Below, piece by piece: positions 1-64,000 of a stretch of DNA of 64,000 nt. The first letter of the stretch is position 1. Each line of letters begins with the position of its first letter. Source of the DNA: Rhodobium gokarnense (GTDB lineage: Bacteria; Pseudomonadota; Alphaproteobacteria; Rhizobiales; Rhodobiaceae); the NCBI RefSeq assembly GCF_025961475.1, contig NZ_JAOQNS010000001.1, positions 372,001 through 436,000 on the forward strand, in the 5' to 3' direction. The position numbers were made by a program, and so were the translations under genes. The notes under the pieces were generated by a model. That model did not search any database, had not been told where the DNA came from, and saw only the letters and a program-made list of their open reading frames with translations.

Positions 1-249
1 ATGGAAGGGGCGCTCGTTGCCATCGGCAATGCGCCGACCGCGCTCTTTCATCTCCTTGAACTCTTCGATGCCGGGGCGCCGCTGCCGGCGGCCGTCATCG
101 GCATGCCGGTCGGCTTCGTCGGTGCGGCGGAATCCAAGGAAGCGCTCGCCGCCGACGGGCGCGTGCCGTGCCTCACCGTTTCCGGCCGGCGCGGCGGCAG
201 CGCCATGACGGCGGCCGCCGTCAACGCCCTTGCCACTGAGGTGGAGTGA
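1..249 (+). CDS. cobH: Precorrin-8X methylmutase, C-terminal fragment
   Basis: The reading frame is already open at the left edge of the window, so only the last 82 residues are present and the ATG at position 1 is probably internal. The family moves the C-11 methyl group of precorrin-8X to C-12, giving hydrogenobyrinate, late in aerobic cobalamin synthesis in the cytoplasm. The visible stretches [17 protein letters not shown] and [11 protein letters not shown] are typical of the CobH/CbiC C-terminus. Its stop codon overlaps the ATG of cobI, so the two are translationally coupled. Confidence 0.93.
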
Positions 250-977
250 TGGCGACCGGCACCCTCTACGGCGTCGGCGTCGGGCCGGGCGATCCGGAAC
301 TGATGACGCTGAAGGCGGCGCGGCTGATCGGCTCGTGCCCCATCGTCGCCTATTTCGCCAAGCGCGGGCGCCAGGGCCATGCAAGGCGCATCGTCGACGG
401 GCATATCGGACCCGATTCGCGCGAGTTGCGGCTGGAATATCCGTTCACGACGGAAGTGCCGGTCGACGATCCGCACTATCCGAGGGAGCTGTCGGCCTTT
501 TATTCCCGCTCGGCGGAGGAGGTGGCGGCCGAGCTCGATGCCGGCCGGGACGTTGCCGTCATCTGCGAGGGCGACCCGTTCTTCTACGGCTCGTTCATGT
601 ATCTCTTCGACCGGCTGTCCAAGGTCTATCCGACCGAGATCGTACCCGGCATTTCCGGCATGCATGGCTGCTGGGCGCAGGCGAAGACGCCGATCTGCCA
701 TGGCGACGACGTCTTTTCCGTGCTTCCCGGCACGATGGACGGCGCGCTGCTGACGGAGCGTCTCAAGGGCAGCGACGCCGCCGTCATCATGAAGATCGGC
801 CGCAACCTTGAAAAGGTGCGCACGGCCCTTGCCGAGGCCGGGCTTCTGGACCGCGCGATCTATGTGGAGCAGGGGACCATGGCGGGCGAGCGGGTGGAAA
901 AACTCGCCGATCTCGCCCACGCGCCGGCGCCCTATTTCTCGCTGATCCTCGTTCCAGGCCGTCAGGGGCTTCGATGA
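249..977 (+). CDS. cobI: Precorrin-2 C20-methyltransferase
   Basis: This S-adenosylmethionine-dependent enzyme methylates C-20 of precorrin-2 to give precorrin-3A in the aerobic cobalamin pathway. The 242-residue length is normal for the family. The tetrapyrrole methylase fold is shown by the N-terminal glycine-rich stretch LYGVGVGPGDPELMTLKA, the central CEGDPFFYGSFMYL and the VPGISGM segment that line the SAM and substrate pockets. A GTG lies one codon upstream, but the ATG at 249 overlapping the cobH stop (ATGA) is preferred. The 3' end overlaps the start of cobJ by 4 bases. Confidence 0.95.
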   Translation: MATGTLYGVGVGPGDPELMTLKAARLIGSCPIVAYFAKRGRQGHARRIVDGHIGPDSRELRLEYPFTTEVPVDDPHYPRELSAFYSRSAEEVAAELDAGRDVAVICEGDPFFYGSFMYLFDRLSKVYPTEIVPGISGMHGCWAQAKTPICHGDDVFSVLPGTMDGALLTERLKGSDAAVIMKIGRNLEKVRTALAEAGLLDRAIYVEQGTMAGERVEKLADLAHAPAPYFSLILVPGRQGLR

Positions 978-1729
978 GCGGTTCCCTCACCATCGTCGGG
1001 CTCGGCCCCGGTGCCGCCGACCAGGTGACGGGCGCCGCATCGGAGGCGCTTGCCGCGGCCACCGATATCGTCGGCTACGGACCTTATGTGGACCGGGTGC
1101 CGGAGCGAGTCGGCCAGCAGCGCCACCGCACCGACAATCGCGAGGAAATCGACCGGGCGCGCCATGCGCTGGAAATGGCTGCGGAGGGGCGCCGTGTCGC
1201 CGTCGTTTCCTCCGGCGATCCGGGTGTCTTTGCGATGGCCGCGGCCGTCTTCGAGGCGGTCGAGATGGGGGAAGCCGCCTGGCGGGCGCTCGATATTTCG
1301 GTCGTGCCGGGGATTTCGGCGATGTTCGCCGCAGCGTCCCGGCTCGGCGCGCCGCTCGGCCACGATTTCTGCGCCATTTCCCTCTCGGACAATCTGAAGC
1401 CCTGGGACCTGGTGCTGAAGCGGCTTCGCGCCGCGGCCGAGGGCGACTTCGTCATTGCGCTCTACAATGCGGCTTCCAAGGCGCGGCCGCACCATCTCGG
1501 CGAGGCGTTTTCTCTCCTTCGCGAGATCAAGGGGCCGGACGTGCCGGTGATCTTTGCGACGGCCATCTCCCGCGCCGACGAGGCGATCGAGATCACGACG
1601 CTGGGCGAGGCCGATGCCTCCCGCGCCGACATGCGCACGCTCGTCATGATCGGCTCCAGCGCGACGCGGCTGGTGGAGCGGCCCGGTGCGCGGCCCTTCG
1701 TCTATACGCCGCGGCGTATAGACGGTTAG
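974..1729 (+). CDS. cobJ: Precorrin-3B C17-methyltransferase
   Basis: CobJ methylates C-17 of precorrin-3B and drives ring contraction to precorrin-4. The protein is 251 residues. It carries the tetrapyrrole methylase signatures: GLGPGAADQVT at the N-terminus, SSGDPGVFAMAAAVFE in the middle and VVPGISAMFAAASRLGAPLGHDF after it. It belongs to the cobHIJ run with 4-base overlaps. Its TAG stop interleaves with the TAA stop of the oppositely oriented cobK. Confidence 0.95.
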   Translation: MSGSLTIVGLGPGAADQVTGAASEALAAATDIVGYGPYVDRVPERVGQQRHRTDNREEIDRARHALEMAAEGRRVAVVSSGDPGVFAMAAAVFEAVEMGEAAWRALDISVVPGISAMFAAASRLGAPLGHDFCAISLSDNLKPWDLVLKRLRAAAEGDFVIALYNAASKARPHHLGEAFSLLREIKGPDVPVIFATAISRADEAIEITTLGEADASRADMRTLVMIGSSATRLVERPGARPFVYTPRRIDG

Positions 1730-2493
1730 GTGCCTTGAGCCCTCTCCATCAGCCAGGAAAGGGCCGCTGCCGCATCCGGCACGGTGTCGATCTCGGGAAG
1801 CGGCGGGCGCTCCACCATCACCACCGGAATGCCGGCCTCGCGGGCGGCTGTGAGCTTTGCCGCTGTGGCCGTGCCGCCGGCGTTCTTGGTCACCAGCATC
1901 TCGATGCCGTGGTCGGCGATGAGGGCGCGTTCGTCGTCGAGCTTGAACGGGCCGACGGCCTCGATGACGGTGCAGTTCGGTGGGCGGGTTTCCGGGTCGG
2001 GCGGGTCGACGCTGCGGGTGAGATAGTGGTGCTGGGGTGCTGCCCTGAAGGCGGCGAGTTCGTTGCGGCCGATGGTGAGGAAGACGCGGCGCGGCTCGGG
2101 CCCGAGCGCCTTAGCGGCCTCGGCCATGGTGCCAACCGAAATCCAACGGTCGCCGGCCTCGGGGCGCCAGGCCGGCCGGTCGATGCGGATCAGGGGCACG
2201 CCGGTTGCTTTTGCCGCGGCTGCGGCATGGTCCGTCATCTGGGCGGCAAAGGGGTGGGTCGCGTCGACCATCGCCTCGACATGATTGTCGTGCAGATAGG
2301 CTTTGAGCCCTTCGATCCCGCCGAATCCGCCGACGCGGTAGGGGATCGGCGGCGGTTTCGGGGATTTCGTGCGCCCGGCGAGCGACAGCACGGGCGCGAT
2401 CTTCGTCTCGCCGGCAAGGGATCTCGCAAGTTCGGAGGCCTCGGTGGTGCCGCCGAGGATCAGAACGCGGTAGGGTGTCTCTAGGTTTTGCAC
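1726..2493 (-). CDS. cobK: Precorrin-6A reductase
   Basis: CobK reduces precorrin-6A to precorrin-6B with NADPH. The 255-residue protein begins with a nucleotide-binding segment (VLILGGTTEASELARSL) and carries DATHPFAAQM and TIGRNELAAF, which are hallmarks of CobK/CbiJ. It is the only cob gene here on the minus strand and sits between cobJ and cobL: its stop overlaps the cobJ stop, and its GTG start lies 12 bases from the cobL ATG. No better start codon exists before the nucleotide-binding loop, and no clear ribosome-binding site is seen for it. Confidence 0.94.
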   Translation of the reverse strand: MQNLETPYRVLILGGTTEASELARSLAGETKIAPVLSLAGRTKSPKPPPIPYRVGGFGGIEGLKAYLHDNHVEAMVDATHPFAAQMTDHAAAAAKATGVPLIRIDRPAWRPEAGDRWISVGTMAEAAKALGPEPRRVFLTIGRNELAAFRAAPQHHYLTRSVDPPDPETRPPNCTVIEAVGPFKLDDERALIADHGIEMLVTKNAGGTATAAKLTAAREAGIPVVMVERPPLPEIDTVPDAAAALSWLMERAQGT

Positions 2494-2505
2494 GGGGGGA
2501 CTGCA

Positions 2506-3717
2506 ATGACGGAGCGCTGGCTTTCCATTGTGGGGATCGGCGAGGACGGTGTCGAGGGGCTATCGCCGGCGGCAAAAAAGCTCATCGAAGGAGCCGAGCT
2601 GGTCGCCGGCGGCGCGCGGCATCTGGCGCTGGCCGATAAGCTCATTTCCGGCGAGCGGCTGCCCTGGCCGAGCCCCTATACCGACGCGATCCCGCATCTT
2701 GTCGGGCGGCGGGGCAGTCCCGTTTGCGTGCTCGCTTCCGGCGATCCGTTCTTTTATGGCGTTGGCGCAAAACTCACCGCCTTCGTCGCGCCGGAGGAGA
2801 TGCGGATCGTGCCGGCGCCGTCGTCGCTGTCGCTGGCCGCCGCGCGCCTCGGTTGGTCGCTGGCGGATGTGCGCACCATCTCCTTTTGCGGCCGGCCGCT
2901 GGCGCCGCTCGCCCCGCTCTTGCAGCCGGGGGCCCGCGTTCTGGCGCTGTCCGCCGATGCGGCGACGCCGGCCGAGGTCGCCGATTTCCTCTCCCGGCGC
3001 GGCTTCGGCGAAAGCCGCATCCACGTTCTGGAATCCCTCGGCGGGCCAGGGGAGCGCATCCGCAGCACGACCGCCTGGGATTTTTCGTTCGACGATGTCG
3101 GGCCGCTGAACCTGACCGCACTGGAAATCGTCGCCGGGTCCGACGCCGCTATCCTGCCGCGGACATCCGGCCTGCCGGATGGACTCTTTGAAAACGACGG
3201 CCAGATGACCAAGCGCGAGGTCCGGGCCGTGACCCTGTCGACACTGGCGCCCCGTTCCGGCGAACTCCTCTGGGACATCGGCGCGGGGTCGGGGTCGATC
3301 GCCATCGAATGGCTGCTCGCGGACCCGGCGAACCGGGCGATCGGGATCGAGCGCGATCCGGTCCGCGCGGCGCGGGCGGCGCGCAATGCCGTCGATCTCG
3401 GCGTGCCAAGCCTCGATATCCGCGAGGGCTCGGCGCCGGACGCGTTTCAGGGGCTGGAGGCCCCTGACGCCGTCTTCATCGGCGGCGGGATTGCGAATGA
3501 CGGCGTGCTCGACGGTGCTTATGGCGCGTTGAAGCGGGGAGGCCGCATCGTCGCCAATTCCATCACCGTGGAAAGCGAAGCCGTCTTGATCGACGCGGTG
3601 CAGCGGCTCGGCGGCACGCTGACGCGACTGTCGGTGGAGCGGCTGGATTCCATCGGCGGCATGCACGGGTTCCGGCCGGCGATGACCGTCACCCAGTGGA
3701 GCGCGGTCAAGCCATGA
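2506..3717 (+). CDS. cobL: Precorrin-6Y C5,15-methyltransferase (decarboxylating)
   Basis: This bifunctional enzyme methylates C-5 and C-15 and decarboxylates the acetate side chain of precorrin-6B. The N-terminal half (about residues 1-200) is a CobE/CbiE-type tetrapyrrole methylase (IVGIGEDGVEGLS, LASGDPFFYGVGAKL). The C-terminal half is a CbiT-type methyltransferase with the SAM loop LWDIGAGSGSIAIEWL and FIGGGI. An in-frame TTG at 2488 is possible, but the ATG at 2506 follows a GGGGGA ribosome-binding site. The stop overlaps the start of cobE (ATGA). At 403 residues the fused form is full length. Confidence 0.95.
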   Translation: MTERWLSIVGIGEDGVEGLSPAAKKLIEGAELVAGGARHLALADKLISGERLPWPSPYTDAIPHLVGRRGSPVCVLASGDPFFYGVGAKLTAFVAPEEMRIVPAPSSLSLAAARLGWSLADVRTISFCGRPLAPLAPLLQPGARVLALSADAATPAEVADFLSRRGFGESRIHVLESLGGPGERIRSTTAWDFSFDDVGPLNLTALEIVAGSDAAILPRTSGLPDGLFENDGQMTKREVRAVTLSTLAPRSGELLWDIGAGSGSIAIEWLLADPANRAIGIERDPVRAARAARNAVDLGVPSLDIREGSAPDAFQGLEAPDAVFIGGGIANDGVLDGAYGALKRGGRIVANSITVESEAVLIDAVQRLGGTLTRLSVERLDSIGGMHGFRPAMTVTQWSAVKP

Positions 3718-4127
3718 GCGGGGCGGCAACCGCAACGGGGGCAGCACGCATCGTTGCTGGCATCGGTTTTTCCAGCGAGGCGACAGCGGAGGAGATTGCG
3801 GACCTGCTGCAAGGCTGCCTGCATGATGCAGGCATTGGTGCGGCGGATGTCGTTGCCGTGCCTGCTTTCAAGAGTGGTGCGCCGATCGTCGGCATCTTGC
3901 CGGGGCTGCTCGGCCTCGACGTTGATCTCATCGAGGACGCCGATATGGCGGCGGTCGCGGATCGCTGCCTTTCCCATTCAACAGCGGCCAAGGCGGCAAC
4001 CGGCCACGGCTCGGTGGCGGAAGCCTGTGCGCTCGCCGCTGCCGGTCCCACCGCGCAGCTGATCGGGCCGAGGATTGCCTCGGCGCACGCCACCTGCGCG
4101 CTCGCTATCTGCCGGGAGATTCCATGA
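3714..4127 (+). CDS. cobE: Cobalamin biosynthesis protein CobE (CbiG C-terminal-like)
   Basis: The 137-residue protein matches the CobE / CbiG C-terminal domain: an [16 protein letters not shown] start, [13 protein letters not shown] in the middle and [13 protein letters not shown] towards the end. CobE is found in aerobic cobalamin clusters, and its exact role is less certain than that of its neighbours. It overlaps cobL by 4 bases and cobM by 4 bases, so it is embedded in the same translational unit. Confidence 0.88.
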
Positions 4128-4885
4128 CCGTCCATTTCATCGGCGCCGGACCGGGCGCGCCGGACCTCATCACGTTGCGTGGCCGCGATCTGCTCGCCGC
4201 CTCGCCCGTCTGCCTCTATGCCGGCTCGCTGGTGCATGAGGCGGTGCTGGCCCATTGCGGGCCGGGCGCGCGGATCGTCAACACCGCGCCGATGAGCCTG
4301 GAAGAGATCGAGGCGGAATATGTCCGGGCGTTCGAGGCCGGTGAAGATGTGGCCCGGCTGCATTCGGGCGATCTTTCCGTGTGGAGCGCCATGGGCGAGC
4401 AGATCCGCATCCTGGAGGCGCGCGGCATCCCCTATACGGTGACACCCGGCGTGCCGGCCTTTGCCGCATCCGCGGCCGTCCTCGGCAGGGAACTGACCCT
4501 GCCGGAGGTCGGCCAGTCGCTGATCCTCACCCGCACCACCGGCCGCGCCTCGAAGATGCCGGAAGGCGAGACGCTGGAAGCCTTTGCCGCCACCGGCGCG
4601 ACGCTGGCGCTGCACCTGTCCATCCATGTGGTGGAGGACGTGGCAGCAAGGCTCACGCCCTTCTACGGCGCCGACTGCCCCGCCGCCGTCGTCTTCCGCG
4701 CCTCCTGGCCCGACGAGACCGTTTTGACCGGCACGCTTGGCACCATCGCCGACCAGGTCCGCGAGGCGAATATCGACCGCACGGCCTTGATCCTGGTCGG
4801 TCCGGTGCTCGGCTCTGCCGACTTCCGGGCAAGCGCGCTCTACGATGCCGATTATCAGCGGCGGTTCCGGGGGCGCGGGAACTGA
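4124..4885 (+). CDS. cobM: Precorrin-4 C11-methyltransferase
   Basis: CobM methylates C-11 of precorrin-4 to give precorrin-5. The 253-residue protein has tetrapyrrole methylase motifs: [17 protein letters not shown] at the N-terminus, [15 protein letters not shown] in the middle and [19 protein letters not shown] after it. It is the last cob gene of the run in this window. The next gene starts 91 bases downstream and is unrelated, so the operon probably ends here, although no clear terminator hairpin is visible. Confidence 0.95.
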
Positions 4886-4976
4886 GCCAGTTTCCTGGCG
4901 TTCTTCCTTGCGAACGTCTCTCAATCGTTGCCGAATGCTGGTACAACGACACGGGAACATGAGCGGGAGGGGAAAG

Positions 4977-5501
4977 ATGGGCCGGACGATCATCCTGGCA
5001 TTGGGGCTGATTCTCGGCGGCGTCTTTTCCCAGGCGCCGGAATTTGCCCAGCAATATCGCCAGCGGCTTGGCGGCGCCATCGACGAGCTGAAGCAGGTGG
5101 TCGCCGACTTCAACGCCGATGCCGAGCGCGAGGGCCTGAAGACCGACGACGCCCTGAAGCGTCTCTCCGACAATCCCGACACCCTTGCCAGCCGGCGCGG
5201 CGAGCGGATGACGCAGATCATCGCTCGCTATCACCGGCTGGAGCGCCAGCAGGACGCCATGCAGTCGGCCGGGCCGGTCAACCGGATCGTAGCGCTTGCC
5301 CGCGACTTCGACGGCGAGGTCGCCGAGGGCGCCTATGAGGATTACGAGCCGGCCGTGCCGGTGACCATAGAGGGGCTTCTCGCCGCCCTTGTCGGCTTCG
5401 TCCTTGCCTATTTCGGCGGCGGCGTCGTCTGGTCGGCAAATCGCTGGCGGCGCAAGCGCCGGGCCCGGCGCAAGGCGGAGGCGACCGAACGCGCCGCATA
5501 G
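4977..5501 (+). CDS. DUF2937 family membrane protein
   Basis: The 174-residue protein begins with a hydrophobic helix (residues about 3-20), continues as a charged, probably helical periplasmic region with FSQAPEFAQQYRQRLGGA, and has a second hydrophobic segment near residues 133-155, followed by a very basic tail (RWRRKRRARRKAE). This layout fits DUF2937, whose function is unknown. The ATG at 4977 is preferred over upstream starts because GGGAGGGGAAAG lies just before it. It is not obviously linked in function to cobM or to the LysR gene that follows. Confidence 0.8.
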   Translation: MGRTIILALGLILGGVFSQAPEFAQQYRQRLGGAIDELKQVVADFNADAEREGLKTDDALKRLSDNPDTLASRRGERMTQIIARYHRLERQQDAMQSAGPVNRIVALARDFDGEVAEGAYEDYEPAVPVTIEGLLAALVGFVLAYFGGGVVWSANRWRRKRRARRKAEATERAA

Positions 5502-5563
5502 GCGCACTCCAACCAGCGCACGGGCGTCGCTTTCTTAATCGTTCCAATGCTATAGATGCGACC

Positions 5564-6469
5564 ATGGACACGCTGACGCGCATGCGCATTTTCGTTCAGG
5601 TCGTCGAGTCGGGCGGCTTTTCGGCCGCGGCCCGGGCGCTCGGCCGGTCCAAGGCGCTGGTCTCCAAATATGTGCGCGAGCTGGAGGACGAGCTCGGCGT
5701 CCGGCTCCTCAACCGCACCACGCGCCAGCTTTCGCTGACCGAAATGGGCGAGACCTATGTCCGCGAGGCGGCCGAGATCATCCAGAAGATCGAGGACCTC
5801 AACGGCTCGCTCGGCGAGCGGCACGGTGAGCCGCGCGGGCTGTTGCGCGTCTCCGCGCCGCGCTCCTTCGGCGAACTGGTGCTGGCCGAGCCGATCATGG
5901 AGTTCCTCGCCACCGAGCCGCAGATCCGCATCTCGCTCAGGTTCGAAGACCGCTATGTCGATCTTGTCGAAGAGGGGATCGACGTCGCCATCCGGATTTC
6001 CGAACTGGCCGATTCCAGCCTCGTCGCACGGCGGCTGGCGCCGATGCGCAACAAGATCGTCGCCGCGCCGCTGCTGCTGGAGGCCTCGGGGCGGCCGCAG
6101 CATCCCAAGGACCTTTCCGACCTTCCCTGCATCATCGACCGCAACATGCGGGTGCCGGCGAGCTGGACGTTCCGCGAGGACGGCAAGCGGTTTTCCGTCT
6201 CCGTCAGCGGGCCGGCCGAGGTCGACAGCCTGATCGCCGTGCGCGCCGCCGCGCTTCGTGGCCTCGGCTTTGCCAGCGTGCCGGAGTTCGTTGCCAGCGG
6301 CGATATCGCCTCCGGCGCCCTCATCGAGGTGCTGGCGGGCTTCCAGTCCGACGATATCGGCGTCTATGCGCTCTACCCCCACCGCCGGCACCTGCCGGGC
6401 AAGGTGCGCGCCTTCATCGACTTCCTGGCCGCCTGGTTCGGCCGCGGCTGGCCGCGGGCGAGGGATTGA
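5564..6469 (+). CDS. LysR family transcriptional regulator
   Basis: The 301-residue protein has a LysR winged helix-turn-helix at residues about 1-60 (FSAAARALGRSKALVSKYV) and a substrate-binding domain of the type that follows NRTTRQLSLTEMGE. This is the CrgA/DsdC-like class of LysR proteins with the effector domain from about residue 90. Its effector and target are not shown by the sequence. It stands alone between a DUF2937 gene and the Ni/Co transporter fusion, both on the same strand, and has no divergent partner, which is the usual clue to a LysR target. Confidence 0.9.
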   Translation: MDTLTRMRIFVQVVESGGFSAAARALGRSKALVSKYVRELEDELGVRLLNRTTRQLSLTEMGETYVREAAEIIQKIEDLNGSLGERHGEPRGLLRVSAPRSFGELVLAEPIMEFLATEPQIRISLRFEDRYVDLVEEGIDVAIRISELADSSLVARRLAPMRNKIVAAPLLLEASGRPQHPKDLSDLPCIIDRNMRVPASWTFREDGKRFSVSVSGPAEVDSLIAVRAAALRGLGFASVPEFVASGDIASGALIEVLAGFQSDDIGVYALYPHRRHLPGKVRAFIDFLAAWFGRGWPRARD

Positions 6470-6654
6470 CCGCCGTCAGTGCGCGGCGCCGCCTTTGAAG
6501 GTATATGGAGAAGGCGCATTTCAAAGGGGGGTGGGCCGGCTGGACCGGCTCCACGTTTTCGCCAATCTTCGGGGCGATGACGTAGAGGCCGCATTCCCGA
6601 TTCGCGTTCCGCCGCAAACCGCAGGCCCCGCACACAGCAGGCGATATCGACGCC

Positions 6655-8565
6655 ATGATCCGATCGCGACATCCCGCCCTCGTGGCCGCCGCGCTGCTCA
6701 TCGCCATCGCCGCATCGCTCGTGGCACTCGCCCGGCCGGCGCTGGCGCACCCCCATGTCTTCATCGAGGCAAAGGCCGAGATCGTCTATGACGGCAAGGG
6801 CAACGTGGTCGCCATCCGCCACCACTGGCGCTTCGACGATGCCTTTTCCGCCTTTGCGATCCAGGGCCTCGATACCAATGGCGACGGCGAGTACACCCGC
6901 GAGGAGCTTGCCGACCTTGCCGACGTCAACGTCAATTCGCTGAAGGACTGGGGCTATTTCACCTTCGGCGACGACACCAAGGTGGAAATCGACTTCAAGC
7001 CGCCGGAGCCTGGCTACTGGCTCGACCTCGTCTCCGTGCCGCTCACCGACTACTGGGCGATGTCCGACGAGGACATCAAGGCGATCGCGGAGGATGCGGA
7101 GCGCGACGGCACCCAGCCGATGCAGGAGGTGAAGCTCCTGGAACTCCACTTCACCCTGCCGCTGAAGGAACCTGTCGGCTCCGACACCAAGGTCACCTTC
7201 GACGTCTACGATCCGACCTATTACATCGACTTCCGCTTCGCCAAGGACGCCGACGCGGTCAAGCTCGTCAACGCGCCGGGCGACTGCAGCACGGAGATCC
7301 GGCTGCCGCAGCCGCTCGACGACGAGACGGCGGCGCGGCTTGCCGCCATCGGCGCCGACGTGCGCGAGCCGCCTCCGGAGCTGAGGGCGATCACCCAGAC
7401 GCTGGTCAACCAGGTCGTCATCACCTGCGGCGATGCGGTGGCGGCGACGCCCGCGGCAACGCCGCCCTCGGCCGAGGACGCCGTGACGCGGATGGCGGCC
7501 GGAGATCCGGGCGCGACGGCGCCGGGCGGGCAGAGCGGGACGCCCGATCCCGCGGCCGAAAGCGCGCCGCAATCGCACTCAGTTGCCGACCCGGAGGCGA
7601 TGTCGGCACCGTCGGCCGGTTTCTTTTCCGGCATCATCGGCACCGTGGCGCGGATGCAGTCGGAGTTCTACCAGCGGCTCATCGGCGCGCTCAGGCGTTT
7701 CAAGGGCGACTCGGCCGCCGTCTGGTTCCTGTTCCTGTTGAGCTTTGCCTATGGCGTCTTCCATGCCGCCGGGCCCGGCCACGGCAAGGCGATCATCACC
7801 TCCTACATGTTCGCCAACGAGGCGACGCTGAAGCGGGGCGTCGCGCTCTCCTTCGCCGCGGCCTTCGTGCAGGCGACCGTCGCCGTCGCGATCGTCACCG
7901 TCGTCGCCCTTGTGCTCCGCGGCACCAGCATCGCCATGAAGTCGACGCTCGGTGTGTTCGAGGCCGGCAGCTTCGCCCTCGTCGCCCTGCTCGGCGCCTG
8001 GCTGGTCTATCGCAAGACGCGCGCCTTCCTGCGCCTGTCTCCGGCACCGGCTGCCCGGTCACCGGCCCCGACGGTCGGCGCGGCCCATGTGGCCGCCCCG
8101 GTCATTCGCCGTGTTGACAGCGATCATGGGCATCACGATCACCACGGGCATTCGCATGGCCACGATCACGACCACGACGATGCCTGTTGCGGCCACAGCC
8201 ACGCGCCGGACCCGGAGGCGATCTCGGGAAAGCTGTCGCTGCGCGAGGCCGTCGCTGCGGTGTTTTCCATCGGCATGCGGCCGTGCTCCGGCGCGCTGGT
8301 CGTGCTGGTCTTTGCGCTTTCCCAGGGGCTCTATCTTGCCGGCGTTGCCTCGGCTTACATCATGGCGATCGGCACGGCGCTGACGATCTCGACGCTCGCC
8401 ATCATCGCCGTGACCAGCCGCGGCATCGCCCAGCGCATCATCGGCGCGGAAACGCTGCGGGCGCGGCGCATCTTCGCCGGTGTGGAGATCGCCGCGGCCG
8501 TCGTCGTCGTCCTCGTCGGCGTTATCTTTTTCGTTGCCGCGCTTCAGGCCCCGGCGACGCTCTGA
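6655..8565 (+). CDS. DUF1007-NicO fusion, probable nickel/cobalt transporter
   Basis: The protein has 636 residues. A signal segment (residues 1-31, ending PALA) is followed by HPHVF, the hallmark of DUF1007, with an EF-hand-like loop DTNGDGEYTREE at residues 73-84. A low-complexity Ala/Pro linker (about 265-315) leads to a NicO/RcnA-type membrane domain (about 340-636) with HAAGPGHGKAII and GMRPCSGALVVLVFAL. A histidine-rich loop of about 30 residues (490-520) sits between its membrane segments. DUF1007 and NicO are often adjacent genes; here they are one polypeptide. Import of cobalt or nickel is likely given the neighbouring cob and nitrile hydratase genes, but RcnA relatives export, so direction is not proven. 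Confidence 0.88.
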   Translation: MIRSRHPALVAAALLIAIAASLVALARPALAHPHVFIEAKAEIVYDGKGNVVAIRHHWRFDDAFSAFAIQGLDTNGDGEYTREELADLADVNVNSLKDWGYFTFGDDTKVEIDFKPPEPGYWLDLVSVPLTDYWAMSDEDIKAIAEDAERDGTQPMQEVKLLELHFTLPLKEPVGSDTKVTFDVYDPTYYIDFRFAKDADAVKLVNAPGDCSTEIRLPQPLDDETAARLAAIGADVREPPPELRAITQTLVNQVVITCGDAVAATPAATPPSAEDAVTRMAAGDPGATAPGGQSGTPDPAAESAPQSHSVADPEAMSAPSAGFFSGIIGTVARMQSEFYQRLIGALRRFKGDSAAVWFLFLLSFAYGVFHAAGPGHGKAIITSYMFANEATLKRGVALSFAAAFVQATVAVAIVTVVALVLRGTSIAMKSTLGVFEAGSFALVALLGAWLVYRKTRAFLRLSPAPAARSPAPTVGAAHVAAPVIRRVDSDHGHHDHHGHSHGHDHDHDDACCGHSHAPDPEAISGKLSLREAVAAVFSIGMRPCSGALVVLVFALSQGLYLAGVASAYIMAIGTALTISTLAIIAVTSRGIAQRIIGAETLRARRIFAGVEIAAAVVVVLVGVIFFVAALQAPATL

Positions 8566-8585
8566 CGGCCTTTGCCTTTACAAAG

Positions 8586-8611
8586 AAAAACCGGCGCCTT
8601 TCGACGCCGGT
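8586..8611 (-). terminator. Intrinsic terminator of the carbonic anhydrase/nitrile hydratase strand
   Basis: A 7-bp perfect stem (ACCGGCG with CGCCGGT) and an 8-base loop are followed, when read on the minus strand, by TTTTTCTTT. It lies 28 bases beyond the carbonic anhydrase stop. Read on the plus strand there is no T-run, so it serves the minus strand only. Confidence 0.85.
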
Positions 8612-8638
8612 CCTATGTTCAAAAGACTGCCGGATCGG

Positions 8639-9196
8639 TCAGCCGGTGACCTCGACCAGCTTGCCGGTCTTGCAGTCGTAGATGTAGCCGTGGACGGGCA
8701 CGTCCTTCGGCACCAGCGGGTGGCCCTTGATGCGGGCGACGTCGGCGCGCACGCTCTTTGCCTGGTCGGAGATCGTCAGCCAGTTGATGTAGCGGCCTTC
8801 CTCCGAGCCGGGGCCGGCGCCGGTGTCGTGCCAGCCGCTTTCGTCGACGGTCGCGGTGTCGAGGCTGCTGGACAAAAGATCTCCCATGACCTCGTTGGTG
8901 AAGGTCTCCATGCCGCAGTCAGTGTGGTGGATGACGAACCACTCATTGGTGCCGAGCAGCTTGTGCGAGATCACCAGCGAGCGGATGGCGTCGTCGCTGG
9001 CGCGGCCGCCCGCATTGCGGATGACATGGGCGTCGCCCTCCGCGAGACCGGCATATTTCGCCGGATCGAGGCGGGCGTCCATGCAGGTGAGGATGGCAAA
9101 GCCGCGGCCCGGAGGCATCGGCAAATTGGCCTTGTCGCCGAAGTCTGCGGCGTAGGCCTCGTTGGCGGCAAGCACTTCGTCCTTGATCTTGCTCAT
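8639..9196 (-). CDS. Beta-class carbonic anhydrase
   Basis: This zinc enzyme interconverts CO2 and bicarbonate in the cytoplasm. Zinc ligands are visible in [13 protein letters not shown] (Cys and Asp) and [10 protein letters not shown] (His and Cys). [15 protein letters not shown] is the usual family stretch between them. At 185 residues it resembles the shorter type seen in actinobacteria and alphaproteobacteria. An upstream in-frame start would add 14 residues, but the ATG at 9196 follows AGGGGAGA. It is the last gene of a minus-strand run that includes nitrile hydratase, 66 bases after it. Confidence 0.9.
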
Positions 9197-9262
9197 GACA
9201 TATCTCCCCTTGTGTAATTGTTTGGAATCATTGGCCAATTTCCCATTGGCGGGGCCGTCCTG

Positions 9263-9655
9263 TCAACCGGTGGACCGGATGCGGGCAAGGTCTTCCTTAG
9301 CAAGCGCGATCGGCTTGCCGTGGGGCGTTGCCTTTGCCGCCCGGTCCCAGGCGTCGCGTGCGCCCGCAAGCAGGACGGGGTCGGCGAGGCCCTTTTCGGC
9401 GATCAGGCGCTCCAGGGCGGCCAGCCAGTGGTGGTAGTAGCGGCTGCCGTCGTCGGGCGTGCCGGCGTCGGCCGCGCGCTTCAACTCGCCGGAAAAGGTC
9501 TCGACCCATTCGGCCCAGGAAAAAAGGCCCCTTTCGCTGAGCGCCAGGGTCATGGCGAAGGCGGACGCCTGCCAGGGTTCGGCAAAGACCGGGCCGTCGT
9601 CGTCACGGGGAAGGGCCGGCAGCGCGTCGAGCGCTGCCGCCTCACGCGGGCTCAA
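9263..9655 (-). CDS. Nitrile hydratase accessory (activator) protein
   Basis: The 130-residue protein resembles the small activator encoded next to cobalt nitrile hydratases, which carries metal to the alpha subunit and shares its fold with the beta subunit N-terminus. FAEPWQASAFAMTLALSERG and RYYHHWLAALERLIAEKG are typical. No ATG is available: the TTG at 9655, 8 bases after GGGAG, is chosen, and it overlaps the end of the beta-subunit gene by 14 bases. Confidence 0.87.
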   Translation of the reverse strand: MSPREAAALDALPALPRDDDGPVFAEPWQASAFAMTLALSERGLFSWAEWVETFSGELKRAADAGTPDDGSRYYHHWLAALERLIAEKGLADPVLLAGARDAWDRAAKATPHGKPIALAKEDLARIRSTG

Positions 9656-10301
9656 GATGCGGCTCCCAGAGGTCGCAATGGACGGCGCTCGGGGCTTGCG
9701 CGTCCGGGCCCCAGAGTTCGCCCGCCTCGAAGCGGACATTGTAGAGCCAGGCGGGGTTCTCGCCGGCGCGGATGGCGTTCCTATCGGCAAAGACGTGGAC
9801 GCCGTGGACCCGGTGGATGGTGCCGACGCGGCCCCTGGCATAGCGCGGCAGCCGCGTGTGGGTCGGCGGGTTGGCGCGGCTGGTGACGACCCTGTCGCCG
9901 ACCTGGAAGCGGGCCGGCGCCGTCGCCGGGCGCTCGGTCGGGCCACCGCGCCCGAGGGTGGCGGCGACGTCTTCCGCCTTCAGCACCTTGATGCCGGGTT
10001 TTGGCGGCTCCAGGGCATGGCCGGCGGCAAGCTCGGCGTCGGTGACGAGGCCGCGGGACTTCAGCAGGTTGACGACGCCGGCGAACCAGATCTCGTAGTA
10101 GCTCGACGTCAGATACTGGGTCGGCGGCAGGCTTTCGCGGGCGAAGCGGCTTTCGTCGAGCGACCAGCCGCCGGGCGCCGCGGAGGCGAGCGTCACGGCA
10201 AAAGCACGCCGTTCCCATTCGGCGTGGAACATCGGCTCGTCTTTTTCCTCCTCGACGACGCCGAAGCCGTGGACGCCGCCCATGTCGTGCACGGTGGTCA
10301 T
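9642..10301 (-). CDS. nthB: Nitrile hydratase beta subunit
   Basis: The beta subunit forms the heterodimer with alpha that hydrates nitriles to amides. The 219-residue protein begins with the diagnostic [11 protein letters not shown]. It contains [17 protein letters not shown], and its C-terminal SH3-like domain has [20 protein letters not shown] and [13 protein letters not shown]. Its start overlaps the alpha stop by 4 bases and its stop overlaps the accessory gene, so the three are translated as a unit. No amidase gene lies nearby to use the amide product. Confidence 0.95.
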
Positions 10302-10927
10302 GCCGGCACCTCTTCAGGTGAAAGCGGCAGGCCGGTGCCGATCATGGCGTCGCGGGTGACGAGGGCGGCAAGGTCCTCCTCGCTCCAGCCCTCGGTGCCC
10401 TCCGGGCGCATCGGCAGCACCAGGTAGCGCATCTCGGAGGTGGAGTCCCAGACGTTGATCTCCGTATCGGCGGGCAGTTCGACGCCGAATTCGGCAAGGA
10501 TGCCGCGCGGGTCGTTGACGGCGCGTGAGCGATAGGGCGCGGACTTGTACCAGACGGGCGGCAGGCCGAGCACCGGCCACGGATAGCAGGAGCACAGCGT
10601 GCAGACGACCATGTTGTGGACGCCGGGCGTGTTCTCCACGACGACGATGTGCTCGCCCTGGCGGCCGGCATAGCCGAGTTCGCGGATCGCCTCGGTGCCA
10701 TTTTCCATCAGCCGGGCGCGATAGGCCGGATCGCTCCAGGCGCGGGCAACGACGCGGGCGCCGTTCTTCGGGCCGACGCGGTTCTCGTAGATGTCGATCA
10801 GCTCGTCGAGGGCGGCCGGGTCGACATAGCCCTTTTCCGTCAGCACCGTCTCCAGCGCCTTGACCCGCAGCGTCATGGCGTCGAGGTGGGAATGGTCGTG
10901 GTCGTCGTCCGGATGATGGGCGGACAT
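10298..10927 (-). CDS. nthA: Nitrile hydratase alpha subunit, cobalt type
   Basis: The 209-residue alpha subunit carries the metal site [14 protein letters not shown], whose threonine (CTLCSC) is the signature of non-corrin cobalt enzymes rather than iron ones (CSLCSC). [10 protein letters not shown]-like and [13 protein letters not shown] segments complete the family pattern. The N-terminus is unusually rich in His and Asp ([11 protein letters not shown]), which could help metal loading. The ATG at 10927 follows AGGGGGAA. The upstream hydrolase gene ends 80 bases earlier on the same strand. Confidence 0.96.
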
Positions 10928-11007
10928 CTGGTTCCCCCTGCCTTGTCGTTTTGCGACAGAGTAGCAGAGGGGTGGCCGGAGGCCAGAGGCTTTGCGAGGA
11001 ACGCCGC

Positions 11008-11805
11008 CTATTCGGCGGCCTGGCTTCCGGGGCTGTCGGAAATCCCCGGGTGGTTCAGCCGCTGGCGCTCGCGCACCGCGTCCCCGAAAGCCTTGAAGAG
11101 GCGCTTGGACGGCTCGTCGCTCGTCACCCAGTATTCCGGGTGCCACTGGACGCCGATGGCAAAGCCCTTGGCGTCGCGCACGCGGACCGCTTCGACGGTG
11201 CCGTCGGGGGCCGTTCCCTCAAGCACCAGCATGTCGGCGAGCCGGTCGACGGCCTGGCGGTGCAGGGAGTTCACCCGGATCGTATTCGATCCGACGATGC
11301 CGGCGATGACGCTGTCGTCCTTCAGGGTCACGTCATGGGCAAGCGCGAAGCGGACGTCGTGGTCGTCGGACTGCGGCGCGCGGTGGTCGAGCCGGCCGGG
11401 CAGGCGCTGGATCTCGGTCGCCAGCGTGCCGCCGAAGGCAACGTTCAGCTCCTGGAAGCCGCGGCAGATGACGAACAGCGGCACTGCGCGCTCCACGGCC
11501 TGGGCGATCAGCGGCAGGGTGGTCATGTCGCGCTCGCGGTCGAACGGGGCGAAATCGTCGGTCTCCTCCACCTCGTAGTTGGAGGGATGGACGTTGCTGC
11601 GCGAGCCGGTGACGAGCACACCGTCGACCCGGTCGAGCACCGCATCGACGTCGATGGCATCGCCGAGGGAGGGCAGGATCACAGGGATCGCGCCGGCGCC
11701 GACGGCGACCGCGTTGATGTAGGTGGAGACGGTCGCGTGCCAGCGGTAGGTGTCCAGTTCCTTGACGTCTGCCGTGACCAGAACGAGCGGCGGCCTGTCT
11801 TGCAT
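11008..11805 (-). CDS. Class I glutamine amidotransferase-like hydrolase (peptidase C26 / PuuD type)
   Basis: The 265-residue protein fits the gamma-glutamyl hydrolase family that includes PuuD, which cleaves gamma-glutamyl-gamma-aminobutyrate. The nucleophile Cys is in [18 protein letters not shown], the catalytic His is in GVQWHPEYW, and [15 protein letters not shown] forms the oxyanion-region loop. The substrate is not shown by sequence. It is the first gene of the minus-strand run that continues into nitrile hydratase, and it is divergent from the TRAP operon. Confidence 0.87.
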
Positions 11806-12134
11806 CGGTGTCTTTCCAGAATCTTTTTGTCCAGATTTCCCGGGCCGTCCGGCGGAGGCACCGGCCCGGTCGGATCATCCTTGGCACATTTCCCGGCGGC
11901 TGGCGAGGGGCGGGCCGCATCGCTTCGCCGCCAAGTCGTTTGCGTCGAAATGCCTCCGATCCAAGTGGTTAGATATCTTGGCCAATCAAGCGCTATTGCC
12001 CTTGTACCATCCGGGAAGTTACGGTTTAACTCTCGGCCATGCCACCGCAAGTGGCTCACGGGCCGGCGGGGGCTTTAAGGAAGCGGGACAACCTGCTCGC
12101 CGTCTCCGAAATTCGTTTCCCAGGGAGGATACCA
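11806..12134. promoter_or_regulatory. Divergent intergenic region with an inverted repeat
   Basis: This 329-base gap separates the hydrolase/nitrile hydratase run (minus) from the TRAP operon (plus) and must hold promoters for both. No gene is seen in it. An inverted repeat, CCAAG at 11961-11965 and CTTGG at 11977-11981 with an 11-base spacer enclosing the palindrome AGATATCT, is a plausible operator. A strong ribosome-binding site AGGGAGG lies just before dctP. Confidence 0.45.
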
Positions 12135-13226
12135 ATGGATCGTCGTTCATTTCTGAAGAAGGCGGGGCTCGCCACGGCCGGTGGTGCCGCGGCCTCCACG
12201 CTCGCCGCCCCTGCCATCGCGCAGGGCAATATGGAACTGAAAATGGTCACGACGTGGCCGAAGAATTTCCCCGGCCTCGGCACCGGCGCCCAGCGCGTCG
12301 CCGATCGCATCACCGCGATGACCGACGGCCGCATCACCGTCAAGCTCTATGCCGCCAACGAGCTGGTGCCGGCGTTTGAATCCTTCGACGCGGTCTCCAC
12401 CGGCACCGCCGACCTCTACCACGCCGCGGAGTATTACTGGCAGGGCAAGCACAAGGCGTTCAACTTCTTCGCCGCCGTGCCGCTCGGCCTCACCGCCGCC
12501 GAGCTCGATGCCTGGATCAACCACATGGGCGGCCAGGAGCTTTGGGACGAACTCGCCGCCGACTTCAACGTCAAGTCGTTCATCGCCGGCAACACCGGCG
12601 TCCAGATGGGCGGCTGGTTCAACAAGGAAATCAACTCGCTGGAAGACCTGAAGGGCCTGAAGATGCGCATTCCGGGCCTTGGCGGCGAAGTGCTGCGCCG
12701 GCTGGGCGCAACGGCCGTATCGCTTCCGGGCGGCGAGATCTTCCCGTCGCTGCAGTCCGGCGCCATCGACGCGACGGAGTGGGTCGGTCCCTGGAACGAC
12801 CTCGCCTTCGGCTTCTACAAGATCACCAAATACTACTACTGGCCCGGTTTCCACGAGCCGGGCTCGGGCCTCAGCATGGGCATCAACAAGGGCGTCTGGG
12901 ACAAGCTCAGCGACAGCGACAAGGCGATCTTCGCGGGCGCCGCGCATGCCGAGACCAACATGATGTACTCCGAGTTCAACGCCAATAACGGCACCGCGCT
13001 CGACACGCTGGTCAACAAGCACGGCGTGACGCTGCGCGAGTTCCCGGACGACGTCTGGGCGGCCGTCGCCAAGGTCTGCGACGAGGTCGTCAACGAGTCC
13101 GCCGACGACGACATGGGCAAGCGGGTGCTGGAAAGCTTCCACAAGGCCCGCAACAATGTCGGCCGCTGGAACGACATCGGCGAGAAGGCCTATCTCAACG
13201 CCCGCTCCAAGGCGCTGTTCAGCTAG
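12135..13226 (+). CDS. TRAP transporter substrate-binding protein (DctP family, TakP-like)
   Basis: This periplasmic receptor binds an organic acid and delivers it to the DctQM membrane pair. The 363-residue precursor begins with a twin-arginine signal (RRSFLKK at residues 3-9, cleavage near AIAQ). The mature part has MVTTWPKNFPGLGTGAQR, LKGLKMRIPGLGGEVLRRLG and the SLQSGAIDATEWVGPWND segment, which place it in the TakP/alpha-keto-acid-like branch of DctP proteins. The actual ligand is not shown. It is followed by a hairpin terminator and then dctQ and dctM. Confidence 0.93.
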   Translation: MDRRSFLKKAGLATAGGAAASTLAAPAIAQGNMELKMVTTWPKNFPGLGTGAQRVADRITAMTDGRITVKLYAANELVPAFESFDAVSTGTADLYHAAEYYWQGKHKAFNFFAAVPLGLTAAELDAWINHMGGQELWDELAADFNVKSFIAGNTGVQMGGWFNKEINSLEDLKGLKMRIPGLGGEVLRRLGATAVSLPGGEIFPSLQSGAIDATEWVGPWNDLAFGFYKITKYYYWPGFHEPGSGLSMGINKGVWDKLSDSDKAIFAGAAHAETNMMYSEFNANNGTALDTLVNKHGVTLREFPDDVWAAVAKVCDEVVNESADDDMGKRVLESFHKARNNVGRWNDIGEKAYLNARSKALFS

Positions 13227-13249
13227 GGGTCTGCTTCATCGCGGGACAT

Positions 13250-13281
13250 GCCGGCGCGGACGCCTCTGCGCCGGCCTTTTT
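13250..13281 (+). terminator. Intrinsic terminator/attenuator between dctP and dctQ
   Basis: A perfect 8-bp stem (GCCGGCGC at 13250 with GCGCCGGC at 13268) is followed by TTTTT at 13277-13281. It lies 24 bases after the dctP stop. Partial termination here would give more binding protein than membrane subunits, as is usual for periplasmic-receptor transporters. Confidence 0.8.
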
Positions 13282-13353
13282 CGATCCGCTGCCGCCGGCC
13301 GGGCGCGGATCGCATCCGGGTCGTTCAGAACCGGCCGGTGAAGGAGGCGGGGG

Positions 13354-13887
13354 ATGCGCGGCCTTGCGCAAGCAATCGACGCCGTGAACAGCGTCACCGG
13401 CAAGTTCGTTGCCTGGTTCGCGCTGTTCATCGTGCTTCTGCAATTCGCGATCGTCGTCGGGCGCTACGTCTTCGGGGTCGGATCGATCTGGGCCCAGGAA
13501 CTGATCGTCTACATGCACGCCTTCAACTTCATGCTGGCGGCGGCCTATACGCTGCACCATGACGGCCATGTCCGCGTCGACATCTTCTACCGGGAGGCAG
13601 CGCCGGCCAGGAAGGCGCTGATCAACCTCCTCGGCGCGGCCTTCCTTCTGATCCCCGTCTGCGTCCTCATCGTCTGGGTGTCGTGGACCTATGTCGCCGG
13701 GTCCTGGGCCGTGTTCGAGGGCTCCAAGGAGACCTCCGGCATCCAGGGCGTCTATCTCATGAAGACGGCGATCATCGTCTTTGCGGTGCAGATGGGCCTG
13801 CAGGGCGTGTCCATGATGCTGCATTCGCTGATGGCGCTTGCCGGCGACACCGACGAACTGGTGGCGCTCAGCCACCACCACGATTGA
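13354..13887 (+). CDS. TRAP transporter small permease (DctQ)
   Basis: The 177-residue membrane protein has four predicted hydrophobic helices. It shows the DctQ pattern GRYVFGVGSIWAQELIVYMH in the second helix region and HHDGHVRVDIFY after it. It pairs with DctM to form the transport unit driven by a sodium or proton gradient. The ATG is preceded by a GGAGGCGGGGG stretch. The gene ends 10 bases before the dctM start. Confidence 0.93.
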   Translation: MRGLAQAIDAVNSVTGKFVAWFALFIVLLQFAIVVGRYVFGVGSIWAQELIVYMHAFNFMLAAAYTLHHDGHVRVDIFYREAAPARKALINLLGAAFLLIPVCVLIVWVSWTYVAGSWAVFEGSKETSGIQGVYLMKTAIIVFAVQMGLQGVSMMLHSLMALAGDTDELVALSHHHD

Positions 13888-13897
13888 GGGGACAACC

Positions 13898-15487
13898 TTG
13901 GAAACCTTCGCCCAGGCCCTCGACATCCTGATGTTCGCCGTCGTCTGCGTGCTGTTGATGGCCGGTTTCCCGGTCGCCTTCACGCTCGCCGGCACTGCCC
14001 TTATCTTCGCGCTCGTCGGCTATGCCTTCGGCTCCTTCGACCTGTCGTTCCTGTCCGCGTTCCCGCAGCGCATCTTCGGCACCATGACCAACGAGGTGCT
14101 GATCGCGGTGCCGCTGTTCGTCTTCATGGGCGTCATGCTGGAGCGGTCCAAGGTCGCGGAGGAACTGCTGGAGACCATGGGCCGGCTGTTTGGCCGGCTG
14201 CGCGGCGGCCTCGGGCTGTCCGTGTCGATCGTCGGTGCGCTGCTCGCCGCCTCCACCGGCATTGTTGGCGCCACCGTCGTCACGATGGGCCTCCTGTCGC
14301 TGCCGACCATGCTGAAGCGCGGCTACAGCCCGCGGCTTGCCTGCGGCTCGATCGCCGCGGCCGGCACGCTCGGCCAGATCATTCCGCCCTCGATCGTGCT
14401 CGTCATCCTCGGCGACCAGCTCTCCAACGCCTACCAGAAGGCCCAGCTCGACATGGGTATCTTCTCGCCGGACACGGTGTCGGTGGGCGATCTCTTCGCC
14501 GGCGCGCTGATCCCCGGCCTGGTGCTGGTCGGCATGTACATGCTCTACCAGATATTCATGGCGATCACCCAGCCGAAGACCTCGCCGGCGATGCCGATGG
14601 ACGAGGTCGGCGACGTGACGGTGATGCAGATCCTGCATGCGCTGGTGCCGCCGATCGTCCTCATCATCGCCGTGCTCGGCTCGATCCTTGCCGGCATCGC
14701 GACGCCGACCGAGGCGGCCGCGGTCGGCGCCATCGGCGCGGTCCTGCTCGCCGGCTACCGGCTCGACGAGGAACGGCCGCTGGCGATCTATGTGGCGGTG
14801 GTCTCGCTCGTCGGCGTCCTCGTGCTGACCAGCTACATGGACCTTCGCGTCGCGCGCACCGAGATCCCCTTTGAGGACCAGATCGGCATCTGGGCCGCCA
14901 TGCTGTTCTGCGCCGGCATCGCCTGGGGGCTGATCGTCTCGCTGTGGCGGGTCTGGGACCAGGACGTGCTGGTGCCGGTGGTCCGGTCGACCACCCAGGT
15001 CAGCGCCATGGTGTTCATCATCCTGATCGGCGCGGCTCTCTTCAGCCTCGTCTTCCGCGGGCTTGGTGGCGAGGAGATGGTGCACGAGTTCCTGACCGGC
15101 ATTCCGGGCGGCGCGGTCGGCGCGATGATCGCTGTCATGGCGCTGATGTTCGTGCTCGGCTTCTTCCTAGACTTTTTGGAGATCGTCTTCGTTGTCGTGC
15201 CGCTGGTGGCACCGATCCTGTTGCAGATGGAGATGCCGAACGGCGAGCCGATGAGCCCGGTCTGGCTCGGCATCATGATGGCGGTCAACCTGCAGACATC
15301 GTTCCTGACGCCGCCCTTCGGCTTTGCCCTGTTCTACCTCCGGGGCGTCGCGCCGAAGGAGGTGCGGACCTCCGACATCTATATCGGCATCATCCCCTTC
15401 GTGATGATCCAGGTGCTGGCGCTTGCGGTCCTCTGGTACTGGCCGTCGCTCGCCACCTGGCTGCCGACGATCGTCTACGGGCCCTGA
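13898..15487 (+). CDS. TRAP transporter large permease (DctM)
   Basis: The 529-residue protein has about a dozen or more hydrophobic segments. It carries the DctM stretches VPLFVFMGVMLERSKVAEEL and AAAGTLGQIIPPSIVLVILG and, near the C-terminus, NLQTSFLTPPFGFALFYLRG. A TTG start at 13898 is chosen because GAGGGG precedes it and it keeps the usual N-terminus; an ATG further upstream would overlap dctQ. A long charged insert (about residues 300-340) is common in the large-permease subgroup. Its last 13 bases overlap the 3' end of the convergent transglutaminase gene. Confidence 0.93.
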   Translation: METFAQALDILMFAVVCVLLMAGFPVAFTLAGTALIFALVGYAFGSFDLSFLSAFPQRIFGTMTNEVLIAVPLFVFMGVMLERSKVAEELLETMGRLFGRLRGGLGLSVSIVGALLAASTGIVGATVVTMGLLSLPTMLKRGYSPRLACGSIAAAGTLGQIIPPSIVLVILGDQLSNAYQKAQLDMGIFSPDTVSVGDLFAGALIPGLVLVGMYMLYQIFMAITQPKTSPAMPMDEVGDVTVMQILHALVPPIVLIIAVLGSILAGIATPTEAAAVGAIGAVLLAGYRLDEERPLAIYVAVVSLVGVLVLTSYMDLRVARTEIPFEDQIGIWAAMLFCAGIAWGLIVSLWRVWDQDVLVPVVRSTTQVSAMVFIILIGAALFSLVFRGLGGEEMVHEFLTGIPGGAVGAMIAVMALMFVLGFFLDFLEIVFVVVPLVAPILLQMEMPNGEPMSPVWLGIMMAVNLQTSFLTPPFGFALFYLRGVAPKEVRTSDIYIGIIPFVMIQVLALAVLWYWPSLATWLPTIVYGP

Positions 15488-16320
15488 GGCGGCGGCTCCG
15501 GGTTGCCCGCGCCAAAGTCGGTGACGTCGTAGGTCCAGACCCGGAACGCCTTCAGGGTGTGCGCTCCGAACGAGTTGACGAGCGGGACGTCGGCGGCGTC
15601 ACGGCCGCGGGCGACGACGATGCGGCCGATGCGCGGCACGTTGTTGCGCGGATCGAACGTCATCCAGCGCCCGCCGATATAGACCTCGATCCAGGCGCTG
15701 AAATCCATCGGGTCGAGGATCGGCACGCCGATGTCGCCGAGATATCCGTTCACGTAGCGGGCCGGGATGTTCATGCAGCGGCACAGCGTGATCGCCAGGT
15801 GGGCATAGTCGCGGCAGACGCCGACGCGCTCATGAAAAGTCTCGTGGGCGGTTCGTGTCGCGCGCGCGCTCAAGTAATCGAAGGCGATATGTTCATTGAC
15901 GAAATTGCAGACCGCCTGGACCCGGCCCCAGCCCTGGGGAACGGTTCCGAACATGTCCCAGGCCGTCTGGCTGAGCAGGTCGGTTTCGCAATAGCGACTG
16001 CCTAGCAGATAGACCAGGGTGTCGTCCGGCAAGTCGGCGACCGGCGCCTCGTCAGCGGTCCAGTCGACCGGATCGGGCGCGCCGTCGTCCTCCACCGTTC
16101 CGTCGCCCCACAGGGCGAGATCGCCGGCGGGTGCCACGAACCGACGGCAGGTGTTGCCGTAAAGGTCCCGATAGGTTCGGATTCCGACCGGCGGCGTGGT
16201 GACGATCTGCTCCGGCGCGTGCACGTCCGGACGCCGGTCATCGTGCAGGGCGAGGAGGCTGATCATCGGCGTCGGCCGCGTGCAGGTCAGGGTGATGTCG
16301 TAGCCGTATCGGATCAGCAT
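15475..16320 (-). CDS. Transglutaminase-like family protein
   Basis: The 281-residue protein has a beta-rich N-terminal domain and a transglutaminase-like core with the presumed nucleophile in ERVGVCRDYAHLAITLC and the aspartate in RWMTFDPRNN. At the position where most members have a catalytic histidine (HAW), this one reads DFSAWIEVYIGG, so Ser replaces His; a related subgroup may share this. The start at 16320 gives MLIRYGYDITLTC, typical of this group. No role can be assigned from context. It is convergent with dctM. Confidence 0.82.
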   Translation of the reverse strand: MLIRYGYDITLTCTRPTPMISLLALHDDRRPDVHAPEQIVTTPPVGIRTYRDLYGNTCRRFVAPAGDLALWGDGTVEDDGAPDPVDWTADEAPVADLPDDTLVYLLGSRYCETDLLSQTAWDMFGTVPQGWGRVQAVCNFVNEHIAFDYLSARATRTAHETFHERVGVCRDYAHLAITLCRCMNIPARYVNGYLGDIGVPILDPMDFSAWIEVYIGGRWMTFDPRNNVPRIGRIVVARGRDAADVPLVNSFGAHTLKAFRVWTYDVTDFGAGNPEPPPQGP

Positions 16321-16390
16321 GCACGGACCCCTTTCAATGGGTTCGGTGTGTTGCTGCGGGTGCGGCGACGCGATCTGGTAGGACGGGCCG

Positions 16391-16660
16391 TCAGGCGTCC
16401 GCTTTTTTGGCGCGGATCGCGCGCTTGGCGGGTGCCTTGCGCTTTTTCTTCGGCTCTGCCGCCGCCGCCTTTGCCGCGTCGGCTTCATCGACGGCCTGCT
16501 TTTCAAGACGAAGCTGCCTCAAGCGTTCGGTCTTGGCGTTCCGCGCGGTCGTTTCGGCCGTGATGATCTCGCGCACGGCGACGGTTATCGCGTCGGCCTT
16601 GTTTGCGCGGTTCGGCGTCTTGCCCGGTTTGGCGAAGAATTTGGCTTCCTGTTGCAGCAT
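16391..16660 (-). CDS. Small basic hypothetical protein
   Basis: The 89-residue product is a charged, Ala/Lys-rich helix former with a lysine-rich C-terminus (PKKKRKAPAKRAIRAKKADA). The middle part (ITAETTARNAKTERLRQLRLE) resembles small conserved proteins of Rhizobiales with no known function. The tail could bind nucleic acid, but this is only inference. Upstream of the ATG no good ribosome-binding site is visible. It lies 70 bases upstream of the transglutaminase gene on the same strand and may be co-transcribed with it. Confidence 0.65.
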   Translation of the reverse strand: MLQQEAKFFAKPGKTPNRANKADAITVAVREIITAETTARNAKTERLRQLRLEKQAVDEADAAKAAAAEPKKKRKAPAKRAIRAKKADA

Positions 16661-17277
16661 TTTTGGGGTCCGTTGCTGTTGAATTGCGTGGGCGGTGTGC
16701 AGTGGACGGACCGGTTTCCGACACCTTCGCCGCTGGCGGGGAGGTCGCTCGAAAAAATCCGTCCGCTTTCAAAGAGGGCGCGAAGTGGCCGTAAAATGGC
16801 TCGAGAACTGCTGTTCCCGGCGCTTTTCTGGCGTCTTTGGTGATGGACGCATGCCGGCGCGGCAATCTGAGGTCCGGCCGCTGAGGAGCGAGGCCGGTGC
16901 CGTGCAGAAGCGTCCGGCAGGGTGACCCGCTTGGGCCCGGCGCCCACCTTGCTGGACCGGCGATCGGGCCGCGCATGACAATGGATGCATCCTACATCCA
17001 TTGCGGCCAGCATTCCAGATTTCTTTCGCAAAACAGTATCCATGCCGCATTTCCGGCGTCATGCCGGCATGTTTTGAGAAAGACATTTCAGGAAAGCGAG
17101 AATGTAGACGCTTCATATTATATAGGGGTGTCGGGCGAAAAATCGAGCGGCACCTTTTCGGGCAAGGCGCGAGAATAGCCGCTCAGCGCGGATTTCCTTG
17201 CGCGCCATCCCATTTTTCATCGGTCGACTTCGGGCACGCAGGAGAGAATGCAGACCGCTTTCGGCCGCGGGCGCGCG
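16661..17277. other. 617-base gap without a convincing gene; contains a 9-bp dyad
   Basis: Short open frames exist on both strands, but none has a family-like sequence or a ribosome-binding site. A perfect inverted repeat, CAATGGATG at 16979-16987 and CATCCATTG at 16995-17003 with a 7-base loop, and the palindrome ATGCCGGCAT downstream, are the main structure. The part near 17110 is AT-rich for this genome (TATTATATAG). I cannot assign a role. Confidence 0.4.
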
Positions 17278-17535
17278 TCAGCCGGGTCCGAGGCCGCCCG
17301 GTTTTTCCAGGTCGAGAATCGCCTCCGAGATCGAATCGAGCCGTTTGGCAAGGATCGCCTGGGCGTCGTAGAGCGCGCGGTTGTAGTAGAGCGGTCCGAT
17401 TTCCTTCAGGAAGAAATCGAGCAGGAAGCCGGCGTCGAAGCGGCCGAGCTCCTGGCCGAGTTCCGCCTCGAACCAGGCGACGATCGCATCGGTTGCGGCA
17501 TCCCGTTCCGCGGGCGACAGCGCGGTATCGGCCAT
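17278..17535 (-). CDS. DUF2164 family protein
   Basis: The 85-residue protein matches DUF2164: a helix with AIVAWFEAELGQELGRFDAG followed by LLDFFLKEIGPLYYNRALYD, the most conserved stretch of the family. Its function is unknown. The same frame stays open for 3.6 kb upstream only because it runs antisense to the next gene. The true start is the ATG at 17535, which follows GGAG at a distance of about 13 bases. It is divergent from the indolepyruvate oxidoreductase gene. Confidence 0.88.
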   Translation of the reverse strand: MADTALSPAERDAATDAIVAWFEAELGQELGRFDAGFLLDFFLKEIGPLYYNRALYDAQAILAKRLDSISEAILDLEKPGGLGPG

Positions 17536-17670
17536 CACATTCAAACTCCGTTGATGCAGTGAATTGACGAGGGGCCTTGCCGTTGCCAAGGTCCGGTTCT
17601 GCCCAACATAACCAATAAATACGGTCGTCGGGTGCAACCGCTCGAAAACGACCAGTACGGGAGTAACCCC

Positions 17671-20600
17671 ATGGCCCAGCGGCAAGTGGCCCTCAGCGAC
17701 AAATACGATCTCGACCAGTCGCGGATCTTCACGACGGGGACGCAGGCGCTGGTCCGGCTCTGCCTGATGCAGCAGGAGCGGGACCGCCGCGACGGCTTTT
17801 CCACGGCCGGCTATATCAGCGGCTATCGCGGCTCGCCGCTCGGTGCCGTCGACCAGCAGTTCTGGCGTGCGCGCTCGCTGCTTGCCGGCCGCAACATCCG
17901 TTTCGAGGCCGGCCTCAACGAGGACCTGGCCGCGACCGCCGTCTGGGGCTCTCAGCAGGCGGAGATGCGCGGCGAGGGCCGCTTCGACGGCGTCTTCGGC
18001 ATCTGGTACGGCAAGGGTCCGGGCGTCGACCGCTCCGGCGACGTCTTTCGCCACGCCAATATGGCCGGCACCTCGCCCCATGGTGGCGTCCTTACCCTGA
18101 TGGGCGACGACCATGTGGCGGAATCCTCCACCACCGTGCACCAGTCCGAATTTGCCCTCGTCGACGCCATGATGCCGATCCTCAGCCCGGCCGGCGTCCA
18201 GGAGGTGCTGGACTACGGGCTCTATGGCTGGGCGTTGTCGCGGTTCGCGGGCCTGTGGGTTGGCCTCAAATGCATGAAGGATACGATCGAGTCGACCGGC
18301 ACGGTGGACGGTTCCATCGACCGGGTGCGGATCGTGGCGCCGAACGATTTCGAGCTGCCGGCCGGCGGCCTCAACATCCGGGCGGGCGATGACCGCATCG
18401 CCCAGGAGCCGCGGCTGCACGAGTTCAAGCTGCCGGCAGCGCTCGCCTTCATCCGCTCCAACCGGCTCGACAAGACCATCTATTCCGGCGGGCGCACGCC
18501 CCGGCTCGGCATCGCCACCTCCGGCAAGAGCTATCTCGACGTCCTTGAAGCGCTCGATTCCCTCGGCATCGACGAGGTCGCGGCCGCCGATCTCGGCATC
18601 CGGCTCTACAAGGTCGCCTGCACCTGGCCGCTGGAGCCGGACGGGGCGCGCCAGTTCGCGGAGGACCTTCAGACCATCCTCGTCGTTGAGGAAAAGCGCG
18701 GCCTCATCGAGCCGCAACTGAAGGACATCCTCTACAACACGGCCAACACGCCGGCGATCTACGGCAAGAAGGACGAGGCGGACGGCTGGCTGTTTCCGGC
18801 CAAGGGGGCGCTCGATCCGAACCGGATCGCTATTGCCATCGGCAGGCGCGTCCTGGCCTATGCGGACCGCGCGGAGCTTGCGGCTCGCGTGGCGGCGCTG
18901 GAAGCGGCCGAGGAGCGGCTTGCCGCGACCACCGACATTGCCGAGCGCATCCCCTATTTCTGCCCGGGGTGCCCGCACAACCGCTCCACCGTCGTCCCGG
19001 ACGGCTCGCGCGCCTATGCCGGCATCGGCTGCCACTACATGGCGCAGTGGATGGACCGGGCGACGGAGGGTTACACCCAGATGGGCGGCGAGGGCGCGAA
19101 CTGGGTCGGCGAGGCGCCGTTCTCCACCCGCGGCCACGTGTTCCAGAACATGGGCGACGGCACCTACAACCATTCCGGCATGATGGCGATCCGCGCTGCG
19201 AAGGCGGCGGGCGTCACCATCACCTACAAGCTGCTCTACAACGATGCCGTCGCCATGACCGGCGGCCAGACCCATGACGGCGACCTCACCGTCGACGAGA
19301 TCGCCCGGCAGGTGGCGGCGATCGGGGTGACCAAACTTGCCGTCGTCTCCGACGAGCCGGACAAGTACCCGGCGGGCATGGCCTGGCCGGCGGGCACCAC
19401 CGTCCACCACCGCGACGACCTGATCGCGGTGGAAAAGGACTTCGCGGCCACAAGCGGCCTTTCCGTCCTCATCTACGACCAGACCTGTGCGGCCGAAAAG
19501 CGCCGGCGGCGCAAGCGCGGCACCTTCCCGGATCCGGACCGGCGCGTCTTCATCAACGAGCGGGTCTGCGAGGGCTGCGGCGATTGCGGGGTCCAGTCCA
19601 ACTGCGTTGCCATCCAGGCGGTGGAGACGGAATTCGGGCGCAAGCGGCAGATCGACCAGTCGGCCTGCAACAAGGACTTTTCCTGCCTCAACGGCTTCTG
19701 CCCGAGCTTCGTCACCGTCCATGGCGGCAAGCTGAGAAAGGACGCCGGCACGGCGGGCGACGACCGGGACGTCTTCGCCGACCTTCCAATGCCCGACATT
19801 CGGCCGCTGGAGCGCAACTACGCGATCATGGTCACCGGCATCGGCGGCACCGGGGTCGTTACCATCGGCGCCATCCTCGGCATGGCCGCGCACCTTGCCG
19901 GCAAGGGCTGCGGGATCATCGACATGGCGGGCCTTGCGCAAAAGGGCGGGGCGGTGACCAGCCACATCCGCCTTGCGCCGCGGCCGGAGGACATCGCGGC
20001 CATCCGCGTGCCGGCCGGCGATGCCGACCTGGTGCTTGCCTGCGACATCGTCGTTGCCGGCTCGTCCAAGGTGCTTTCCGGCATGGCGCCGGCAAAGACC
20101 GTTGCCGTCGTCAACATCCAGGAGACGCTGCCCGGCGATTTCACCCGCGACACCGACTTCACCCTGCCGATGCGGCGGCTGGAAGCGGAAATCGCCAAGC
20201 GCTGCGCCGAGGGCAACAGCCATTTCGTCGATGCCCAGAGGCTGGCGACGCGGCTGTTCGGCGACGCCATCGCCACCAACATGTTCATGCTCGGCTATGC
20301 CTTCCAGACCGGCGCCGTGCCGCTTGCCGAATCGGTCTTGATGGAGGCGATCGCGCTCAACGGCGTTGCGGTGGAGATGAACCAGTCGGCGTTCCGCTGG
20401 GGCCGGCTTGCCGCCCACGATCCGGAAAAGGTCGCGGCCCGCGCCCGGCCGGCCGGCGGCGCCGACTACCGGCGGATGTCGGAGGGCGTCGAGGAGGCCA
20501 TCACCCGGCGCATTACGGCTTTGACCGAGTACCAGGACGCGGCCTACGCGGCGCGCTTCGAAGCAGCGCTCGCCCCGATCCGCAAAGCCGAAGCGGCGGC

Positions 20601-21147
20601 GGTGCCGGGTTCCGATGCGCTTCTCGATGCGGCTTCCCGCAACCTCTTCAAGCTGATGGCGATCAAGGACGAGTTCGAGGTGGCGCGGCTCTTCACCGAC
20701 GGCGTCTTCGAACGGGAACTCTCCCGCCATTTCGAAAGCTGGGACAAGCTGGAATTCCACATGGCGCCGCCGGTGATCGCCGACAGCGATCCCGATACCG
20801 GCCATTTGAAGAAGGCGCGGTTCGGCTCCTGGCTGATGGGCGCGATGCGGTTCCTCGCGCCGTTGAAGGGACTGCGCGGCGGTCTCCTCGATCCATTCTC
20901 GCGCAGCGCGGAGCGGCGCATGGAGCGGCGCCTGCTTGCCGACTACGAGGCCGTCCTTGGCGAGATCGCCGATGGGCTGACGGTCGAAAATCACGCCTCG
21001 GCGGTCGCTCTTGCCGGCTATCCGGACCTCGTTCGCGGCTACGGCCACGTCAAGGAGGCTTCGGTCAAGCGGGCAGAAGCGGCGCGGCAGACGCTGCTTT
21101 CCGATTTCCGCAGCGGCGGCAACGCGGTCCGCCAGGCCGCGGAGTAA
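17671..21147 (+). CDS. Indolepyruvate:ferredoxin oxidoreductase, fused alpha-beta type
   Basis: This enzyme oxidatively decarboxylates aryl-pyruvates to aryl-acetyl-CoA with ferredoxin as acceptor. The 1158-residue single chain fuses both subunits. Residues about 30-450 are the pyruvate-binding domain (GYISGYRGSPLGAVDQQFW). About 430-580 is the thiamine diphosphate domain (FCPGCPHNRST, NMGDGTYNHSGMMAIRAAK). A ferredoxin-like [4Fe-4S] region follows (VCEGCGDCGVQSNC and CNKDFSCLNGFC). From about 715 the gamma domain begins (VTGIGGTGVVTIGAILG). An upstream in-frame ATG exists, but GGGAG precedes the chosen ATG. It faces the downstream acyl-CoA ligase/Liv genes on the same strand across a 271-base gap. 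Confidence 0.95.
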   Translation: MAQRQVALSDKYDLDQSRIFTTGTQALVRLCLMQQERDRRDGFSTAGYISGYRGSPLGAVDQQFWRARSLLAGRNIRFEAGLNEDLAATAVWGSQQAEMRGEGRFDGVFGIWYGKGPGVDRSGDVFRHANMAGTSPHGGVLTLMGDDHVAESSTTVHQSEFALVDAMMPILSPAGVQEVLDYGLYGWALSRFAGLWVGLKCMKDTIESTGTVDGSIDRVRIVAPNDFELPAGGLNIRAGDDRIAQEPRLHEFKLPAALAFIRSNRLDKTIYSGGRTPRLGIATSGKSYLDVLEALDSLGIDEVAAADLGIRLYKVACTWPLEPDGARQFAEDLQTILVVEEKRGLIEPQLKDILYNTANTPAIYGKKDEADGWLFPAKGALDPNRIAIAIGRRVLAYADRAELAARVAALEAAEERLAATTDIAERIPYFCPGCPHNRSTVVPDGSRAYAGIGCHYMAQWMDRATEGYTQMGGEGANWVGEAPFSTRGHVFQNMGDGTYNHSGMMAIRAAKAAGVTITYKLLYNDAVAMTGGQTHDGDLTVDEIARQVAAIGVTKLAVVSDEPDKYPAGMAWPAGTTVHHRDDLIAVEKDFAATSGLSVLIYDQTCAAEKRRRRKRGTFPDPDRRVFINERVCEGCGDCGVQSNCVAIQAVETEFGRKRQIDQSACNKDFSCLNGFCPSFVTVHGGKLRKDAGTAGDDRDVFADLPMPDIRPLERNYAIMVTGIGGTGVVTIGAILGMAAHLAGKGCGIIDMAGLAQKGGAVTSHIRLAPRPEDIAAIRVPAGDADLVLACDIVVAGSSKVLSGMAPAKTVAVVNIQETLPGDFTRDTDFTLPMRRLEAEIAKRCAEGNSHFVDAQRLATRLFGDAIATNMFMLGYAFQTGAVPLAESVLMEAIALNGVAVEMNQSAFRWGRLAAHDPEKVAARARPAGGADYRRMSEGVEEAITRRITALTEYQDAAYAARFEAALAPIRKAEAAAVPGSDALLDAASRNLFKLMAIKDEFEVARLFTDGVFERELSRHFESWDKLEFHMAPPVIADSDPDTGHLKKARFGSWLMGAMRFLAPLKGLRGGLLDPFSRSAERRMERRLLADYEAVLGEIADGLTVENHASAVALAGYPDLVRGYGHVKEASVKRAEAARQTLLSDFRSGGNAVRQAAE

Positions 21148-21326
21148 TCGCGGCGGCCGTCGAACGGTGCGCTTGTTGCGTCGCAGCATTACCTTCTGCG
21201 GTGCAAATAAAGCGATATTCGGTATGTCGGCAATACGGAGTAATGGTGTAAAAAAGCGTTGACGGCACCGCGTGTTGGCGCTTTTCCGGCCGATAGCGGT
21301 AGCGGATTCTCTCCTTTATTTAGCCC

Positions 21327-21355
21327 TTGATTTGCGACCGGCGGTCGGATTTAGT
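21327..21355 (+). promoter_or_regulatory. Candidate promoter with a palindrome in its spacer, upstream of the ligase/Liv operon
   Basis: A TTGATT at 21327-21332 and TTTAGT at 21350-21355 are 17 bases apart. The spacer holds a perfect 13-base palindrome, CGACCG-G-CGGTCG, at 21335-21347. A second dyad, TTGA-GG-TCAA, begins at 21355. The -10 match is weak, so the operator is better supported than the promoter. The surrounding 270 bases are AT-rich for the genome and hold no gene. Confidence 0.45.
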
Positions 21356-21418
21356 TGAGGTCAAATAAAAAGCCTGCGGCATCAAAAAAATGCAGGCGTC
21401 AGAGGGATAGGAGACGCT

Positions 21419-23404
21419 ATGGCCGATGCGGTTGCCGCCGCTTCGCCAGCAGAGGACACGTTTCCGAAGCTGTTGCTGCGTAACGCACGGATCCGGGGAG
21501 ACCGGCCCGCCATTCGCGAAAAGGACCTCGGCATCTGGCAGACCTGGACCTGGTCCGAGGTCGCCGATGAGGTGCGGGCCTTTGGGCTGGGCTTCCAGGA
21601 GCTCGGCTTCAGGCGCGGCAGCCGGGTCGCGATCGTCGGCTCCAACCGGCCGAGCCTCTACTGGGCGATCATGGCGACACAGGCGCTCGGCGGCGTGCCG
21701 GTGCCGGTCTATGCCGATGCGGTTGCCGGCGAACTCGCCCAGGTGCTCGCCGACGCGGACGTTTCCTTCGCCGTCGTCGAAGACCAGGAGCAGGTCGACA
21801 AGATCCTGTCCGTCCGCGACCGGACACCGACCATCGAGCGGGTGATCTATGACGACCCGCGGGGCATGCGCGACTACGACCACGCCCGGCTGCACCCCTT
21901 CACCCACGTCCAGGAGATCGGCCGGCGGCGGCTGGAAAGCGACCCCGGCGCGGCCGAGGCCTGGCTTGCCGAGATCGACGCCGGCAAGGGCTCCGACATC
22001 TCCATCATGCTCTACACCTCCGGCACCACCGGCCGGTCGAAGGGGGTGATGCTGTCGGCCGAGCGCTGCATTGCGGCAGCGAGCGATACGGTCGCCTTCG
22101 ACAAGCTCACCGACCGGGACGAGGCGCTCGCCTATCTGCCGCTCGCCTGGGTCGGCGACCACTATCTCAACTACGCGCAGGGAATGGTCGCGGGCTTTTG
22201 CATTGCCTGTCCGGAATCGATGGAGACGGTGCTGCAGGACCTGCGCGAGATCGGCCCGACCTTCTATTTCGCGCCGCCGCGGGTGTTCGAGAACAATCTG
22301 ACGACGGTGATGATCCGCATGGAGGATGCGGGCCGGCTGAAGCAGCGGATGTTTCACTATTTCCTCGGCGTCGCGAAGAAATACGGCGAGCGCATCCTCA
22401 ACGGCGAGCGCGTGCCGCTCGGCGGCCGGCTGCTCTACGGGCTCGGCGAGCTGCTGGTCTACGGACCCTTGAAGAACGTCCTCGGCTTTTCGCGCATCCG
22501 CGTCGCCTACACCGCCGGCGAGGCGATCGGTCCGGACCTCTTTTCCTTCTACCGCTCGCTCGGCATGAACCTGAAGCAGCTCTACGGCCAGACGGAGGCG
22601 TTCCTCTACGTCACCGCCCATGCCGACGGCCATGTGCGCGCCGATACGGTCGGCCCGCCGGCGCCGAATGTGGAGATCCAGATCGCCGGCAGCGGCGAGG
22701 TCATCTTCCGCAGCCCCGGCCAGTTCGTCGCCTATTACAAGAACGATGAAGCCACCCGCGAGGCACAGACGGAAGACGGCTGGGTGCACACCGGCGATGC
22801 CGGCTTTTTCGCCAAGGACGGCCAGCTCAAGATCATCGACCGGGCCAAGGACGTCGGCAAGCTCACCGACGGCAGCCTGTTCGCGCCGAAATATATCGAG
22901 AACAAGCTGAAGTTCTTCCCCAACATCAAGGAGGCGGTGGCTTTCGGCGACGGCCGCGCCTTTGCCACGGTCTTCATCAACATCGACCTCAACTCCGTCG
23001 GCAACTGGGCGGAGCGCAACAACGTCTCCTATGGCAGCTACCAGGAGCTCGCCGCGCATTCGGACGTCTACGGCATGGTCGAGGAGCACGTCGCCTCGGT
23101 CAATCGCGACCTTGCCGCCGAAGAGGTCATGGCCGGCGCGCAGATCCGCCGTTTCCTGATCCTGCACAAGGAGCTCGACGCCGACGACGGCGAACTGACC
23201 CGAACCCAGAAGGTGCGCCGCAGCTTCATCGCCGAGCGCTACGCGCCGCTGATCGAGGCGCTCTATGACGGTTCGGACGAGAAATATGTCGAGACGGAAG
23301 TGACCTTCGAGGACGGCCGCAAGGGCAAGATCCGCGCGACGGTGGAAATCCGCGATATGACCGAGGTGCCGCATGCGGGCGGCGCGCGGGAGGCGGCGGA
23401 GTGA
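21419..23404 (+). CDS. AMP-forming acyl-CoA ligase (long-chain/aryl acid type)
   Basis: The 661-residue enzyme activates a carboxylic acid to its CoA thioester through an acyl-adenylate. The AMP/phosphate loop is MLYTSGTTGRSKGVML (about residues 196-211), the adenine motif is LYGQTEAFLYVTAH, and the hinge is GWVHTGDAGFFAKDGQLKII. The family includes fatty-acid ligases. Substrate cannot be read off, but location at the head of a Liv operon beside an aryl-pyruvate oxidoreductase favours an aromatic or branched acid. The ATG follows GGGATAGGAG. The stop overlaps livG. Confidence 0.92.
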   Translation: MADAVAAASPAEDTFPKLLLRNARIRGDRPAIREKDLGIWQTWTWSEVADEVRAFGLGFQELGFRRGSRVAIVGSNRPSLYWAIMATQALGGVPVPVYADAVAGELAQVLADADVSFAVVEDQEQVDKILSVRDRTPTIERVIYDDPRGMRDYDHARLHPFTHVQEIGRRRLESDPGAAEAWLAEIDAGKGSDISIMLYTSGTTGRSKGVMLSAERCIAAASDTVAFDKLTDRDEALAYLPLAWVGDHYLNYAQGMVAGFCIACPESMETVLQDLREIGPTFYFAPPRVFENNLTTVMIRMEDAGRLKQRMFHYFLGVAKKYGERILNGERVPLGGRLLYGLGELLVYGPLKNVLGFSRIRVAYTAGEAIGPDLFSFYRSLGMNLKQLYGQTEAFLYVTAHADGHVRADTVGPPAPNVEIQIAGSGEVIFRSPGQFVAYYKNDEATREAQTEDGWVHTGDAGFFAKDGQLKIIDRAKDVGKLTDGSLFAPKYIENKLKFFPNIKEAVAFGDGRAFATVFINIDLNSVGNWAERNNVSYGSYQELAAHSDVYGMVEEHVASVNRDLAAEEVMAGAQIRRFLILHKELDADDGELTRTQKVRRSFIAERYAPLIEALYDGSDEKYVETEVTFEDGRKGKIRATVEIRDMTEVPHAGGAREAAE

Positions 23405-24225
23405 TGGCCTTCGTCGACCCGAGCCAGATGCGGGACGCCGATACCGGCCAGAGGGGCGACGTGCTGCTGCGCGTGGAGGACGTCTCTCTCTCCTTCGGCG
23501 GAGTCAAGGCGATCACGGCGATCTCCTTCGACATCCGCCAGGGCGAGATCCGCGCCATTATCGGGCCGAACGGCGCCGGCAAGACGTCGATGCTCAACGT
23601 CATCAACGGCTTCTACCACCCCCAGGAGGGCGAGATCTGGTTCCGCGGCAAGAAGCGCAAGGCGTTGAAGCCGCACCAGATCGCCAATGAGGGGATCGCC
23701 CGCACCTTCCAGAACATTGCCCTCTTCAAGGGCATGTCGACCCTCGACAACATCATGACCGGGCGCCTTACCCGGATGAAGAAGAACATGTTCTGGCAGG
23801 CGATCTGGCGCGGGCCGGCGGAGCGCGAGGAGATCGCGCACCGGGAGGTGGTGGAGCGGATCATCGATTTCCTGGAAATCCAGCACATCCGCAAGACTTC
23901 GGTCGGGCGGCTTCCCTACGGCCTGCAGAAGCGGGTGGAGCTCGGCCGGGCGCTGGCCGCGGAGCCGGCGCTGCTCCTCCTCGACGAGCCGATGGCCGGC
24001 ATGAATGTGGAAGAAAAGGAGGACATGAGCCGCTTCATCATAGACGTGAACCAACAGTTCGGCACGACGATCGCCCTCATCGAGCACGACATGGGCGTCG
24101 TCATGGACCTTTCTGACCGGGTCGTGGTGCTGGATTACGGCAAGAAGATCGGCGACGGGCCGCCCGACGAGGTGCGGCGCAACCAGGATGTGATCGACGC
24201 CTATCTCGGCGTGGCGCACGACTAG
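23404..24225 (+). CDS. livG: Branched-chain amino-acid-type ABC transporter ATP-binding protein LivG
   Basis: The 273-residue ATPase has Walker A GPNGAGKTS, the LivG-type signature RLPYGLQKRVELGRALA, Walker B LLLLDEPMAGM and the switch histidine in IALIEHDMGVVMDLSDRV. A 20-residue N-terminal extension precedes the usual start of the domain. Its ATG overlaps the TGA of the acyl-CoA ligase, so the two are coupled. Liv-type systems import amino acids, but homologues also carry urea, amides and aromatic acids. Confidence 0.93.
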   Translation: MAFVDPSQMRDADTGQRGDVLLRVEDVSLSFGGVKAITAISFDIRQGEIRAIIGPNGAGKTSMLNVINGFYHPQEGEIWFRGKKRKALKPHQIANEGIARTFQNIALFKGMSTLDNIMTGRLTRMKKNMFWQAIWRGPAEREEIAHREVVERIIDFLEIQHIRKTSVGRLPYGLQKRVELGRALAAEPALLLLDEPMAGMNVEEKEDMSRFIIDVNQQFGTTIALIEHDMGVVMDLSDRVVVLDYGKKIGDGPPDEVRRNQDVIDAYLGVAHD

Positions 24226-24237
24226 AGCAGCGGACCC

Positions 24238-25206
24238 ATGAGCTTTTTCGACGTCTTTTTCTGGGAAGTGGTGGTGTCGGGCCTCCTCGCCGGGGTGATG
24301 TACTCGCTGGTTGCGCTCGGCTTCGTGCTGATCTTCAAGGCCTCCGGCATCTTCAATTTCGCGCAAGGGGTGCTCGCCCTCTTTGCCGCGCTGACGCTGG
24401 TCGGGTTCCAGACCGGTCAGGTGCCGTTCTCCCATCTCATCAACACCGTGCTCGGCACCAACATCCACCACTGGGGGACCGGCACGCACACCTTCCTTGC
24501 CATCGTGCTGACGCTTCTCGTCATGATCGGCCTTGCCTGGCTGATCGTGCGGCTGGCGCTTTCCAAGCTCGTCAACCAGGAGGGCATCATCCTGTTCATG
24601 GCGACCATCGGCTTGGCTTACGTGCTGGAGGGGCTCGGCGACATCATGTGGGGCGCCGACGTCAAGACGCTCGATGTCGGCCTGCCGACCGGACCGTCCG
24701 ACACGATCATCGATGCGACCGGCATGTTCGTTGAAAAGCTGGAGATCGCGGCGGCCATCGTCGCCGTCCTGCTGGTCGTCTCGCTGACGATCTTTTCCCA
24801 GTACACCAAGATGGGCCGGGCGCTCCGGGCCGTTGCCGACGACCACCAGGCGGCGCTTTCGGTCGGCATTTCGCTGGAGACCATCTGGTGGGTGGTCTGG
24901 TCCGTCGCCGGCATCGTCGCGCTCGTTGCCGGCGTCATGTGGGGGGCGAAGTCGGGCGTGCAGTTCTCGCTGTCGCTGATCGCCCTCAAGGCCCTTCCCG
25001 TCCTCATGCTCGGCGGCTTCACCTCGATCCCCGGGGCCATCATCGGCGGCCTCATCATCGGCGTCGGCGAGAAGCTTTTCGAGATCTATCTCGGCCCCAT
25101 GCTGGGTGGGGCGACAGAGAACTGGTTCGCCTATATGCTCGCGCTTGTTTTCCTTTTGTTCCGCCCCCAGGGGCTGTTCGGCGAAAGGATCATCGAAAGA
25201 GTGTGA
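24238..25206 (+). CDS. livH: Liv-type ABC transporter permease LivH
   Basis: The 322-residue inner-membrane permease has about eight hydrophobic segments. It shows the LivH pattern VMYSLVALGFVLIFKASGIF followed by NFAQGVLALF at the N-terminus, and MGRALRAVADDHQAALSVGI with LKALPVLMLGGFTSIPGAII towards the C-terminus. It forms the channel with LivM. The gene starts 12 bases after livG. Confidence 0.94.
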   Translation: MSFFDVFFWEVVVSGLLAGVMYSLVALGFVLIFKASGIFNFAQGVLALFAALTLVGFQTGQVPFSHLINTVLGTNIHHWGTGTHTFLAIVLTLLVMIGLAWLIVRLALSKLVNQEGIILFMATIGLAYVLEGLGDIMWGADVKTLDVGLPTGPSDTIIDATGMFVEKLEIAAAIVAVLLVVSLTIFSQYTKMGRALRAVADDHQAALSVGISLETIWWVVWSVAGIVALVAGVMWGAKSGVQFSLSLIALKALPVLMLGGFTSIPGAIIGGLIIGVGEKLFEIYLGPMLGGATENWFAYMLALVFLLFRPQGLFGERIIERV

Positions 25207-25213
25207 GGATGAC

Positions 25214-25594
25214 ATGAGCCACAAAAGCCGCCTTGGATGCATCGTGATCGACTGCAAGACCGACGACCTCTCCGACGCCCTGGTGTTCTGGTCGAGCCTT
25301 CTCGGCCTGCCGGGAAGCGTCGACGACGACGGCAAATACGCCGTCATTCAGGGCCCGGGCGACGACATAAGGGTGCTGATCCAGGCCGTCGACCATGAGC
25401 CGCGGGTCCATCTCGACATCGAGACCGACGACAAGGAGGCCGAACGCGCCCGGCTCGCCGCCCTCGGCGCGCGCGAGGTGCGGCGGCTGAAGAGCTGGAT
25501 CGTCATGGAGGCCCCGACCGGCCACCGCTTCTGCATCGTCGATCCGCAACGCCGGGAATTCGACGACAACGCCGCCACCTGGGAAGAGGCCTGA
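25214..25594 (+). CDS. VOC (glyoxalase/bleomycin resistance-like) family protein embedded in the Liv operon
   Basis: The 126-residue protein is a small vicinal-oxygen-chelate fold protein: GCIVIDCKTDDLSDALVFW at the start, VHLDIETDDKEAE in the middle and the C-terminal APTGHRFCIVDPQR, which resembles glyoxalase-like (Glyoxalase_6) members. Metal-ligand positions are possible but cannot be proven by eye. It sits between livH and livM, with an ATG 8 bases after livH and a stop overlapping the livM ATG, so it is translated with the transporter. A VOC gene in this place is unusual and suggests a step on the imported compound. Confidence 0.85.
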   Translation: MSHKSRLGCIVIDCKTDDLSDALVFWSSLLGLPGSVDDDGKYAVIQGPGDDIRVLIQAVDHEPRVHLDIETDDKEAERARLAALGAREVRRLKSWIVMEAPTGHRFCIVDPQRREFDDNAATWEEA

Positions 25595-26670
25595 TGTTTT
25601 ACCGCGAAGCCGGCGAGTTCAAGACCAGCTACAAGGCCGACCAGGCGACGTTTCCGATCCGCTTCGACCGGGTGTTCTTCTGGTCGGTGACGGCGGTCGC
25701 CTTCCTCGTCGTGCCGTTCCTCATCAACGACTATTGGGAAAAGGCGGTCTTCATCCCGTTCATGGTGTTCGCGCTCGCCGCCCTCGGGCTCAACATCCTG
25801 ACCGGCTATTGCGGGCAGGTCTCGCTCGGCACCGGCGGCTTCATGGCCGTCGGGGCCTATGCCTGCTACAAGCTGATGACCGCCTTTCCCGAGCTTTCCA
25901 TGGTGCCGATCGTGTTCCTCTCCGGGGCGATCGCGGCCGCGGTCGGCATCCTGTTCGGGCTGCCGTCTCTGCGCATCAAGGGCTTTTACCTCGCAGTGGC
26001 GACGCTTGCGGCGCAGTTCTTCCTGGTCTGGCTCTTCAACAAGGTGCCGTGGTTCTACAACTATTCGGCCACCGGCCAGATCACCGCGCCGGAGCGCACC
26101 GTCTTCGGCTTTGCCGTCACCGGGGCTGCCGCGCAGCCGGCAACGACCTACCTCTTCTGCCTGTCGTTCCTCTTCGTCTTTGCCTGGATCGCGCGCAACC
26201 TGGTGCGCGGGCGGATCGGCCGGTCGTGGATGGCGATCCGCGACATGGACATCGCGGCAGAAATCATCGGCGTCAATCCGCTGCGGACCAAGCTCTCCGC
26301 CTTTGCCGTCTCGTCCTTCTATATCGGCATGGCCGGGGCGCTGTTCTTTGCGCTGTGGCAGGGCGCGGCGGAGGTGACGGAGGCGTTCGGCATCAACCAG
26401 AGCTTCATGGTGCTCTTCATGATCATCATCGGCGGGCTCGGCTCGATCTTCGGCTCGCTGATCGGCGCGGCCTTCATGGTGCTGCTGCCGGTTCTGTTCA
26501 AAAACCTCTTCGTCGGCGCCTTCGGCTGGCCGACGGACCTGTCGCAATATCTGCAACTGATGCTCGTCGGCGGCCTCATCATCTTCTTCCTGATCGTCGA
26601 GCCGCACGGCATCGCCGCCCTGTGGCGGACCGCAAAGGAGAAGCTGAGGCTTTGGCCGTTCCCGCACTAG
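25594..26670 (+). CDS. livM: Liv-type ABC transporter permease LivM
   Basis: The 358-residue second permease has about nine hydrophobic segments and the LivM landmarks LGLNILTGYCGQVSLGTGGF, LRIKGFYLAVATLAAQF and WMAIRDMDIAAEIIGVNPLR. A charged N-terminal extension of about 25 residues precedes the first helix. Its ATG overlaps the VOC stop. A 130-base gap with a TGCCGCCC/GGGCGGCA hairpin (26727-26743) separates it from livK. Confidence 0.93.
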   Translation: MFYREAGEFKTSYKADQATFPIRFDRVFFWSVTAVAFLVVPFLINDYWEKAVFIPFMVFALAALGLNILTGYCGQVSLGTGGFMAVGAYACYKLMTAFPELSMVPIVFLSGAIAAAVGILFGLPSLRIKGFYLAVATLAAQFFLVWLFNKVPWFYNYSATGQITAPERTVFGFAVTGAAAQPATTYLFCLSFLFVFAWIARNLVRGRIGRSWMAIRDMDIAAEIIGVNPLRTKLSAFAVSSFYIGMAGALFFALWQGAAEVTEAFGINQSFMVLFMIIIGGLGSIFGSLIGAAFMVLLPVLFKNLFVGAFGWPTDLSQYLQLMLVGGLIIFFLIVEPHGIAALWRTAKEKLRLWPFPH

Positions 26671-26800
26671 GGGAACGGCTCTGGAGATCGGCGCGAGGTG
26701 CGCCGCAAATGACAAAAATCACCTCATGCCGCCCAGGGCGGCAGCAACGAAACGGCCGGGAACAACCGGGCCGAAAACACCAACGGGAGGATGAACGATA

Positions 26801-28090
26801 ATGAAACTGACAAGGATCGCGCTTGCGACAGCGCTCGCGGTGGGGCTTGCCACGCCGGCCATGGCCGAACTGGTGTTCCCCTCGCTCAGCTACCGCACGG
26901 GCCCCTATGCCCCGAACGGCATTCCGTTCGCCGACGGCTATTCCGACTATTTCACGCTCGTCAACGAGCGCGACGGCGGCATCGAGGGCGTCAAGATCGA
27001 CAACCCGGAATGCGAGACCGGCTACAACACGACCAAGGGCGTGGAGTGCTACGAATCCACCAAGGGCCTCGGCAGCCTCGTCTACCAGCCGCTGTCGACC
27101 GGCATCACCTACCAGCTCATCCCGAAGGCGACCGAGGACAAGGTGCCGATCCACTCCATGGGCTACGGCCGCACGTCCGCGGCCAACGGCAAGGTGTTCG
27201 AATATATCTTCAACTATCCCGGCACCTATTGGGACGCCGCCTCGATCATCGTCAAATACATCATGAGCGAGGAGGGCGGCGACATCTCAGGCAAGAAGAT
27301 CGCGCTCGTCTACCACAACTCCGCCTATGGCAAGGAGCCGATCCGCACGCTTGAAAAGCTGTCCGAAAAGCACGGCTTTTCGCTCACTCTTCTGCCGGTC
27401 GACCATCCGGGCCAGGAACAGAAGGCGACCTGGCTGCAGGTGCGCCGCGACCGGCCCGACTATGTCGTGATGTGGGGCTGGGGCGTGATGAACCAGGTGG
27501 CGATCAAGGAGGCCGCCTCGATCCGCTTCCCGATGGACCATTTCATCGGCGTGTGGTGGTCGGCGTCGGAAAACGACGTGCTGCCGGCCGGTGACGGCGC
27601 CGACGGTTACAAGGCCATCACCTTCCACGGCGTCGGCGACGACTTCCCGATCTACGCCGACCTGAAGAAGTTCGTCTACGACGCGGGCAAGGCGGCCGGC
27701 GACGGCACCAATGCCGGCACCGTGCTCTACAATCGCGGCATGGTCGCGGCGATGTGGGCGGTGGAAGCGGCGCGCAAGGCGATGGAGATCCACGACACCA
27801 AGGAGATCACGCCGGAGATGATGCGCGACGGCATGGAGGCGCTCGATGTCGATGAGGCGCGGCTTGAGGAACTTGGCCTGCCGGGCTTCACCGTGCCGGT
27901 CAAGGTGAGCTGCGCCAACCATGGCGGGCCGGGCCTCGGCGCCATCCAGCAGTGGGACGCCAAGGCCAAGAAGTGGTCGCTGATCACCGACTACATCCCG
28001 GCCGACCGGGAGGTCGTCGACCCGCTGATCGAAGAAGATTCCGCGGCCTACGCCAAGGAAGCCAATATCACCCCGCGGACCTGCAACTAG
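26801..28090 (+). CDS. livK: Liv-type ABC transporter substrate-binding protein
   Basis: The 429-residue precursor has a Sec signal peptide (residues 1-22, cleavage after PAMA) and a mature periplasmic-binding fold of the LivK type (PAQB/PAFB-like). The start of the mature protein, LVFPSLSYRTGPYAPNGIPF with a later YADYFTLVNERDGG-like stretch, matches a subgroup that accompanies acyl-CoA ligase and PaaK-like genes. Ligand is not known; aromatic acids or amides are possible. It follows the permeases and precedes livF, with a strong hairpin after the stop. Confidence 0.92.
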   Translation: MKLTRIALATALAVGLATPAMAELVFPSLSYRTGPYAPNGIPFADGYSDYFTLVNERDGGIEGVKIDNPECETGYNTTKGVECYESTKGLGSLVYQPLSTGITYQLIPKATEDKVPIHSMGYGRTSAANGKVFEYIFNYPGTYWDAASIIVKYIMSEEGGDISGKKIALVYHNSAYGKEPIRTLEKLSEKHGFSLTLLPVDHPGQEQKATWLQVRRDRPDYVVMWGWGVMNQVAIKEAASIRFPMDHFIGVWWSASENDVLPAGDGADGYKAITFHGVGDDFPIYADLKKFVYDAGKAAGDGTNAGTVLYNRGMVAAMWAVEAARKAMEIHDTKEITPEMMRDGMEALDVDEARLEELGLPGFTVPVKVSCANHGGPGLGAIQQWDAKAKKWSLITDYIPADREVVDPLIEEDSAAYAKEANITPRTCN

Positions 28091-28105
28091 CGGCGGGCCT
28101 GGAAG

Positions 28106-28134
28106 CGGCACGCCCGGGCCATTCGGGCGTGCCG
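28106..28134 (+). promoter_or_regulatory. Strong hairpin between livK and livF
   Basis: A perfect 11-bp stem (CGGCACGCCCG with CGGGCGTGCCG) with a 7-base loop lies 15 bases after the livK stop and has no T-run. It is likely to protect the 3' end of the livK message, giving more binding protein than ATPase, rather than to stop transcription fully. Confidence 0.65.
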
Positions 28135-28164
28135 TCACGGATGACGAGAAAGGGGATGCTTCCC

Positions 28165-29004
28165 GTGAGCATGGCATCTTCGGCACGGACCGCGCCGGTC
28201 GCCGATCCGGTCCTTGTCGTCAACAATATCGAGGTGATCTACAACCACGTCATCCTCGTCCTGAAGGGCGTGTCGCTGAGGGTCGCGGAGGGTGGCATCG
28301 TCGCGCTTCTGGGCGCCAACGGCGCCGGCAAGACGACGACGCTGAAGGCGATCTCCAACCTCCTCAGAGCCGAGCGCGGCGAGGTCACCAAGGGCAGCAT
28401 CGTCTTTCGCGGCGAAGAGGTGCAGCACCTGTCGCCGAACGACCTCGTCAGGCGCGGCTGCATCCAGGTGATGGAGGGGCGGCACTGCTTCGGCCACCTG
28501 TCGGTGGAGGAGAACCTCCTTACCGGCGCCTATACGCGGCGCGACGGAAGCACCGCGATCCGGCGCGACCTCGATATGGTCTACGACTATTTCCCGCGCC
28601 TTCGCGAAAGGCGGCGCAGCCAGGCCGGCTACACCTCCGGCGGCGAGCAGCAGATGACGGCGATCGGTCGGGCGCTGATGTCGCGGCCGACCATGATCCT
28701 GCTCGACGAGCCGTCCATGGGGCTGGCGCCGCAGCTCGTGGAAGAGATTTTTGAGATCGTCAAGCAGCTCAACGCCCATGAGGGCGTCTCCTTCCTGCTC
28801 GCCGAGCAGAACACCAATATTGCGCTGAAATACGCCACCTACGGATATATCCTGGAATCCGGGCGCATCGTGCTCGACGGCGAGGCCCATGCGCTGCGCG
28901 AGAACGAGGACGTCAAGGAGTTCTATCTCGGCGTCGGCGGCGAGGGGCGGAAATCGTTCCGCAACGTCAAGCACTACAAGCGCCGCAAGCGCTGGCTTGC
29001 CTGA
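28165..29004 (+). CDS. livF: Liv-type ABC transporter ATP-binding protein LivF
   Basis: The second ATPase has Walker A LLGANGAGKTTTLKA, signature YTSGGEQQMTAIGRALM and Walker B MILLDEPSMGLAPQ. The start is uncertain: in-frame starts are at 28141, 28156, 28165 (GTG) and 28171. The GTG at 28165 lies 8 bases after AAAGGGGA and is preferred, giving 279 residues. The C-terminus has an extra basic tail (KHYKRRKRWLA) beyond the usual LivF end, seen in the acyl-CoA-ligase-linked subgroup. Confidence 0.9.
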   Translation: MSMASSARTAPVADPVLVVNNIEVIYNHVILVLKGVSLRVAEGGIVALLGANGAGKTTTLKAISNLLRAERGEVTKGSIVFRGEEVQHLSPNDLVRRGCIQVMEGRHCFGHLSVEENLLTGAYTRRDGSTAIRRDLDMVYDYFPRLRERRRSQAGYTSGGEQQMTAIGRALMSRPTMILLDEPSMGLAPQLVEEIFEIVKQLNAHEGVSFLLAEQNTNIALKYATYGYILESGRIVLDGEAHALRENEDVKEFYLGVGGEGRKSFRNVKHYKRRKRWLA

Positions 29005-29135
29005 GCGGCGCCACCGGGGGTGCCTGAACCGGACTGCACGGGCGGCCGATCGCATTTTTTCAGCATCGGATTTTGCCGAAACATTTTTGCCGATTTCGGT
29101 CCGGTGTCCTGGCCCGCAACACGAAAGAGGGCGAC

Positions 29136-30371
29136 ATGACAGAGCATTTCGACGACACCGAGATTCTTGATCCTGGCGAACGCGAGCGGCGGCTCTTTGC
29201 TCATCTGGCCGGCCATTTGCAGATGGCGGTGGCGAAGGCTCCGGGATGGGAGCGGCGGCTGAAGGGGATCGACCTTGCCGGCGTCGACAGCCGGGCAAAG
29301 CTTGCCAAGCTTCCGGTGCTGCGCAAGTCCGACCTGATGGAGGCGCAGAAGGCGCGCCCGCCCTTCGGCGAGTTCGTCACCGGCGCGCCGGGCAGCTTTT
29401 CCAGGGTGTTCATGTCGCCGGGGCCGATCTGGGAGCCGCAGGGCGGTGGCTCCGATCCCTGGCACGGGGCGCGGGCGCTGTTTGCCGCGGGGTTCCGCCA
29501 GGGCGACGTCATCCATAACGCCTTCGCCTACCACCTGACGCCGGGCGGCTTCATCCTCGACCGCGGCGCGCAGGCGCTCGGCTGCACCGTGTTTCCGGCC
29601 GGCGTCGGCAATACGGAGGCGCAGGTGCAGGCGATCGCCACCCTGAAGCCGGTCGGCTATACCGGCACGCCGGACTATCTGAAGGTGCTCCTCGACAAGG
29701 CAGTCGAACTCGGCCGGCCGGCCCGTTCGATCATGCGCGGGCTGGTCTCGGGCGGCGCGCTGTTTCCGGCGCTGCGCCAGGAATACGCCGATCGCGGCGT
29801 CGACATCGCCCAGTGCTATGCGACCGCGGACCTCGGCGTCATCGCCTATGAGAGCGCCGCCCGCGAGGGGCTGATCGTCAACGAGGACATGATCGTGGAG
29901 ATTGTCCGCCCGGGCACCGGCGAGCCGGTTGCCGACGGCGAGGTCGGCGAGGTGGTGGTGACGAATTTCAGCCCGATCTACCCGCTGATCCGCTTCGGCA
30001 CGGGCGACCTTTCAGCGGTACTGCCGGGGACGAGCCCGTGCGGGCGCACCAATATGCGGATTGCGGGCTGGATGGGCCGGGCCGACCAGCGCACCAAGGT
30101 CAAGGGCATGTTCGTCGATCCGGCCCAGATCGACCGGGTCTTGAAGCGCCATCCGGAGATCGGGCGGGCACGGCTGGAAATCGGCCGCGCCAACGACCAG
30201 GACGTCATGACGCTGAGCGTCGAAAGCGATGTCGCCGATGCCGGACTGGCGGGCAAAATCGGCGAGACTCTGCGTGACGTGACGAAGCTGTCCGGTAGCG
30301 TGGAAATTGTGGCGCCGGGAACGCTGCCGAATGACGGCAAGATCATCGCCGATGAAAGAAATTATGAATAA
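29136..30371 (+). CDS. Phenylacetate-CoA ligase-like (PaaK family) protein with atypical phosphate loop
   Basis: The 411-residue protein aligns with PaaK-type AMP-forming ligases: LPVLRKSDLMEAQKARPPFG near the N-terminus, VGYTGTPDYLKVLLDKA, QCYATADLGVIAYES for the adenine region, and the C-terminal PLIRFGTGDLSAVLPG and RTKVKGMFVDPAQIDRVLKR. The usual Ser/Thr/Gly-rich loop (SSGTTGKPT) is missing and is replaced by FMSPGPIWEPQGGG. A coherent subgroup with this loop may exist, so activity may differ from true phenylacetate-CoA ligase. It is the last gene of the Liv block, starting 131 bases after livF. Confidence 0.87.
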   Translation: MTEHFDDTEILDPGERERRLFAHLAGHLQMAVAKAPGWERRLKGIDLAGVDSRAKLAKLPVLRKSDLMEAQKARPPFGEFVTGAPGSFSRVFMSPGPIWEPQGGGSDPWHGARALFAAGFRQGDVIHNAFAYHLTPGGFILDRGAQALGCTVFPAGVGNTEAQVQAIATLKPVGYTGTPDYLKVLLDKAVELGRPARSIMRGLVSGGALFPALRQEYADRGVDIAQCYATADLGVIAYESAAREGLIVNEDMIVEIVRPGTGEPVADGEVGEVVVTNFSPIYPLIRFGTGDLSAVLPGTSPCGRTNMRIAGWMGRADQRTKVKGMFVDPAQIDRVLKRHPEIGRARLEIGRANDQDVMTLSVESDVADAGLAGKIGETLRDVTKLSGSVEIVAPGTLPNDGKIIADERNYE

Positions 30372-30571
30372 AACCGTGCGAAATTCATTCAAATTGTAAG
30401 CATTTCAGATGTTTTCCTGGCGGTTCCCTGTCAAAAATGCGTAGAGAAAATTACACCCCTGAAAAAATGGGGATTTCTATATTCGGCTTATACCTCCATT
30501 TGTTTAGTCGGTCGCAAGTCTGAAAAGAGGTGACGAGCCGCGCCCGAAAAGGCCGAAGAAGGAATGATGCG

Positions 30572-31015
30572 ATGACCGACGAAGAAGTCTTCGATGCCCT
30601 TGTCCTGATGGTCGACAATGACGAGAAGGACGCCGTGGCAATGCGCAAGATGCTGGAAAAGGCGCCGATCCGCATCAAGGTGGATGTCTGCGAGGACGGT
30701 CGTACGGGGCTGGATTACCTGCGTCGTTGCGCCAAGAGCTACGGCCATATGTCGCCGGACATGATCCTCTTCGACATCAGCGGTACCAAGGCCGACGACT
30801 ATGGCTTCCTGGAGACGGTGTCGCGCGATGCGCGCCTGCGCTCCGGCATGATCTGCGCCCTCTATGACGGCGAGGATCCGGAAGCGGAGCGGCGGGCGAT
30901 CGCCGCCGGCGCCAGCACCGTGATCTCGCCGCACAATCTGCGCCGGGCGCAGCAGAGCATCCGCGACCGGCTGGTCGATTCCTGGTTTCAGCGCACGCAG
31001 CAGTTCTTCGTCTGA
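30572..31015 (+). CDS. Degenerate single-domain response-regulator-like protein
   Basis: The 147-residue protein has a receiver-like fold: VLMVDNDEKD at the start, MILFDISG with the presumed phospho-acceptor Asp68, and GMICALYDG where the switch Thr/Ser is normally found. The invariant Lys (KPF) is replaced by Ser119 in VISPHN, and the acidic pair is D-N. It therefore probably cannot switch normally on phosphorylation. There is no output domain. The ATG follows AAGAAGGA. It stands next to a canonical receiver on the other strand. Confidence 0.8.
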   Translation: MTDEEVFDALVLMVDNDEKDAVAMRKMLEKAPIRIKVDVCEDGRTGLDYLRRCAKSYGHMSPDMILFDISGTKADDYGFLETVSRDARLRSGMICALYDGEDPEAERRAIAAGASTVISPHNLRRAQQSIRDRLVDSWFQRTQQFFV

Positions 31016-31194
31016 GCTGCCCCCGGCGCATTTCTCCTGAATGCTGAACCGCTCGGGATGCTCTAACCTTTTATTTTTCTGGGTTTTTTCCGAAATCCGA
31101 TCGCCGCTTTTCGGAAATGCGCTCTAAGGGAGGCGCCGGCGGATCCGGGCGCGCATGCCGGCCATTGGTTTCGCGATCCGGGTCCGCACGGACC

Positions 31195-31692
31195 TCACAT
31201 CATGCCGTCGATGTCGAAGACCGCCGAGGGATCGTCGATGGGGGCGGCCGGCACCGGCTCGCGGGAGGCGTCGCGGCCGGTGCGGCAGGTCGCGCCGGTG
31301 GCGAGGATGCGGTCGCGCAGGAGCGCGATCGAGAACGGCTTGACGACGACGCCGTTGGCGCCGAGTTCGACCGCTTTCAGCACCAGGGCCTGGTTGGCGA
31401 AGCTGGTCACCACGATGACCGGAATGGAGCGGAAATAGACGTCGTCCTTGTCGCGGATGAGGCGCAGGAAGTCGGCACCGGGAAAGGCCGGCATGTTCCA
31501 GTCGAGGAGCACCAGATCGCATTCGCGCTGGTCGAGCCGGGTGAGCGCGTCCAGCCCGTCGGAGGCCTCATAGACGGTGTCGACGCCGAGCTGGCGCAAC
31601 ATGCTCCGTTCCAGTTTGCGGAAGAAGGAATTGTCGTCCACGACCAGCACGTGGAGCGCTTCGAAATCGCTGCTTGCGGAAAAGGCGGACAC
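31195..31692 (-). CDS. Single-domain response regulator (CheY-like)
   Basis: The 165-residue protein has all receiver residues: Asp19/Asp20 in VLVVDDNSFFR, phospho-acceptor Asp64 in LVLLDWNMP, Thr96 in VIVVTSF and Lys118 in VVVKPFS. After the receiver there is a 40-residue tail rich in Pro and Asp but no output domain. Several non-ATG starts are possible (TTG 31710, GTG 31701, GTG 31692); the last has GAGG at a good distance. No kinase gene is in the window, so the partner is unknown. Confidence 0.88.
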   Translation of the reverse strand: MSAFSASSDFEALHVLVVDDNSFFRKLERSMLRQLGVDTVYEASDGLDALTRLDQRECDLVLLDWNMPAFPGADFLRLIRDKDDVYFRSIPVIVVTSFANQALVLKAVELGANGVVVKPFSIALLRDRILATGATCRTGRDASREPVPAAPIDDPSAVFDIDGMM

Positions 31693-31817
31693 GGGGATCA
31701 CCCTCGTCAAAAATACTCAGGCATGTTTGGCACTTGTCCTTATACGAAGGGTTAACGGGACACATAAAATTCTATGGATGGAATTCATTTTCTGGATCAC
31801 ATCCGCGATCCCTGCGC

Positions 31818-33320
31818 TTACGGTGTATAAATCCTTTTCTCAATCTTAGGTGATATTTCCCCTTTCTCCCGGATATAGGCCATGACGTCGTTCGCCAGCA
31901 GGCCGGAATGGCGCGGGCCGATCAATGGCTTGGCCCGTTTCAGCATGCGGTATCCGTCGCCGCCGCGGGCCATGAAATCATTGGTTGCAAGCCGATAGGT
32001 GCGCTCCAGATCGAGCGGAGCGTCGCCGACGACGATGTCGGAGATGCGCGATCCCTGTGGTTTTGCAGGGTCGAGGGAAAAGCGGATGCCGGAAACCTGG
32101 GGGAAGCGGCCGGAGCCTTCGTCGATCTGCGAGACGCCGTGCTCGAGCGCGGCCTTCACCGTCTTGCCGGAGACTTCCAGGAGCACGGTGTGGTTTGCGA
32201 AGGGCAGTTCGGACAGGATGTCGCGGCGGGTGAGTGGCGTTCCGGCGGCATAAACACGGTCGCCGCGAATGCCGCCGCCATTGGTGAGGGCGATGTCGGC
32301 CGCGACGGCATGGCGCATGGCATCGGCGATGAGGTTGCCGATCGCGGCCTCGCCGCTGCGCACCGCGGCGCGCCGGCTGTCGAGGTCTCCGGCCGTGGTC
32401 CCGATGGCGACGTCCAGTTCCTCCGACAGGCGCTTTTCGTATTCGGCGATGCGGGCGGCAACGGCCGCGTCGGGCGCAATGCTTGCGGTATCGACGATGC
32501 GGAAATTCGGCCGCCAGTCGACGCGCCGGCGATTGCCGCGACTGGATACCGTCACGTCGAGGTCGACGGCGGTGACGAAACGGGCGTTGTGGCGGGACTC
32601 TGCGATCGCGGTGCGGCCGTCATATTGCAGATAGAGGTCGTGGTCGTCGCCGGACAGGATCAGGTCGAAGGCGCCGGAGCGGTAAAGGGCGAGATCCTCG
32701 CCGCGGCCGAGATGGCCGACGACGACGAAGAGGTCCGCGCCCTTTTCCTTCAGCTTGCGGCGCTCGGCGAAGGCCGTCTTCATCGCTTCCTCGAACACCA
32801 GGTCGCCGGGGCTCGATTTGTCCCGCGCATCGGCGGAGGTGACGCCGATGATGCCGATCTTGACGCCGTCGACCTCCAGGAGCCGGCTGTCGCTGACGCC
32901 CGGCACGGGGCTGCCGTCCTGAAGCCGCAGATTGGCGGCGAATTTCGGGAACTTCATCTCGCCAAGGCGCGTTAGGAACACGTCTTTTCCGAAATCGAAC
33001 TCGTGGTTCCCCGGCACGAAGACATCCGGCGGCGTCATGTTGAGGAGGTCGACGATATGGGCGCCCTTGTCGAGGCCCGACAGCAGCGACGGCGACAGGC
33101 TGTCGCCGGCATGGACGAAGATGACGTTCTTGCGGGCCGCGCGCTCGGCCTTCACAACCGTGGCGAGCCGGGCAAAGCCGCCCCGCTCCTCCGTATGCTC
33201 TATGGTGTCGATGTCGTTGACCAGCACGAAGGTGATCTCCGCAGCATTGGCGGCGACGCTGGCGGCGAGAAAAAGCATCGCGGCAACGAGCGCCGCGAGC
33301 GCATTGGTCGGCTTTCCCAT
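31818..33320 (-). CDS. Secreted bifunctional metallophosphatase/5'-nucleotidase (UshA family)
   Basis: The 500-residue precursor has a signal peptide (cleavage near VAANAAE). The metallophosphoesterase domain has FVHAGDSLSPSLLSGLD, VPGNHEFDFGKD, FVVVGHLGRGEDLALY and SGDDHDLYL. The first metal motif reads NDIDTIEHT where the family usually has Asp-x-His, and the GDDHD box differs from GHTH, which is normal for a subgroup. The C-terminal nucleotide-binding domain carries TNGGGIRGDRVYAAG and TNDFMARGGDGYRML. It hydrolyses nucleotides or similar phosphoesters in the periplasm. The ATG at 33320 follows AGGGGG. Confidence 0.9.
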   Translation of the reverse strand: MGKPTNALAALVAAMLFLAASVAANAAEITFVLVNDIDTIEHTEERGGFARLATVVKAERAARKNVIFVHAGDSLSPSLLSGLDKGAHIVDLLNMTPPDVFVPGNHEFDFGKDVFLTRLGEMKFPKFAANLRLQDGSPVPGVSDSRLLEVDGVKIGIIGVTSADARDKSSPGDLVFEEAMKTAFAERRKLKEKGADLFVVVGHLGRGEDLALYRSGAFDLILSGDDHDLYLQYDGRTAIAESRHNARFVTAVDLDVTVSSRGNRRRVDWRPNFRIVDTASIAPDAAVAARIAEYEKRLSEELDVAIGTTAGDLDSRRAAVRSGEAAIGNLIADAMRHAVAADIALTNGGGIRGDRVYAAGTPLTRRDILSELPFANHTVLLEVSGKTVKAALEHGVSQIDEGSGRFPQVSGIRFSLDPAKPQGSRISDIVVGDAPLDLERTYRLATNDFMARGGDGYRMLKRAKPLIGPRHSGLLANDVMAYIREKGEISPKIEKRIYTP

Positions 33321-33437
33321 GACAACCCCCTGCAACCGGAACGTTCAGCGACGATAGCACAGTTCTTGGTTTGTTCCAGAAGAATCTTAACGCCGTCCGA
33401 TTGCACCATGACGACGGTCGGTTCTTTGCCAACGTAG

Positions 33438-33466
33438 TTGCAAATCGTTATTAGAAGAATTATAAA
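33438..33466 (+). promoter_or_regulatory. Promoter of the 10-TM exporter with an Irr-box-like element
   Basis: TTGCAA at 33438-33443 and TATAAA at 33461-33466 are exactly 17 bases apart. The -10 region overlaps an imperfect dyad, TTAGAA-GAA-TTATAA (33451-33465), which differs by one base from the TTAGAA-N3-TTCTAA form that I recall for the rhizobial iron control element bound by Irr. Binding by Irr or another Fur-family protein is inference. Confidence 0.55.
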
Positions 33467-33505
33467 ATCTGTATTGCCTTTGCCTCGACCAGAAGATCCG
33501 CACCG

Positions 33506-34705
33506 ATGACCGAATTCACGCTTTCGACGGGACGCCTGATCGCCCACAGGGTGGACTGGCGCGTCAATCCGCACTGGTGGCGCATCGTGCTGCTGGCCGC
33601 CGTGGCCATGCTGCTGATCTCCGACACCACCAAGCATCTCGCCGCCTCTGCCCTTGCCGATGCCTATCTGCAGGTGACGGTGTTCGTTGCCGGCACGCTG
33701 TTCCTGGTCAATTTCGTGGAAGCCTGGATGCGGATGGATGTCGGCGTCATGCTGGCGCGCAGCGCCCGCTGGCAGCCGCTGATCGCCTCGCTGCTCGGCG
33801 CCATGCCGGGCTGCGGCGGCGCCATCGTCGTTGTCACCCAATATACCCGCGGCTACACCACCTTCGGCAGCGTCGTCGCCGTTCTGGTGGCGACCATGGG
33901 CGATGCGGCGTTCCTGTTGATCGCGCGCGATCCGTCAACGGCGCTCCTGGTCATTGCCGTCAGCCTCGTCGTCGGCACGATCTCCGGCATGATCGTCGAT
34001 GCGATCCATGGCTCCGACTTCCTGCACGAGGAGGCGGCGCGGGGCGATCCCGATTTCGGCCGGGTGATGCCATTCGAGCCGACCCAGGAGGTCTATGCGC
34101 GCATCTCCAGCGCGGCCTGGCTGGCGTTGCTGCTGCCGGGCCTGGCGCTCGGTGTCCTCGGCGCGCTGCAGATCGATGCGGATGCGCTGATGGGGCCGTT
34201 TGCCGGTGCCGGCTTGACGGAGAAGATCGGCGTCGTCGGCGCGCTCCTCTGCCTTGCCATGTGGGCGTTTTCGATCCACGGCAACAGCCACACCATCGTG
34301 CGCAAGGGCGAGGGCCTGCGCGGCTCGACGGTCCAGCGCACGATCGCCGACACCAACTTCGTCACCGGCTGGGTGGTGATGGCGTTCCTCGCCTTCGAGC
34401 TGACGGTGTTCTTCTTCGGCATCGACCTGAAGGACTGGTTCGGCGAATGGGCGATCGTCGCGCCGCTCGCCGGGCTCGCCGTCGGCATGATCCCGGGCTG
34501 CGGCCCGCAGATCGTCGTCACGACGCTCTATCTCGCCGGGGCCATCCCGCTGTCGGCGCAGCTCACCAACGCCATCGCCAATGACGGCGATGCGCTGTTC
34601 CCGGCGATCGCCCTGGCGCCGCGGGCGGCGTTCCTTGCCTCGGTCTACAGCGCCATCCCCGCCGTCCTGGTCGGCTATGGCTACTTCTTCCTGTTCGAGT
34701 TCTGA
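33506..34705 (+). CDS. Putative 10-TM heavy-metal exporter (manganese/arsenic-efflux-like, PF11449 type)
   Basis: The 399-residue membrane protein has about ten hydrophobic segments arranged as two related halves, each with a PGCGG/PGCGP motif: SLLGAMPGCGGAIVVVTQYT near residue 98 and GMIPGCGPQIVVTTLYLAG near residue 330. This pattern fits the putative heavy-metal exporter family also annotated as putative manganese transporter. Substrate is not known. It lies between ushA-like and ferrochelatase genes and has its own promoter and terminator. Confidence 0.85.
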   Translation: MTEFTLSTGRLIAHRVDWRVNPHWWRIVLLAAVAMLLISDTTKHLAASALADAYLQVTVFVAGTLFLVNFVEAWMRMDVGVMLARSARWQPLIASLLGAMPGCGGAIVVVTQYTRGYTTFGSVVAVLVATMGDAAFLLIARDPSTALLVIAVSLVVGTISGMIVDAIHGSDFLHEEAARGDPDFGRVMPFEPTQEVYARISSAAWLALLLPGLALGVLGALQIDADALMGPFAGAGLTEKIGVVGALLCLAMWAFSIHGNSHTIVRKGEGLRGSTVQRTIADTNFVTGWVVMAFLAFELTVFFFGIDLKDWFGEWAIVAPLAGLAVGMIPGCGPQIVVTTLYLAGAIPLSAQLTNAIANDGDALFPAIALAPRAAFLASVYSAIPAVLVGYGYFFLFEF

Positions 34706-34750
34706 TCGCCTCGCATTGACGGCAACGGTCGGAAATGCCCTGAAAAAACG

Positions 34751-34780
34751 GCCCGTTCCGGCCTTTGATGCGGGCTTTTT
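34751..34780 (+). terminator. Intrinsic terminator after the metal exporter
   Basis: GCCCG at 34751-34755 pairs with CGGGC at 34771-34775, followed by TTTTT. The stem is short, with a long loop that can partly pair, so termination may be moderate. It separates the exporter from hemH. Confidence 0.6.
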
Positions 34781-34874
34781 GTGGGTTTTGTCACGTCGTT
34801 CCCTTGACGGAGTGGACTCCTGCGCCTGACGTCATATGTTCCGGTCGTCGGAATTCGGAAACGGAGCGAAGATT

Positions 34875-35951
34875 GTGGCGCAGGATCAAGGTAATGGCAG
34901 CGACGGCTCCAGCTGGTCGCGCCGCGCCATCCGCTTCCCGGACGGGCACGAGGAGATCGCGGCGGGACGCATCGGCGTGCTGCTGGTGAACCTTGGAACG
35001 CCGGACGGAACCGACTACTGGTCGATGCGCCGCTATCTGAAGGAGTTCCTGTCCGACCGCCGGGTCGTGGAGGCGCCGCGGCTGATCTGGTGGCCGGTGC
35101 TGAACGGCATCATCCTGTCGACGCGGCCGCAGAAATCCGGCGCCCTTTACGACAAGGTCTGGAACACCGAGCGCAACGAATCTCCCCTGCGCACCATCAC
35201 CCGCTCGCAAGGCGAGAAGCTGGCGGCCGACCTCGCCAGGACCGATCCGCGCATCATCGTCGACTGGGCGATGCGCTACGGCAATCCCTCGATCGCGGAA
35301 AAGCTCGACGCGCTGACGGCGGAGGGCGCCGACCGGCTGCTGATCGTGCCGCTCTATCCGCAATATTCCGCGGCGACGACCGCGACCGTCAACGACAAGG
35401 CGTTCGAGGCGCTCTCCCAGATGCGCTGGCAGCCGGCGGTGCGCACGGCGCCGCCCTATCACGACGATCCGGCCTATATCGAGGCGCTGGCCGCGTCGAC
35501 GAAGAAGCACCTGGCCGAGCTCGACTTCGAGCCGGACATCGTCCTCGCCTCCTTCCACGGCATCCCGAAATCCTATTTCGAAAAGGGCGATCCCTATCAC
35601 TGCCAGTGCCAGAAGACCGTGCGGCTGCTCCGCGAGGCGCTTGGCTGGGCGCCGGAAAGGCTGATGGTCACCTTCCAGTCGCGGTTCGGCCGGGAGGAGT
35701 GGCTGAAGCCCTATACCGACGAGACGGTGGCGCGCCTTGCCCGCGAGGGCGTCCGGAAGATGGCCGTCATCATGCCGGGCTTTGCCGCCGACTGCCTGGA
35801 GACGCTGGAGGAGATCGCCGGCGAAAACGCGGAGATCTTCGAGGAGAACGGCGGCGAGCATTTCGCCGCGCTGCCCTGCCTCAACGACAGCGAGGAGGGG
35901 ATGGCGGTGATCAGGGCGGTGGTGCTGAGAGAGCTCTCCGGCTGGATCTGA
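34875..35951 (+). CDS. hemH: Ferrochelatase
   Basis: HemH inserts Fe2+ into protoporphyrin IX, the last step of heme synthesis, at the inner face of the membrane. The 358-residue protein shows VLLVNLGTPDGTDYWSMRRY at the N-terminus, WAMRYGNPSI, the YPQYSAATTA stretch, the catalytic histidine in ASFHGIPKSYFEKGDPYHCQ and MPGFAADCLETLEEI. An in-frame ATG 39 bases upstream lacks a ribosome-binding site; the GTG at 34875 lies 8 bases after GGAG and is preferred. Confidence 0.93.
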   Translation: MAQDQGNGSDGSSWSRRAIRFPDGHEEIAAGRIGVLLVNLGTPDGTDYWSMRRYLKEFLSDRRVVEAPRLIWWPVLNGIILSTRPQKSGALYDKVWNTERNESPLRTITRSQGEKLAADLARTDPRIIVDWAMRYGNPSIAEKLDALTAEGADRLLIVPLYPQYSAATTATVNDKAFEALSQMRWQPAVRTAPPYHDDPAYIEALAASTKKHLAELDFEPDIVLASFHGIPKSYFEKGDPYHCQCQKTVRLLREALGWAPERLMVTFQSRFGREEWLKPYTDETVARLAREGVRKMAVIMPGFAADCLETLEEIAGENAEIFEENGGEHFAALPCLNDSEEGMAVIRAVVLRELSGWI

Positions 35952-36120
35952 GGCGTCGACCGGACACCGGTCGCAAAAGCCGTTAGATCGGCGCTAATCC
36001 TCACATCCCGTTTTTGTCGCCGCTGCCGGCGAATCCCGGTAAAACCTGAAACAAAGAGGACGTCGCCAGCCGCGTGCGGTGGGTGGCCGGCTGTCCGGTG
36101 CATCAGCAAAGGAAGCCAAA

Positions 36121-37110
36121 ATGCCGTTTGCGCTGACCGGTTTCGATATCGTCGTCATCGTCCTCCTCGTGCTCATCGTCCTCGTCGTCTTCATGGGCGT
36201 GAAGCAGGTACCGCAGGGCTTCAACTACACGATCGAGCGGTTCGGGCGGTACACCAAGACGCTGCGCCCCGGCCTCAACCTGATCATCCCGTTCATCGAC
36301 GTGGTCGGCGCGCGCATGAACATGATGGAGCAGGTGCTCGACGTGCCGAGCCAGGAGGTCATCACCCGCGACAACGCCACGGTGACGGTCAACGGCGTCA
36401 CCTTCTACCAGGTGCTGGACGCGGCGCGGGCGGCCTATGAGGTGGCGGGGCTGGAATACGCCGTCCTCAACCTGACCATGACCAACATCCGTACCGTCAT
36501 GGGCTCCATGGATCTCGACGAACTCCTGTCCAACCGCGACGAGATCAACGAGCGGCTCCTGAAGGTGGTCGATGCGGCGGTGGAGCCGTGGGGCATCAAG
36601 ATCACCCGCATCGAGATCAAGGACATCGATCCGCCGCGGGACCTGGTCGACGCGATGGCGCGGCAGATGAAGGCGGAGCGCGACAAGCGCGCCTCGATCC
36701 TGGAGGCCGAGGGCAAGCGGCAGTCGGAAATCCTGAAGGCCGAAGGCGAGAAGCAGGCCCGCATCCTGGAGGCGGAAGGCCAGCGCGAGGCAGCCTTCAA
36801 GGACGCCGAGGCCCGCGAACGTCTGGCCCAGGCGGAAGCCAAGGCGACCCAGGACGTCTCCAAGGCCATCGCCGAGGGCGACGTCCAGGCGATCAACTAT
36901 TTCGTCGCCACCAAATATGTCGAGGCGCTGAAGGAAGTCGCGCGCGCGCCGAACCAGAAGGTGTTGATGCTGCCGGTCGAGGCGACCTCGATCCTCGGCG
37001 CCCTCAACGGCATTGCCGAGATCGCCAAGGAATCCTTCGGCGAGGAGGCTGTCGCCCGGCGCCGCCAGGGCTCCGTGCCGCGCACCGGACCGGGTGAAAG
37101 GGACGCGTGA
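36121..37110 (+). CDS. SPFH/band-7 membrane protease-associated protein (QmcA/stomatin-like)
   Basis: The 329-residue protein has one N-terminal transmembrane helix (residues about 8-27) and then an SPFH domain with YTIERFGRYTKTLRPGLNLI and DVPSQEVITRDNATVTVNGV. A long coiled-coil rich in Glu/Ala/Lys (about residues 180-265, with ILEAEGKRQSEILKAEGEKQ) follows, and the tail is YVEALKEVARAPNQKVLMLP. Such proteins form ring-like membrane assemblies that regulate proteases. It overlaps the NfeD gene that follows, its usual partner. AAGGAAG precedes the ATG. Confidence 0.94.
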   Translation: MPFALTGFDIVVIVLLVLIVLVVFMGVKQVPQGFNYTIERFGRYTKTLRPGLNLIIPFIDVVGARMNMMEQVLDVPSQEVITRDNATVTVNGVTFYQVLDAARAAYEVAGLEYAVLNLTMTNIRTVMGSMDLDELLSNRDEINERLLKVVDAAVEPWGIKITRIEIKDIDPPRDLVDAMARQMKAERDKRASILEAEGKRQSEILKAEGEKQARILEAEGQREAAFKDAEARERLAQAEAKATQDVSKAIAEGDVQAINYFVATKYVEALKEVARAPNQKVLMLPVEATSILGALNGIAEIAKESFGEEAVARRRQGSVPRTGPGERDA

Positions 37111-37586
37111 TGGGCCTCATCGAGACGGTCATCAACTTCCTCGGGCCGTGGAACTGGTGGGTTCTCGGCCTGGTGCTGCTCGCCGTGGAGATCCTGATCC
37201 CCGGAACGTTCTTCCTGTGGTTCGGCGTTTCGGCGATCATCGTCGGCTCGATCTCGCTGTTCATCACCTGGGGCTGGCAGGCGCAGGTCATCGTCTTCAT
37301 GGCGCTGGCCGTCGTCGCGCTGATCGCAAGCCGGCTGCTCCTGCGCCGGACGCGCGAGCCGGAGCCGGCCGAGACGACGTTCCTCAACCGCCGCGGCGCG
37401 CGGCTGATCGGGCGGACCTTCACGCTGACCGAGCCGATCGTGGAAGGCTCCGGCCGCCTCAAGATCGACGACAGCGTCTGGCGGGTGTCGGGTCCCGACC
37501 TTGCCGCCGGCACCCGGGTGACCATCGTCGATGCGGACGGCGCGCTGTTGCGGGTCGGGCCGGCAGAGGTCGCCGATACGGCGTAA
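37110..37586 (+). CDS. NfeD-like membrane protein
   Basis: The 158-residue protein has two to three hydrophobic segments in the first 70 residues (WWVLGLVLLAVEILIPGTFF, LFITWGWQAQVIVFMALAVV) and an OB-fold domain at the C-terminus (NRRGARLIGRTFTLTEPI, WRVSGPDLAAGTRVTIVD). NfeD-like proteins pair with SPFH proteins in membrane quality control. Its ATG overlaps the TGA of the SPFH gene. It is convergent with the motB-like gene, 24 bases away. Confidence 0.92.
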   Translation: MGLIETVINFLGPWNWWVLGLVLLAVEILIPGTFFLWFGVSAIIVGSISLFITWGWQAQVIVFMALAVVALIASRLLLRRTREPEPAETTFLNRRGARLIGRTFTLTEPIVEGSGRLKIDDSVWRVSGPDLAAGTRVTIVDADGALLRVGPAEVADTA

Positions 37587-37610
37587 TCGTCGCGGTGGAG
37601 CCGGTCGCCG

Positions 37611-38465
37611 CTACGGCTTGTAGTCCGGCGGCAGCGGCGGTTCCTCTTTCATCAACAGGATCGAGATGCGCCGGTTGGCGGCGAGGAACGGGTCGTTGGG
37701 AAACAGCGGCTCGGTGTCGGCCTTGCCGACGACGGAGAAGATCTGGTCGCTGCGCACGCCGAACTGGTTGAGGATGCGCCTCGTGGCGTTGGCCCGGTCG
37801 GCGGAGAGGTCCCAGCCGGAATAGTTGGGATTGTTGAAGGCCCGCCCGGAGGTGGTGTGGCCGGTGACGCGGATGCGGTTCGGCATGGCGCGGACCACTT
37901 CGGCCATCCGCTCCAGCAGTTGCCGGGTCGATTCATACGGGAACTTGGAGCCTTCGGGGAACATCGAGCGGCCGTCCTGGTCGACCAGCATGATGTTGAG
38001 GCCTTCCTCGTTCTCCTCGATGATGATGTTCTTTGACAGCTCTGCGATGTCCGGCATGTCCTGCCAGGCCTGGCGCAGCGAGGCGGCGGCGGTCGCGAAC
38101 TGGCGCGTGCGCTCGACGTCGGTGATCTCGACGTCGTAGGTGTTGTTCTCCGGGCCCTGCTTGGTGCGGCCGTCGTGGCGGGTGGATTCGACCTCGGAAT
38201 CCGTCTTTGTCGGCATCGGCGCGACGCGGCGCACATATTCGCGCACCGGCACGCCCTCGATCTCGATCATGCCCTGGTGGCGGGACTCCACCTTGATGCC
38301 GAAGGCGTCGCGCATGGAGCCGGCGACCACCTGCAGCTTCTCCTTGTCCTGGATCGAAAAGGAGATGATGAGCACGAAGAAGCAGACCAGCAGCGACATC
38401 AGGTCGGCGAAGGTCACCAGCCATTCCGGCGCGCCGGCGGGAGGGCACTTCTTCTTCTTGGCCAT
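37611..38465 (-). CDS. motB: MotB-like stator protein (OmpA-type peptidoglycan-binding domain)
   Basis: The 284-residue protein has a short cytoplasmic basic N-terminus, one transmembrane helix with the ion-binding Asp21 in WLVTFADLMSLLVCFFVLII, a periplasmic linker, and a C-terminal OmpA domain (IRVTGHTTSG, WDLSADRANATRRILNQFG, FLAANRRISILLM). It anchors a MotA partner to the wall and couples ion flow to torque. No flagellin or basal-body genes are in the window, so use in the flagellar motor is likely but not shown. It follows the motA gene by 9 bases. Confidence 0.9.
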   Translation of the reverse strand: MAKKKKCPPAGAPEWLVTFADLMSLLVCFFVLIISFSIQDKEKLQVVAGSMRDAFGIKVESRHQGMIEIEGVPVREYVRRVAPMPTKTDSEVESTRHDGRTKQGPENNTYDVEITDVERTRQFATAAASLRQAWQDMPDIAELSKNIIIEENEEGLNIMLVDQDGRSMFPEGSKFPYESTRQLLERMAEVVRAMPNRIRVTGHTTSGRAFNNPNYSGWDLSADRANATRRILNQFGVRSDQIFSVVGKADTEPLFPNDPFLAANRRISILLMKEEPPLPPDYKP

Positions 38466-38474
38466 CTCTCGCCC

Positions 38475-39248
38475 CTACGCCGCGGCCGCTTCGATCAGGT
38501 CGCCGCGATTCTTCTCCGGCAGGTAGGCGATCAGCATCTCGCGGATCAGCGCCGGGCTCTTGGATTCCCGGATCTGCATGACGCCGTCGATGATGAGGGT
38601 CTGGTTGACGTCCTCCACATTGGCCTTGGCGCCGAGCTTCTCGTAGATCGGGATGCAGACGAGGTTGGCCAGCAGGGCGCCGTAGAGGGTGGTGAGGAGC
38701 GCGATCGCCATGGATGGGCCGATGGTCGAGGGATCGTCCATGGTCGCCAGCATCTGGACGAGGCCGACGAGCGTGCCGATCATGCCGAAGGCCGGCGCAC
38801 TGTCGCCGAGCGCCTTGAAGATGCGCTGGCCCTCTTCGAGCCGGTCGAGATAGAGATCGCGCTCACGCTCCATGGATTCGCGAATGAAATTCGGCTCGTA
38901 GCCGTCGGCGATGTACTGCACGCCCTTGGCCAGGGTGGCATCGGAGACTTCCACGTTCTCAAGCCCGAGCGGGCCCTGCTTGCGGGCGACGTCGGCGAGC
39001 TCCGTGATCTCCTCGATCATCGTGCGCGGCTCGATCTTCTTGTGGGTGAAGGCGACCTTGGCGCCGGTGATGAAGGCCGAGGCGACACCGGCCAGCGGAA
39101 ACCGGATCAGGGTTGCTGCCATGCCGCCGCCGAAGACGATCAGGATCGACGCGATGTCGATGAACTGGCTGATGTTGCCGCCGAGGAAAATCGCGGTGAC
39201 GACTACGGCCGTACCCGCGACAATACCGATGATTGTTGCCAGATCCAT
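38475..39248 (-). CDS. motA: MotA/PomA-like stator protein
   Basis: The 257-residue protein has four hydrophobic segments. It shows the MotA pattern FIDIASILIVFGGGMAATLI, a charged cytoplasmic loop with ERERDLYLDRLEEGQRIFKA, and the paired C-terminal helices APAFGMIGTLVGLVQMLATM and GPSMAIALLTTLYGALLANL. The length and sequence resemble the PomA (sodium-type) branch more than E. coli MotA, but ion choice cannot be decided by eye. It precedes motB on the minus strand. Confidence 0.9.
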   Translation of the reverse strand: MDLATIIGIVAGTAVVVTAIFLGGNISQFIDIASILIVFGGGMAATLIRFPLAGVASAFITGAKVAFTHKKIEPRTMIEEITELADVARKQGPLGLENVEVSDATLAKGVQYIADGYEPNFIRESMERERDLYLDRLEEGQRIFKALGDSAPAFGMIGTLVGLVQMLATMDDPSTIGPSMAIALLTTLYGALLANLVCIPIYEKLGAKANVEDVNQTLIIDGVMQIRESKSPALIREMLIAYLPEKNRGDLIEAAAA

Positions 39249-39407
39249 AACTGTCCCAACTCCTCTCGGATGACCGCATGCGGCCGTCCTCGGGGCGCAG
39301 TCTATGGATCACAGGGCTAAATAATCCCTAATCGAGGTGCGAAAATTCGTCTCCGTCCCGGAAAAAACCCATAGGCTTCAGGACGCGCTCACCGAAAATC
39401 GGCAGCG

Positions 39408-39432
39408 TTTACGCTTCGTTAACCTTAACGAA
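39408..39432. promoter_or_regulatory. Possible CtrA box and dyad upstream of motA
   Basis: In the 293-base gap between motA and kdsD, TTTA at 39408-39411 is followed after 7 bases by TTAAC at 39419-39423, one mismatch from the CtrA site TTAA-N7-TTAAC. It overlaps a perfect dyad, TTCGTTAA-CC-TTAACGAA (39415-39432). The site lies about 165 bases upstream of motA. CtrA binding is inference. No gene is seen in the gap. Confidence 0.45.
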
Positions 39433-39541
39433 AACTTGACATGGAAAACGGTAGCGGACGCCCGCACGCCGCGCGAGCAGAGGGCGTTTCGGGAAGAAAA
39501 GGCGGTTGCCGGGACTGGATCGGCAGCGACGGGGCGCTGCT

Positions 39542-40561
39542 TCAGGCGACGCCGGCGCGCAGGAGGTCGTGCAGGTGGATGATGCCGACGGCGCGCTCGT
39601 CCTCGACGACGAACAGGGCCGAAATGCTGGAGGATTCAAGCATCTCCAGGGCCGAGGCGACGAGCAGGTCCGGCTTCACCGTCTTCGGCGAGCGGGTCAT
39701 GACCTCGTCGACGCGCTTGGACAGAAGATCAGAGGCGAGGTGGCGGCGCAAGTCACCGTCGGTGATGATGCCCGCCAGCCTTCCGGCCTCGTCGACGATG
39801 CCGAGCGAGCCGAAGCCCTTCTGGGTGATCAGGACGATGGCCTCGGTCATCGGCGTGTCGAGCGGCGTCAGCGGCACCCGGTCGCCGGTGTGCATGATGT
39901 CGCGGACGAATTGCAGCGATGCGCCGAGGCGCCCGCCCGGATGGAAGATGCCGAAATCCTGCGGCGTGAAGCCGCGCGCCTCCAGGAGGGCGATGGCCAT
40001 GGCGTCGCCGACGGAGAGCTGCAGGATGGTCGAGGTGGTCGGGGCAAGGCCGTGCGGGCAGGCCTCGGCCGCCTTCGGCAGGGCAAGGACGATGTCGGCG
40101 GCGCGGCCGAGCGTGCTCTTGGCGCTCGAGGTCAGCGCGATCAGCGGCACGCGGAAGCGGCGCGAATAGGCGATGATGCTGGCCATCTCGCGGGTCTCGC
40201 CGGACCAGGAAATGGCGATAATGGCATCGCCAGCGGTGACCATGCCGAGGTCGCCGTGGCTGGCCTCGCTCGGATGGACGAAGAAGGCCGGGGTGCCGGT
40301 GGAGGCGAAGGTGGCGGCGATCTTGGAGCCGATATGGCCGCTCTTGCCGATGCCGGTGACGATGACGCGGCCGGGAATGCCGCTGATCAGGCGCACAGCG
40401 TCGACGAAGGGCTCCGATAATCCGTTGCCGAGCGCCTTCTGCAGCGCCATCAAACCCTGGATTTCGTTATGGACCGTGCGACCTGCCGACTCGATAAGCT
40501 CTACGTCACTATGGTCGATCACGCTCAAGGGGCCACCGCCGACGATTGCAAGCTTCGCCAT
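39542..40561 (-). CDS. kdsD: Arabinose-5-phosphate isomerase (KpsF/GutQ family)
   Basis: This enzyme makes arabinose 5-phosphate from ribulose 5-phosphate for Kdo and hence lipopolysaccharide. The 339-residue protein has an SIS domain (VIVTGIGKSGHIGSKIAATF, HPSEASHGDLGM, ISWSGETREM) and two CBS domains (residues about 210-335, with IITDGDLRRHL and VGIIHLHDLLRAG). Full length. The N-terminus is about 10 residues longer than in E. coli, and there is no clearly better internal start. It is divergent from the outer-membrane barrel gene. Confidence 0.93.
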   Translation of the reverse strand: MAKLAIVGGGPLSVIDHSDVELIESAGRTVHNEIQGLMALQKALGNGLSEPFVDAVRLISGIPGRVIVTGIGKSGHIGSKIAATFASTGTPAFFVHPSEASHGDLGMVTAGDAIIAISWSGETREMASIIAYSRRFRVPLIALTSSAKSTLGRAADIVLALPKAAEACPHGLAPTTSTILQLSVGDAMAIALLEARGFTPQDFGIFHPGGRLGASLQFVRDIMHTGDRVPLTPLDTPMTEAIVLITQKGFGSLGIVDEAGRLAGIITDGDLRRHLASDLLSKRVDEVMTRSPKTVKPDLLVASALEMLESSSISALFVVEDERAVGIIHLHDLLRAGVA

Positions 40562-40625
40562 TTTACACCATTTTGTTTTCGTTGTACCCGGCGTTGGGCA
40601 AGGGGAAGCTCGTGGCTAGTCCGCG

Positions 40626-40647
40626 ATTGCGACCACTATGTGGCAAT
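40626..40647. promoter_or_regulatory. Inverted repeat in the kdsD/barrel divergent region
   Basis: In the 296-base space between the divergent kdsD and the outer-membrane barrel gene, ATTGC-GA-CCAC (40626-40636) pairs with GTGGCAAT (40640-40647) around TAT with a small bulge. A second palindrome, TTTTCCG-C-CGGAAAA, lies at 40739-40753. Both are candidate operators. No gene is seen in the space. Confidence 0.4.
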
Positions 40648-40857
40648 AATCCGGCAAAATCCTGCGGCGCGGCACGACGTCCCGCCACTGTCCCCAATAA
40701 GCGACACCTATAGCGCGTTTATGGCCCCGTTTCACGGATTTTCCGCCGGAAAAAACCGCCTTTGACGGGAATTGGCAGCACCATGCCAACGAAACATTAA
40801 CCCTGCGCCTTTACTTTTCGGAAAGAACCGGCCCTTGCGGCCAGATTTCGAAACGGG

Positions 40858-42396
40858 GTGCGGGTGTCGCTTTTCTCGTCGTCGCCAATTCTCGGTATGC
40901 GCGGTTGCCTGACGGCCCTTGCGGTCGTCCTTGCCGCTGGCGTCGGTCCGGCCCATGGCCAGACCGCGACCGGCGATGTGCAGCTTCGCGGCAGCGCGCC
41001 GACCGATGGCGGCTTCAGCGACGACGAAGACGCACTGCTCGGCGCCTCGGATGACGAAACGGCGGATGGCGCTGCAACGGCGACGCCCGCCGATGGCACG
41101 CGCACGCCGCCGCGGCCGCGCTCCGCGGAGGACGCCCGCCGGGAAAGGCTCGGCGGCCGCCCGGAGGCTGTGCGGGCCGTGCAGCCGGTGCAGCCCGGGC
41201 CGCGCAATGCCGACGGCACCCTCATGGAGCGGGTCGACACGACGGTGACGGCCGAGGCGCCGGAGGACAATTTCGACGACGACAAGGACGCCTATGAGCC
41301 GCTCGGCATCCGCGCCGGCTCCTTCATCGTCAAGCCGCAGGTGGAGACGACCGGCGGCGGCTCGACCAATGTCGACCAGGACCACAACGGCAAGTCCGGC
41401 GCCTTCTATCGCATCCGCCCGTCGCTGGACGTGCAGTCCGACTGGTCGCGGCATTCGCTGAACGTCAACCTCAACGGCGAGTACACGGGCTATATCGACA
41501 GCGCCACCGAGGATACGCCGACCTTCGACGGCCAGGCGACGGGCCGGATCGACGTGCGTGACGGCACGCGGCTGGAGCTGGAGGCGGGCTACCAGCTCGA
41601 ACAGGAAGAGGCCGAAAGCGCGGAACGCAAGAAGGGCACCGACCGTGCCGACATCCACACGCTGACCGGGGCGGCCGCCATCGTCCAGGACGTGCGCCGC
41701 TTCCAGGTCCGCCTGCGCGGTGCCGTTGAACGCCAGTCCTACGATTCCAACGACGGCGGCACCGGGCGCGACTACACCCTGACGGAGATTTCGCTGCGGA
41801 CCGGCTACAAGGTCTCGCCGGCCCTGATGCCCTATGTGGAGGGCTCGCTGTTCCAGCGCCAGCTCGACGACGAGCGCGACGCCGACGGGTACCGGCGCTC
41901 CAGCGACGGCTATTCCCTGCGCGGCGGCGTCGCCATCGACATGGCCTCCAAGCTGACCGGCGATCTCGCCGCCGGCTGGCGCCGCGAGGAGCCGCGCGAC
42001 GGGCGGCTGAAGGCGCTGGAAGGTCCGACCGTCGACGGCACGCTGACCTGGTCGCCGAGCCGGCTGACGACGATCGCGCTGACCGGCTCGACCACGCTCG
42101 ACACCACGACGCTGACCGGCTCGGCCGGCTCGGTCGAATACAAGGGCGTTCTCACCGGGACCCGGTCGCTGCGCCGCAACGTCAAGCTGGTTGGCGCGCT
42201 CGGACTTGCCTACCGCGACTACGAATCGAGCCCCGTCACCGAATGGCGGCGCACGGCCGATGCCAGCGTCGAATGGTCGTTCAACCGCAACGTCGCGGCC
42301 GTCGCGCGCTACGGCTACGAGGACCTCGATTCCAGCGAGCGCGGCAACGACTACCGCGCACACAGCATCGAGGCCGGCGTGATCCTCAGGCACTGA
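40858..42396 (+). CDS. Outer-membrane beta-barrel protein (BBP2/PF10082-like)
   Basis: The 512-residue precursor has a signal peptide (cleavage near AHGQ), an acidic, low-complexity periplasmic-like segment (residues about 40-140), and from about 150 repeated amphipathic strands such as PQVETTGGGSTNVDQDHNGK and LRTGYKVSPALMPYVEGSL. The last residues form a strand ending in IEAGVILRH. This fits the alphaproteobacterial outer-membrane barrel family, whose function is not known. Start is uncertain: GTG at 40858 or 40864 or ATG at 40897 are all in frame; the GTG forms give a complete signal peptide. Confidence 0.82.
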   Translation: MRVSLFSSSPILGMRGCLTALAVVLAAGVGPAHGQTATGDVQLRGSAPTDGGFSDDEDALLGASDDETADGAATATPADGTRTPPRPRSAEDARRERLGGRPEAVRAVQPVQPGPRNADGTLMERVDTTVTAEAPEDNFDDDKDAYEPLGIRAGSFIVKPQVETTGGGSTNVDQDHNGKSGAFYRIRPSLDVQSDWSRHSLNVNLNGEYTGYIDSATEDTPTFDGQATGRIDVRDGTRLELEAGYQLEQEEAESAERKKGTDRADIHTLTGAAAIVQDVRRFQVRLRGAVERQSYDSNDGGTGRDYTLTEISLRTGYKVSPALMPYVEGSLFQRQLDDERDADGYRRSSDGYSLRGGVAIDMASKLTGDLAAGWRREEPRDGRLKALEGPTVDGTLTWSPSRLTTIALTGSTTLDTTTLTGSAGSVEYKGVLTGTRSLRRNVKLVGALGLAYRDYESSPVTEWRRTADASVEWSFNRNVAAVARYGYEDLDSSERGNDYRAHSIEAGVILRH

Positions 42397-42455
42397 CCGC
42401 GACCGTCGGCCGACGTTTTCACCCGTTCCGATCAGACATCCGAAAGGAGGCACAA

Positions 42456-43712
42456 TTGACCGGTATTTCTCCCCGCATCACGGCAGGCTCCCTGCGCGGT
42501 GCCGCATTCCTTGTCGGCTTCTGGGCCGCCGTCGTCATCTTCGTCCTTGCCGCCTCCGTCGGGGCCAAGGCCGATGCCCGTTTCGATCGCTGGGTCAAGG
42601 ACTTCTGGCCGACCGCCAAGGCGGCGGGCGTTTCCTGGAACACCTATCGCCAGGCCTTTGCCGGCGTCGACCCCGACCCGGATATCCTGAAGAAGGCGTC
42701 GCGGCAGCCGGAGTTCGTCACCCCGATCTGGGACTATCTGGGCTCGGCCGCGTCCGAGCGCCGGGTGGAGAACGGCCGCGAGAAGCTCGTCGAATGGCGG
42801 TCCTGGCTCGACCGGATCGAGGCCAAATACGGCGTCGACCGCCACGTCGTCGTCGCCATCTGGGGCATGGAATCCTCCTATGGCGAGGTGCTGAACAACC
42901 CCAAGATCGTCAAGAACGTGATCCGCTCGCTGTCGACGCTCGCCTATGCCGGCGGCAAGCGGCGCCGATTCGGCGAAAGCCAGCTCGTCGCGGCCTTGAA
43001 GATCCTGGAACGCGGCGACGTCGATCCGCGCCACATGACCGGCTCCTGGGCCGGCGCCATGGGCCATACCCAGTTCATCCCGACGACGTTCGAGGCCTAT
43101 GCGGTCGATATGGATGGCGACGGGCGGCGCAACATCTGGACCTCGATCCCCGATGCCCTCGGCTCCACGGCGGCCTACCTCAACCGCTCCGGCTGGGTCA
43201 GCGGCAAGACCTGGGGCTACGAGGTGGACCTGCCGCGCGGCTTCAACTTCGCGCTCGCCGACGGCCGCGGCAAGCGGTCGATCGCCGAATGGCAGGCGCT
43301 GGGCGTCACCCGTGTGCTCGGCCGGACGTTTCCCCGGCCGGACGACGAGGCCTATCTCCTGATGCCCGCCGGCGCGCGCGGCCCGGCGTTCCTGATGCTG
43401 AAGAATTTCCGGGTCATCAAGCGCTACAACAATGCCGACGCCTATGCGCTGGCCGTCGGCCACCTTGCCGACAAGCTGATGGGGGCAGGGCCGCTGGCGG
43501 CGTCCTGGCCGCGCGAGGAAAAGCCGCTGACGCGCTCGCAGACCCGCGAGCTGCAGGCACTCCTCAACCGGCTCGGCTATCCGGCCGGCACGCCGGACGG
43601 CAAGCTCGGGCCGAAGACCCGGGCGGCGATCCGCGGTTACCAGAAGCGTATCGGCATGCCGCCGGACGGCTATGCCAACACCCGCCTCCTCAGCAATCTC
43701 AAGGACGGTTGA
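42456..43712 (+). CDS. Lytic murein transglycosylase (MltB-type SLT_2) with C-terminal peptidoglycan-binding domain
   Basis: The enzyme cleaves the MurNAc-GlcNAc glycan bond of peptidoglycan with formation of 1,6-anhydro ends. The 418-residue protein has an N-terminal hydrophobic export segment, a transglycosylase domain with the catalytic Glu in VAIWGMESSYGEVLNNPK, GSWAGAMGHTQFIPTTFEAY and the GDGRRNIWTSIPDALGSTA stretch, and a PG_binding_1 domain at about 355-415 (QALLNRLGYPAGTPDGKLG). The TTG start at 42456 follows AAAGGAGG, the best ribosome-binding site in the window. Confidence 0.93.
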   Translation: MTGISPRITAGSLRGAAFLVGFWAAVVIFVLAASVGAKADARFDRWVKDFWPTAKAAGVSWNTYRQAFAGVDPDPDILKKASRQPEFVTPIWDYLGSAASERRVENGREKLVEWRSWLDRIEAKYGVDRHVVVAIWGMESSYGEVLNNPKIVKNVIRSLSTLAYAGGKRRRFGESQLVAALKILERGDVDPRHMTGSWAGAMGHTQFIPTTFEAYAVDMDGDGRRNIWTSIPDALGSTAAYLNRSGWVSGKTWGYEVDLPRGFNFALADGRGKRSIAEWQALGVTRVLGRTFPRPDDEAYLLMPAGARGPAFLMLKNFRVIKRYNNADAYALAVGHLADKLMGAGPLAASWPREEKPLTRSQTRELQALLNRLGYPAGTPDGKLGPKTRAAIRGYQKRIGMPPDGYANTRLLSNLKDG

Positions 43713-43740
43713 TCGTGGGTCCCTCGCCATCTTGACGCCT

Positions 43741-43770
43741 GGAACCTATAATGGGGGAACCTATAATGGG
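43741..43770. repeat. Perfect 15-bp tandem duplication containing TATAAT
   Basis: GGAACCTATAATGGG occurs twice in tandem (43741-43755 and 43756-43770) in the 112-base space between the transglycosylase and the SGNH hydrolase genes. Each copy contains TATAAT. A TTGACG lies at 43732, but its distance to the two TATAAT copies is 9 and 24 bases, neither near 17. It is probably a recent duplication and could affect the promoter of the SGNH gene. Confidence 0.85.
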
Positions 43771-43824
43771 ATCGAGCGGGCGCGGGCAGCTTTGCCGGCG
43801 CCCGTTGGACAAGGGGAACCCAAG

Positions 43825-44979
43825 ATGGCGGGACTTTTGCGCCCAACCGTTGTCGCGGCGAGTGCGCTTATCATTGCCGTGATCGTCGTGCTTTCAGGCA
43901 TTGCCGGCGGGGCGGCCAGGGCCGAGGACAAGCGCATCGTCGTTGCCCGCAACGAGGGCTTCCATCCGCTGCGTCCGCTGTTCCGCCTGTTCGGCGCCAA
44001 GCGCCGGGACCGGTCCGGCAACTCGAGCAAGACCAAGCGCTCGCGCGGCACTGCCCGGCGGCACCACCAGCGGCCCGCCCGGCAGCACAAGCCGGCGCCT
44101 GTGGCCGTGCCGAAGGATGCCGATGCCAATGTTGTGCTGGTGGTTGGCGACTCGCTCGCCCGCGGCATGTCCAAGGGGCTTGAGGTGGCGTTCGCCGACT
44201 CGCCGAAGGTCGAGATCCGGCGCTGGGTCAACGGCTCGTCGGGCCTCGTGCGCGACGACTATTTCAACTGGCCGAAGGAGCTGCGGCAGTTCTTTGCCGG
44301 CGACGAGCGGGTCGACGCCATCGTCGTCATGGTCGGCGTCAACGACCGCCAGCGCATCCGCGATGCCGACGGGTCGCACCAGCTTCGCACGGAGGAATGG
44401 GACAAGCGCTACCGGGCGCGGGTCGTCGATATGCTGAAGGCCTTTGCGGCGAGCGGCAAGCCGGTGATCTGGGTCGGCCTGCCGCCGACGCGGTCCAGCA
44501 AGTTCTCCGCCGACATGGCCCATTTCAACGACGTCTACAAGGCCGAGGCCGAGCTCTCCGGCGTCGTCTTCGTCGACATCTGGCAACGCTTCGTCGACGA
44601 GGAGGGGCGCTATACCCGCGCCGGACCGGACGTCGAAGGCCAGACGACGGTCCTGAGGGCCGACGACGGCATCCATTTCACCGGGTCGGGCTATCGCAAG
44701 CTCGCCTTTTACGTCGAACAGGAACTCAAGCGCGTGCTGGAGACCGGTGCCGGCGGCGTGTTCCTGCCGGGCCTCAACGCGGACGGTACGGTCGGGCCGA
44801 AGATCGGTGCCGTGTTGCCGTTGACGGGGCCGACGGCGCGGGTGGGCGAGCCGCTTGCCGGCGAAGAGACCCCGCTGGCGCCGAAGGAAGACAGCCTGCA
44901 GAACAAGGTGATCGTGCGCGGCGAGCCCTTGCCGCCGGAGACCGGGCGCGTCGACGATTTCGGCTGGCCGCGGAAATAG
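43825..44979 (+). CDS. DUF459 SGNH/GDSL-type hydrolase
   Basis: The 384-residue secreted or membrane-anchored protein has a hydrophobic N-terminal segment (residues about 7-30), a basic, low-complexity linker (about 50-90), and an SGNH hydrolase domain with VVLVVGDSLARGMSKGL (Ser), MVGVNDRQRI (Asn), and the catalytic pair in DDGIHFTGSGYRKLAFYVEQ. The C-terminal 80 residues are Pro/Gly-rich and not conserved. DUF459 is thought to act on cell-envelope glycans, but no substrate is shown here. AAGGGG precedes the ATG. Confidence 0.88.
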   Translation: MAGLLRPTVVAASALIIAVIVVLSGIAGGAARAEDKRIVVARNEGFHPLRPLFRLFGAKRRDRSGNSSKTKRSRGTARRHHQRPARQHKPAPVAVPKDADANVVLVVGDSLARGMSKGLEVAFADSPKVEIRRWVNGSSGLVRDDYFNWPKELRQFFAGDERVDAIVVMVGVNDRQRIRDADGSHQLRTEEWDKRYRARVVDMLKAFAASGKPVIWVGLPPTRSSKFSADMAHFNDVYKAEAELSGVVFVDIWQRFVDEEGRYTRAGPDVEGQTTVLRADDGIHFTGSGYRKLAFYVEQELKRVLETGAGGVFLPGLNADGTVGPKIGAVLPLTGPTARVGEPLAGEETPLAPKEDSLQNKVIVRGEPLPPETGRVDDFGWPRK

Positions 44980-45002
44980 GCTTTTTGAGAAAACGCATAT
45001 GA

Positions 45003-45038
45003 AAAAGGCCCGCCGGAGATAGCGCCGGCGGGCCTTTT
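45003..45038. terminator. Bidirectional intrinsic terminator between DUF459 and gltD
   Basis: A perfect stem of 10 GC pairs (GGCCCGCCGG with CCGGCGGGCC) with an 8-base loop is flanked by AAAA on the left and TTTT on the right, so it works on both strands. It lies between the convergent SGNH hydrolase and gltD genes. Confidence 0.92.
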
Positions 45039-45063
45039 CGTTTGTTTGTTCGTGATCCGCGGA

Positions 45064-46485
45064 TCAGCGCGGCAGGTCGCTCTTGCCCATCAGGAACTCG
45101 TCGACGGCGCGGGCCGCCTGGCGGCCCTCGCGGATCGCCCAGACGACCAGCGACTGGCCGCGGCGCATGTCGCCGCAGGCGAACACCTTGTCGACGCTGG
45201 AGACGTAGTCCTCGGTGTTGGCGGCGACGTTGCCGCGACCGTCGAGGTCGACGCCGAGATCGGCCAGCATGCCCTCATGGACCGGGCTGACGAAGCCCAT
45301 GGCCAGCAGCACGAGGTCGGCCTTCAGCACGAATTCGGTGCCCGGCAGCGGCTGCATCTTGTTGTCGATGCGCACGCAGTGGAGCTCCCTGACGTTGCCG
45401 TTGGGCCCGCCCTCGAAGCGCTGGGTGAGGACGGAGAACTCGCGCTCGGCGCCTTCCTCGTGCGAGGAGGAGGTGCGCAGCTTCAACGGCCAGTTCGGCC
45501 AGGTCAGGAGCTTGTCCTCCTTCTCCGGCGGGCGCGGCATGATCTCAAGCTGGGTGACGGAGAGCGCATTCTGGCGCACCGAGGTGCCGATGCAGTCGGA
45601 ACCCGTGTCGCCGCCGCCGATGACGACGACGTGCTTGCCGGTGGCGAGGATCGGCTCGACGTCGCCGAGGGACTCGTTGCCGTTGCGCCGGTTCTGCTGC
45701 GGCAGGAACTCCATGGCGAAATGGATGCCGGAGAGGTCGCGGCCCTCGATCGGCAGGTCGCGGGGCTTTTCCGCGCCGCCGGCCAGCACCAGCGCGTCAT
45801 GGCCCTCCATCAGCTCGGCTGTGGTGACGTCGACGCCGACATGGACGTTGCAATGGAAGGTGACGCCCTCGGCCTCCATCTGGTCGACGCGGCGCTCGAT
45901 CAGGCGCTTTTCCATCTTGAAGTCGGGAATGCCGTAGCGCAGCAGGCCGCCGGCATGGGCGTTCTTCTCGTAGAGATGAACGTCGTGGCCGGCGCGGGCG
46001 AGCTGCTGGGCGGCGGCCATGCCGGCCGGTCCGGAACCGACCACGGCGACCTTCTTGCCGGTCTTTGCCGTCGGCGGCTCGGGCACGATCCAGCCCTCGT
46101 CCCAACCGCGGTCGACGATGGCGCATTCGATCGTCTTGATGGTCACCGGGTTGTCGATGAGGTTGAGCGTGCAGGCGGCCTCGCAAGGGGCCGGGCAGAC
46201 GCGGCCGGTGAATTCCGGGAAGTTGTTGGTGGAGTGCAGATTGCGCACCGCCTCGCGCCAGTCGTCCTGGTAGACGAGGTCGTTCCAGTCCGGGATCTGG
46301 TTGTTGACCGGACAGCCGGTGTGACAATAGGGGATGCCGCAATTCATGCAGCGTGCCGCCTGGTCGCGCACCACCGGTTCCTTCAGCGGGATCACGAACT
46401 CTTGGTAGTTCTGGATGCGGTCCGACGCCGGCAGGTACTTGCGATCCTGCCGATCGATCTCGAGGAAGCCTGTTACTTTACCCAT
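45064..46485 (-). CDS. gltD: Glutamate synthase (NADPH) small subunit
   Basis: GltD passes electrons from NADPH through FAD and Fe-S centres to the large subunit. The 473-residue protein has Cys-rich N-terminal stretches for two [4Fe-4S] clusters ([17 protein letters not shown] and [12 protein letters not shown]), an FAD motif [20 protein letters not shown] and an NADPH motif [13 protein letters not shown]. The final stretch [19 protein letters not shown] is typical. It follows gltB by 5 bases on the minus strand and ends at a shared terminator. Confidence 0.96.
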
Positions 46486-46490
46486 TCAGA

Positions 46491-51230
<4,740 letters not shown>

Positions 51231-51922
51231 GGCTGCCCCTCCACTTCCTGACCATCCAAGGGCCGGCAGCGCTCTTCACGAAGACGTCCTGCCGGCCGAG
51301 ACCGAATTTACCCCTTGGCGCCGGGACACGAACAAGCCTGCCCCGACGCTTGCTGCAGGGCCGCGCTGCATGATCGGTCCAGCCCCTGCGGGTCGCGCCC
51401 TAGACTGGCGCGGCTCGAGCGACGAGACCGGCAAATGACCGCGGCTCTGTCGAAGAAGAACAATACCGGATGCCAGTACTGCTCCGATGGCATAAATGCC
51501 GTCCGGTGCATCTTTTTCCGACCGGGCCCCGGCTTCGTTTGCCTCATCCGCGGGGTTCCGGCGGTCCGATGCGTCAGGACGTTTTCCCAATTCCTCGACG
51601 GCGAAAACCGGGCCTGCCGCGGTAACTGGGACAGTATTCCTGTCCTATTCCGGAAGTCTGACATTGCCAGATTTCCGGCGGTTGAGCAAGATGCGGCAGC
51701 ACGTTAACTGTGTGAGATATTCCACAACGCGCAGCCGACCAGTGGCCGCGCCCATTATTGTGCCGATGTCGTCACGCGCGCGTGAACTGGCCGAAAGCCG
51801 CTCTGACATCGCTTTGATTTCCACTTGATGGATGGCCTCTCCACATTGTCGGGCAGCGGTCCGAGGCGCATTGCCGCCGGTCCGTTTGCCGCATTTCGAC
51901 ACTCGAACAGAGGTTTTCTCCC
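51231..51922. other. 692-base gap between divergent gltB and the bufferin operon; contains a 14-bp palindrome
   Basis: No open frame here looks real on either strand. The gap must hold the gltB promoter (minus) and the bufA promoter (plus). Structure seen: an inverted repeat GGCAT-AA-ATGCC at 51489-51500, and a perfect palindrome TCACGCGCGCGTGA at 51773-51786, 137 bases before bufA. I could not find a convincing ECF-type or sigma-70 promoter for bufA by eye. Confidence 0.5.
51773..51786. promoter_or_regulatory. 14-bp perfect palindrome upstream of bufA
   Basis: TCACGCGCGCGTGA is self-complementary over its full length. It lies 137 bases upstream of the bufA start and far from gltB, so an operator for the bufferin operon is plausible. 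The sequence could also be a chance GC-rich palindrome. Confidence 0.4.
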
Positions 51923-52225
51923 ATGACCGCATCCCCCAAGACCTTCTCCGCCGCCATCCTTGCCGGCGCTGTTGCCACGGCCATCTCGGCCGCCGCCGTC
52001 GTCCAGCCGGCGTCCGCCGCCGAGCAGGTGAAGTGCTACGGCGTCTCGCTGGCCGGCGAGAACGACTGCGCCGCCGGGGCCGGCACCTCCTGCGCCGGCA
52101 CCTCCAAGGTCGACTACCAGGGCAACGCCTGGAAGCTGGTGCCGAAGGGCACCTGCGAGACCACCGAACTGCCCGAGGGCCGCAAGGGCAGCCTTGAGCC
52201 GCTCAAGCGCGACGTGCCGGCATAA
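51923..52225 (+). CDS. bufA: Bufferin precursor peptide (DUF2282)
   Basis: The 100-residue product has a Sec signal (residues about 1-32, cleavage near PASA) and a mature part with exactly four cysteines: Cys38 (VKCYGV), Cys49 (ENDCAAG), Cys57 (GTSCAGT) and Cys78 (KGTCET). This is the DUF2282 pattern of bufferins, ribosomally made peptides first described in Caulobacter whose central cysteines are turned into thiooxazole rings by an MNIO enzyme and which bind copper. The next three genes are the matching maturation genes. Modification here is inferred from family and context. Confidence 0.92.
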
Positions 52226-52261
52226 GCCGCCATCCGGAACCGTCACGCATTGGGGGGCAGC

Positions 52262-53176
52262 ATGACCCTGGCATTTGACGCCGGCCCTGCGGTGCGGGGC
52301 AGACAGAGCGACCCGATCCCGGCCTCGGCCGGGGTCGGGCTGAAGCCGCAGCACGGCCGCGAGATCTTCGAGACGCCGCACGACATTGGCTTCTTCGAGT
52401 TCCACGCCGAGAACTACATGTGTGCCGGAGGGCCGCCGCACCGGCTGCTTTCCGCCGTGCGGGAGCGGTTTGCCCTCTCCATGCACGGGGTCGGGCTGTC
52501 GATCGGGGGCGAGGGACCGCTCGACCGGGAGCACCTTCAACGGCTCGCCGATCTCAATGACCGCTACCGGCCGGAACTGTTTTCCGAGCATCTCGCCTGG
52601 TCGAGCCATGGCGGCACGTTCTTCAACGACCTGTTGCCGCTTCCATATAACGCAGCGACGCTTCAACGGGTCGCAGCCCATATCGACGAGGTCCAGGCGT
52701 TCCTCAACCGACGGATGTTGCTGGAAAATCCGTCGAGCTACGTGACGTTTTCGCAAAGTACCTGGGCGGAGACCGACTTCCTCGCCGAACTTGTCCGGCG
52801 CACGGGCTGCGGGCTGCTGCTCGACGTCAACAACGTCCATGTCTCCGCCGCCAACCAGGGTTTTGACGCGCTTTCCTATCTGGAGGCGTTTCCGCTCGAT
52901 GCCGTCGGCGAGATCCACTTGGCCGGCCACGCCACGGAGACGGAGGCAGACGGCAGCCGCGTCCTCATCGACGCCCATGACCGAGCCGTCGCCGATCCCG
53001 TCTGGGCGCTCTACGGGGCGGTGCTCGACCGCACCGGCCCGGTGCCGACGCTGATCGAATGGGACAACGACGTGCCGGCGTTTCCGGTGCTCGCCGCCGA
53101 GGCGGCGCGGGCGGCGGCAGTGCTCGAGGCCCATGGCGGCGGGGTCGTGACCGCGCAACGCGCTGCCGGGGTCTGA
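52262..53176 (+). CDS. bufB: Multinuclear non-heme iron-dependent oxidative enzyme (DUF692), bufferin maturation
   Basis: The 304-residue protein is a TIM-barrel of the MNIO (DUF692) family, which uses two or three iron ions to oxidise peptide cysteines. Likely metal ligands are His75 ([12 protein letters not shown]), His110 ([11 protein letters not shown]), Glu155 (LLENPSSY), Asp188 and His193 ([15 protein letters not shown]), His219 (EIHLAGH), Asp237/His239 (IDAHDRAV) and Glu266 (LIEWDND). The ATG at 52262 follows a GGGGGG stretch. It lies 36 bases after bufA and 1 base before bufC. Confidence 0.93.
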
Positions 53177-53177
53177 G

Positions 53178-53921
53178 ATGGAGCAGGAATTCGCCGCCGC
53201 ATTGCTTGACCCGGACCGCTCGGCGCCAGCCGGCCTCGGGGCGCGGCCGACGCGCCTTTCCATCCATCGCAACAATGTGGTCTCCGGTCTCGTCGACCAT
53301 CTGGCGGCAATCCTTCCGGCCGCCTCGCGTATCGTCGGCGAGGACTTCTTCCGCGCCGCCGCCGGCGTCTTCGTGCGGGCCGCGCCGCCGTCCTCGCCGT
53401 TGATGTTCGCCTATGGCGCGGGCTTTCCGATGTTCCTGGAAGGCTTTCCCCCAGCCAAAGGCGTTGCCTATCTCGCCGATGTGGCGCGGTTGGAATGGGC
53501 CGTCTATGACGCGCTCCATGCGGCCGACGCGGCACCGCTCGATCCGAACGCGCTCGCCGATGTGCCGCCGGAGGGGCTCGACAGCGTGCGCTTCCGCTTC
53601 CATCCGGCTACGCGCGTCATCGTTTCTGGCTATCCGGTGGTCAGCCTCTTTCGCGCCAATCGTGGGGCCGATCCGGACGGCCCTTTGAAACTTTCAGCCG
53701 AGGGGGAGGGGGCGCTGGTGACGCGGCCGGAGGTGGAGGTCGCGGTGCATGCTGTCTCGCCGGCAACGGCAGCGTTTTTCGCCGCGCTTCAGGACGGCGC
53801 ACCGCTCGGGCCGGCCGCTGCCGCCGGCCTTCAGGCCGATCCCGCCTTCGACCTTGCCGCAAGCCTTTCCCTTCTTCTCACCACCGGCGCTGCAACGGCG
53901 CTCGATTATTTCAAGGAGTGA
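53178..53921 (+). CDS. bufC: DUF2063 protein, bufferin maturation partner
   Basis: The 247-residue protein is the DUF2063 partner that accompanies DUF692 enzymes and is thought to bind the precursor peptide. The N-terminal domain has LSIHRNNVVSGLVDHLAAIL and FPAASRIVGEDFFRAAAGVF-like text, and YLADVARLEWAVYDALHAAD follows. The C-terminal part resembles a peptide-recognition domain. It is sometimes annotated as a DNA-binding protein; the position between bufB and DoxX makes the maturation role more likely. Its end is 5 bases before the DoxX start. Confidence 0.9.
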   Translation: MEQEFAAALLDPDRSAPAGLGARPTRLSIHRNNVVSGLVDHLAAILPAASRIVGEDFFRAAAGVFVRAAPPSSPLMFAYGAGFPMFLEGFPPAKGVAYLADVARLEWAVYDALHAADAAPLDPNALADVPPEGLDSVRFRFHPATRVIVSGYPVVSLFRANRGADPDGPLKLSAEGEGALVTRPEVEVAVHAVSPATAAFFAALQDGAPLGPAAAAGLQADPAFDLAASLSLLLTTGAATALDYFKE

Positions 53922-53926
53922 TTGCC

Positions 53927-54502
53927 ATGCTCGCCCGCCTTGTTGCCCTTCAGGAACGGGCCTTCGCCGCGCTTGAGCGCGCCCTCGGCCCCTCGGTCCT
54001 GCCGCTCATCGCCCGGCTCGTCTTTGCCTCCGCGCTGCTCCTCTATTACCTCAACTCCGCCTACACCAAGGTCGGCTCGGGCTTTCCGGAGATGTTCGTG
54101 CCCCAGGTCGGCGCCTATGCGCAGATCGTCCCGAAGGTCGCCGAAGGCGCCGGCTACGACGTCTCGCAGATCGCCTTCTTTCCCTATGGCCTTATCGTCT
54201 GGGCCGGGACCTATGCGGAATTCTTCCTGCCGGTGCTGATCGTTCTCGGCCTCTTCACCCGCCTTGCCAGCCTCGGCATGATCGGCTTCATCGTCGTCCA
54301 GAGCATCGTCGACGTCACCGCGCACGGGCTCGATGCCGCGACCATCGGCCTGCCCTTCGACCGCTTCCCGGACGGCATGATCGCCGACCAGCGGCTGTTC
54401 TGGGTGTTCGTCCTCGTCGTCCTCGTCCTCCGCGGCGGTGGACGGCTGTCGCTGGACGGCTTGCTGGCACGGCGCGAACGGTCCACCGCCCAGCCCTGGT
54501 AG
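53927..54502 (+). CDS. DoxX family membrane protein of the bufferin operon
   Basis: The 191-residue protein has four hydrophobic segments of the DoxX/DoxD type: LIARLVFASALLLYYLNSAY, FFPYGLIVWAGTYAEFFLPV, LASLGMIGFIVVQSIVDVTA and LFWVFVLVVLVLRGGG. A DoxX protein is the usual fourth gene of bufferin operons, where its role is not settled (it may serve redox or quinone chemistry in the membrane). A GTG at 53918 overlapping bufC is possible; the ATG at 53927 follows AAGGAG at 8 bases and is preferred. Confidence 0.9.
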   Translation: MLARLVALQERAFAALERALGPSVLPLIARLVFASALLLYYLNSAYTKVGSGFPEMFVPQVGAYAQIVPKVAEGAGYDVSQIAFFPYGLIVWAGTYAEFFLPVLIVLGLFTRLASLGMIGFIVVQSIVDVTAHGLDAATIGLPFDRFPDGMIADQRLFWVFVLVVLVLRGGGRLSLDGLLARRERSTAQPW

Positions 54503-54628
54503 GATGCGGCGCGAATGGCGGAATTGCCGCACCGCCGCAAAAATCGTCGCCCCGGGAGCCTCGCCGACCTTGCCAACGGCCGGCGCGGCTGGCATGTCTC
54601 CGGCTTCCATGTTTGTACGAGAGCCGTA

Positions 54629-55693
54629 ATGTTTTTCGCCAGCGACAACTGGGCCGGCGCGTCGGAAAAGGTCGCCGAGGCGCTTGCCGCGGCAGGCGCC
54701 GGACCGGCCCCGGCCTATGGCAATGACGAGGTGACGACGGCCGCCGCCGCGCGATTCTCGGAGATCTTCGAGCGCGACGTCGCGGTCTATTTCGTCGCCA
54801 CCGGCACGGCCGCCAACGCGCTGGCGCTCGCCTCCGCAACGCCGGCCGGCGGCATCGTCTTCTGCCACTCCGAGGCCCATATCGCGGTCGACGAATGCTG
54901 CGCCCCGGAGTTCTTTTCCGGCGGCGGCAAGCTCAATCCCATCGCCGGTCCTGCCGGTCTCCTGACGCCGGAGGGCTTTGCCGAGGCGCTCGCAAAGGTG
55001 CCGGACGGCGATGTCCACCACGGCCGCGTCGCCGCCGTCAGCCTCAGCCAGGCCACGGAAGCCGGCACGGTCTACGACACCGCCGACGTCGCCCGGATCG
55101 CCGACCTTGCCCATGGCCGCGGCATGACCGTCCACATGGACGGCGCGCGCTTTGCCAATGCGCTCGTCGCAACGGGGCAGACACCCGCCGAGATGACCTG
55201 GAAGGCCGGCGTCGATGTGATGTCCTTCGGCGCGACCAAGAACGGCTGCTGGTGCGCGGAGGCCGTCGTCTTCTTCGATCCCACACGCGGCAGCGATTTT
55301 CCCTACCTGCGCAAGCGCGCCGGGCACCTCTTTTCCAAGAGCCGGTTCGTCGCTGCCCAGTTCCTTGCCTATTTCGACGACGACCACTGGCTGGAGAACG
55401 CCCGCCACGCCAACGCCATGGCGGCGCGGATTGCGGCGGGCATCGATGCGGCCCCCGCGGCGCGGCTTGCCTGGCGGCCGCAGTCGAACGAGGTCTTTGG
55501 CATCTTCACCGACGAGGCCCTCAGCCAACTGTCTGCCGCCGGCATCGACGTCCACCAGTGGCCGTCCCATGCCGCGCCCGGGTCGGACGGTCCCAATGCG
55601 GGCGAAAAGCTCGTCCGGCTGGTGACGAGTTTCCGCACAACCGAAGACGAGGTGTCGCGTTTCGTCTCGGAGGTGTCTTTAATAGCTGCGTAG
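54629..55693 (+). CDS. Low-specificity L-threonine aldolase (PLP-dependent beta-eliminating lyase family)
   Basis: The enzyme cleaves threonine or allo-threonine to glycine and acetaldehyde. The 354-residue protein has the fold-type I pattern: FASDNWAGASEKVAEAL at the start, ATGTAANALALAS, MTVHMDGARFANALV and the PLP-binding Lys204 in SFGATKNGCWCAEAVV. The ATG at 54629 lies only 126 bases after DoxX on the same strand, but there is no functional link to the bufferin genes that I can see. Confidence 0.92.
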   Translation: MFFASDNWAGASEKVAEALAAAGAGPAPAYGNDEVTTAAAARFSEIFERDVAVYFVATGTAANALALASATPAGGIVFCHSEAHIAVDECCAPEFFSGGGKLNPIAGPAGLLTPEGFAEALAKVPDGDVHHGRVAAVSLSQATEAGTVYDTADVARIADLAHGRGMTVHMDGARFANALVATGQTPAEMTWKAGVDVMSFGATKNGCWCAEAVVFFDPTRGSDFPYLRKRAGHLFSKSRFVAAQFLAYFDDDHWLENARHANAMAARIAAGIDAAPAARLAWRPQSNEVFGIFTDEALSQLSAAGIDVHQWPSHAAPGSDGPNAGEKLVRLVTSFRTTEDEVSRFVSEVSLIAA

Positions 55694-55754
55694 GTCGGGC
55701 CGGACGGCGTCCTCCCGCGCCTCTTTGCCCGCCGCCATCTGGAGAACTTGAGCG

Positions 55755-56948
55755 TTGCCGAGCCGCCTTTCCGGACCCGTTCTTTGCCTTCTTGCCGCGG
55801 CGGCGCTGCTTGCCGGCTGCGCCAGCCTGCCGGAGCGCACGGCGGTGCCGGAAAACGCCGTCGGCATTGCCTCCGTCAGCGGCTATGCGGCCGACGACAA
55901 GATCCGCTACTGGGCCGACGACCGGCTGTCGGTTTCCGAGCGGGCCGAATGGCGCAAGCTCTATGTGGCGGCGGCGCAGAAGCGCAACCGGGCGATCGCC
56001 AACTATCTGGTGCTGTCCGGCGGCGGCGGCGACGGCGCCTTCGGGGCCGGGTTCCTCACCGGCTGGACGGAGGCCGGCACGCGGCCGGAATTCGACATCG
56101 TCACCGGCATCAGCATCGGCGCCCTCGTTGCGCCCTACGCCTTCATCGGCAGTTCCGAGGACCCTGAGCTGCAAGGCATGTTCGCCGGCTTCGACGGCTA
56201 CGACTTCTATGCCAAGGAGAACATCCAGAAGGTCATCGTCGGCGAGGTGCAGTCGGACGACAATCCGCTGCGCCGGGACGTGGAAAAGCGGGTCACGGAC
56301 GAACTGCTCGATGCGGTCGCGGCGGAATATGCCCGCGGACGCCTGCTCTTTGTCGGCACCACCAATCTCGATGCCCAGCGCACGGTGATGTGGAACCTCG
56401 GCGCGATCGCCGCCAGCAACCGTCCCGACCGGCGCGAGCTCTTCGTCGACGTGCTTTTGGCGGCCGCCTCCATCCCCGTCGTCCTGCCGGCCGTGCCGAT
56501 CACGGTGAAGGCCGGAAACGCTTCCTATGTGGAGCTGCATGTGGATGCCGGCACCCAGACCGAGGCCTTCTTTGCGCCGCCCCAGGTCTCCATGCGCGAC
56601 GTCGACCGGGCGCTCGGCCGGGAACGGCGGCACAATCTCTACATCATCCGCAACGACAAGCTGGCGCCGGAATATTCGGCCATCGAGAACGAACCCTTCG
56701 ACATCGCACGGCGGTCGCTGTCGACGCTCCTGAAGGCCCATGCGGTCGCCGACCTCTACCGCATCTACACGATTGCGCAACGCGACGGGGTCGCCTACCG
56801 GATGGCGAGCATCCCGGCCGGCACAAAGACGGGCACGCTCGGCGAGTTCGATCCGAAACGGCTGAAGAAGCTGTTTGTCCTCGGCCGCGACCTCGCCCGC
56901 AAGGGCTACGCCTGGAAGCGCAAGCCGCCGGGGCTCCGGACGCATTGA
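55755..56948 (+). CDS. Patatin-like phospholipase lipoprotein
   Basis: The 397-residue protein has a lipoprotein signal with lipobox LLAGC (Cys22) and a patatin domain with the oxyanion stretch LVLSGGGGDGAFGAGFL, nucleophile Ser120 in TGISIGALVAPYAF and the catalytic Asp in ELHVDAGTQTEAF. It is expected to be a lipid acyl hydrolase at the outer membrane or in the periplasm. The TTG start at 55755 has GGAG 10 bases upstream, and no ATG is available before the lipobox. Confidence 0.88.
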   Translation: MPSRLSGPVLCLLAAAALLAGCASLPERTAVPENAVGIASVSGYAADDKIRYWADDRLSVSERAEWRKLYVAAAQKRNRAIANYLVLSGGGGDGAFGAGFLTGWTEAGTRPEFDIVTGISIGALVAPYAFIGSSEDPELQGMFAGFDGYDFYAKENIQKVIVGEVQSDDNPLRRDVEKRVTDELLDAVAAEYARGRLLFVGTTNLDAQRTVMWNLGAIAASNRPDRRELFVDVLLAAASIPVVLPAVPITVKAGNASYVELHVDAGTQTEAFFAPPQVSMRDVDRALGRERRHNLYIIRNDKLAPEYSAIENEPFDIARRSLSTLLKAHAVADLYRIYTIAQRDGVAYRMASIPAGTKTGTLGEFDPKRLKKLFVLGRDLARKGYAWKRKPPGLRTH

Positions 56949-57154
56949 TTTTGGTGCGTTCAGGCGCCACGCAGGCTGACGGCGCAACGGCGCCAGCGCG
57001 CATTTGCGCTTGCGACGCCTGACGGCGTCGAGTGTGCGCGCCATCGGTTCTGGGTGTTGTTAGAGCGGCCTCCCTTCCAGGTGTCGTTGCCGTCCTCATC
57101 CCGTGCCCGTCTGCGTGTGCGGCTCTGCTCCGGCATATCCACCCCCTCCGCGTC

Positions 57155-57177
57155 ACCACCGTGCTTGACACGGTGGT
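57155..57177. repeat. REP-like hairpin ACCACCGTG/CACGGTGGT
   Basis: A perfect 9-bp stem with the 5-base loop CTTGA. The loop and stem together resemble a palindromic intergenic element of Rhizobiales. It is not followed by a T-run. Confidence 0.6.
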
Positions 57178-57503
57178 CCATGATGACGTGCGGCAAATAT
57201 CAGCCTAAGAGATTGAAAATAAAGGCCTTATGGATTGCCGGGTCAAGCCCGGCAATGACGCATGAGAGAGGTTCAGACAAAGAGCGAGTCCGCGTCCGCT
57301 TCGCCTGATTGCTCGGCAACACTCTGTTTTTCTGTGAGTTTTTGGGCCATGAGTCGCCCTGAACCGGACAGTAGTGGGTCAAGCCCGGCAACGTCGCGGA
57401 GGTTGGGGCGACTTGAGGAGGGCAGCCACAGGCCGGCGACCTGGTGCGCCTGCGATGCCTGACGGCGTCGGGCGTGCGCCACATCTGTCATCCCAAACGA
57501 AAA

Positions 57504-57528
57504 GCGCCCCGGAGGACCTCCGGGGCGC
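57504..57528 (-). terminator. Intrinsic terminator of hsp20
   Basis: A GC-rich self-complementary stretch (GCGCCCCGGAGG and its complement around one base) folds into a stem of about 10 pairs and is followed on the minus strand by TTTTCGTTT. It lies 40 bases after the hsp20 stop. Confidence 0.82.
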
Positions 57529-57568
57529 CGACGTTTTCAGGACTTTGGAGTCAGGACAGGCGCTGCCG

Positions 57569-58033
57569 TTAGGCGGCGTCGACCGTCTTGGCTTCCAGTT
57601 CCTTCACCTGACCGGAGCCGATCGCGATCTTGCGCGGCTTCATCGACTCGGGAAGCTCGCGCTTCAGGTCGATGTGCAAGAGGCCGTTCTCGAGCTGGGC
57701 GCCGTTCACCTGGACGTAATCGGCGAGCTGGAAGCGGCGTTCGAAGGCGCGCGAGGCAATGCCGCGATAGAGCACTTCGCCCTTGTCGGACTCTTCGGTC
57801 TTTTCGCCCTTCACCGTGAGCACGTTCTCCTTGGCCTCGATCGACAGATCGGCGTCGGAGAAGCCGGCGACGGCCATCGAGATCCGATAGGCGTTCTCGC
57901 CGGTGCGTTCGATGTTGTAGGGCGGGTAGCTGGCGTTGCCGTTCTCGCCCGCGGTCATGGAATCGAGCATGGAAAACAGCCGATCGAAACCGACGGTGGA
58001 ACGATAAAGCGGGCTAAAGTCGACGTGATGCAT
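57569..58033 (-). CDS. Small heat-shock protein Hsp20 (IbpA-like)
   Basis: The 154-residue chaperone binds unfolding proteins during heat stress. It starts with the class A pattern DFSPLYRSTVGFDRLFSML, has an alpha-crystallin domain (about residues 37-125, with PPYNIERTGENAYRISMAVA, LTVKGEK, and ENGLLHIDLKRELPE), and ends with the IxI-type KIAIGSG motif used for oligomerisation. Upstream it has a ROSE-type hairpin over the ribosome-binding site and a candidate heat-shock sigma promoter, so control at both transcription and translation is likely. Confidence 0.95.
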   Translation of the reverse strand: MHHVDFSPLYRSTVGFDRLFSMLDSMTAGENGNASYPPYNIERTGENAYRISMAVAGFSDADLSIEAKENVLTVKGEKTEESDKGEVLYRGIASRAFERRFQLADYVQVNGAQLENGLLHIDLKRELPESMKPRKIAIGSGQVKELEAKTVDAA

Positions 58034-58036
58034 CTC

Positions 58037-58062
58037 AAGTCCTCCTGAGTGTTGAGCGACTT
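58037..58062 (-). promoter_or_regulatory. ROSE RNA thermometer hairpin masking the hsp20 ribosome-binding site
   Basis: On the minus strand, AAGUC (58062-58058) pairs with GACUU (58041-58037). Then a G (58057) is bulged, and CUC (58056-58054) pairs with GAG (58044-58042), closing a 9-base loop. The 3' arm is the ribosome-binding site AGGAGGA. The 5' arm contains UCGCU, the UYGCU motif with a bulged G that defines ROSE elements. The start codon follows 3 bases later. The upstream leader (about 105 bases) can form further GC-rich stems, as in known ROSE leaders. Confidence 0.85.
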
Positions 58063-58146
58063 AACTTCACTGCATCCTCAATGTGCCCCTCCGGTCTGGC
58101 AGGGACGGGATGCCCGCGGCCCCTTCGTGGCGACCGCGTGATCCTC

Positions 58147-58175
58147 AAATGGTGATCGTCAAAATGGCTGTCAAG
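58147..58175 (-). promoter_or_regulatory. Candidate RpoH (sigma-32) promoter of hsp20
   Basis: Read on the minus strand, CTTGAC (58175-58170) and CCATTT (58152-58147) are 17 bases apart, close to the alphaproteobacterial heat-shock sigma pattern CTTG-N17/18-CYTATYT. Transcription would start near 58140, giving a leader of about 105 bases that holds the ROSE element. The rest of this 322-base gap up to 58355 shows no gene. Confidence 0.6.
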
Positions 58176-58355
58176 ATTTTTGCGCGTCGTTTCGCGCGCG
58201 GCCGGGCGACCTGTGCGGCCGCGCGCGGATTTCCGCGAACGACGCCCGATATGAACGCCAGATGAACGGCGGTTTCCGGTTCCGTTCAGACGGTTTGCGG
58301 CATTGTCACGATCAACGGATGAAGAGAGGCCCCGAGCGGCCCGGAAGGGAACCCG

Positions 58356-58724
58356 ATGACCCGGCCCGGCGTTTTTCGTGCAAGTGCCGTTGGCGCCGCT
58401 TTCGGCGCAATCGTGATCGGCCTTGCCGGAGCCGGCAACCCGGCCATTGCACTGTCCGGGACGGGGCCTATCCGTCTCGATGCGGTGCGCTCGGCTACCG
58501 CCACGCGGCTTTCCGCCGACGAGGTGCTGGTGCAGCTCGGCTGGCGTGGGTTTTCCGCCTTTTCCGAGCCGCGTCTTGTCGGCCGGGCCTGGCGGGTTGC
58601 GGCCACCAACCGCCGCGGCAGGCGCGTCGTCGTCATGGTCGATGCCTATTCCGGCGTCGTCCTGCATCGCAGCGGCGCCCACGGGGCGCCTCTGATCAAC
58701 AGAATTCCGCCGAAAGGCGGATAG
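58356..58724 (+). CDS. Small secreted PepSY-like protein
   Basis: The 122-residue product has a signal peptide (cleavage near PAIALS) and a single PepSY-like unit, with ATRLSADEVLVQLGWRGFSA and a later strand-turn-strand WRVAATNRRGRRVVVMVDAY ending SGVVLHRSG. PepSY domains are often inhibitory or membrane-associated, but the function is not known here. GGAAGGGA precedes the ATG. The transcript ends at a terminator that lies inside the 3' end of the next, convergent gene. Confidence 0.75.
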   Translation: MTRPGVFRASAVGAAFGAIVIGLAGAGNPAIALSGTGPIRLDAVRSATATRLSADEVLVQLGWRGFSAFSEPRLVGRAWRVAATNRRGRRVVVMVDAYSGVVLHRSGAHGAPLINRIPPKGG

Positions 58725-58742
58725 AAAAGGCCACACGTCGCA

Positions 58743-59735
58743 TCAGCCCCTGCCGGCGTTTGGTCTCGGCCGGTGCCCGCCCAAGGCACCGGCTTTTTCT
58801 TTTCCGCAGTCCTTTCCCGGTGGCGCCCGGCTTGCCAAAAGGGCGCCGGTGGCGATCAGCGCCATGCCCAGCCCCTCCCGGAGGCTCGGGATATCGGCGA
58901 AAATGAGCGCTCCCCAGACTGCGGCGAACAGCAGATAAGTGTTGTCGAAGACGCCGATGATGTCCGGCGGGCCGAGCCGGTAGGCAAGGGCGACCGAGAC
59001 CGTGATGACCGCAAGGAGGACGCCGAGGGCGGCCATGAGGAGCCAGTCCTCAAGGCCGAGCGGCGGCCAGACGGCCAGCACGAAGCCGGCCCCGGGTCCC
59101 GGGTCGATGAGCGCTAGGGCAAGGATCGCGAGGCCGCCGCCGGCCATCAGGGTCAGATTGAGGGCTTGCGCCATCGCCAGCGGCGATTCCCCGCGGCAGC
59201 GGCTCCAGGTGATGATGCCGGCAAGGGCATAGAGGAAGGCGGCGGCAAGCGGCAGGACGACGACCGGCGAGACGGTCCCAAGACCTGGATTGATGGCGAT
59301 GAGGACGCCGGCAAGGCCGATGACGACCGCACTCCAGCGCCGCAACCCAAGCGGTTCCTTCAGGACGAGCCACGACAGCACCGCCATCCACATCGGCGCG
59401 GTGTAGTAGCAGGCGGCGGCGAGCGCGAAGGACATGGCGGGAAGGGCGGCGTAGTAGCAGAGCCACATGCCTGTGAGGCAGAGGCTGCGCAGCAAAACCC
59501 AGCCCGGCCGGACGGGCCGCATGCGGCGGAGGCTCGATGTCGCCGCGACGGCGCCCGCAATCAGGATCGCGGCAAAGGCGGAGCGGATGAGGACGAGCTG
59601 GCCGAGGCCCATTCGCTCGCCGGCAAGCTTCACCAGGGCATCCGACAGCGACAGCAGAAACACCGCCCCAGTAATGGAGAGGATGCCGAGGGTGGGGTGG
59701 CCGGCCGCCGGCGCGTTGCGCAGTTTCCATTCCAT
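58743..59735 (-). CDS. EamA/DMT family transporter
   Basis: The 330-residue inner-membrane protein has ten hydrophobic segments in two EamA halves: ITGAVFLLSLSDALVKLAGE begins the first and PLAAAFLYALAGIITWSRCR the second. LSWLVLKEPLGLRRWSAVVI and FDNTYLLFAAVWGALIFADI contain the short conserved motifs of drug/metabolite exporters. Substrate is not known. The last 25 codons, a hydrophilic Gly/Arg-rich tail, are encoded by the plus-strand terminator of the preceding gene. It is divergent from a LysR gene, which probably controls it. Confidence 0.9.
   Translation of the reverse strand: MEWKLRNAPAAGHPTLGILSITGAVFLLSLSDALVKLAGERMGLGQLVLIRSAFAAILIAGAVAATSSLRRMRPVRPGWVLLRSLCLTGMWLCYYAALPAMSFALAAACYYTAPMWMAVLSWLVLKEPLGLRRWSAVVIGLAGVLIAINPGLGTVSPVVVLPLAAAFLYALAGIITWSRCRGESPLAMAQALNLTLMAGGGLAILALALIDPGPGAGFVLAVWPPLGLEDWLLMAALGVLLAVITVSVALAYRLGPPDIIGVFDNTYLLFAAVWGALIFADIPSLREGLGMALIATGALLASRAPPGKDCGKEKAGALGGHRPRPNAGRG
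58769..58803 (+). terminator. Intrinsic terminator of the PepSY-like gene, inside the EamA gene
   Basis: A perfect 9-bp stem (GCCGGTGCC at 58769 with GGCACCGGC at 58785) and a 7-base loop are followed by TTTTTCTTTT. It serves the plus strand and lies within the 3' coding end of the convergent EamA gene. Confidence 0.9.
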
Positions 59736-59770
59736 CAGGTATGGAAAGCAGGTTCAATCTGCTGTTAAAA

Positions 59771-59806
59771 ATGACTTCTTGTCATCAATGCATGAAAAAA
59801 AGTCAT
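59771..59806. promoter_or_regulatory. Inverted repeat between the divergent LysR and EamA genes
   Basis: ATGACTT (59771-59777) and AAGTCAT (59800-59806) form a 7-bp dyad in the 69-base divergent spacer. The right arm overlaps the LysR start codon. The spacer is AT-rich for this genome. A site for the LysR protein itself, as is common in divergent LysR pairs, is plausible. Confidence 0.5.
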
Positions 59807-60716
59807 GGATTACTTCAGTCGAGCTTTGCCGCCGCTCTCGCGCCTTCGGCCTTTCGAGGCGGCCGCGCGGCTGGAAAGCTTCACCTTGGCGGCGGTCGAA
59901 CTCGGGCTCACCCAGACCGCCGTCAGCAAGCAGATTTCCCTCCTGGAAGCCGATCTCGGGACCGTTCTCTTTGAGCGCCGGAACCGGGCCGTGTTCCTGA
60001 CCGAGGAGGGGCGCCGGTTCGGGCGCATCGTCACGGCGGCCCTTGCCGAGATCGCTGCGGAGGCCGCCCATCTGCGCGGCGCATCGCTGCCGGGCGGGCT
60101 GGTGCTGCACTGCCAGCTCTGCGAGGCGTTCTACTGGCTGATGCCGCGGCTGTCGCTCTTCCACGAGCGGCATCCCGGCATCGAACTGCGCGTCGTCAGC
60201 GCGCTGGAGCCGCTGACGGCGGCGCGCGAGCCCTTCGACGTCGCGATCCAGACGACGGGGCGCCCGTCCGGCTCGGCGCGGCTCGCCTTCACGGCCGCCG
60301 ACGAGGTCTTTCCGGTCTGTGCGCCGCAGGTGCTGGAAGGGGCGGATCTGCCGCTGGCACCGCAAGAGCTGTCAGCCTTCCCACTGCTCTCGCACCGGGT
60401 CGTGCCGCAGGACTGGATGGACTGGCCCGACTGGTTCGCGGCCATCGGCGCCCCGGTTCCCACCGATCTTCGGCCGACCCATTTCGACAGCTTTCCGCTC
60501 GTTGTCCAGGCCGCCGTCGCCGGGCAGGGGATCGCCCTCGGCTGGCGGCGCACCGTCGATAGCATGCTCGCCGAGGGCAAGCTGATCCGCCCCTGCGCGG
60601 ACGTCGTCAAACGCCCGAGCGAACTCTCCGTCTTCCGCGGCAGCCGCCGGGGCGGGCATGCGGAGACGCGAGCGCTGCTGGATTGGCTGGGTGAGGAGCT
60701 GGCGCAGCCGCTGTGA
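59805..60716 (+). CDS. LysR family transcriptional regulator (GcvA-like)
   Basis: The 303-residue protein resembles the GcvA/AmpR branch: LPPLSRLRPFEAAARLESFT at the start, the helix-turn-helix FTLAAVELGLTQTAVSKQIS and RRNRAVFLTEEGRRFGRIV after it. Its effector domain (about residues 95-295) has FPLLSHRVVPQDWMDWPDWF, a GcvA-like feature. It is divergent from the EamA exporter, with a dyad between them, and probably controls that gene. Confidence 0.92.
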   Translation: MDYFSRALPPLSRLRPFEAAARLESFTLAAVELGLTQTAVSKQISLLEADLGTVLFERRNRAVFLTEEGRRFGRIVTAALAEIAAEAAHLRGASLPGGLVLHCQLCEAFYWLMPRLSLFHERHPGIELRVVSALEPLTAAREPFDVAIQTTGRPSGSARLAFTAADEVFPVCAPQVLEGADLPLAPQELSAFPLLSHRVVPQDWMDWPDWFAAIGAPVPTDLRPTHFDSFPLVVQAAVAGQGIALGWRRTVDSMLAEGKLIRPCADVVKRPSELSVFRGSRRGGHAETRALLDWLGEELAQPL

Positions 60717-60851
60717 TCGGTGACGGCGGCACGGCGAATTTCGCAACGGATGCCGTCACTTGTTTCCCGGACATCGGTCCATGGCCGTATTCCCCGGCGC
60801 GCTTTTGCAGTAAGGTGCGGCCAAATCCTGTCAGTCCTGCCCCGAGAGCCC

Positions 60852-61862
60852 ATGCCCGAGCCCGCCAAGACGATGCTTTACGATTGCCGCGACAATCCGG
60901 TGCCGGCCGGTGCCGAGGTCTGGACGCTGACGACGCGCGACGGCATCACGCTGCGCGGGGCGCGCTGGCCGAGTGCGGTGTCGCGCCATCGCGGCACGGT
61001 CTGCCTGTTGCACGGGCGGGCCGAGTTCATCGAGAAATATTACGAGGTCATCCACGACCTGCAGGCGCGCGGCTTTGAGGTCGCGACCGTCGACTGGCGC
61101 GGGCAGGGGGGCTCGCAGCGGCTGCTCTCCAACCCGCGGCGCGGCCATGTGGACGATTTCTATGACTACGAGTTCGATCTCGATGCGTTCCTCGAAAAGG
61201 TCGAGGCCTCCTGCCGGCCGCCTTTTTTCGCGCTTGGCCATTCCACCGGCGGGGCGGTTCTCCTGCGCGCCGCGCGCCGGCTCGGCGGGCGCATCCGGCG
61301 GATGGTGCTGACCTCGCCGCTTATCGATTTCGGCCCGCTGCCGCTGCCGCCGGCCCTGATCGGCCCGCTTTCCGGCACGCTTTCCTATCTCGGCCTCGGC
61401 ACGCTGTTCGTGCCCGGCGGCAAGGTCACCGACATCTACCAGATCCCGTTCGAGGACAATCTCCTGACCTCGGACCCGGACCGCTACGGGCGCACCCAGA
61501 CCGTGGTCGCGGCGCGGCCGGATCTCGCGCTCGGCGCGCCGACCGTCGGCTGGCTCTACGCCGCGTGCCGGACGGTCTCGCTCTTCAAGCGGACCGACTT
61601 TCCGCCGACGGTCAACGTGCCGACACTGATCCTGACGGCCGGCGGTGACAAGGTCGTCTCGGTGCGGGCCCAGGAGGAGCTGGCGCTGTGCCTGCGCGGC
61701 GGCGGGCACCTCTTCGTCGCCGGCTCCAAGCACGAGCTGATGATGGAGCGGGACGTGTTCCGGAACCAGTTCTGGGCCGTGTTCGACGCCTATATTCCGG
61801 GCTCGGACGCCGACCGGGAGGCGAAGATGCCGAAGGTCGTCGCCAAGGCCGCGACCGGATAG
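60852..61862 (+). CDS. Alpha/beta hydrolase (monoglyceride lipase/lysophospholipase-like)
   Basis: The 336-residue hydrolase matches the PldB/Hydrolase_4 family: TVCLLHGRAEFIEKYYEVIH, VDWRGQGGSQRLL and the nucleophile elbow LGHSTGGAVLLRAA, with the catalytic His in AGSKHELMMERD. It is thought to act on lysophospholipids or monoglycerides. The ATG at 60852 is preferred because earlier in-frame starts would run into the upstream region without family-like sequence. It is convergent with hisN, 10 bases away. Confidence 0.9.
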   Translation: MPEPAKTMLYDCRDNPVPAGAEVWTLTTRDGITLRGARWPSAVSRHRGTVCLLHGRAEFIEKYYEVIHDLQARGFEVATVDWRGQGGSQRLLSNPRRGHVDDFYDYEFDLDAFLEKVEASCRPPFFALGHSTGGAVLLRAARRLGGRIRRMVLTSPLIDFGPLPLPPALIGPLSGTLSYLGLGTLFVPGGKVTDIYQIPFEDNLLTSDPDRYGRTQTVVAARPDLALGAPTVGWLYAACRTVSLFKRTDFPPTVNVPTLILTAGGDKVVSVRAQEELALCLRGGGHLFVAGSKHELMMERDVFRNQFWAVFDAYIPGSDADREAKMPKVVAKAATG

Positions 61863-61872
61863 GCGAGATCGG

Positions 61873-62664
61873 TTAGCCCGACAGCTTCTTCAGCACCTGC
61901 TCGTGCAGGCGCGGGTCGCCGGAGGCGACGACCTGGCCGCCGGAGCCGGCCGGTCCACCACTCCAGTCGGTGACGACGCCGCCGGCGCCTTCCACGATCG
62001 GGATCAGCGGCGCGATGTCCTGGATCTTCAGGCCCGCCTCGACGACCAGATCCGCCTGGCCGGCGGCAAGCACGCAATAGCCGTAGCAGTCGGTGCCGAA
62101 GCGGGTGAGCTTTGCCGCGCGCGACACGGCGTCGAAGGCCGGGCGCTCGGCATCGGAGAAGAAATCCGGTCCGGTGGAGAGCAGCGCGGCATCGGCAAGG
62201 TCCGGGCAGGGGCGGGTCTTCAGCGGCGTCTCGGTGCCGCCATGCGTCAGCACCGCCGTCTCGCAGTCGCCGAAGAAGGTCTCGCCGACGAAGGGCTGGT
62301 GCATCATGCCGATGCGCGGCCGGCCGCCCTCCATGCGCCCGATGAGGACGCCCCAGGTCGGCAGGCCGACGATGAAGCCGCGGGTGCCGTCGATCGGATC
62401 GAGGATCCAGACCGCATCCGCATCGCCCCGCTCCAGCCCGTGCTCCTCGCCGTCGATGCCGTCCTCGGGGAACCGCTCGGCGATCAGCCGGCGCATCGCC
62501 GCCTCCGCCGCCCGGTCCGCCTCGGTCACCGGATCGAAGGCGGTTTCGTCCTTGTTGTCGACTCGGGACAAATTCCGAAAGCGCGGAAGAATCTCGTCCG
62601 AGGCCGCTTTCGCGAGTGCTTCGCAGAAGAATTTCAGTTGATCTGAGGCTAGCATATCAGCCAT
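61873..62664 (-). CDS. hisN: Inositol monophosphatase family protein, probable histidinol-phosphatase
   Basis: The 263-residue enzyme has the metal-binding motifs of the family: DPVTEADRAAE, GEEHG and WILDPIDGTRGFIVGLPTWG, with DIAPLIPIVEGAGGVVTDWS at the C-terminus. The GTRGFIVG stretch is typical of the HisN histidinol-phosphatase branch, which makes histidinol in many alphaproteobacteria. A close relative, SuhB, is another possibility. The small RNA and hutG genes lie upstream. Confidence 0.88.
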   Translation of the reverse strand: MADMLASDQLKFFCEALAKAASDEILPRFRNLSRVDNKDETAFDPVTEADRAAEAAMRRLIAERFPEDGIDGEEHGLERGDADAVWILDPIDGTRGFIVGLPTWGVLIGRMEGGRPRIGMMHQPFVGETFFGDCETAVLTHGGTETPLKTRPCPDLADAALLSTGPDFFSDAERPAFDAVSRAAKLTRFGTDCYGYCVLAAGQADLVVEAGLKIQDIAPLIPIVEGAGGVVTDWSGGPAGSGGQVVASGDPRLHEQVLKKLSG

Positions 62665-62855
62665 GCAAAGTGCGCAATGCTTCGGGTTTTCACGGACATT
62701 CGTCTACCATACCGTCAAAAACTGTCCAATAAAATTATTTAAAATCAAACAGTTGCGACGTATGGCTGTTTTTCAGGCAGTTTCAACCCCAGGGTAAATT
62801 TCGCCCAAAATTTGCTTTTGAGGCGCGTTCGGCGCGCGATGCGACGTGACGGCAC

Positions 62856-62884
62856 TTGACCTTTTTGCGCTGCACTTTCATATT
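62856..62884 (+). promoter_or_regulatory. Promoter of the mmgR/suhB-like small RNA
   Basis: TTGACC at 62856-62861 and CATATT at 62879-62884 are 17 bases apart, a good housekeeping-type promoter for this group. A start near 62891 would give a transcript of about 95 bases that ends at the terminator below. There is no open reading frame in this interval. Confidence 0.75.
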
Positions 62885-62890
62885 TGTGCA

Positions 62891-62985
62891 GTGCGGTACG
62901 ACGCTGTCGTATCGCTGCCCTCCTTGGGCGTTTCCTCCCTAGACTTGGGCCGCCTCTTGCAAAAGAGAGCGGCCCCTTTTCTTTT
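62891..62985 (+). ncRNA. Small regulatory RNA of the mmgR/suhB (alpha-r8) type
   Basis: The predicted transcript has a first hairpin (TACGAC-GCT-GTCGTA, 62897-62911), a second small one (GCCC-TCCTT-GGGC, 62917-62929), and the unpaired TTTCCTCCCT at 62931-62940. It ends in an intrinsic terminator (GGGCCGCCTCTT, GCAA loop, AAGAG-A-GCGGCCC) followed by CTTTTCTTTT. I recall the unpaired UUUCCUCCCU as the hallmark of the rhizobial MmgR/suhB RNA family, which can pair with ribosome-binding sites. Its place beside an inositol-monophosphatase-family gene fits the name. Boundaries are predictions. Confidence 0.75.
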
Positions 62986-63034
62986 CCGGCCCTCATTTCT
63001 CTGAAGTCTGCTGTTCGCGGCGTTGCCCGTGCGC

Positions 63035-63925
63035 CTATTCGGCCGCCTGGGACTGGGGGATGAACCCTCCCAGATCGATATCGGCCATGGCGTCGATGAA
63101 GGTGGCGATGTCGCGCTCCAGGCGCCCCCATCCGGCGGCCCGCTCATAGGTCCGCTCGTCCATGTAGAGCGCGCGGTTGACCTCGACCTGCAGGGCGTGC
63201 AGCCCCTGGGCCGGGCGGCCGTAATGCTCGGTGATGAAGCCGCCGGCATAGGGCTTGTTGCGGGCGACCGAGTAGCCGAGGCCGCGCAGGACCCGCGCGG
63301 CGGTATCGGAGACGATGTCGCTGCAGGAAGTGCCGAAGCGGTCGCCGATGACGAAGTCGGGCCGGCGCCAGCGGTCCTGGCCGCGCACGACCGAGGGCAT
63401 CGAATGGCAGTCGATCAGCACCGCATGGCCGAAGCGCACATGGGTCTCGGCGAGAATGCGCCTCAGGGCCGCGTGGTAGGGCTTGTAGAGCATCTCGATG
63501 CGCCGCATGGCGTCCGACAGCGGCAGCCGGTCGATATAGATCTCCTGGCGCTCCGCGACGATGCGCGCGATCGTGCCGAGGCCGCTGGCGACCCGCGGCG
63601 AGCGGCTGTTGGCGTAGCGCGGCAGCTCGCCGTCGATCATCGCCGGGTCAAGCTCGTAGGGCTCGCGGTTGACGTCGAGATAGGCGCGGGGGAAGCGGGC
63701 CCTGAGCATCGGCGCACCGCGCGCGATCGCCGCCGCAAACAGCTCGTCGACGAAGGAATCCTCGGACCGGCGGATGGTGTTCTCGCACAGCCGCGAGGCT
63801 TCCAGGAACGCTTCCGGGTAGTCGTGGCCCGAGTGCGGCGAATTGAAGACGAAGGGAATCTCGTGTGCGGCCGGGCGGATCACATCGAAGGGTGGACTGT
63901 CGTCGAAATTTTCGATGATCTTCAT
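63035..63925 (-). CDS. N-formylglutamate amidohydrolase (HutG-like)
   Basis: The 296-residue protein fits the FGase family (PF05013), which removes formate from N-formylglutamate in one branch of histidine breakdown. FVFNSPHSGHDYPEAFLEAS at the N-terminus, RFPRAYLDVNREPYELDP and LIDCHSMPSVV are the diagnostic metal-binding stretches, and YGRPAQGLHALQVEVNRALY follows. No other hut genes are in the window, so use outside histidine degradation cannot be excluded. Confidence 0.92.
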   Translation of the reverse strand: MKIIENFDDSPPFDVIRPAAHEIPFVFNSPHSGHDYPEAFLEASRLCENTIRRSEDSFVDELFAAAIARGAPMLRARFPRAYLDVNREPYELDPAMIDGELPRYANSRSPRVASGLGTIARIVAERQEIYIDRLPLSDAMRRIEMLYKPYHAALRRILAETHVRFGHAVLIDCHSMPSVVRGQDRWRRPDFVIGDRFGTSCSDIVSDTAARVLRGLGYSVARNKPYAGGFITEHYGRPAQGLHALQVEVNRALYMDERTYERAAGWGRLERDIATFIDAMADIDLGGFIPQSQAAE

Positions 63926-63971
63926 CGCGTCTGTTTGCTATTCTGCCGGACCGGGTGAAGGGATGGAACGC

Positions 63972-64000
63972 ATGGTTAATTCCGCGCATGGTGCCAAGAA
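63972..64000 (+). CDS. Start of a gene cut by the right window edge
   Basis: An ATG at 63972 (MVNSAHGAK) follows AAGGGA at a workable distance and stays open to the edge. It is divergent from the N-formylglutamate amidohydrolase gene. Only ten codons are visible, so no product can be named, and an ATG at 63963 in the same frame is also possible. Confidence 0.35.

Follow-up and report, generated by a model that had tools for sequence, protein, structure and literature searches.

Putative CenR operators, and no SigF/NrsF switch, at a bufferin 1 operon of Rhodobium gokarnense

The core of a bufferin 1 cluster consists of the genes for a precursor, an MNIO enzyme, a DUF2063 protein and a DoxX protein (PMC12452194). 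How such operons are activated when no sigma/anti-sigma pair accompanies them is a question to which the literature searched gave no answer, and it arises for a 64-kb stretch of DNA from R. gokarnense (the window, in the following), which contains an operon of this kind. The new point, read from the promoter sequence, is that the bufA promoter of the window lacks the usual sigma-factor switch and possesses helically phased sites in agreement with the recognition sequence published for CenR, a regulator of the cell-envelope stress response in Alphaproteobacteria. Bufferin synthesis in R. gokarnense probably belongs to the CenKR envelope-stress regulon.

The original prediction was a bufferin-type operon with the gene order DUF2282-DUF692-DUF2063-DoxX, and the open reading frames and the Pfam and NCBIfam assignments agree with it. 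The four genes (Table 1) follow each other with gaps of 36 (bufA-bufB), 1 (bufB-bufC) and 5 bases (bufC-doxX), other possible upstream starts being a TTG at 52250 for bufB and a GTG at 53918 for doxX, and they are intact, as had been noted, with no frameshift or internal stop seen in any of the four. In Pfam, BufA (DUF2282, PF10048, 9e-25), BufB (MbnB_TglH_ChrH, 6e-105) and BufC (DUF2063, PF09836, 5e-20) lie above the curated cut-offs, as does DoxX (PF07681, 1.3e-5) with 26.2 bits against a cut-off of 23.6, and in NCBIfam the equivalog model MNIO_BufB (NF050167) recognises BufB with 386 bits, where 310 bits are required. The four-cysteine DUF2282 pattern and the metal ligands of the MNIO that had been claimed are also there: BufA has exactly four cysteines, in the arrangement C38-X10-C49-X7-C57-X20-C78, all of them invariant in 22 homologues, and the alignment of BufB with solved MNIOs (3BWW, TglH and MbnB) identified the ligand motifs H75, E109-H110, E155, D188, H219, D237-H239 and E266. 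The N-terminus of BufA, inspected by eye, shows a basic start, a hydrophobic stretch and ASA-AE, features of a possible Sec-type signal peptide. The structural model of BufA (pLDDT 54) was too poor for use; the BufC model (pLDDT 92.6) is closest in fold, among solved structures, to TglI, which is the partner of the MNIO TglH in TglHI, and its matches to TbiB1, an RRE protein, were weak. BufC is the DUF2063 partner (PME type 1, a type with an RRE-like second domain) that belongs to a bufferin 1 cluster, the DoxX gene is present as well, and the cluster in the literature (PMC12452194) has the same four parts in the same order and the same cysteine pattern. The window operon falls within the published bufferin 1/captophorin class and is ordinary in its make-up.

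Table 1. Genes and promoter elements of the bufferin 1 operon (window positions)
Feature	Position	Strand	Remarks
CenR-like box 1, TCACGCGCGCGTGAA	51772..51786	+	-151 to bufA; best matrix score, exact core match
CenR-like box 2, TGACATCGCTTTGAT	51804..51818	+	-119 to bufA; exact core match, conserved in relatives
Conserved TTGATTTCC with third half-site (TTGAT-N6-TTGAT)	51814..51829	+	feature of sigma-free bufA promoters
Possible -10 element CACATT, weak	51842..51847	+	inferred; CA at constant distance in aligned promoters
bufA1	51923..52225	+	DUF2282 precursor, 100 aa; Cys38/49/57/78
bufB1	52262..53176	+	MNIO enzyme, 304 aa; ATG start 52262
bufC1	53178..53921	+	DUF2063 partner protein, 247 aa
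doxX	53927..54502	+	membrane protein, 191 aa; ATG start 53927

The products of such clusters have been grouped as captophorins, and 5-thiooxazoles are supported for them (PMC13097082). In the bufferin of Caulobacter, the thiooxazoles arise from the two central cysteines and the outer pair is joined by a disulfide, so that by analogy Cys49 and Cys57 are in the right positions for the modification. The BufA1 product may thus carry thiooxazoles at these two cysteines and bind copper.

It had been pointed out from the sequence that the window contains no sigF/nrsF pair and that control may differ from that in Caulobacter. Both points have held up: there is no such pair in the 64 kb, the whole-genome search found no NrsF in R. 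gokarnense, nor was one found in its two congeners, and the bufA promoter has CenR-like boxes, not a sigma-F promoter (GTAAC-N16/18-CGAA), which was not found near the window bufA. The nearest SigF match in the R. gokarnense genome is a distant ECF factor with 30% identity. Among the 80 nearest MNIO loci and 30 more from relatives, whose neighbourhoods were typed, the pair is present in 41 of 106 typed loci and absent from the other 65, one of which duplicates the window locus; about half of the nearest relatives lack it. The two labels, sigF-linked and sigma-free, are strongly clustered on the BufB tree, with 6-7 changes versus about 33 in shuffles, and a sigma-F promoter (GTAAC-N17/18-CGAA) is found in 17/41 sigF-linked versus 2/65 sigma-free promoters. 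The gene gltB adjoins 34 of the loci, all of which lack sigF/nrsF, and no member of the sigF-linked set (0/41); the window locus belongs to this gltB-adjacent, sigma-free group. Its conserved neighbourhood (46491-55690) comprises gltB on the minus strand, bufABC-doxX and, beyond doxX, a gene of the beta-eliminating lyase family, which is probably an L-threonine aldolase. No regulator was recognised among the recurrent neighbour genes of the sigma-free loci.

Exact matches to the core pattern TSAC-N6-KTGAW occur only twice on both strands of the 64 kb, at 51772 and 51804, with a chance expectation of about 1.8 per 64 kb. The two boxes are 32 bp apart, which is three helical turns, and box 1 has the top score of 127,972 window positions with a matrix that was derived from 31 CenR sites in the literature. 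They form a putative CenR operator upstream of bufA, of the form that is found in the CenKR regulon.

The operator was found without prior knowledge of CenR. When spaced 4-mer pairs in promoters were counted in an unbiased way, the leading pair was TCAC-N6-GTGA upstream of bufA2 (6/12) and TCAC-N7-TGAT upstream of sigma-free bufA1 (17/57); at sigF-linked bufA1, GTGA-N5-GTAA and its relatives lead and TCAC-N6-GTGA occurs in 10/39, the expectation being about 0.1 in each of the three cases. The combination in the sigF-linked promoters places the box directly 5' of the sigma-F -35 element and suggests a joint control of these promoters by CenR and sigma-F. The aligned upstream regions of the three congeneric genomes share one conserved block, and this block, TTGATTTCC with GTCAC before it, lies about 80-120 bases 5' of bufA in many sigma-free loci, the exact TTGATTTCC being present in 23/65 sigma-free and 0/41 sigF-linked loci. 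When 61 genomes were searched with a sequence model for the bufA1 element, only bufA promoters matched at E<1e-3. A 15-base pattern by itself gave mainly unrelated matches with two mismatches, and a weak second R1 match in R. gokarnense (C3:332147) was set aside, as it lies within a long reading frame that is conserved in the congener G002.

An independent test used a matrix whose sole source was the 31 published CenR sites of R. sphaeroides, with the 95% level of random stretches as threshold. Matches above this level were obtained for 45/64 sigma-free bufA1, 11/13 bufA2, 16/41 sigF-linked bufA1 (about 40%) and 8/21 cenR promoters. The opposite strand of the bufA promoters scores too, because the box is near-palindromic. 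Among representatives, for which the loci were thinned to <72% BufB identity, 25/36 sigma-free bufA1 promoters have the box versus 0/34 gltB promoters of the same loci (Fisher p 1e-10, although p-values of this kind are too small since related promoters are not independent), and the box is present in 8/15 representative sigF-linked bufA1 promoters. In several sigF-linked bufA promoters (L050, L055, L078, L042 and others), WCAC-N6-GTGA lies about five bases 5' of GTAAC. The phasing recurs as well: of the 15 box pairs that are not more than 70 bp apart, 12 have a spacing of 31-33 or 64 bp, several of them coming from one four-box array, and R. gokarnense (G000) and G002 are near-identical. The array belongs to the congener G001, where boxes at -218, -186, -154 and -122 follow each other in 32-bp steps, counted from a start codon that was assigned by rule, as in all relatives. 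In other alphaproteobacterial orders the box was found in 7/19 sigma-free and 0/7 sigF-linked bufA promoters, and it is thus not universal.

The name of the regulator comes from a second promoter. Exact matches to the triple repeat TSAC-N6-KTGAW-N6-KTGA number three, one and four in the genomes of the three congeners; two of these matches belong to bufA, and in each genome one lies just 5' of an orthologous OmpR-family response regulator gene, where the surrounding bases have diverged between the congeners. This OmpR-type regulator is single-copy in 57/61 genomes of the order. In S. meliloti, CenR acts via AGTCACTCCAACGTGACT (AGTCAC-TCCAAC-GTGACT), directly 5' of the srlA -35 element (PMC9561847), and in R. 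sphaeroides the CenR sites have the form TGA-N8-TGA and are mostly located just 5' of the -35 element, with ACACGAGCGCGTGAG (ACAC-GAGCGC-GTGAG) at the promoter of cenR, which is autoregulated (PMC9275681). The conserved regulator is therefore named CenR here as a putative assignment, made from the site, the autoregulation, the near-universal single copy and the OmpR family rather than from a protein alignment, and with this name R. gokarnense has a cenR-type gene whose own promoter carries the operator too. CreB-, CusR- and PhoB-like regulators had been considered first and were dropped once the cenR promoter and the published CenR sites matched. Among the published CenR targets are dsbC, msrA and genes for cytochrome c maturation, and the authors link CenR to oxidative and disulfide stress (PMC9275681), which fits a periplasmic copper-buffering peptide. 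A Caulobacter OpgH paper that touches on CenKR contains no CenR site information, and no publication with both CenR and bufferin or DUF692 terms was found in a search that covered few subscription journals. To our knowledge, no tie of CenKR to copper has been established.

Similar sequences and neighbours were seen elsewhere. The gene of the CenR-type regulator is followed by one for a cyclic-nucleotide-binding protein of 166 aa (G000:C3:54657-55866, L206), a pairing that exists in all three congeners. A CenR-like triple repeat lies just 3' of groEL (G000:C6:166762, G002:C32:26129), with half-sites kept and spacers changed between the species, and in another genome (G041:C1:1743823, L165) a CenR-like CTCAC-ATCCAT-TTGAT with a further TTGAT precedes a gene that encodes an unknown protein of 303 aa and is close to a probable NAD kinase gene. 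A near-identical CTTTGATTTCAANCTGT occurs at three places of the R. gokarnense genome (C5:218053, C6:217602 and C8:110066) and also in G002.

The R. gokarnense genome has one DUF2282 gene and a second MNIO gene at a separate locus; in one genome of the order (G059), four DUF2282 genes were found. The second MNIO gene is part of a bufferin 2 operon (G000:C4:22827-24044; L002, L166) that encodes BufA2, of 88 aa with six cysteines, BufB and a DUF2063-type partner, with BufA2 and BufB above the NCBIfam cut-offs and no DoxX seen within the stretch examined. Its promoter contains a CenR-like CTGAC-AGGAAC-GTGAA at about -126/-127.

Taken together, envelope or periplasmic stress would act through CenK to give CenR~P, which would bind the two boxes and activate the promoter just downstream, and thereby expression of bufABC-doxX. 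BufA1 would be synthesised with an N-terminal Sec signal, BufB and BufC would convert Cys49 and Cys57 to 5-thiooxazoles in the cytoplasm, and the modified BufA1 would be exported, form the Cys38-Cys78 disulfide and chelate copper in the periplasm, with an accessory membrane role for DoxX. Bufferin 1 and bufferin 2 would be co-induced by damage to the periplasm or envelope, which copper causes, along with dsbC, msrA and other CenR targets. We regard this full explanation, a bufferin 1 operon without SigF/NrsF that is activated by CenR~P via two boxes and co-induced with bufferin 2, as likely.

The operator could also be real and serve another response regulator of the OmpR/PhoB family, one whose half-site resembles that of CenR, which controls cenR as well and which might respond, for instance, to copper or redox state. 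Half-sites in this family are short and alike, the CenR box itself is short and near-palindromic, TTGATTTCC, the form seen at bufA1, has a higher specificity than the general CenR box, and the common site at the cenR promoter could reflect co-regulation rather than autoregulation. Yet the matrix from ChIP-supported CenR sites alone ranks the bufA boxes top in the window, and CenR autoregulation through such a site has already been published (PMC9275681); we consider another regulator rather unlikely. If, on the other hand, the boxes were chance occurrences or relics, the operon would be constitutive or under an unrelated copper sensor, and many bufferin genes indeed have no attached regulator (PMC12452194). 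The core pattern alone is expected about 1.8 times per 64 kb, but both matches of the window lie within 47 bp of one another, upstream of bufA, and the enrichment across genera and the 32-bp phasing also speak against chance, which is improbable as an explanation. Most improbable is that the distant ECF factor encoded elsewhere drives the operon in trans: the genome does have this one weak ECF match, but it has no NrsF, there is no GTAAC-N16/18-CGAA near bufA, and that promoter occurs mainly in sigF-linked loci.

With CenR as the named regulator and two boxes that are defined to the base, the proposal is directly testable. If it is true, a large RiPP family would be tied to the main envelope-stress system of Alphaproteobacteria, which would suggest that bufferins answer periplasmic damage and not copper alone. 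For the wider generalisation we see even chances: in many Alphaproteobacteria, bufferins 1 and 2 would be effectors of CenKR, itself an essential envelope-stress system, and not members of metal-sensor regulons, 32-bp phased CenR arrays would be the general bufferin operator, and SigF/NrsF would be an added lineage-specific layer directly 3' of the box.

Among the known systems, the bufferin 1 operon of Caulobacter vibrioides, CC3254-3257 (bufABC-doxX), has the same four genes in the same order and a four-cysteine DUF2282 precursor, but is controlled by SigF/NrsF via GTAACC-N16-CGAA (PMC3511200), whereas the window operon has neither and possesses CenR-like boxes instead. SMb20530-20527 of S. 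meliloti is likewise a DUF692-DUF2063 operon in an alphaproteobacterium, but ECF-controlled, by RpoE7/EcfR7 (ECF16) (PMC6180224), and the window locus is of the gltB-linked, sigma-free group. The captophorins fontiphorin, oxazolin and gonophorin resemble the window operon in having an MNIO, a DUF2063 partner and a predicted 5-thiooxazole product, but their precursors contain EGKCG repeats where the window precursor is a DUF2282 protein. The bufferin 2 operon of the same genome differs in its six-cysteine precursor, versus four cysteines in BufA1, and has the CenR-like box in common with the window operon. The CenKR regulon of R. sphaeroides and S. meliloti has the same operator form, the site 5' of the promoter, an autoregulated cenR and periplasmic targets; its published targets, including the R. 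sphaeroides CenR regulon table (PMC9275681), list no bufferin gene, whereas the window operon is a bufferin operon.
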